From a virus: a stretch of 22,375 bases of DNA. Both the position numbers and the translations under genes were made by a program. A model generated the notes under the pieces. It was not told the origin of the DNA. It made no database searches and worked only from the letters and a program-made list of their open reading frames with translations. Below, in pieces: positions 1-22,375 of the stretch (within the stretch, counting starts at the first letter, position 1; every line of letters starts with the position of its first letter). The stretch lies in IMG/VR virus record IMGVR_UViG_3300035220_000374, positions 1-22,375 of that record; one strand, given 5' to 3'.

Positions 1-2
1 TA

Positions 3-10
3 TATAAATA
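3..10 (+). promoter_or_regulatory. Candidate T4-type late promoter (TATAAATA)
   Basis: This is a perfect match to the T4 late-promoter octamer TATAAATA. It lies in the AT-rich leader ahead of the first gene at 92. T4 late promoters are just this -10-like octamer, read by the gp55 sigma factor, and a gp55-like gene lies downstream in the same gene run. A second identical copy follows at 27. The surrounding DNA is mostly A and T, so chance matches are possible. Confidence 0.45.
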
Positions 11-26
11 CTATAATATATAGGTA

Positions 27-34
27 TATAAATA
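27..34 (+). promoter_or_regulatory. Candidate T4-type late promoter (TATAAATA), second copy
   Basis: This is a second perfect TATAAATA, 24 bases after the first and preceded by GGTA. By T4 spacing, transcription would start around position 40, giving a leader of about 50 bases to the ATG at 92. The leader contains a short tandem ACTAAT run (51-66). The tandem arrangement and intergenic position support a promoter; the low sequence complexity weakens it. Confidence 0.5.
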
Positions 35-91
35 TATATATAACCATTATACTAATACTAATACTATCAATACTAATTAATAAATTAATCT

Positions 92-826
92 ATGGCATTA
101 TCGGCAGAAAAGATTCAATCCAATTATGATAAACATCTTAAGATAGTTGACACTTACTTAGGGGACCGTAAGCAGGGCGTACTATCAATGCTTACTCATA
201 TGGAAGAAACATATGTTATGGCTCCTGCAAGCGGAAAGACTTGGTACCACAATGCTTTCGCAGGTGGGTATGTAGATCATGTTAATAGAGTGGTTCAATA
301 TGCGGTAAAGCAGTCGAGGTTATACGAAGAAATGGGTGGAACGATTGATTACACCGAAGAAGAACTAGTATTTGCCGCATTGTTCCACGATTTAGGCAAA
401 ATAGGGGATGGTGATAAACCCAATTATATACCTCAGACTGATAAATGGCGTCAAGATAAGCTCTCGGAGATGTATACATTCAACTCAGACTTAGATTTTA
501 TGCTTATACCAGACAGATCCTTATTTATTTTACAGAAATTCGGTATTAAAGTCTCTCAGAAAGAGTTTTTAGGTATAAGATGTCATGATGGTGTATTTGA
601 TAAAGCAAATGAAGCATACTTTTTTAGTCATGTTGAATCCTCTAGACAAAAAACTTCTATAGTTTCAGTCTTACATAGTGCAGACTTCTTAGCATCTAAA
701 GTTGAATATGATATGTGGAAGAGAGAGGGAGGAACATCAACTCCTAAAGTTAAACCTACAAAGTCTACTACAGGCAGACCAGTCAAATCCTCAGAAGGGC
801 TTTCTAAAATGTTAAAAAATCTATAA
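92..826 (+). CDS. HD-domain metal-dependent hydrolase (YhaM-like HD fold)
   Basis: This 244-aa protein has the HD-superfamily signature: H63 in GGYVDHVNRV, the H99-D100 pair in LFHDLGKIGD, H165-D166 in RCHDGVF, and D198 in LHSADFL. These are the positions expected to bind one or two metal ions. The segment WYHNAFAGGYVDH (51-63) resembles the start of the HD domain of the 3'-5' exoribonuclease YhaM, but the OB-fold domain of YhaM is absent. HD proteins hydrolyse phosphate esters such as nucleotides, cyclic nucleotides or RNA ends; the substrate here cannot be told. The C-terminal tail (about 212-235) is Lys/Thr/Ser-rich and probably disordered. The gene is first in a run leading to the late sigma factor, and its TAA overlaps the next ATG by one base. 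No Shine-Dalgarno sequence is visible. Confidence 0.85.
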   Translation: MALSAEKIQSNYDKHLKIVDTYLGDRKQGVLSMLTHMEETYVMAPASGKTWYHNAFAGGYVDHVNRVVQYAVKQSRLYEEMGGTIDYTEEELVFAALFHDLGKIGDGDKPNYIPQTDKWRQDKLSEMYTFNSDLDFMLIPDRSLFILQKFGIKVSQKEFLGIRCHDGVFDKANEAYFFSHVESSRQKTSIVSVLHSADFLASKVEYDMWKREGGTSTPKVKPTKSTTGRPVKSSEGLSKMLKNL

Positions 827-1146
827 TGGAATTAAACTCTACACTTTTTTTTATAATAACTGGTATTTTAGTTGCCTTTTTAATTTTATTAGTTTATATT
901 ACTAATAACCTACTTAGGAAGGTAGAAAAATATGAAGATGTTGTGAATGACCAGACACAATACTTACAGAACATATCAACAGCAGTAGGAGAAGGTCAAA
1001 AGCACCTAAAAAGTCTAGATGAAAAAGGGGTTTTTCAAGCAGATGATGAGGTCGGTTATTTTTTTGAACAAATGAAATACGTACAAGATGAGCTGAACCG
1101 ATATATGCTCCCCAATAATTATGGCAAGAAAGAGAGCGAAAGCTAA
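826..1146 (+). CDS. Small membrane-anchored coiled-coil protein, unknown function
   Basis: This 106-aa protein has one strongly hydrophobic N-terminal segment (about residues 6-30, FFIITGILVAFLILLVYI) with almost no charge before it. A charged helical, probably coiled-coil region follows (about 31-75), then an acidic stretch containing FQADDEVGYFFEQ (about 70-85). This architecture suggests a single-pass membrane protein with its bulk on one side. From memory, similar small proteins with an 'ADDE-G-xFE' stretch sit near the late sigma gene in marine T4-like phages; no function is known to me. The start forms TAATG with the upstream gene, and the 3' end overlaps the sigma-factor gene by 26 bases, so the three genes are probably translated from one message. 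A spanin role was considered but there is no support for it. Confidence 0.75.
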   Translation: MELNSTLFFIITGILVAFLILLVYITNNLLRKVEKYEDVVNDQTQYLQNISTAVGEGQKHLKSLDEKGVFQADDEVGYFFEQMKYVQDELNRYMLPNNYGKKESES

Positions 1147-1825
1147 TTACTTTACAAAAGAGACAGAAGAATATATAGTCAGATATAATACCTCCACAGA
1201 TCAGGAGTATAGAAATAAAATATTTACTGATCATATTTACATCCCATTTTATAAACTAGCAGAGAACATAATACATACTTTTAAGTTCTACTACACAGAT
1301 GTAGAACAAATAGAAGATCTTAAACATGAATTAGTATCTGTACTACTAGAAGAAAAGATTATGAAGTTTGACCCAACTAATGGAGCAAAAGCATACTCTT
1401 ACTTCGGCACAATAGTTAAGCGCTGGTTGATAAACTACAATAATAAAAACTATAAAAAGCTTAAACAGATAGGGTCATTTGACGATATAGAAGAGTCTTA
1501 TGAAGACTCCCTAAACTTAGATAATGCCTCAGGAATGCCGCTAAGTAAGTTTATAGATAACTGGGTCGAAGAAGTTTATGAAGTATTAGATGAAACATTT
1601 CCAAAAGAGTCTGAAAAAAAGATAGCAGATGCTACTCTGACTATATTTAAAACAAGACACGACTTAGAAATTTTTAAAAAGAAAGCTCTTTATATCTACA
1701 TAAGAGAAATGACTGACTGTGAAACCCCACAGCTAACCAGGGTAGTAACTAAGCTGAAAGAAAGCTTTAGAATAAAGTACCAATTCTACTACGACAACGG
1801 GTACTTAACCAATAAATACCTTTAG
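1121..1825 (+). CDS. gp55: Late-transcription RNA polymerase sigma factor (T4 gp55-like)
   Basis: This 234-aa protein resembles the gp55-type late sigma factors of marine T4-like phages. The N-terminal part carries YFTKETEEYIVRYN (10-23) and a motif around LAENIIHTFKFYY (46-58). The segment KFDPTNGAKAYSYFGTIVKR (82-101) is like sigma region 2, which contacts core polymerase and the -10 element. Gp55 directs host RNA polymerase, with the sliding clamp and gp33, to TATAAATA promoters of virion genes. It is longer than T4 gp55 (about 185 aa). The match is by motif and context. Perfect TATAAATA octamers at 3 and 27 in the same window support the assignment. The ATG lies inside the preceding gene, and the basic start MARKRAKANY suits a nucleic-acid-binding protein. 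Confidence 0.75.
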   Translation: MARKRAKANYFTKETEEYIVRYNTSTDQEYRNKIFTDHIYIPFYKLAENIIHTFKFYYTDVEQIEDLKHELVSVLLEEKIMKFDPTNGAKAYSYFGTIVKRWLINYNNKNYKKLKQIGSFDDIEESYEDSLNLDNASGMPLSKFIDNWVEEVYEVLDETFPKESEKKIADATLTIFKTRHDLEIFKKKALYIYIREMTDCETPQLTRVVTKLKESFRIKYQFYYDNGYLTNKYL

Positions 1826-1848
1826 TCTATTTATAATAAACTATAATT

Positions 1849-2229
1849 ATGAGTTTAGACAAAGAAATATTTTCAGGTAAGACACTTTCTGATCTTTTCG
1901 GGGAAATCTACGACAACTCGAAAGAAACAAAAGGACAAGTAAAAGCCCTTATAGGTGAACTTAAACCTTTAATTGAGAACATCGGGGATGCTACTCTTAT
2001 CGTCCCTATGATAAAAGAGTATATGGAGATAGGAGTAAAGAATGACGAGCATTTAATTAAACTAGCGACGGTAATACAACGCATAGAGACAGCAGTAGCT
2101 AAAGCCGATGGAGGTGAATTTGACTTCTCAGATCTACAAGACCTATTAGAAGAGCAAGAACAATTAGATAAAGAGATCGAGTCAACTAATGAAGAGCAAA
2201 TAGAGGATAAAGATGGCAATAAACTATAA
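1849..2229 (+). CDS. Conserved helical phage protein, unknown function
   Basis: This 126-aa protein is largely helical and very acidic at its C-terminus (about 88-126, rich in Glu/Asp and Gln). The core reads IGDATLIVPMIKEYMEIGVK (about 45-64) followed by NDEHLIKLATVIQR. A similar short protein between sigma and baseplate genes is, as I recall, common in marine T4-like phages, without an assigned function. Its place beside gp55 and its small size recall gp33, the co-activator that bridges sigma and clamp, but I see no gp33 motif and do not assign it. A 23-base gap precedes it. Its end overlaps the gp5-like gene by 17 bases, so the two are translationally coupled. Confidence 0.65.
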   Translation: MSLDKEIFSGKTLSDLFGEIYDNSKETKGQVKALIGELKPLIENIGDATLIVPMIKEYMEIGVKNDEHLIKLATVIQRIETAVAKADGGEFDFSDLQDLLEEQEQLDKEIESTNEEQIEDKDGNKL

Positions 2230-3376
2230 CCTAGGCTCTAGACTTTCTACCTCAAGGAGTAGTCAAGCAAGCGCCTCATCTAAGCAGCTAGGTGCTCCTA
2301 TTAGTTACGGTAGAGTCACCGATGTAGTGGTAGATGCTTTCCATCCTTTATATAATGAAAATGGCAAAAGTCAAGCACTTTACGGGGTAGAATTTATATC
2401 AGCTACAACTTCAGCAGATAATAATGAAGATGCTGAGAAATCATTTGCCTGGTGTGGTACTACCTTCTTTAAAAGACTCCCAGTAAAAAACGAAATAGTA
2501 CTTATCATATCCGGACCCTCTTCCGACTATAGAGATGAAACCTCGGGTGCACTTAAGAAATACTGGATAGATATTCTACCTATCTGGAACCATACTCATC
2601 ACAACGGGTACCCAGATACTTTTCAAGACGGTGAAGGAGATGCTAATTTTGGGAAAGATTTTGAAGAACAAAGTGCTATTAATAATCTTCAAATGTTCCC
2701 TGGAGACGTTATAATTGAAAGCCGACACGGCAGCTCTCTAAGGTTTGGAGGAACTAAGTTTGAATCTAATAAGATTATTGACTCCTCTAATAATGGCAAA
2801 CCTTACACTATCATCAGAAATGGTCAAATAGAGACTAAAGATGGATTAGATACAGTATTAGAAGATATAAATGAAGACCCATCCTCTATATATTTAAGCT
2901 CAGATCACAAATTTGAATTAAAACAAGCCAACACTAAAAGAAAAGCACTAGAAGAAGCACCAAAAGAAGCTGATCAATATAAAGGTAACCAGGTTATTAT
3001 AAACGCAGGCCGTTTATTTTTCAATTCTAAAGAAGAAAGTATTTTAATGTCTTCTAAAGAACAGATTGGAATAAATGCATCGGAAATAGGAATTGATGCA
3101 GATAAGTATATAGGTTTAGATGCTAAGAGGATATATTTAGGAGAAAAAGGATTTCGAGAAGATGAACCCGTTCTACTTGGGCAAACAACTATTGACTGGT
3201 TAGATGATTTTTTATCTCAAATGGAAACTCTCACTAAAACCTTAGCCACTCTTCCACCAGCACCTCCTGCAGCAATTGTAAAAATAATAGCGACCTCCGC
3301 TTCTATCTTCCCCTCATTAAAAGTTCTTCGTCAAAAACTTAAATTGAACCTCTCTAAAAAAGTATATACAGAATAA
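2213..3376 (+). CDS. gp5: Baseplate central spike protein, gp5-like, without lysozyme domain
   Basis: This 387-aa protein has an N-terminal OB-fold-like part beginning SYGRVTDVVVDAFHP (31-45), then a His-rich segment ILPIWNHTHHNGYPD (121-135). A beta-rich spike follows: GDVIIESRHGSSLRFGG (164-180) and short repeats of the type VIINAGRLFFNS, ILMSSKEQIGINAS and YIGLDAKRIYLGEKG (261-313), typical of the intertwined beta-helix of gp5/VgrG spikes. It would form the trimeric needle at the centre of the baseplate. T4 gp5 is 575 aa because a lysozyme domain sits between OB fold and helix; here no such domain fits. The C-terminal 65 residues are helical with a Pro/Ala hinge (347-354) and a basic tail. 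It is followed directly by further baseplate-region genes. Confidence 0.8.
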   Translation: MAINYNLGSRLSTSRSSQASASSKQLGAPISYGRVTDVVVDAFHPLYNENGKSQALYGVEFISATTSADNNEDAEKSFAWCGTTFFKRLPVKNEIVLIISGPSSDYRDETSGALKKYWIDILPIWNHTHHNGYPDTFQDGEGDANFGKDFEEQSAINNLQMFPGDVIIESRHGSSLRFGGTKFESNKIIDSSNNGKPYTIIRNGQIETKDGLDTVLEDINEDPSSIYLSSDHKFELKQANTKRKALEEAPKEADQYKGNQVIINAGRLFFNSKEESILMSSKEQIGINASEIGIDADKYIGLDAKRIYLGEKGFREDEPVLLGQTTIDWLDDFLSQMETLTKTLATLPPAPPAAIVKIIATSASIFPSLKVLRQKLKLNLSKKVYTE

Positions 3377-4551
3377 TGCCATACGTAAATATACCAGATA
3401 GTGGATTAACAGGAACAATAGCTAAATTAGTTGGTAAATTGCAAGGACAAGTTGTATCCCACGCTCTAAAAATATCTACTGAAGTATCAAACCAACTTAA
3501 CAAAGACGGTTGTCCTCCAGAAAATACACTTAGAAGGTTAAGAAGAAAAAAACAAAACGTAGAGAATAAACTTTCAAGTATAGATAGAAGACTATCTAAA
3601 ATTAGAAAGCTACCTAAAGCACTAAAAATCCCAGTAAAAGGACTAAAAGCAGCTCTAAAATTAATTTTAACACTGCCGATACCTCAAGCCGTCCCGCCAG
3701 GTTTTGGACTCCCAATAAACCTTACAACCAACTATGCTGACATAATGCACCTAGTAAAGGAATTCATAAAACAGATTAGCGACGATATAGAAGGTATAGA
3801 AGTTATACTACAAACACCCAGTATTACACTAGGAAGTATAACTCGTAATTTAGCTAGAACAGACAACGCACTAAAATCTTGTGAAGCTGACCTCGCTTTA
3901 CAGAAAGAATTAGAAGGTAATACAGTAACTCTCCAGGAATTAGAAGCACTAGGACTTTTAAATGAAAATGAAACATTCATATTTTCTACTCTAGGGCCTA
4001 AGTTACTGGGTGATAATACAGATGATAACTTTAACTTAAGATATAAAGGGAAGTACTATATAGGTAGACAGTATTATATAGATGATATTATATCCTATCT
4101 CGGAAGTAAGTGGTCATGTACCAAGGATCACATTTCGATAAAAAACGGAGACTCCACAAACGGTCTACCAGGAATAGGGCCATGGGTAAAGTTAGCCCAG
4201 CAGGAATTAGATAGTATTAATACACTCAACAGCCTACTTAACAACATAGATGGCTCTGACTTAAATATTGAAGTAAAAGATCGCCTTAAAAACCTACTGG
4301 ACACCTTCATAGCACCCCCAGAAGATGCCATTGAAGAAAATCCTAATTTTTTTCACACAGGGCCAAACGGCACAGTGTATAAACTAGAAATAATTATAGA
4401 CCCAGAATCACCCCAAATAGCTCCAAGACGCTTTGCAGTAGCAAAAAATAAAGACGGAACTGTAGTTCTTAAGGGGCAAAAATCATTTAGCTCATCTACT
4501 CAAATACTATTAGATGAAATTAAATTCAGAATAGATAATCAACTTCCATAA
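3376..4551 (+). CDS. Putative baseplate-associated structural protein, unknown
   Basis: This 391-aa protein has no domain I can name. The N-terminal half is basic and helical, with a likely coiled coil (about 52-80, rich in Arg/Lys/Leu). A hydrophobic Pro-rich stretch follows (about 98-116, LPIPQAVPPGFGLPI), which might be a membrane-interacting or hinge segment. After a second helical region the C-terminal third is mixed alpha/beta, with a Tyr-rich patch (KGKYYIGRQYYIDD, about 223-236). It starts on the last base of the gp5-like stop (TAATG) and lies between the spike and gp25 genes, so a baseplate or tail-tube role is likely by position. T4 genes known near gp5 or gp25 (gp26, gp51, gp53) are much shorter or not recognisably similar. 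Confidence 0.6.
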   Translation: MPYVNIPDSGLTGTIAKLVGKLQGQVVSHALKISTEVSNQLNKDGCPPENTLRRLRRKKQNVENKLSSIDRRLSKIRKLPKALKIPVKGLKAALKLILTLPIPQAVPPGFGLPINLTTNYADIMHLVKEFIKQISDDIEGIEVILQTPSITLGSITRNLARTDNALKSCEADLALQKELEGNTVTLQELEALGLLNENETFIFSTLGPKLLGDNTDDNFNLRYKGKYYIGRQYYIDDIISYLGSKWSCTKDHISIKNGDSTNGLPGIGPWVKLAQQELDSINTLNSLLNNIDGSDLNIEVKDRLKNLLDTFIAPPEDAIEENPNFFHTGPNGTVYKLEIIIDPESPQIAPRRFAVAKNKDGTVVLKGQKSFSSSTQILLDEIKFRIDNQLP

Positions 4552-4568
4552 CTAAACTATTTATATAT

Positions 4569-4973
4569 ATGAAACTCGATCAATTAAGAAAAGTAATACG
4601 AGAAGAAGTAAGAGCAGCAGTAAAGGAGGAGTTACAGGATGTAATGAATGAAGCGGTTAAACACGCCTCTACTCCAACTAAGATGCAAGAAGTACCTAAA
4701 GGTCAGCCAAAAGTCTGGTCTACAGGTAAATCCTCTACCTTAGACGAAATGCTTAACAAAACCAGATCTGAAATGACTGGTCAAGATTTTAAAAACATAA
4801 CTGGTGCAACAGGCGGTGTACATAAACCTAACTTTGCCTCCTCTATGGCCTCTAATATGGGCTTAACAGAAAATGCAGGGAACATGCCAGGAATAGACAT
4901 AAGTAAGTTAGACTTTGTTAGTAAAGCTAAAAGTGTATACGACGCATCTATGTCTAAAGGTAAACTAAAGTAA
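4569..4973 (+). CDS. Small protein with amphipathic N-terminal helix, unknown
   Basis: This 134-aa protein opens with MKLDQLRKVIREEVRAAVKE, which continues into a long charged amphipathic helix (1-32). A low-complexity Lys/Pro/Ser/Thr/Gln segment follows (about 33-60), and the rest is rich in Met, Asn, Gly and Ser. The first residues recall the MKLS... starts of three other proteins near the right end of the window, and I10-R-E12 fits a T4 prohead-protease-like I-x-E site, though less cleanly. It lies between structural genes, so it is probably a virion or assembly protein. There is no Shine-Dalgarno sequence: the ATG follows a TATTTATATATATG run. Confidence 0.6.
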   Translation: MKLDQLRKVIREEVRAAVKEELQDVMNEAVKHASTPTKMQEVPKGQPKVWSTGKSSTLDEMLNKTRSEMTGQDFKNITGATGGVHKPNFASSMASNMGLTENAGNMPGIDISKLDFVSKAKSVYDASMSKGKLK

Positions 4974-4989
4974 AAAAAAGATATAAATA

Positions 4990-5400
4990 ATGGCATTTAG
5001 AGTAGAAGTAAAAGATCCGTTAGATTTACAGCCTAGGAAAGCAGTTGGAGTTAAACTCCCTTTTTCTAGCGACTCTGTATTTACCTCTACTTATACAACA
5101 AAAGAAGCAATAAAAACAAACTTAATAAACTTTTTTCTAACTGCTAAAGGTGAAAGATTCCTTAACCCAACATTTGGTTCTGGAGTTAAAAATTTACTAT
5201 TTGAAAATATTACTCCTGACACTTTAAGATTATTAGATTCTTCTATAAGACAGGAACTTAAAATTTTTTTTCCAAGAGTTGAACCTACACAGATTAATAC
5301 CTCTAGTGACCCTGATAGTAATGTAATACAGTTTAGCTTATCTTATTCTATTAAACAAACTAATATAGAAGATGAAGTAGTAATAAATATTGAACAATAA
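4990..5400 (+). CDS. gp25: Baseplate wedge subunit gp25 (GPW/gp25 family)
   Basis: This 136-aa protein matches the GPW/gp25 family in length and signature. TKEAIKTNLINFFLTAKGER (37-56) leads into RFLNPTFGSGVKNLLFE (56-72), the conserved core with the G-E-R-x(4)-P-x-F-G-S-G pattern. Gp25 joins the gp6-gp7 core bundle of each baseplate wedge and is related to the lysozyme-like sheath-polymerisation initiator of type VI secretion systems (TssE). It is followed immediately by gp6, its structural partner, with which it overlaps by one base (TAATG). The ATG directly follows TATAAATA; this is probably too close for a promoter serving this gene. Confidence 0.9.
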   Translation: MAFRVEVKDPLDLQPRKAVGVKLPFSSDSVFTSTYTTKEAIKTNLINFFLTAKGERFLNPTFGSGVKNLLFENITPDTLRLLDSSIRQELKIFFPRVEPTQINTSSDPDSNVIQFSLSYSIKQTNIEDEVVINIEQ

Positions 5401-7217
5401 TGGCTGAAGAAAAAGACATAAAGTACATTAATAGAGAATTTAGTGACTTTAAAAGTCAACTAGTAGAATTCTCTAAAAACTATTTTCCCGACACCTACAA
5501 TGATTTTAATGAATCATCCCCAGGTGCTATGTTTATTGAAATGGCCTCTTACGTAGGAGATGTACTATCTTTTTACACTGATACACAACTTCAAGAATCA
5601 TTTCTACAACACGCTCAAAACCCATCTAATTTATATTCCCTAGCGTATATGATGGGGTATAGACCAAAAGTATCTAATGTATCTGAAGTAGAAATAGATG
5701 TTAGTCAAATCATACCAGCTACAATCTCAGGCTCCAACTATGTACCAGACTTTACCTACGCAGCCAAACTAAGTGACAACTCAGTAAGCACATCTACAAC
5801 AGACGGAAATAAGACATTTATACATTCTTCTGCAGTTGACTTTAAATTTAGCAGCTCTTTAAGTCCAACAGAAATACAAATATCTGAAATTAGCGATGGT
5901 AATCCATCTCTATTCACTCTTACTAAAAAAGTAAAAGCATACTCAGGTAACATTAAAAGCACTACTAAAGAGTTTTCTACAGCAGAAAAGTTTACTACTA
6001 TACAGATTACCGATACTGATATAGTTAGAGTAATAGATATAATAGACAGCGATGGGAATAAATGGTACGAAGTACCCTTTTTAGGGCAAGACACTATTTT
6101 CATTGAAGAAAATAACCCATCATCAGATAAATCATCTATACCAAGTATAATGAAGCTGCAGAGCGTTCCTAGAAGATTTGTTAGTAGATTTACTTCTAAA
6201 GGAGTTTTACAAATTCAATTCGGATCAGGAGTAGTTATAGCTAGAGATGAAGAATTTCTACCCGATCCTACATACATTAAAAAGTTTGGAGATGCTGATA
6301 CAATTAACAAGTTTGACCAATCGTTTGACCCATCTAACTTTTTATTTACTAAAACATACGGACAAGCACCCAGCAACACCACACTCACTATAAGGTACCT
6401 AACAGGCGGAGGGACATCATCAAACGTTCCTGCAGGATCTATAACTACACTAACAACTACAGCTACTGCCACTAATACAGGATCTTTAGCAGACATAACC
6501 TGTACTAATTTAGAGGCAGCTTCTGGAGGGAAAGATGGTGATACTGTAGAAGAAATAAGACAAAACAGTTTAAGATCATTCTCAGAACAGAAAAGAACAG
6601 TAACTCTTCAAGACTTCGCAGTCCGTGCAGCATCACTACCTCCTCAATTTGGAACAGTTGCAAAAACTTTTGTAACAAGAGAACTAACAGAAAACTCTAA
6701 TAGGAGTGTATTAGACAGAAACCCTCTAGCACTCTCTATGTATGTACTATCTTATAACAATGACGGAAAAGTAACACCTGCAAGTACTTTACTTAAGAAT
6801 AATCTAACAACATACCTATCTCAATATATGATGCTAACAGACGCTCTAGACATAAAAGATGCTTTTATTGTTAACATAGGGATAAAGTTTGAATTATTAA
6901 CTCTACCGAACTATGCCTCTAGAGATGTACTTCTAAGCTGCACCACAGCTTTAAAAGACTACTTTAAAATAAAGAAGTGGAGCATAAATCAACCTATTAA
7001 TCTATCATCTATATTTACTTTACTAGATAGGGTAAAAGGAGTACAAACAGTTAAAAAAGTATTAGTCGAAAATAAACAAGGCGGAAACTACTCGGAATAT
7101 GGGTACGATGTAGCCGGAGCAACTAAAGACAACATAGTCTACCCTTCATATGATCCAAGTATCTTTGAAGTTAAATATCCAAATGTTGATATTCAAGGTA
7201 GAGTAACAAATATTTAA
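5400..7217 (+). CDS. gp6: Baseplate wedge subunit gp6 (baseplate J-like)
   Basis: This 605-aa protein has the gp6/baseplate-J layout. The N-terminal helical part carries NESSPGAMFIEMASYVGDVL (38-57), then FYTDTQLQESFL and MGYRPK (85-90), a pattern typical of wedge proteins that dimerise into the baseplate inner ring. The middle is a long beta-rich insertion. The C-terminal part (about 480-560) includes FIVNIGIKFELLTLPNY and a helix-strand segment ending VQTVKKVLVENKQGG, as in baseplate J. Gp6 dimers link neighbouring wedges and form, with gp25 and gp7, the bundle that triggers sheath contraction. The length is close to T4 gp6 (660 aa). Gp25 lies just upstream, matching T4-like order in marine phages. 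Confidence 0.9.
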   Translation: MAEEKDIKYINREFSDFKSQLVEFSKNYFPDTYNDFNESSPGAMFIEMASYVGDVLSFYTDTQLQESFLQHAQNPSNLYSLAYMMGYRPKVSNVSEVEIDVSQIIPATISGSNYVPDFTYAAKLSDNSVSTSTTDGNKTFIHSSAVDFKFSSSLSPTEIQISEISDGNPSLFTLTKKVKAYSGNIKSTTKEFSTAEKFTTIQITDTDIVRVIDIIDSDGNKWYEVPFLGQDTIFIEENNPSSDKSSIPSIMKLQSVPRRFVSRFTSKGVLQIQFGSGVVIARDEEFLPDPTYIKKFGDADTINKFDQSFDPSNFLFTKTYGQAPSNTTLTIRYLTGGGTSSNVPAGSITTLTTTATATNTGSLADITCTNLEAASGGKDGDTVEEIRQNSLRSFSEQKRTVTLQDFAVRAASLPPQFGTVAKTFVTRELTENSNRSVLDRNPLALSMYVLSYNNDGKVTPASTLLKNNLTTYLSQYMMLTDALDIKDAFIVNIGIKFELLTLPNYASRDVLLSCTTALKDYFKIKKWSINQPINLSSIFTLLDRVKGVQTVKKVLVENKQGGNYSEYGYDVAGATKDNIVYPSYDPSIFEVKYPNVDIQGRVTNI

Positions 7218-7218
7218 G

Positions 7219-8271
7219 ATGGCAGTATATAGAATATTTCCCGAAAAAGATACCACAATATGGTCTGAACCTAACACTCTAGGTATTTACGGCAATGCTG
7301 GTCTAGACTCTGTAATAGAAATAGGAGGATACCCCGACTCTAATCTTACAGGAAGAACTCAGAGATCATTAATACAGTTCAAAAGCACAGACATTACGTC
7401 TACCCTAAACACTAAAGTTACCGGAAACTGGTCATCAAGCATACACTTATCCCTAGCAAGTGCTTCTGAAATACCTACATCCTACACTTTATTTGCATAC
7501 CCTGTAAGTCAATCTTGGACTAATGGTACCGGAAAAAGAGACGATAGTCCGCTAAACAAGACAGGCGTATCCTGGCAACATAGAGGAGCACAAGAAAATG
7601 CCTGGAATGCCCTAGGAGGAGACTTTATAACCTCAAGTGTATCCGGAAGTCAGACATTCAATCTCGACTCAGATTATGATGTAGATATAAATGTTACATC
7701 CATAGTTAACTCACATTACAGTAGTAGTATACCAAACTACGGAATGGTACTTAAACTAGAAGATACCTACGAAAACTATACTACTGCCAGTATTAACCTT
7801 AAATACTTCGGCAGCAATACCCATACAATATTTCCCCCATACTTAGAATTTAAATGGGACGACAGCATATATAGCTCTTCTCTTTCCGAGTTATCTACTG
7901 ATATAGCAACAGTGGGTATAAAGAACCATAAGGAAAAGTATACTGATTCTGACTCCGCAAGATTTAGATTATCAGCAAGACCTAAATATCCAATAAGAAG
8001 TTTTACTACATCATCTATATATTTAACTGAGTATAAACTACCATCTGCCTCATACTGGGGGATTAAAGATGAATATAGTGGAGAAATGATAGTAGATTTC
8101 GATACAACTTTTACAAAAGTAAGTGCAGATAACACAAGTAGTTATTTTGATGTCTATATGGACTCTCTCCAACCAGAAAGATTTTATAGGCTGTTAGTTA
8201 AAACTACTTTAAACGATAGCACTATTGTATTAGATGGTAATAATGTTTTCAAGGTAGTTAGACATGGTTAA
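7219..8271 (+). CDS. Baseplate/tail protein with DNRLRE-type (CBM96-like) N-terminal domain
   Basis: In this 350-aa protein the first about 212 residues look like a DNRLRE/CBM96-type beta-sandwich: FPEKDTTIW (7-15), the GLDSVIEIGG core (28-37), RSLIQF (49-54), SWTNGTGKRDD (99-109), TGVSWQHRG (115-123), AWNALGGDF (128-136) and NYGMVLKLED (173-182). Such domains occur in secreted and surface proteins, and some bind polysaccharide. The C-terminal 120 residues form a second domain with RFRLSARPKYPIRSF and LQPERFYRLLVKT, probably the baseplate-docking part. It begins one base after gp6 stops and precedes a large tail gene. The place suits T4 gp7/gp8, but I see no sequence likeness to those. A glycan-binding role is inference. 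Confidence 0.65.
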   Translation: MAVYRIFPEKDTTIWSEPNTLGIYGNAGLDSVIEIGGYPDSNLTGRTQRSLIQFKSTDITSTLNTKVTGNWSSSIHLSLASASEIPTSYTLFAYPVSQSWTNGTGKRDDSPLNKTGVSWQHRGAQENAWNALGGDFITSSVSGSQTFNLDSDYDVDINVTSIVNSHYSSSIPNYGMVLKLEDTYENYTTASINLKYFGSNTHTIFPPYLEFKWDDSIYSSSLSELSTDIATVGIKNHKEKYTDSDSARFRLSARPKYPIRSFTTSSIYLTEYKLPSASYWGIKDEYSGEMIVDFDTTFTKVSADNTSSYFDVYMDSLQPERFYRLLVKTTLNDSTIVLDGNNVFKVVRHG

Positions 8272-8602
8272 TGAAATAAAAATACAAAAGACTGTTTATA
8301 ATAAAGATCAATTTGACAAAGTAGTTGATAGATCTTTTAAAACATTTGCTCAACCTGAACCGGTTGAAGAGCAAACTTCTATTGAAGAATTTTTTAGCCT
8401 ATATGAACAGTTCTACTTTGAAATCCCTGTAGAAGGGGAATTAAACTCACATAGAGTTTTAGTAGAAAGAAGTTCTGAGTTAGTAGAGTTTGAAAAAAAT
8501 ACAGAAGATATACAGCCTTTATTAGATGAAATATCGATATTAAGAGAACAAATTTTAGAGTATCAACAGCAGCTAATTGCTGCAAACACACCTGAAGATT
8601 AG
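8264..8602 (+). CDS. Small coiled-coil virion-associated protein, unknown
   Basis: This 112-aa protein is acidic overall. The N-terminal half has KTVYNKDQFDKVVDRSFKTF (9-28) and an acidic loop, then FFSLYEQFYFEIPVEGE, a hydrophobic aromatic stretch. The C-terminus (about 83-107, LLDEISILREQILEYQQQ) is a short heptad-type coiled coil. It overlaps the upstream gene by eight bases and the downstream large gene by one (TAGTG), so it is locked into the baseplate operon. That spacing suggests a small adaptor or chaperone for one of the two neighbours. I recall similar small proteins at this place in other marine phages, with no assigned function. Confidence 0.6.
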   Translation: MVNEIKIQKTVYNKDQFDKVVDRSFKTFAQPEPVEEQTSIEEFFSLYEQFYFEIPVEGELNSHRVLVERSSELVEFEKNTEDIQPLLDEISILREQILEYQQQLIAANTPED

Positions 8603-11600
8603 TGGCTACGTACACATATAACATATCGGAAATACCCGCAGACTTTATTAACAAGGAGGTGTCTATTAATCAAAGTGATTCTAATTTAATAGAGTCTTTT
8701 GAAATTAATACTCAATTTAATCAATCAAAGCATAGAATTGACTTATTAGTATATTCACTTGATAACGTACTACAAGAACAAAATATAGGATATCAGAGAT
8801 ATAGTCAACTTCTCAACGCAGCAGGAGCCGGTAAAAGCGGAGCTTCTAATATAACTATAAATCCTAAAGAGGATATGTTATCTTTAGGGTATGAGAGCGG
8901 TGATGTTAGGTTACTATATACCTTTACTAATAACCTATTTACGGACGGTATTTTCGGTGGGGACTTATTCATAGAAAAAATATCTCCAGATGGAACAGAA
9001 ATAAGAGCTTTATCCACTAACTTAAAAGATAGTGAACTATTAAAGTATATTGAAGATATAAAATCTAAGTTAAATGACCCTACTCATTTTTCAGAATTTA
9101 AAATAAACTTCGGCAACGATATAAACACAGTAGGGTTAAATATAGATGTAGAGAAAACAGAAAAAGGTATTGCCGCAGTATTTAAACTCTACGAACCACT
9201 CCCTACAGATATTAATATTAACTCAGAGTTCACAGTTGAAGAGGTAATATCCAATAATGTAGCTTTTGAAATTGAGTCTTCTTATATTGAAGATGTAATT
9301 TCTGTAAAAAAATTAAAAGGTCCTAATTTTCAAATAGATCTAGCTGAAGACTCTAGCACATCTACAGAGTTCCTTAACTATAATGAACTTTTTAGCTACC
9401 CTATTAGTAGCTCTAATTTTAAACTACACTCTCTGTTAGGTGAAAAAGGAGCCAGTATTACCGTACAGTACAACGACTATAAAAACTTTATTCACTTTTC
9501 ATCAGCAGAAGAAAGAATAAGAAACTTTCACTATAAGCTAGCTCTTCTTGAATCATACGAGACTAATATAAACACTTTCACAAGTAACTCGATAGACGTA
9601 AACGATTCATCTGGAAGTGTAGTATACTATAATAACCTTATAAAAGGAGTTGTAAATAACTTTGACCATTATGATAGATTTCTTTATTATGGAAGCGGAT
9701 CCAACTCTTGGCCTAAATTAAACTCTAGTAGTCTCTACACTACGACATCCCCTACAGGATCAGACTGGTTCATCGACAATATTGCCTCAGCCTCAGTATA
9801 CGATAATACTAATTATGATATACTTATTAATACTATTCCTACATTTCTAAGAGAAGATAGTAATAACGAGAACTACTTAATGTTTGTTCATATGATTGCT
9901 CAACACTTTGACAACATATGGATATATATGAAAGCAATGTCAGACAGGTATGATAATGACAACAGACTAGACTACGGAATTGCTAAAGACATTGTAAGGA
10001 GTGCTATAGAATCTTACGGTATTAAATTATATAACAGTAATCACAATACAGGTAACTTATTTTCTATGCTAGTTGGAGAGACTCCATCTACCGGAAGTGA
10101 GTTGAATATTCTATCAATGTCAGTAGCTACATCTACCTCTTTTAATAGTGGATCTACAGGACTAGAATATTTACAACCAGTTGCAAAGCTAGACTACGAA
10201 AGAGAGGTACATAAGAGAATATACCATAACCTACCTTACCTTACCCAAACAAAAGGTACAGAGAGAGGTTTAAGAGCACTTATAAACTGTTTCGGTATAC
10301 CTGCAAACATGCTCTCTATTAAACAATACGGAGGAGCAGAAGTAGACTCAGACAGGTACTTTGGACCAGAATACTTTACCTCCTCTAGTGTATCTCAATC
10401 AATCGATACATCAGTTACCACCAGCGCCGAACCTAGCGGATCTACAAGGTATCACATTTCTCCAGCAGGTAAAGTAAGGCTTAATAATACAGGAAGTATT
10501 ATATCAGGTAGTACACTATCTAGGTATGTTTCGACTGTAAAAAATAAGAAAAGGTATTCTGACGATAGCCACCAAGTTCAGGTAGGGTTTAATATTGCAA
10601 GAGGAACTAATGAATTTATAGATTCAAAGGTATCTGGAAGCTTTGATATAGATAACTATATAGGTGATCCAAGAGAAGGTTCTTCTAAAAAGTACGAAAG
10701 TTTAAACTTACTAGGTAGAAATATTACAGATATGTCCTATACATGGGACGATATTTTTACAAAGTGGAATGAAGCAGATTGGGATTGGGATGATGCCTTA
10801 CAGTACGCTAGGAGCCCTAGGTCTTTTATTAGGCTATTAAACTTCTTCGACAGTTCTCTCTTTAGAATGATCAAAGATTTTGTCCCTGCAAGAACTAAAG
10901 TAGATACAGGTATCATAATCGAATCTCATAAACTTGCTAGAAGTAAAGCACAGCAAGTATCAGGAGTACTAAGTAATGAAACTATATCAGGGTCATTAAC
11001 AATTGGTGAACTAACAGGTACATCAGGAGGTTCTTATGAAAGTTCTCAAAGCTTTAACTACACTACTAATTATAGTCAATCTATAATGACACCTAGAGGT
11101 AGAGCTCCAAGGAATGTCACAGATGAAGCACCACAATTTACAGGAGAATTTAGCGGGTCTTTAATGATATCAACTGACGGAGAAGTAGGTAAAAACAATC
11201 CATTTGTAGGATCAGCTCAACCTATACTCACCTTCGACTTAACCTTATTTAACCTCTCCCTACCAATACCCCCAGCATGTATAGTAGCATTATCAGCATC
11301 ATACGTAGGAGAGTATTTTGAATTTTATGCTACAGGGAGTGAAGGTGATGCAATTAGCGGCTCTGTAGAAATGACCTACCCTATAAGTAGAGGCCCCTCT
11401 GTAACTAACCTGAACTTTTCTCACGATTTTGATACTTACGAGTTCTTCACAGTTCAAGCAGAGACTAGTTACTACGGCGGTGAGTTTAACGGATGGTATA
11501 GCGGACCTAATACAGGAAGTACTCTATTCTCTACTTCTTCTACCGTATCTATATATTATGAAGACGAACAAACAAGAGGAAATAAATATTACGCTATTTT

Positions 11601-11607
11601 TAATTAA
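8602..11607 (+). CDS. Large baseplate/tail protein with C-terminal InlB-repeat-like domain
   Basis: This 1001-aa protein starts at GTG on the last base of the upstream TAG. The N-terminal about 400 residues are mixed beta and coiled. The central part holds the recognisable tail signatures: IPTFLRED (about 411-418), an aromatic HFDNIWIYMKAM helix, LPYLTQTKGTERGLRALINC (about 543-562), and FFDSSLFRMIKDFVPARTKV (about 747-766). This 'TKGT-RGLRALIN' pattern is known to me from tail and baseplate proteins of the P2 gpI type and their marine phage relatives. Its size and place after gp25-gp6 suit the T4 gp7 wedge protein (about 1032 aa), but homology is not shown. The last about 100 residues (FNGWYSGP at 962-969, YYAIFN at the end) resemble InlB B-repeat or Listeria-Bacteroides repeat domains. 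No frameshift is seen. Confidence 0.65.
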   Translation: MATYTYNISEIPADFINKEVSINQSDSNLIESFEINTQFNQSKHRIDLLVYSLDNVLQEQNIGYQRYSQLLNAAGAGKSGASNITINPKEDMLSLGYESGDVRLLYTFTNNLFTDGIFGGDLFIEKISPDGTEIRALSTNLKDSELLKYIEDIKSKLNDPTHFSEFKINFGNDINTVGLNIDVEKTEKGIAAVFKLYEPLPTDININSEFTVEEVISNNVAFEIESSYIEDVISVKKLKGPNFQIDLAEDSSTSTEFLNYNELFSYPISSSNFKLHSLLGEKGASITVQYNDYKNFIHFSSAEERIRNFHYKLALLESYETNINTFTSNSIDVNDSSGSVVYYNNLIKGVVNNFDHYDRFLYYGSGSNSWPKLNSSSLYTTTSPTGSDWFIDNIASASVYDNTNYDILINTIPTFLREDSNNENYLMFVHMIAQHFDNIWIYMKAMSDRYDNDNRLDYGIAKDIVRSAIESYGIKLYNSNHNTGNLFSMLVGETPSTGSELNILSMSVATSTSFNSGSTGLEYLQPVAKLDYEREVHKRIYHNLPYLTQTKGTERGLRALINCFGIPANMLSIKQYGGAEVDSDRYFGPEYFTSSSVSQSIDTSVTTSAEPSGSTRYHISPAGKVRLNNTGSIISGSTLSRYVSTVKNKKRYSDDSHQVQVGFNIARGTNEFIDSKVSGSFDIDNYIGDPREGSSKKYESLNLLGRNITDMSYTWDDIFTKWNEADWDWDDALQYARSPRSFIRLLNFFDSSLFRMIKDFVPARTKVDTGIIIESHKLARSKAQQVSGVLSNETISGSLTIGELTGTSGGSYESSQSFNYTTNYSQSIMTPRGRAPRNVTDEAPQFTGEFSGSLMISTDGEVGKNNPFVGSAQPILTFDLTLFNLSLPIPPACIVALSASYVGEYFEFYATGSEGDAISGSVEMTYPISRGPSVTNLNFSHDFDTYEFFTVQAETSYYGGEFNGWYSGPNTGSTLFSTSSTVSIYYEDEQTRGNKYYAIFN

Positions 11608-11609
11608 AG

Positions 11610-12566
11610 ATGACACTACAAGAATTCATAGCACAGAGACCACAATCTTACGGATCAGGTAACGCAAACCTACTCTACAGTAGTAGTGTATCCGGTTCTG
11701 GAAACACACCAGTACCTCCATTTCACCTACAGGGGTTAACAATCCCCTTCACAAGCCAAGAAGGGACTAATGTCGCAGCAGCATTTAAAGAGCTTACTAA
11801 CATAAATTTTGATTATACTACAGGTACAGTTGAAGCAAAAATTACCGGAAGGCAAAAGAGAAACCAATATTTCTATTTCACTTTTGAAGAAGTAATAGTA
11901 AACCAGCTCCCAACAGAAATAGGAGGAAATCCAATCCACGGTGATAGTGAGTTTGTATTTACACCCTATGTTACTTTAGATTTTAATAATAATGACTACA
12001 ATCCTCTTATTAATAATAGCGAAGGTAGTAAAAGAAACTCAACAGTTCAGAAAGTAGATAGGTTTGCTGATGCAGTTAACCCTACAAATTTGGTAGCCAT
12101 CTTATCTCAATCAGCAGAATCTGCTGAACTACAGAACTGTGCGTATTCTAAGACTGGTTTAATTAGCGGTAGATACAATGGCTCCAAGAATACTGCAGCA
12201 GGATCAACACATCTAGCTAATAAAGCACTGCTTACCAGCTACGTAACATCAAATGCCATTGCCGGTAATAATCCTGCACAAGCATATAAAGTATTTGAAG
12301 GTAGTACACACAGTGATGACGCAGATACTTCAACAATAAAACAGATAAATCAATCTGATAGAAAAATTACTAAAGTGTTTTTTCAATCTGAAATATCTGG
12401 TAGCCATCCTACTAAATCATTTCCTAACTTCCCTAGCTTAACTACCTTAGTTTTTACAGAAGAAGGAAACTCACTGATTAGTTTAGTAAAATCAAAAGTT
12501 TACTCGATTGATAAAGGACAAGTTTTTACAACAAATCAACTAGGCGAAGTAACTTTAGTTGAATAA
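11610..12566 (+). CDS. Putative tail-fibre or virion surface protein, unknown
   Basis: This 318-aa protein is rich in Asn, Ser, Thr and Gly. It opens with TLQEFIAQRPQSYGSGNAN and a Ser/Gly linker (about 27-37). A beta-rich part follows with TGTVEAKITGRQKRNQYFYF, then an Asn-rich loop (about 127-142) and an Ala/Asn/Ser-rich middle. The end reads GQVFTTNQLGEVTLVE. Composition and place, between the large tail protein and the fibre genes, suggest a virion protein exposed on the tail. No known domain is recognised. It begins three bases after the upstream stop (TAAAGATG). The gene is followed by a 42-base AT-rich gap. Confidence 0.55.
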   Translation: MTLQEFIAQRPQSYGSGNANLLYSSSVSGSGNTPVPPFHLQGLTIPFTSQEGTNVAAAFKELTNINFDYTTGTVEAKITGRQKRNQYFYFTFEEVIVNQLPTEIGGNPIHGDSEFVFTPYVTLDFNNNDYNPLINNSEGSKRNSTVQKVDRFADAVNPTNLVAILSQSAESAELQNCAYSKTGLISGRYNGSKNTAAGSTHLANKALLTSYVTSNAIAGNNPAQAYKVFEGSTHSDDADTSTIKQINQSDRKITKVFFQSEISGSHPTKSFPNFPSLTTLVFTEEGNSLISLVKSKVYSIDKGQVFTTNQLGEVTLVE

Positions 12567-12608
12567 AATAGTTAATTAACATATATTTATATAAAACACA
12601 TTTAGAAA
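12567..12608 (+). promoter_or_regulatory. AT-rich intergenic gap with possible promoter
   Basis: This is one of the few true gaps in the gene run. It contains a perfect 10-base palindrome GTTAATTAAC (12571-12580), then TATTTATA (12584-12591) running into TATATAAAA. TATTTATA is the reverse complement of the T4 late octamer. No GC-rich hairpin is present. A promoter for the fibre genes that follow would make sense, but the sequence alone does not show its direction. Confidence 0.25.
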
Positions 12609-13265
12609 ATGGGATATTTAGACAATTCGATCGTGACTGTGGATGCGATCCTAACAAAAAAAGGAAGAGAGCTATTAGCTCGAGGGGATGGCTCTTTTAA
12701 AATCACTCAATTTGCCCTAGGCGATGATGAGATTGACTACACCTTATACAATCCACAACATCCCTCAGGTTCTGCTCTATACGGAGAAGCAATAGAAAAC
12801 ATGCCACTCTTGGAAGCTTTCCCTGATGAGACTCAAATAATGAAGTATAAGCTTACAACTCTACCTAGAGGAACCTCTAAACTACCAGTACTTGATATAG
12901 GATATTCCTCTATCGTACTTAAACAAGGAGCCTCAGTAGCTGTTACCCCTCAGACATTAAACTACTTAGGAGCAACTTCTATATTCGAAACAGATGGCTA
13001 TACTGCAACACTTGCGGATGTAAGAACTCTTAACTCTTTTTCTGGAGTAGGAATTAATACAGAGGATGCAGAAAGGTTAAACACCTCTACTACTGTAGGT
13101 ACAAATGTATCTAAAACAGTAATAGGGACTACAATCAACCTTACAGCGACATCAGTAAACACTCTATTCGGGAGTAGAACAACTTTACAGACAACACTAA
13201 CCGTGATAGGAAGAGGATCCGGAGCAAGATTAACAATTCCAATAACAATAACTAAAACTACATAA
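12609..13265 (+). CDS. Conserved virion structural protein, unknown
   Basis: In this 218-aa protein the first about 100 residues look well conserved in style: GYLDNSIVTVDAILTKKGRE (2-21), LLARGDGSFKITQFALGDDE, IDYTLYNPQHPSGSALYGEA and LEAFPDETQ. I recall similar N-termini in other marine phage genomes annotated only as structural. The C-terminal half is Thr/Val-rich and beta, with a hydrophobic strand pattern ending LTIPITITKTT, like an Ig-type domain. It starts a new block after a 42-base gap and is followed at two bases by the paralogous pair, so it is probably part of the same fibre or neck-decoration complex. No enzyme motif is seen. Confidence 0.6.
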   Translation: MGYLDNSIVTVDAILTKKGRELLARGDGSFKITQFALGDDEIDYTLYNPQHPSGSALYGEAIENMPLLEAFPDETQIMKYKLTTLPRGTSKLPVLDIGYSSIVLKQGASVAVTPQTLNYLGATSIFETDGYTATLADVRTLNSFSGVGINTEDAERLNTSTTVGTNVSKTVIGTTINLTATSVNTLFGSRTTLQTTLTVIGRGSGARLTIPITITKTT

Positions 13266-13267
13266 TT

Positions 13268-14290
13268 ATGTCATACAAAAGATTTGATACAGAAGATGTA
13301 GTAGTTAGTGCTGAGTCAGTAACATCCCCGGTATGGACAGGAGACGTAACTACTCTTAACACGTTTTTTACTTCATCAACACAGATAGGTGGAACCTCTG
13401 CTGACTACTATTACGATATTTACCAGACAGGGTCTACCCTTAGTACCTCTAGAGTCCAGTTTAGTGTAGCATATGCAGATAAACAAGGAAGCGGATCTCT
13501 CTACTACAATGCAAACGTAGCAGGTAAGTCACCTTCATCTACAGTATATGGACAATATAGAAACCTTGTTCTAGGGACTGAAGAAGAAGAATTTACTTTT
13601 GGTAGCATTACATCTGAACACTTCTATGCTATAACAATTGATAGAGCTAGGTATAAAGAAAAACTTTTACCTGGAACATTAGAATTTAAACTTCACGTAT
13701 CTTCAAGCGGAGCAGAGATAACTTTGACTGACGACAGTCAAGTTGTTAGTACTACTACGTTTTCTGATGCAGGAAGAGTATACGAATTAGTATCCGGGTC
13801 ACTAGGAAGTGTCTATACTGGATTGCAAACAAACGGGTATACAAATGGATCTGGGTCCTACGGAAAATTACTTCCAGATATTGGAGTAATATTAATTAAT
13901 GCAAAAGCACTAGATGGTAATACCGCACAAGGAGGTCTTGCACTTAATACAAATAGAAGTGCAAATACTGCCGGAGGTAATATGAGTACTTTTTATAACC
14001 TACTAACACTGAGCGGAAGCTTTAGAGTTCAATCTGAAGAAACTATTACATCAAATTTTGTTTTTGTAAGAGCGCGTAATGCTGAATTTAATTACTCTAC
14101 CAATCCATCACTAATTACAGGATCTGGGGAGATTAGACATAACGTAATGATTGACACACCTCAATCATATATTACAGCTGTTGGTCTTTATAATGATAAT
14201 AATGATTTACTAGCAGTAGCAAAATTATCTAGACCACTACTAAAAGATTTTTCAAAAGAATCTCTAGTACGAATCAAGTTAGATTACTAA
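13268..14290 (+). CDS. Tail/fibre structural protein, first of a paralogous pair
   Basis: This 340-aa protein has a Ser/Gly/Thr/Tyr-rich beta body without a known domain. It pairs with the next gene. Both open with a basic-aromatic then Asp-Val pattern (YKRFDTEDVVV here, YKKLNRQDVYV there), both carry a PGT motif after an I-x-I-x-R strand, and both end with a shared module of about 88 residues (from about 253): EFNYSTNPSLITGSG and ITAVGLYNDNNDLLAVAKL, then a final short strand IKLDY. The conserved end probably mediates assembly or docking, and the variable middle faces outward; this is inference. The gene lies two bases after its upstream neighbour and three before its paralogue. Confidence 0.6.
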   Translation: MSYKRFDTEDVVVSAESVTSPVWTGDVTTLNTFFTSSTQIGGTSADYYYDIYQTGSTLSTSRVQFSVAYADKQGSGSLYYNANVAGKSPSSTVYGQYRNLVLGTEEEEFTFGSITSEHFYAITIDRARYKEKLLPGTLEFKLHVSSSGAEITLTDDSQVVSTTTFSDAGRVYELVSGSLGSVYTGLQTNGYTNGSGSYGKLLPDIGVILINAKALDGNTAQGGLALNTNRSANTAGGNMSTFYNLLTLSGSFRVQSEETITSNFVFVRARNAEFNYSTNPSLITGSGEIRHNVMIDTPQSYITAVGLYNDNNDLLAVAKLSRPLLKDFSKESLVRIKLDY

Positions 14291-14293
14291 TGA

Positions 14294-15328
14294 ATGGGTG
14301 CATACAAAAAATTAAATCGCCAGGATGTATACGTAACTGACTATGTAGCTAAGAAACACTGGTATGCAACAGGAAGCTACATTTCAGACTATGGTATAGA
14401 AACCTTAAGAGGCTTCTCTGGCTCAACCCCGGGGTACCCCTACCCATCTGACTATAGAAATAACCGTTATGAAAAATTAGTATATAATAGTACTCACCAA
14501 AACTTCTATAGCAATACATCTGGTTCTGTTGACGGGTATACAACCTATTCAGGCTCTTTTAATATATCACCTACTACTACTTTAAGTTTATCGAGATCTA
14601 GATACGAAACAAATGAAGTTGGTATTATATCGATACCTAGAGATGTTATGGGAACAGGGATAGAACCAGGTACAGTGCACATAGAGCATTTTACTGAATC
14701 AGTAGATAAGTACTGTACTGACGCATACGTTAGTGATGAAAATACCGGTGCAAATCTTTTTTTTGAAGATATAAAATACTGGTATAACTCTAAACCGGTT
14801 GATACCGGAGATTACCTAGTTAGCGAAAGTAACTATATTGATGAATCAACGGTTGAATATACGGATGTTACTACAGGATCTATGCAACATATTCCTATAA
14901 TTGACGACGGTGAAGGAAGATTATTAATATCAGGTTCCGATAGTATATTTACACTCCCTGCTAGATATGTAGGAGATGTGATATATAACCAGGGCTTAAT
15001 GATTTTCAATGACGAAGTATTAGCTAGGTATTATTCTACCTATTCAAGACATAAAGTTACCTGGAAATCAAAACAACCTATTTATACATATAACATACAC
15101 TGTACGGTAAAAGAGACTGAGCTAAACCACACCTTTAACCCATCAGCATTAACCGGTTCTGATAATACCGTTAGAGATAATATCTCAGGTAGCACATTCA
15201 GACCGTATATATCCGCTGTTGGGCTATATAATGAAAGCAATGAATTAATTGCAGTAGGAAAGTTAAACAGGCCAATACCAAAATCAGAGAATGTTGATAT
15301 GACATTCGCAATTAAAATAGATATATAA
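14294..15328 (+). CDS. Tail/fibre structural protein, second of a paralogous pair
   Basis: This 344-aa protein is a diverged paralogue of the gene before it. The shared C-terminal module runs from about residue 257 with ELNHTFNPSALTGSD, ISAVGLYNESNELIAVGKLN and the final IKIDI. Its middle is Tyr- and Ser-rich, with IISIPRDVMGTGIEPGTVHI (residues about 110-129) and YVGDVIYNQGLMIFND (about 226-241). The 'IPR...PGT' and 'G-x-I-x-x-N-x-G' pattern is familiar from virion proteins of large marine phages. Tandem paralogues in a tail region usually form hetero-oligomeric fibres or neck structures. The start chosen (ATG, MGAYKK) lies three bases after the upstream stop. The last base of its stop is the A of the next ATG. 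Confidence 0.6.
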   Translation: MGAYKKLNRQDVYVTDYVAKKHWYATGSYISDYGIETLRGFSGSTPGYPYPSDYRNNRYEKLVYNSTHQNFYSNTSGSVDGYTTYSGSFNISPTTTLSLSRSRYETNEVGIISIPRDVMGTGIEPGTVHIEHFTESVDKYCTDAYVSDENTGANLFFEDIKYWYNSKPVDTGDYLVSESNYIDESTVEYTDVTTGSMQHIPIIDDGEGRLLISGSDSIFTLPARYVGDVIYNQGLMIFNDEVLARYYSTYSRHKVTWKSKQPIYTYNIHCTVKETELNHTFNPSALTGSDNTVRDNISGSTFRPYISAVGLYNESNELIAVGKLNRPIPKSENVDMTFAIKIDI

Positions 15329-15999
15329 TGTCAACAATAACGTTTAGAGCAAATAAAAATGAAGCATTAACTTATTCAGAAATGGATAAGAATTTTGGTT
15401 CTTTTTTCTATTCAAGTTCTCTGTCTGGAAACGGACAAAATTTACAACTTCATTATTCTAGTAGTCAGAACGTACCTATAAATTCAGGTTCTGTGTCTTA
15501 CTCACTAATAAAAGGTTTACAGGATGCAGGTCAAAATAGACGTATCGCAGCTTTTTCTGGATCTTCTACAATTATAACAGCAGCTGGATTAGTTGTAGAT
15601 GAAAGTGGAAGTGTGGGAATAAAGGTAAATGAATCTGGGTCCTCTCTACCACTCTCTTACGCATTAGATGTTTCAGGGAGTATAAGAGCATCAGGAACTG
15701 TTCTACAAGCTTCTGATGAAAGATTAAAAGAAAATATTTATACTATAGATAACGCCTCCGATAGACTGGATGCTATTGATGGAGTCTACTTCAATTGGAA
15801 GGAAAAAGAAGAAAGAAGAATAGGAGTAATTGCACAACAAGTACAGAAAGTCCTTCCAGAAGTTGTCTCAGAAGATAATAAAGGCTATCTTAATGTAGAC
15901 TACGGTGGTCTGGTTCCATTATTAATTGAAACCATAAAGGAACATAAGAGTATAATAAACGATTTAGAGAAAAGAATTTCTCAATTAGAAGATAAGTAA
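15328..15999 (+). CDS. Short tail fibre with self-cleaving S74 intramolecular chaperone
   Basis: This 223-aa protein has three parts. The N-terminus TITFRANKNEALTYSEMDKN (3-22) then FFYSSSLSG is shared with the next gene and is probably the particle-docking motif. A short Ser/Gly-rich beta segment follows, ending LDVSGSIRASGTVLQ. The C-terminal 95 residues are an S74 (endosialidase-type) chaperone: SDERLKEN (129-136), VYFNWKEKEERRIGVIAQQV (153-172), LPEVV (176-180), then a coiled coil. In this family Ser and Lys of S-DERL-K form the catalytic dyad; here S129 and K134. Cleavage after A128 would release the chaperone once the trimer has folded. The mature fibre would be only about 128 aa per chain, unusually short. 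Confidence 0.85.
   Translation: MSTITFRANKNEALTYSEMDKNFGSFFYSSSLSGNGQNLQLHYSSSQNVPINSGSVSYSLIKGLQDAGQNRRIAAFSGSSTIITAAGLVVDESGSVGIKVNESGSSLPLSYALDVSGSIRASGTVLQASDERLKENIYTIDNASDRLDAIDGVYFNWKEKEERRIGVIAQQVQKVLPEVVSEDNKGYLNVDYGGLVPLLIETIKEHKSIINDLEKRISQLEDK
15712..15729 (+). other. S74 autocleavage motif SDERLK in the first fibre gene
   Basis: These codons encode S129-D-E-R-L-K134, the intact Ser/Lys dyad of the S74 chaperone. The predicted cut is just before S129. Confidence 0.75.
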
Positions 16000-16000
16000 A

Positions 16001-17404
16001 ATGGCTATAACGTTTAGAGAGACAAAAGGAAGTCCGCTTACACACATAGAATTAGATCAGAATTTTAAAGAATTCTTTTTTAGCTCATCCTATATTGGTG
16101 AACCAGCAAGACCATATGGAGTAACTTTATTTCAAAGTAAATCTCTAAATAGCGGTACAGATATATACTTTCCACAAGCAATCGGAAATAACTATCAGAT
16201 ACAAATAAAATCTGGCTCTAGTAATGTATCCTCCTCGTTCTTAACCGGGTCTAGTAATTTTCAATTTGATTACAATAGCAACCACTTATCAATTTCAGGA
16301 TCAGGACAATTATCAGGAGATCTAGTAATACTAGGAACAGTAACAGCACAGGAATTTAAATCAGAATTAGTAAGTTCTTCTATTCTATTTGATTCTGGAT
16401 CATCTCTATTCGGAAACACACCTGACGATACACATACCTTTACAGGTAGTGTTAGGGTTTCAAATGGTATAACAGGGTCCCTTCTCTCTACCAATGGAGT
16501 TTTATCTAGTTCTGCACAAATTGCAACAGATATATCAGGATCATCAACATCTTTAAGCTCGTCCATTGCCGCTGATATTGCAACTAATACAGCAACTGAC
16601 ACAGCTACATCTTCATCTTTAGCATCCAGAACAACTACGAACGAATCTTCTATATCTACTAATGTTAGTAATATTACATCACTAACTGCACAAACTTCAT
16701 CATATTTATCAAACACTACTGATACACTGACGGGTAATTTAACTGTTACCGGTACTGTAGTGGCACAAGAATTTAACACAGAATATATAACATCATCAGT
16801 AATATTTGAATCTGGTTCAACAGCATTTGGTAACTCATCTGATGATACACATACATTTACTGGGTCGGTTAATATATCAGGAAGTACTACGGTACAGAAT
16901 CTACAAGCTGGTGTAATTAATGCAACAACTATTAATGCAACTGTGTCCGGTAGTATTGACCAAGCAACTACAGCATCCTTTGCTACAACAGCTTCAACGG
17001 TTAACTTCAATGGAGGATTAACAACAACCTCAGATGTACAGTTTGATAGTTTAGGAGTAGGAGCAGCAGCAACAGGTACAACAGGAGACATAGTAGCAAC
17101 TGGAGATATCACAGCATACTATTCTTCTGACGAAAGACTGAAGGACAACATTACTCCTTTAAGTAATGCAATAGATAAAATAAATCAAATAGGAGGATAT
17201 GAATTTGATTGGAATAGTCATTCTAGCCATAACGGCCATGATATTGGTGTTATCGCTCAAGAAATCGAAAAAGTGCTGCCAGAGGTAGTAACTAAAAGAG
17301 ATAATGGTTACAAGGCAGTACGTTATGATAAAATCGTCGCGTTATTAATAAGTGCTATTAAAGAGCAGCAGTTACAAATAGATGAGCTCAAATTAAAGCT
17401 CTAG
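16001..17404 (+). CDS. Long tail fibre with internal duplication and self-cleaving S74 chaperone
   Basis: This 467-aa protein begins ITFRETKGSPLTHIELDQNF (3-22) then FFFSSSY, the same docking motif as the previous gene. The shaft is Ser/Thr/Gly-rich and holds two copies of a 43-residue module (112-154 and 251-293; conserved AQEF, SGS-FGN, DDTHTFTGSV), separated by a Thr/Ser/Ala helix-prone stretch (about 185-235) like a trimeric coiled-coil shaft. The C-terminal 92 residues are an S74 chaperone: SDERLKDN (376-383), YEFDW, IGVIAQEIEKVLPEVV, and a final leucine-rich coiled coil. S376 and K381 are the expected dyad, so cleavage after S375 should release it. This fibre would be the longer receptor-binding partner of the shorter fibre upstream. 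Confidence 0.85.
   Translation: MAITFRETKGSPLTHIELDQNFKEFFFSSSYIGEPARPYGVTLFQSKSLNSGTDIYFPQAIGNNYQIQIKSGSSNVSSSFLTGSSNFQFDYNSNHLSISGSGQLSGDLVILGTVTAQEFKSELVSSSILFDSGSSLFGNTPDDTHTFTGSVRVSNGITGSLLSTNGVLSSSAQIATDISGSSTSLSSSIAADIATNTATDTATSSSLASRTTTNESSISTNVSNITSLTAQTSSYLSNTTDTLTGNLTVTGTVVAQEFNTEYITSSVIFESGSTAFGNSSDDTHTFTGSVNISGSTTVQNLQAGVINATTINATVSGSIDQATTASFATTASTVNFNGGLTTTSDVQFDSLGVGAAATGTTGDIVATGDITAYYSSDERLKDNITPLSNAIDKINQIGGYEFDWNSHSSHNGHDIGVIAQEIEKVLPEVVTKRDNGYKAVRYDKIVALLISAIKEQQLQIDELKLKL
16334..16462 (+). repeat. Fibre shaft module, copy 1
   Basis: This encodes residues 112-154 (GTVTAQEF ... FGNTPDDTHTFTGSVRVS). It is repeated at 16751-16879 with the same length (43 codons). The AQEF and DDTHTFTGSV parts are best conserved. 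Confidence 0.8.
16751..16879 (+). repeat. Fibre shaft module, copy 2
   Basis: This encodes residues 251-293 (GTVVAQEF ... FGNSSDDTHTFTGSVNIS), in frame with copy 1 and 417 bases further on. The spacing is an exact number of codons (139). Confidence 0.8.
17126..17143 (+). other. S74 autocleavage motif SDERLK in the second fibre gene
   Basis: These codons encode S376-D-E-R-L-K381. The motif is identical to that of the first fibre although the codons differ (AGA CTG AAG against AGA TTA AAA), so the protein rather than the DNA is conserved. Confidence 0.75.
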
Positions 17405-17422
17405 CGACAGAAACTAATATAT

Positions 17423-17917
17423 ATGGAAATGACGAACCCTACCTGGACATACCAAGGTAGATACTTCAACGATATATCAGACTTCCCAGAAGGCACTTAC
17501 GGATTTATATATGAGGTTTTTCATAAACCCTCAGGTCTTAAGTACCTTGGAAAGAAAGTATTGCGATTCGAAAGAAATAAGAGGTTAGGAAAAAGAGCAT
17601 TAGAAGCTCTTAAAGAAGAAAGAAAAGCAAAAGGTATCGGAGGACGTACCCCACTTAAGCAGAAAGTAGTAACTGAATCTGATTGGAAGGAGTACTACGG
17701 TTCCCATCCAAAGATCAAGCAGCTAGTAAAAGATTCAAACGACTTAAGAGCCGATTTTGAAAAAAAAATATTAGATTTAGTTCCAAATAAGAAGCTTCTA
17801 ACATATTATGAGTGCAAACACCTATTTATTAATGACGTCCTTGAGACTTATAGTCATCAATACATCAACGATAACATACTAGGTAAATTTTATAGAAAAG
17901 ACTTTAACAATGATTAG
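17423..17917 (+). CDS. GIY-YIG-like endonuclease
   Basis: This 164-aa protein shows a diverged GIY-YIG nuclease core: GFIYEVFHKPSGLKYLGKK (27-45) supplies the GIY (FIY) and YIG (YLG) strands. A basic segment with RNKRLGKRALEAL follows, then ESDWKEYYGS (85-94), and TYYECKHLF (127-135) where E130 would be the metal-binding glutamate. NDNILGKFYRKDF (149-161) closes the domain. Such free-standing nucleases in T4-like phages are often homing enzymes of the Seg type, but related proteins are widely kept in marine T4-like phages and may be ordinary phage genes. No second DNA-binding domain is evident. Two in-frame ATGs (17423 and 17429) are possible; the first is chosen for its extra two codons only. 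The 3' end overlaps the next gene by eight bases. Confidence 0.7.
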   Translation: MEMTNPTWTYQGRYFNDISDFPEGTYGFIYEVFHKPSGLKYLGKKVLRFERNKRLGKRALEALKEERKAKGIGGRTPLKQKVVTESDWKEYYGSHPKIKQLVKDSNDLRADFEKKILDLVPNKKLLTYYECKHLFINDVLETYSHQYINDNILGKFYRKDFNND

Positions 17918-18698
17918 AATAAAAGAACTTATCGGATACCCATCACTACAGTACCACGTAGACAATGATCTCTCTTTACATGAGAATGTCTACCGTTATA
18001 ACTCTGATGCCTTTATACAATTATTTGCTGAAGCAAGAGACGCTTGGAGAGACGGTTACATTACGTTAAACGAGGAAGATGAAAAACTCTTAGAAACAAC
18101 AGATATAGGGGAATATGGAGATTATAATGGAATGAAAGTTCCTTTAGATCTACCCATGATGTCTTCTGGAAAAGCCAATCCTCTTTTTGAAATAGGGTGT
18201 ATGATCGATAATATGATTGAAAATGAAGATACTATTGATGAAGCAGCTTCTATAGATGAAATGATTGACTACGATCTAATTAAAGAGCTAGTTGAATCAA
18301 TTGGTGGCACTATCAATATGGAAAACTTTAGAAAAGCTGTAACAATACAAAACGAATCATTTGACTATAATGGATTTGAAATGTTAAAAGCTTCTGTGGA
18401 CTATATGAATGAATTAGAGTACCAAGGAAAAAAGGTTGCTCTTAATAAACCTAAAAGAGGTGGAAGTAAAAAATTCTACGTCTACGTTAAGTCAAAGAAA
18501 GGAAATGTAAAAAAAGTATCTTTTGGAGATACTGGTCTTTCAGTCAAGTTTAAACAGAAAGGTGCAAGAGCATCATTTGCAGCACGCCATAAATGTGCTA
18601 CTAAGAAAGACAAAACTAAAGCAGGGTACTGGTCCTGTAATATTGGCCGCTACTGGAAATCTTTAGGAGGCTCAGCTAACTTTTCAGGCTACTGGTAA
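17910..18698 (+). CDS. Conserved marine-phage protein with Cys/His/Lys-rich C-terminal module
   Basis: This 262-aa protein has two parts. The N-terminal about 165 residues are acidic and helical. The C-terminal part is basic, with LNKPKRGGSKKFYVYVKSKK (178-197), VSFGDTGLSVK (203-213), ARASFAARHKCATKKDKTKA (219-238) and GYWSCNIGRYWKSLGG (239-254), ending SGYW. C229 and C243 with H227 could bind a metal. I recall the 'SFAARH-C...KKDKT..GYW-C' module from many marine T4-like phages as a domain of unknown function. The strong N/C charge contrast suggests that the tail binds nucleic acid. It sits in a cluster of small genes after the nuclease and before the zinc-ribbon microprotein. Confidence 0.7.
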   Translation: MIRIKELIGYPSLQYHVDNDLSLHENVYRYNSDAFIQLFAEARDAWRDGYITLNEEDEKLLETTDIGEYGDYNGMKVPLDLPMMSSGKANPLFEIGCMIDNMIENEDTIDEAASIDEMIDYDLIKELVESIGGTINMENFRKAVTIQNESFDYNGFEMLKASVDYMNELEYQGKKVALNKPKRGGSKKFYVYVKSKKGNVKKVSFGDTGLSVKFKQKGARASFAARHKCATKKDKTKAGYWSCNIGRYWKSLGGSANFSGYW

Positions 18699-18700
18699 AA

Positions 18701-18802
18701 ATGACCTTATGTAGAGCTTGTGGTATTGCATTAATTTTCGTATCTTCTAATCAGAACGGACTTTATTACAAATGCCCAAATTGCAGCAATGTTACCATAT
18801 AA
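18701..18802 (+). CDS. Zinc-ribbon microprotein (33 aa)
   Basis: This short gene encodes 33 residues beginning MTLCRACGIALIF and ending YYKCPNCSNVTI. Two CxxC knuckles (C4/C7 and C25/C28) separated by 17 residues form a classic zinc-ribbon. It starts two bases after the upstream stop and overlaps the next gene by 14 bases, in another frame, which is the packing seen for real genes throughout this window. The role is unknown; zinc ribbons of this size often bind RNA, DNA or a protein partner such as RNA polymerase. The four well-placed cysteines make chance unlikely. Confidence 0.7.
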   Translation: MTLCRACGIALIFVSSNQNGLYYKCPNCSNVTI

Positions 18803-19052
18803 CGAACATATAGTAGACGACTATACCTTAAGAGAGTTCTCTCAAGATACTCCTACATTTGAATTTGTATGGCATAGAGATAGAGAAGATCGAATAGTTC
18901 AAGCTACACATGATACAGATTGGTTATTTCAATTAGATAATGAGTTACCACAAGGATTATCAGAAAACAAACTATTTATACCCAAAGAGACATATCACCG
19001 TTTAATAAAAGGAACTGGTGATTTAGTTATTAAAATATGGCACAAGGATTAA
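18789..19052 (+). CDS. Cupin-like small protein
   Basis: This 87-aa protein carries WHRDREDRIVQA (28-39), TDWLFQLDNELPQGL (43-57) and LFIPKETYHRLIKG (62-75). The last part fits cupin motif 2 (P65, H70 five residues on), with E67 in place of the usual Gly. H29 and D31 stand where motif 1 has its histidines. It would be a single minimal cupin barrel. I recall proteins with the same HRDREDR and 'IP-ET-HR' pattern in other marine T4-like phages, labelled hypothetical. Cupins bind metals, sugars or small acids; the ligand is unknown here. It overlaps the zinc-ribbon gene by 14 bases and the following basic gene by 16. Confidence 0.65.
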   Translation: MLPYNEHIVDDYTLREFSQDTPTFEFVWHRDREDRIVQATHDTDWLFQLDNELPQGLSENKLFIPKETYHRLIKGTGDLVIKIWHKD

Positions 19053-19174
19053 CTTTAGGTAGCTACGCAGGTGGCACTAAAAAAAAGAGACCAGGCATAC
19101 ATGCTAAGTCTAAAACATCAAAGCTGAAAAATAGTAAACACTATCAGAAAGCTTATAGAGGACAAGGAAAATGA
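19037..19174 (+). CDS. Very basic small protein (45 aa)
   Basis: This gene encodes 45 residues, MAQGLTLGSYAGG then TKKKRPGIHAKSKTSKLKNS (14-33) and HYQKAYRGQGK at the end. About a third of the residues are Lys, Arg or His and there is almost no acid. The 'KRPG-HAK-K-SK-K-SK-Y-K-YRGQG' pattern is familiar from short proteins in many marine T4-like phages, which argues that it is real. It overlaps the upstream gene by 16 bases and joins the next by ATGA. It probably binds nucleic acid; whether it is packaged in the head or acts on ribosomes or DNA in the cell is unknown. Confidence 0.75.
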   Translation: MAQGLTLGSYAGGTKKKRPGIHAKSKTSKLKNSKHYQKAYRGQGK

Positions 19175-19488
19175 AATTAAGTCAAATTATATTAGAAGAC
19201 GATCACTGGAGTAAGTTTACAGCTAAATCTCAAGAAATTGAAAATGAGATGAAAGACGTATACAACCGTGATGATATTCGAGTTTCAATTATACAACACT
19301 CTAATGGTGATAAAGCTATGGGAAAAGTTACTATTGTAACCCCAGACCAATTACTACCATCAGAGTATCAAAATATGAGAAATTACCTAGAGGCTAAAGA
19401 CTACGAGGTTACTGGCGGTATGAATTTTGCGGAAACTGACGATGATCGTCGAGTGTACCCTGACATTAAATTTGAATTTGAAATATGA
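19171..19488 (+). CDS. Small protein with candidate capsid-targeting N-terminus (MKLSQIILE)
   Basis: This 105-aa acidic alpha/beta protein has no known domain. Its first nine residues, MKLSQIILE, match the next gene (MKLSKIILE) and the last gene in the window (MKLSTLIL, cut off). In T4, internal head proteins carry a short N-terminal capsid-targeting peptide (MKTYQEFIAE) cut by the gp21 prohead protease after an (I/L)-x-E site. Here I7-L8-E9 gives the same type of site, so this may be packaged and ejected into the host; this is inference. Unlike most starts in the window, it is preceded by AAGGA, a weak Shine-Dalgarno sequence. The remainder has YQNMRNYLEAKDYEVTGGMN and a charged C-terminus ending FEFEI. 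Confidence 0.7.
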   Translation: MKLSQIILEDDHWSKFTAKSQEIENEMKDVYNRDDIRVSIIQHSNGDKAMGKVTIVTPDQLLPSEYQNMRNYLEAKDYEVTGGMNFAETDDDRRVYPDIKFEFEI

Positions 19489-19679
19489 AACTATCTAAAA
19501 TCATATTAGAAAATAAAGAGGTAATAGAAAAAACTCAATTAGAATTTACTTCTTCAGACATCGATAAGTTAACTGAAGCAATTACTTCTAAACTAGAAGA
19601 ATATTTAGACACAGGTAATCAAGAACTGATAAGAAAATCAGTTGCTTCTGCTATTAACGAAATAGTTTCTAAAGACTAA
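19485..19679 (+). CDS. Small helical protein with candidate capsid-targeting N-terminus (MKLSKIILE)
   Basis: This 64-aa protein starts MKLSKIILENKE, differing from the preceding gene only at residue 5 over the first nine. After the possible I-L-E cleavage site it is a short, almost wholly helical charged protein (FTSSDIDKLTEAITSKLEEY, then LIRKSVASAINEIVSKD). The two genes overlap by four bases (ATGA). Sequence after residue 9 is unrelated, so the shared start acts as a tag on different cargo and is not a sign of whole-gene duplication. Function is unknown. Confidence 0.7.
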   Translation: MKLSKIILENKEVIEKTQLEFTSSDIDKLTEAITSKLEEYLDTGNQELIRKSVASAINEIVSKD

Positions 19680-19734
19680 GTTGGTTATTAAGTAAAAAGT
19701 TCTTATCTTATTAATTAAGAAACGGACTGGTTTT
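19680..19734. other. Intergenic gap before the primase
   Basis: This 55-base AT-rich gap is the longest inside the gene run. It contains a weak five-base stem (TCTTA-TTAAT-TAAGA) and ends CGGACTGGTTTT before the ATG. No TATAAATA octamer is present. It may separate the small-gene block from the replication genes, but I cannot call a promoter or terminator. Confidence 0.3.
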
Positions 19735-20658
19735 ATGGATTATACTTTCCTTTTAGGATCCATTGAGAATATTTTAGGTAAGAGTAATAAGAGAGCAAGA
19801 GATAACTATGCTTTTCATTGCCCATTTTGCAATCATCGCAAACCTAAACTAGAGATCAATATGCACACAACCGAAGAAGGTAAAAACTTCTGGGAATGTT
19901 GGGTATGTCAAACTAGAGGACAGTCTATAAGGTCCCTACTCAAGCAATTAAATACTCCAAAAGATAAAGCATCCGAAATACTTAAGTACTTACCGAAAGG
20001 TTCTTATAAAGAGTACACTGGACTATCTATAGTAGAGATACCCAAAGAATTTCAACCTCTATATTTAGCATCATCAGAATCTTATGTAGCTAATATGGTT
20101 AAAAAATACCTATATGAACGAGGACTTAACGATAATGATTTTATTAAATATGGCGTTGGATACGCAACAACTGGTGCATATGGAGGACGAGTTATTATCC
20201 CAAGTTATTCTGAATCCAATCAACTCAACTTTTTTGTTGCAAGAACATATGATGGAAATTATTTTAAGTACAAAAACCCCGAAACTTCCAAAGACATAAT
20301 ATTTTTTGAAAATTTAATTAACTGGAACCAACCTATTATATTATGTGAGGGTGTGTTTGATGCTATGTCTATTAGGAGAAATGCAGTTCCTATACTTGGA
20401 AAAAGTATTTCAACCTCACTTTATAAGAAAATAATTACTAGCAAAGTAAAAGATATATACGTAGCATTGGATACTGATGCACGTGATAGAGCACTCGAAA
20501 TAGGAGAAAAATTTTTAAACCAAGGTAAAAGAGTCTTTCTAGTAGACTTACCAGACAAAGATCCATCTGAAATGGGATTTAGGGCTTTTACCGAACATAT
20601 TCAAACAGCAGAAGAGTTAGACCTACCAGGGATAATGATGCACAAACTCAACCTATGA
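19735..20658 (+). CDS. gp61: DNA primase (T4 gp61/DnaG-type)
   Basis: This 307-aa protein has an N-terminal zinc-binding domain with HCPFCNH (28-34) and ECWVC (54-58), the four cysteines C29, C32, C55 and C58 being the likely ligands. A TOPRIM catalytic core follows: ILCEGVFDAMS (202-212) with E205, and VALDTDARDRA (243-253) with D246 and D248, then LPDKDPSEMG (272-281). It makes RNA primers for lagging-strand synthesis and works with the gp41-type helicase (not in this window). T4 gp61 is 342 aa, so the size fits. The C-terminal helicase-contact domain seems short. It overlaps the nuclease gene by four bases (ATGA), pointing to a shared role in DNA replication. Confidence 0.88.
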   Translation: MDYTFLLGSIENILGKSNKRARDNYAFHCPFCNHRKPKLEINMHTTEEGKNFWECWVCQTRGQSIRSLLKQLNTPKDKASEILKYLPKGSYKEYTGLSIVEIPKEFQPLYLASSESYVANMVKKYLYERGLNDNDFIKYGVGYATTGAYGGRVIIPSYSESNQLNFFVARTYDGNYFKYKNPETSKDIIFFENLINWNQPIILCEGVFDAMSIRRNAVPILGKSISTSLYKKIITSKVKDIYVALDTDARDRALEIGEKFLNQGKRVFLVDLPDKDPSEMGFRAFTEHIQTAEELDLPGIMMHKLNL

Positions 20659-21437
20659 TTAAACAAGGTATGAACATTCTCGAACAAAACGAGAAAAAAA
20701 GATTAGACTTCAACCCAGACTTAAAGCAAATAAATTTTCTGGACCGAAGAGTATACAAGAGAGGCGAAGGAGTATTTTACCCGTCCGTAACTACAATACT
20801 CCAATATATGCCCAAGAATAAGTTCTTCGAATCATGGATGAAGGACGTTGGGCATAACGCTGATCTTATTATGCGCAGAGCAGGTAAGCAAGGTACACAG
20901 GTGCATGAAGCAGCTGAGAAGTTGGTCTTAGGTGAAGAAGTCTCCTGGATGGATAATTACGGCAATGCAAAGTACTCTCAAATAGTATGGGAGATGATTT
21001 TAAAGTTTGCTGACTTTTGGAAAACTCATAAACCAGAACTTATATATGCTGAAGACTTTGTTTGGTCGGACGAACATAAGTATGCAGGAACAGCTGATTT
21101 AGTAGTTAAAATGAATGATGAAGTTTGGCTATTAGATATTAAAACATCAAACAGTGTACATAAATCATTTGATCTTCAATTAGCTTCATATGCTAAAGCC
21201 TTAGAAGAGTCTAAAGGTATTAAAATACAACGTACAGGTATAATTTGGTTGAAAGCACAATCAAGAGGTCCTTCAAAACAGAAGAATGTAATACAAGGTA
21301 AAGGATGGAAAGTATTACAGATAGATGATATAGAAGAGAATTTTGAATTATTTAAGATGATATACAAATTGTATTCTCTTGAGAACCCTAATACAGAACC
21401 TATTTATAATAGCTACCCTACTACAATAAAACTATAG
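20655..21437 (+). CDS. PD-(D/E)XK exonuclease (RecB/Cas4-like)
   Basis: This 260-aa protein shows the RecB-family nuclease motifs: GTQVHEAAEKL (80-90) with H84; AEDFVW (132-137) with E133; YAGTADLVV (143-151) with D148; WLLDIKTS (158-165) with D161 and K163; and DLQLASYAKA (173-182) with Q175. These are the metal-binding and catalytic residues of such exonucleases. It lacks helicase motifs and any four-cysteine iron-sulphur cluster like that of Cas4 or AddB. The ATGA overlap with the primase gene ties it to replication or recombination; host DNA breakdown is another option. A second ATG six codons in (MNILEQ) is a possible alternative start. Confidence 0.85.
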   Translation: MIKQGMNILEQNEKKRLDFNPDLKQINFLDRRVYKRGEGVFYPSVTTILQYMPKNKFFESWMKDVGHNADLIMRRAGKQGTQVHEAAEKLVLGEEVSWMDNYGNAKYSQIVWEMILKFADFWKTHKPELIYAEDFVWSDEHKYAGTADLVVKMNDEVWLLDIKTSNSVHKSFDLQLASYAKALEESKGIKIQRTGIIWLKAQSRGPSKQKNVIQGKGWKVLQIDDIEENFELFKMIYKLYSLENPNTEPIYNSYPTTIKL

Positions 21438-21440
21438 AGT

Positions 21441-22352
21441 ATGAAGAAATTATTACTAACCTTAACAGTGCTTATCTTAATAGGCTGTTCTACTTTTAAA
21501 CTCTCAACTCATAATTATGATCCTATATACGGACCATCAGGAAATAAAATTGAAGTAGATATAATTAGCACACAGTGGGATTTAAACAGCAAGTTACAAA
21601 ATGATTTTCAGTTTAGGTACGATTTTGCCCAATATGCAATGAATCAACCCTACGGATGGTACTTTCAGCACAGAACATTTAATAACTTCAGGTGGAATAG
21701 AATTAATCCTTACTCCACCTATGATATGTACTTCAATAGAGGTAATTTTTGGATGGATTGGGCATTTGGATTTCCTTTTAATAATAGTTGGAATAATTTC
21801 GGCTGGAGTAACTGGGGCTTTAATAATTGGAATAATAACTACTATGGTTATAATATGTGGGGATACAACACTGGAGTAAATAATTTTCACTGGCAAAATA
21901 GAAATAGAGATAATAGAAGGGTGTCTTATAGCGCAGGTAGGAGAGGCTCTAATACTATTAATAGAAATCCAATTAAAAGTAATACAACTAAAAATAATGG
22001 AATTACTATTAGAACTAATGTTCCTAGAAATCCTAGAACTAGTACTGCTGGGAATACATTAAATATTGATAATGCAGTAGAAATTATAAGAAAAGAAAAT
22101 AAAAGAAGACAAATTAGAGTATATACAAACCCTAATAATATACCTAATGTAATTATTAGAGGGAATAGAAATAACAACAATATAAGTAAACCAGTTATAC
22201 CAAATAGAGGTTCATGGAGATCTAATAGTAATCCTAGACCTGTTATTAGAAGCAATAGTCCTATAAGAAGTAACACATCAACATCTAATTCACCTAGAAG
22301 TAGTTCAAGCAGAAGTAATAACAAAGGTGGAAGAGGCAATATTAATAACTAA
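21441..22352 (+). CDS. Phage-encoded lipoprotein, Asn/aromatic-rich
   Basis: This 303-aa protein starts MKKLLLTLTVLILIGC, a type II (lipoprotein) signal with lipobox LIGC, so C16 should be lipidated and the protein held in a membrane, most likely the outer one. Residues 17-70 form a mixed domain (YDPIYGPSGNKIEVDIISTQ). Residues 71-152 are dense in Trp, Tyr, Phe, Asn and Gly (for example GWSNWGFNNWNNNYYGYNMW). Residues 153-303 are a basic low-complexity Asn/Arg/Ser/Pro tail, probably disordered. No homologue with known function is recognised. Phage lipoproteins often block receptors against superinfection (as T5 Llp does), but acquisition from a host surface-protein gene or a virion role is possible. 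It lies three bases after the nuclease gene and overlaps the next ATG by one base. Confidence 0.7.
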   Translation: MKKLLLTLTVLILIGCSTFKLSTHNYDPIYGPSGNKIEVDIISTQWDLNSKLQNDFQFRYDFAQYAMNQPYGWYFQHRTFNNFRWNRINPYSTYDMYFNRGNFWMDWAFGFPFNNSWNNFGWSNWGFNNWNNNYYGYNMWGYNTGVNNFHWQNRNRDNRRVSYSAGRRGSNTINRNPIKSNTTKNNGITIRTNVPRNPRTSTAGNTLNIDNAVEIIRKENKRRQIRVYTNPNNIPNVIIRGNRNNNNISKPVIPNRGSWRSNSNPRPVIRSNSPIRSNTSTSNSPRSSSSRSNNKGGRGNINN

Positions 22353-22375
22353 TGAAACTATCAACATTAATCCTA
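22352..22375 (+). CDS. Start of another MKLS-type gene, cut by the window end
   Basis: Only eight codons are visible: MKLSTLIL. The ATG shares its first base with the upstream stop (TAATG), the same coupling seen elsewhere. The residues match the MKLSxIIL(E) start of the genes at 19171 and 19485, and a Glu at position 9 is predicted. Nothing more can be said about its product. Confidence 0.6.

Follow-up and report, generated by a model that had tools for sequence, protein, structure and literature searches.

A probable capsid-targeting leader, MKLSxIILE, on unrelated proteins of uncultured T4-related phages

Introduction

The closest described counterparts of the leader examined here belong to phage T4. 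Packaging of the internal protein IPIII needs its first 10 residues, leader fusions bring foreign proteins into the T4 head, and gp21 cleaves after L/I-X-E (PMC9026906). The capsid-targeting sequences of IPI, IPII, and IPIII are MK-starting leaders of about 10 residues on otherwise different bodies (PMC9026906), which is the arrangement described below. The likeness extends to the end of the leader, which is [L/I]-x-E in IPII and IPIII, and to the gp21-type protease that the studied clade encodes. In contrast, the T4 sequence is MKTYQEFIAE rather than MKLSxIILE, T4 has three families where at least 15 candidate families are found here, and most of the bodies here are net negative and include a superoxide dismutase (SOD) and a zeta-like P-loop protein.

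The T4 shell proteins offer a second comparison. T4 gp24 starts MAKINELLRES, and a by-eye alignment of 8 residues sets K-I-N-E-L-L-R-E against K-L-S-K-I-I-L-E. In a likeness to the gp24 and gp23 propeptides, the major capsid proteins (MCPs) of the studied clade begin ME[IL][NK]xL[LF]E and contain ILEN. However, these are shell proteins in T4, whereas the MKLS tag is found on non-shell proteins. In the giant phages phiKZ and SPN3US, a prohead protease likewise removes the leaders of internal head proteins, but the SPN3US propeptides are mostly longer than 100 residues (two are 20 and 24), the motif is A-x-E or S/A-x-E, and the accessible text of these reports describes no common short tag (PMC5694885, PMC10052503, PMC9026906).

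By primase (62%), the nearest record in the phage collection is Flavobacterium phage immuto (Immutovirus), whose host, Flavobacterium sp. LMO8, is an aquatic strain. Its annotation includes gp20, a prohead protease, and gp23, and its orthologs of some tagged bodies carry [L/I]xE leaders. Unlike the contigs studied here, immuto yielded no MKLS-type leader but has other repeated leaders (FDLKKFLVENKL... and MKKSQLRxIIKEAL). A literature search, whose reach stopped short of most subscription papers, found nothing on an MKLSxIILE leader and no virion proteomics or cleavage data for the clade. Here, we propose, with a probability of roughly 0.75, that MKLSxIILE is a T4-type capsid-targeting, protease-cleaved leader of uncultured T4-related phages; core binding, cleavage, packaging, and ejection are the steps that we infer.

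Results

Tagged genes in the window

The window is the whole stretch of DNA analyzed, 22,375 nt (positions 1 to 22,375 of IMGVR_UViG_3300035220_000374), and the features given below with coordinate ranges are on its plus strand. A first-pass annotation had described two adjacent genes starting MKLSQIILE and MKLSKIILE, and both open reading frames (ORFs) are present as claimed. Gene 1 (19171-19488; product P0001, 105 aa; N-terminus MKLSQIILED) consists of leader MKLSQIILE (19171..19197), a predicted head-targeting peptide with a predicted cut after E9 (I7-L8-E9), and a body (19198..19488) with a small alpha/beta fold. Gene 2 (19485-19679; product P0002, 64 aa; N-terminus MKLSKIILEN) opens with an ATG that overlaps the gene 1 stop (ATGA); its leader, MKLSKIILE (19485..19511), is followed by a body (19512..19679) predicted to form a strand and two helices. 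The two bodies were assigned to different families, in line with the earlier view that they are unrelated behind their shared start. The context genes are a phrog_447 gene ("NAD synthetase" in PHROGs; 17423..17917), whose family served to delimit the leader-rich region of relatives on one side, and a DNA primase (19735..20658) and an exonuclease (20655..21437), both without an MKLS leader. Head genes and a prohead protease are absent from the 22-kb window.

A third leader, MKLSTLIL (22352..22375; ATG at 22352), is truncated by the window end. Contig L037 is 95.7% identical to window positions 19171-22375, and its copy continues as MKLSTLILEARDKPKLVIMA... and forms a closed ORF of 308 aa with leader MKLSTLILE, so the third start noted earlier is a real tagged gene. 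Residues 10-125 of the 308-aa protein match the zeta toxin family PF06414 (33.7 bits against a cut-off of 22.3; E = 3.2e-8), and by this Pfam match the product is a zeta-toxin-like P-loop protein of predicted activity; a search of PDB sequences at E 0.1 gave no match for it. A looser member suggested earlier, the gene at 4569 (MKLDQLRKVIREEVRAAVKEEL), is not convincing: it is conserved, lies immediately ahead of the gene for the baseplate wedge, and has a helical sequence that runs on beyond the supposed tag in immuto gp114. Gene 11610 (MTLQEFIAQ...) was also rejected; it resembles T4 QEFIAE by eye, the E is not present, and the residue is not kept in relatives.

Spread of the leader across families

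The first-pass annotation had read the shared start as a portable tag and suggested looking for it in relatives, which both confirmed and much extended the idea. Among related phage contigs, the strict leader is present on 171 distinct proteins; these fall into 15 families, between which no similarity could be detected past residue 10, and include a complete Fe/Mn SOD. The shared leader is commoner than chance. Scanning the viral collection with the pattern M, K, L/F, S/T/R/C/W, x, I, I, L/F, E gave at least 135 matches in at least 119 stretches; among the 135 matches listed, 128 open an ORF of at least 45 codons or run off the contig. A complete scan with a scrambled pattern of the same residues gave 14 matches, 3 of them open. 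Under an independent-site model built on 1222 untagged N-termini, 0.009 strict tags are expected in 1267 genes versus 27 observed in 8 families, a count biased upward because most records were fetched for carrying the tag.

Conservation ends at E9; residues 1-4 and 6-9 are constrained by the selecting regular expression, whereas the drop at residue 10 is unconstrained. With P0001 patterns taken from residue 9 onward, 14 of 15 loci start MKLSxI[IL][LF]E, and the remaining locus starts MKLLNILTE with about 46 additional residues ahead of the body. Two broader comparisons were set aside: a looser leader pattern (221 proteins, 18 groups), whose loose linking appears to merge distinct families, and a de novo comparison of all N-termini (190 family pairs at ≥6/9 versus 14 at offset 9), which is inflated because of the shared start Met and signal peptides.

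The leader as a separable peptide

In the P0001 alignment (25 sequences), M1, K2, L3, S4, and E9 are invariant, and a length-variable linker lies immediately past E9. In the P0002 alignment (26 sequences from a set for which one search pattern was the tag itself), M1-K5, I7, L8, and E9 are invariant. AlphaFold gave residues 1-13 of P0001 a pLDDT of <50, indicating a disordered leader, and residues 1-5 of P0002 were likewise below 50 in the predicted structure. The domain of the tagged SOD begins at residue 12-13 and is intact behind the leader, while among the solved SOD chains listed, 52 of 60 align from their own residue 2-5. On this evidence, the leader is separable from the folded body.

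Prohead protease and the leader/body junction

A T4-type (gp21-type) prohead protease gene, which the annotation had also suggested looking for, was found in 15 of the 34 records searched: 13 carry a near-full-length homolog 72-78% identical to that of immuto, and 2 carry contig-edge pieces. The other 19 gave no protease match, including G002 (113 kb), G003 (94 kb), and G024 (125 kb). Since the major capsid gene also went undetected in all 12 of these that were checked (controls G004 and G006 were positive), those 12 records probably miss the head region.

In four families chosen for their varied leaders, [L/I]-x-E is located at the leader/body junction in 35 of 38 members, near-duplicates G025/G027 and G028/G032 included; the other three have one V-x-E, one D, and one protein leaderless as called. 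This figure comes from alignment, whereas the [L/I]-x-E ending of the strict set is fixed partly by the regular expression. Twelve MCP propeptides contain ME[IL][NK]xL[LF]E, GLLE, and ILEN, although 9 were picked by those very motifs; the others are from G004, G006, and G018, of which G004 and G006 are homology-confirmed.

Protein bodies and a possible assembly role

Neither P0001 nor P0002 had a PHROG match at E 0.001. P0001 also had no family match and no Foldseek match among PDB and viral models at E 0.001, and P0002 had no family or PDB fold match at that threshold and no match in the annotated phage collection. The P0001 model weakly resembles tail terminators (lambda gpU, T4 gp15, and the pyocin and diffocin collars; Z 4.8 to 7.8), but Z values of <8 may reflect merely a common arrangement. 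Family means are net negative in 12 of 15 families, with pI <6 in 8 of 15; in comparison, the T4 IPII and IPIII bodies are basic (pI 9.6 and 9.7). Given these charges and the absence of PHROG matches for P0001 and P0002, the bodies do not form a set of small basic proteins related to IPI-III.

The tail-terminator matches stand well up the list and would suit an alternative explanation, in which the leader stays uncut and docks its protein during assembly (e.g., onto the neck, tail, or prohead core), and the tagged proteins, instead of being cargo, act as assembly factors or make up minor pieces of the structure. Two features of gene order point the same way: a tagged gene lies directly after the protease gene in five records (G010, G021, G023, G028, and G032), and a tagged family of about 100 aa is located in the stretch after the MCP. 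We nevertheless consider this explanation unlikely. Besides the low Z values and empty Foldseek search, the P0001 family was not found in G006, G010, G021, G025, G027, G028, or immuto and is hence not a core part, and the E kept at the junction is consistent with a protease site. Moreover, we know of no phage with an SOD or a zeta-like P-loop protein as an assembly part.

Position relative to head genes

We compared the frequency of [ILV]xE leaders (E at residues 7-13) between the phrog_447-to-neck region and elsewhere. These leaders concentrate around head genes in the five records tested: immuto (19/34 in the region versus 20/181 elsewhere; P = 3.5e-8), G001 (16/34 versus 21/188; P = 4.5e-6), G021 (17/33 versus 2/28; P = 1.6e-4), G025 (12/34 versus 16/122; P = 0.005), and G027 (12/30 versus 3/29; P = 0.009), with P values that are descriptive because the regions were picked after the gene lists were seen. 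Of the shifted-window tests, 1 in 15 fell below 0.05.

This clustering argues against a second alternative, that the leader has nothing to do with the head and targets another site in the infected cell, such as the inner membrane or a complex for replication or translation. The leader is short, with a hydrophobic stretch (IIL), and one tagged gene (G023:8845; MKLTRILLE) is situated among small genes outside the head cluster, and both features would suit such targeting. However, primase, portal, and scaffold lack MKLS, and the leader ends sharply at E9, in agreement with the gp21 motif; we therefore judge targeting elsewhere in the cell to be quite improbable.

Finally, we give very little credence to the shared start being a by-product without a functional peptide, through translational coupling (ATGA overlaps) or the recombinational spread of a single gene start. 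An ATGA is present at each of the 171 strict starts, but only because M-K dictates it. Across families, codon similarity exceeds the level expected from pooled usage at positions 7 and 8 (0.60 versus 0.40 and 0.53 versus 0.39) but not at positions 2, 3, 4, 6, and 9 (e.g., L3, 0.32 versus 0.39; S4, 0.23 versus 0.30). Moreover, leader serines use both TCN and AGY, E9 is held with no DNA-level need apparent, and the scrambled pattern opened 3 starts against 128 among the leader matches listed.

Discussion

The T4 parallel drawn in the first-pass annotation passed its sequence-level tests, namely the protease in 15 of 34 records, [L/I]-x-E at the junction, a conserved leader predicted to be unfolded, and clustering with head genes. 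The internal-protein analogy in its simple form fared less well, given the mostly negative family means, the tail-terminator-like P0001, and G023:8845 outside the head cluster. If MKLSxIILE is a capsid-targeting leader, it would bind the scaffold or another core protein as the prohead core forms, carrying the attached protein inside. The gp21-type protease would then cut after [L/I]-x-E (here I7-L8-E9), freeing the body within the head while the leader leaves, and the bodies would stay beside the DNA, probably accompanying it into the next host. A part in anti-defense or host takeover, as suggested in the first-pass annotation, would be a further hypothesis for them. The cargo predicted from the window comprises a 96-residue alpha/beta protein, a 55-residue mostly helical protein, and the zeta-toxin-like P-loop protein.

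Such a leader would make head cargo readable from sequence alone, since it would flag virion-internal and probably injected unknown proteins, a class otherwise hard to find. It would also extend the T4 internal-protein principle beyond T-even phages and to cargo that includes known enzymes, and might serve to load chosen proteins into the heads of this phage group. The function of internal head proteins, an old question, would become testable on at least 15 new families.

A tentative extension, toward which we are nearly evenly divided but lean to doubt, is an open head-cargo pathway, in which any protein bearing MKLSxIILE would be loaded, freed by the protease, and injected. The pathway would deliver a changing set of ready-made enzymes (SOD, the zeta-like kinase, a small kinase-like protein, and a 5'-nucleotidase that carries an [L/I]xE leader of its own) to work on the host ahead of any phage gene expression. 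The other repeated leaders of immuto would represent targeting codes that related phages use in parallel. As to its origin, the source of immuto was a Baltic Sea mesocosm.

A portable leader on unrelated proteins

Judged from its gene content (baseplate wedge, tail-fibre-type, phrog_447, DNA primase, and exonuclease genes), the 22,375-base virus record is a piece of a T4-like phage. As the first-pass annotation reported, two plus-strand genes, at 19171 (P0001) and 19485 (P0002), start MKLSQIILE and MKLSKIILE, and a third opens MKLSTLIL at ATG 22352 on the same strand and runs to the window end. The full length of the third gene comes from L037, a related contig with 95.7% identity across 19171-22375, where it reads MKLSTLILEARDKPK... 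(308 aa); the protein matches Pfam Zeta_toxin (33.7 bits; cut-off, 22.3).

The tag pattern occurred at least 135 times on at least 119 stretches of viral_contigs, and 128 of the 135 matches listed either run off the contig or open an ORF of ≥45 codons. A complete scan with a scrambled same-residue pattern gave 14 matches, 3 of them open. Modeled from 1,222 untagged N-termini, the strict tag was expected 0.009 times in 1,267 genes; we observed 27 (8 families), a count inflated because most records in that set were chosen as tag bearing. The idea that unrelated bodies share this start held up: the strict tag stood on 171 distinct proteins in 15 families (blastp E < 1e-3, sequence after residue 10; 3 singletons, 2 with two members). 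Besides several of unknown kind, the families take in those of P0001 and P0002 and that of the zeta-like P-loop protein. A 143-aa tagged family weakly matched a T7-type protein kinase (phrog_15752; E = 4e-4). Two records carry a tagged superoxide dismutase (PF02777; 8.5e-35) whose domain starts at residue 12-13, whereas solved chains align from residue 2-5 in 52 of 60 listed, indicating that the leader is a peptide added before a whole enzyme.

Conservation is at the peptide level

Across family consensus sequences, information fell from 3.6-4.3 bits at positions 6-9, where (as throughout 1-9) the selecting regex biases it, to 1.4 at residue 10, from which point it is unbiased. Searched with patterns taken from residue 9 on, 14 of 15 P0001 loci start MKLSxI[IL][LF]E. 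The fifteenth (L131:9830-10294) starts MKLLNILTE, followed by ~46 extra residues, a second LNE site, and the body; the layout suggests two pieces of cargo sharing a single leader. Indels fall directly after E9 in the P0001 alignment. At positions 2, 3, 4, 6, and 9, same-residue codons agreed across families no more often than expected from pooled usage, but they were more alike at 7 (0.60 versus 0.40) and 8 (0.53 versus 0.39). AlphaFold2 (25 sequences) gave P0001 pLDDT of >80 for blocks 21-105 and <50 for residues 1-13; for P0002, pLDDT was <50 at 1-5 and averaged 55 over 11-20. We infer that a highly conserved, unfolded leader has the look of a docking or processing peptide.

A prohead protease motif ends the leader

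As reported in PMC9026906, T4 gp21 cleavage follows L/I-X-E, and packaging of the internal protein IPIII needs only its first ten residues, of which 4 and 7 serve targeting and 8 and 10 processing, with D at 10 blocking processing. I7-x-E9 of the leader fits the motif. In four families chosen for varied leaders, with junctions placed by eye and near-duplicate records (G025/G027, G028/G032) counted separately, [L/I]-x-E was kept at the leader/body junction in 35/38 members: nucleotidase, 11/12 (exception, D in G013); zeta-like, 9/9; ~100-aa, 9/11 (one V-x-E, one leaderless as called); and kinase-like, 6/6. The zeta-like ortholog of pelagiphage HTVC008M (28.7% over 144 residues) starts MIPFILKEG, placing L-x-E ahead of the body. 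The HTVC008M gene order (106562-111718), zeta-like P-loop, nucleotidyltransferase-like, 5'-nucleotidase-like (the latter two assigned by eye), is that of L037. The motifs ME[IL][NK]xL[LF]E, GLLE, and ILEN were found in major capsid protein (MCP) propeptides (12/12 examined: nine picked by those motifs, plus G004, G006, and G018, with homology also confirming G004 and G006). The T4 gp24 N-terminus is MAKINELLRES.

Protease and leaders in the head region

Flavobacterium phage immuto, the nearest phage-collection record by primase (62%), is annotated with gp20, a prohead core serine protease, and gp23. A gp21-type protease was indeed present in relatives: among 34 records drawn from tag or P0002 loci, the immuto protein matched in 15, 13 near full length (72-78% identity) and 2 at contig edges. 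The lack of a match to this query in the other 19 counts against a T4-type reading. None of 12 searched had an MCP match (controls G004 and G006 were positive), and the head region is thus probably missing from these contigs. Those >90 kb are G002, G003, and G024, besides G026, whose only match to the tag pattern is a chance one. Protease and P0001, P0002, and zeta-like orthologs share a single contig in G004 and G018; the head/protease region lies beyond the reach of the window and L037.

Within phrog_447-to-neck regions, defined after gene lists were seen, an [ILV]xE motif whose E falls at residues 7-13 was found in 19/34 genes versus 20/181 elsewhere in immuto, 16/34 versus 21/188 in G001, 12/34 versus 16/122 in G025, 17/33 versus 2/28 in G021, and 12/30 versus 3/29 in G027. 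Shifted-window controls (three windows in each of five records) gave a single P < 0.05 (immuto 21-27; 0.033). MKLS-like leaders lay inside the region in the large records G001 (5/5) and G025 (4/4); in G023, two lay by head genes and one outside, on a tagged 174-aa gene (MKLTRILLE; 8845-9369) that sits among small genes off the head cluster. In T4, the internal protein genes lie ~30-38 kb from gene 21. Immuto also repeats FDLKKFLVENKLTxNSKILKE on at least four different proteins, with forms in G001, G004, G006, G027, and G028, and an MKKSQLRxIIKEAL-like leader on at least four.

Comparison with T4 internal proteins

Taken together, the sequence data favor a capsid-targeting, protease-cleaved peptide as the best account of the leader (probability, roughly 75%). 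By analogy, it would work like the T4 capsid-targeting sequence, strict identity hanging on packaging and cleavage. Of the proposed T4-type leader, the portable tag, the junction motif, and the protease in relatives stood. Against this account, the tagged bodies depart from T4 internal proteins in charge: 12/15 tagged family means are net negative and 8/15 have a pI of <6, in contrast to pIs of 7.9 (IPI), 9.6 (IPII), and 9.7 (IPIII) for T4 bodies. An anti-defense role for the tagged proteins is only a possibility. The predicted P0001 fold bears a weak resemblance, at Z scores of 4.8-7.8, to the tail terminators of phages (lambda gpU, T4 gp15, pyocin collar), so this one body may have a neck role. 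Our literature search found no paper on the MKLSxIILE leader.

Two neighboring genes were also recorded. A very basic 45-aa protein (19037-19174) closely matches immuto gp085 (HAKSKTSKLK...YRGQGK). Between the exonuclease and zeta-like genes, as in G001 and L037, sits a gene (21441-22352) whose start (LILIGC) is lipoprotein-like and whose sequence then runs into a long stretch rich in Asn, Arg, and Ser.
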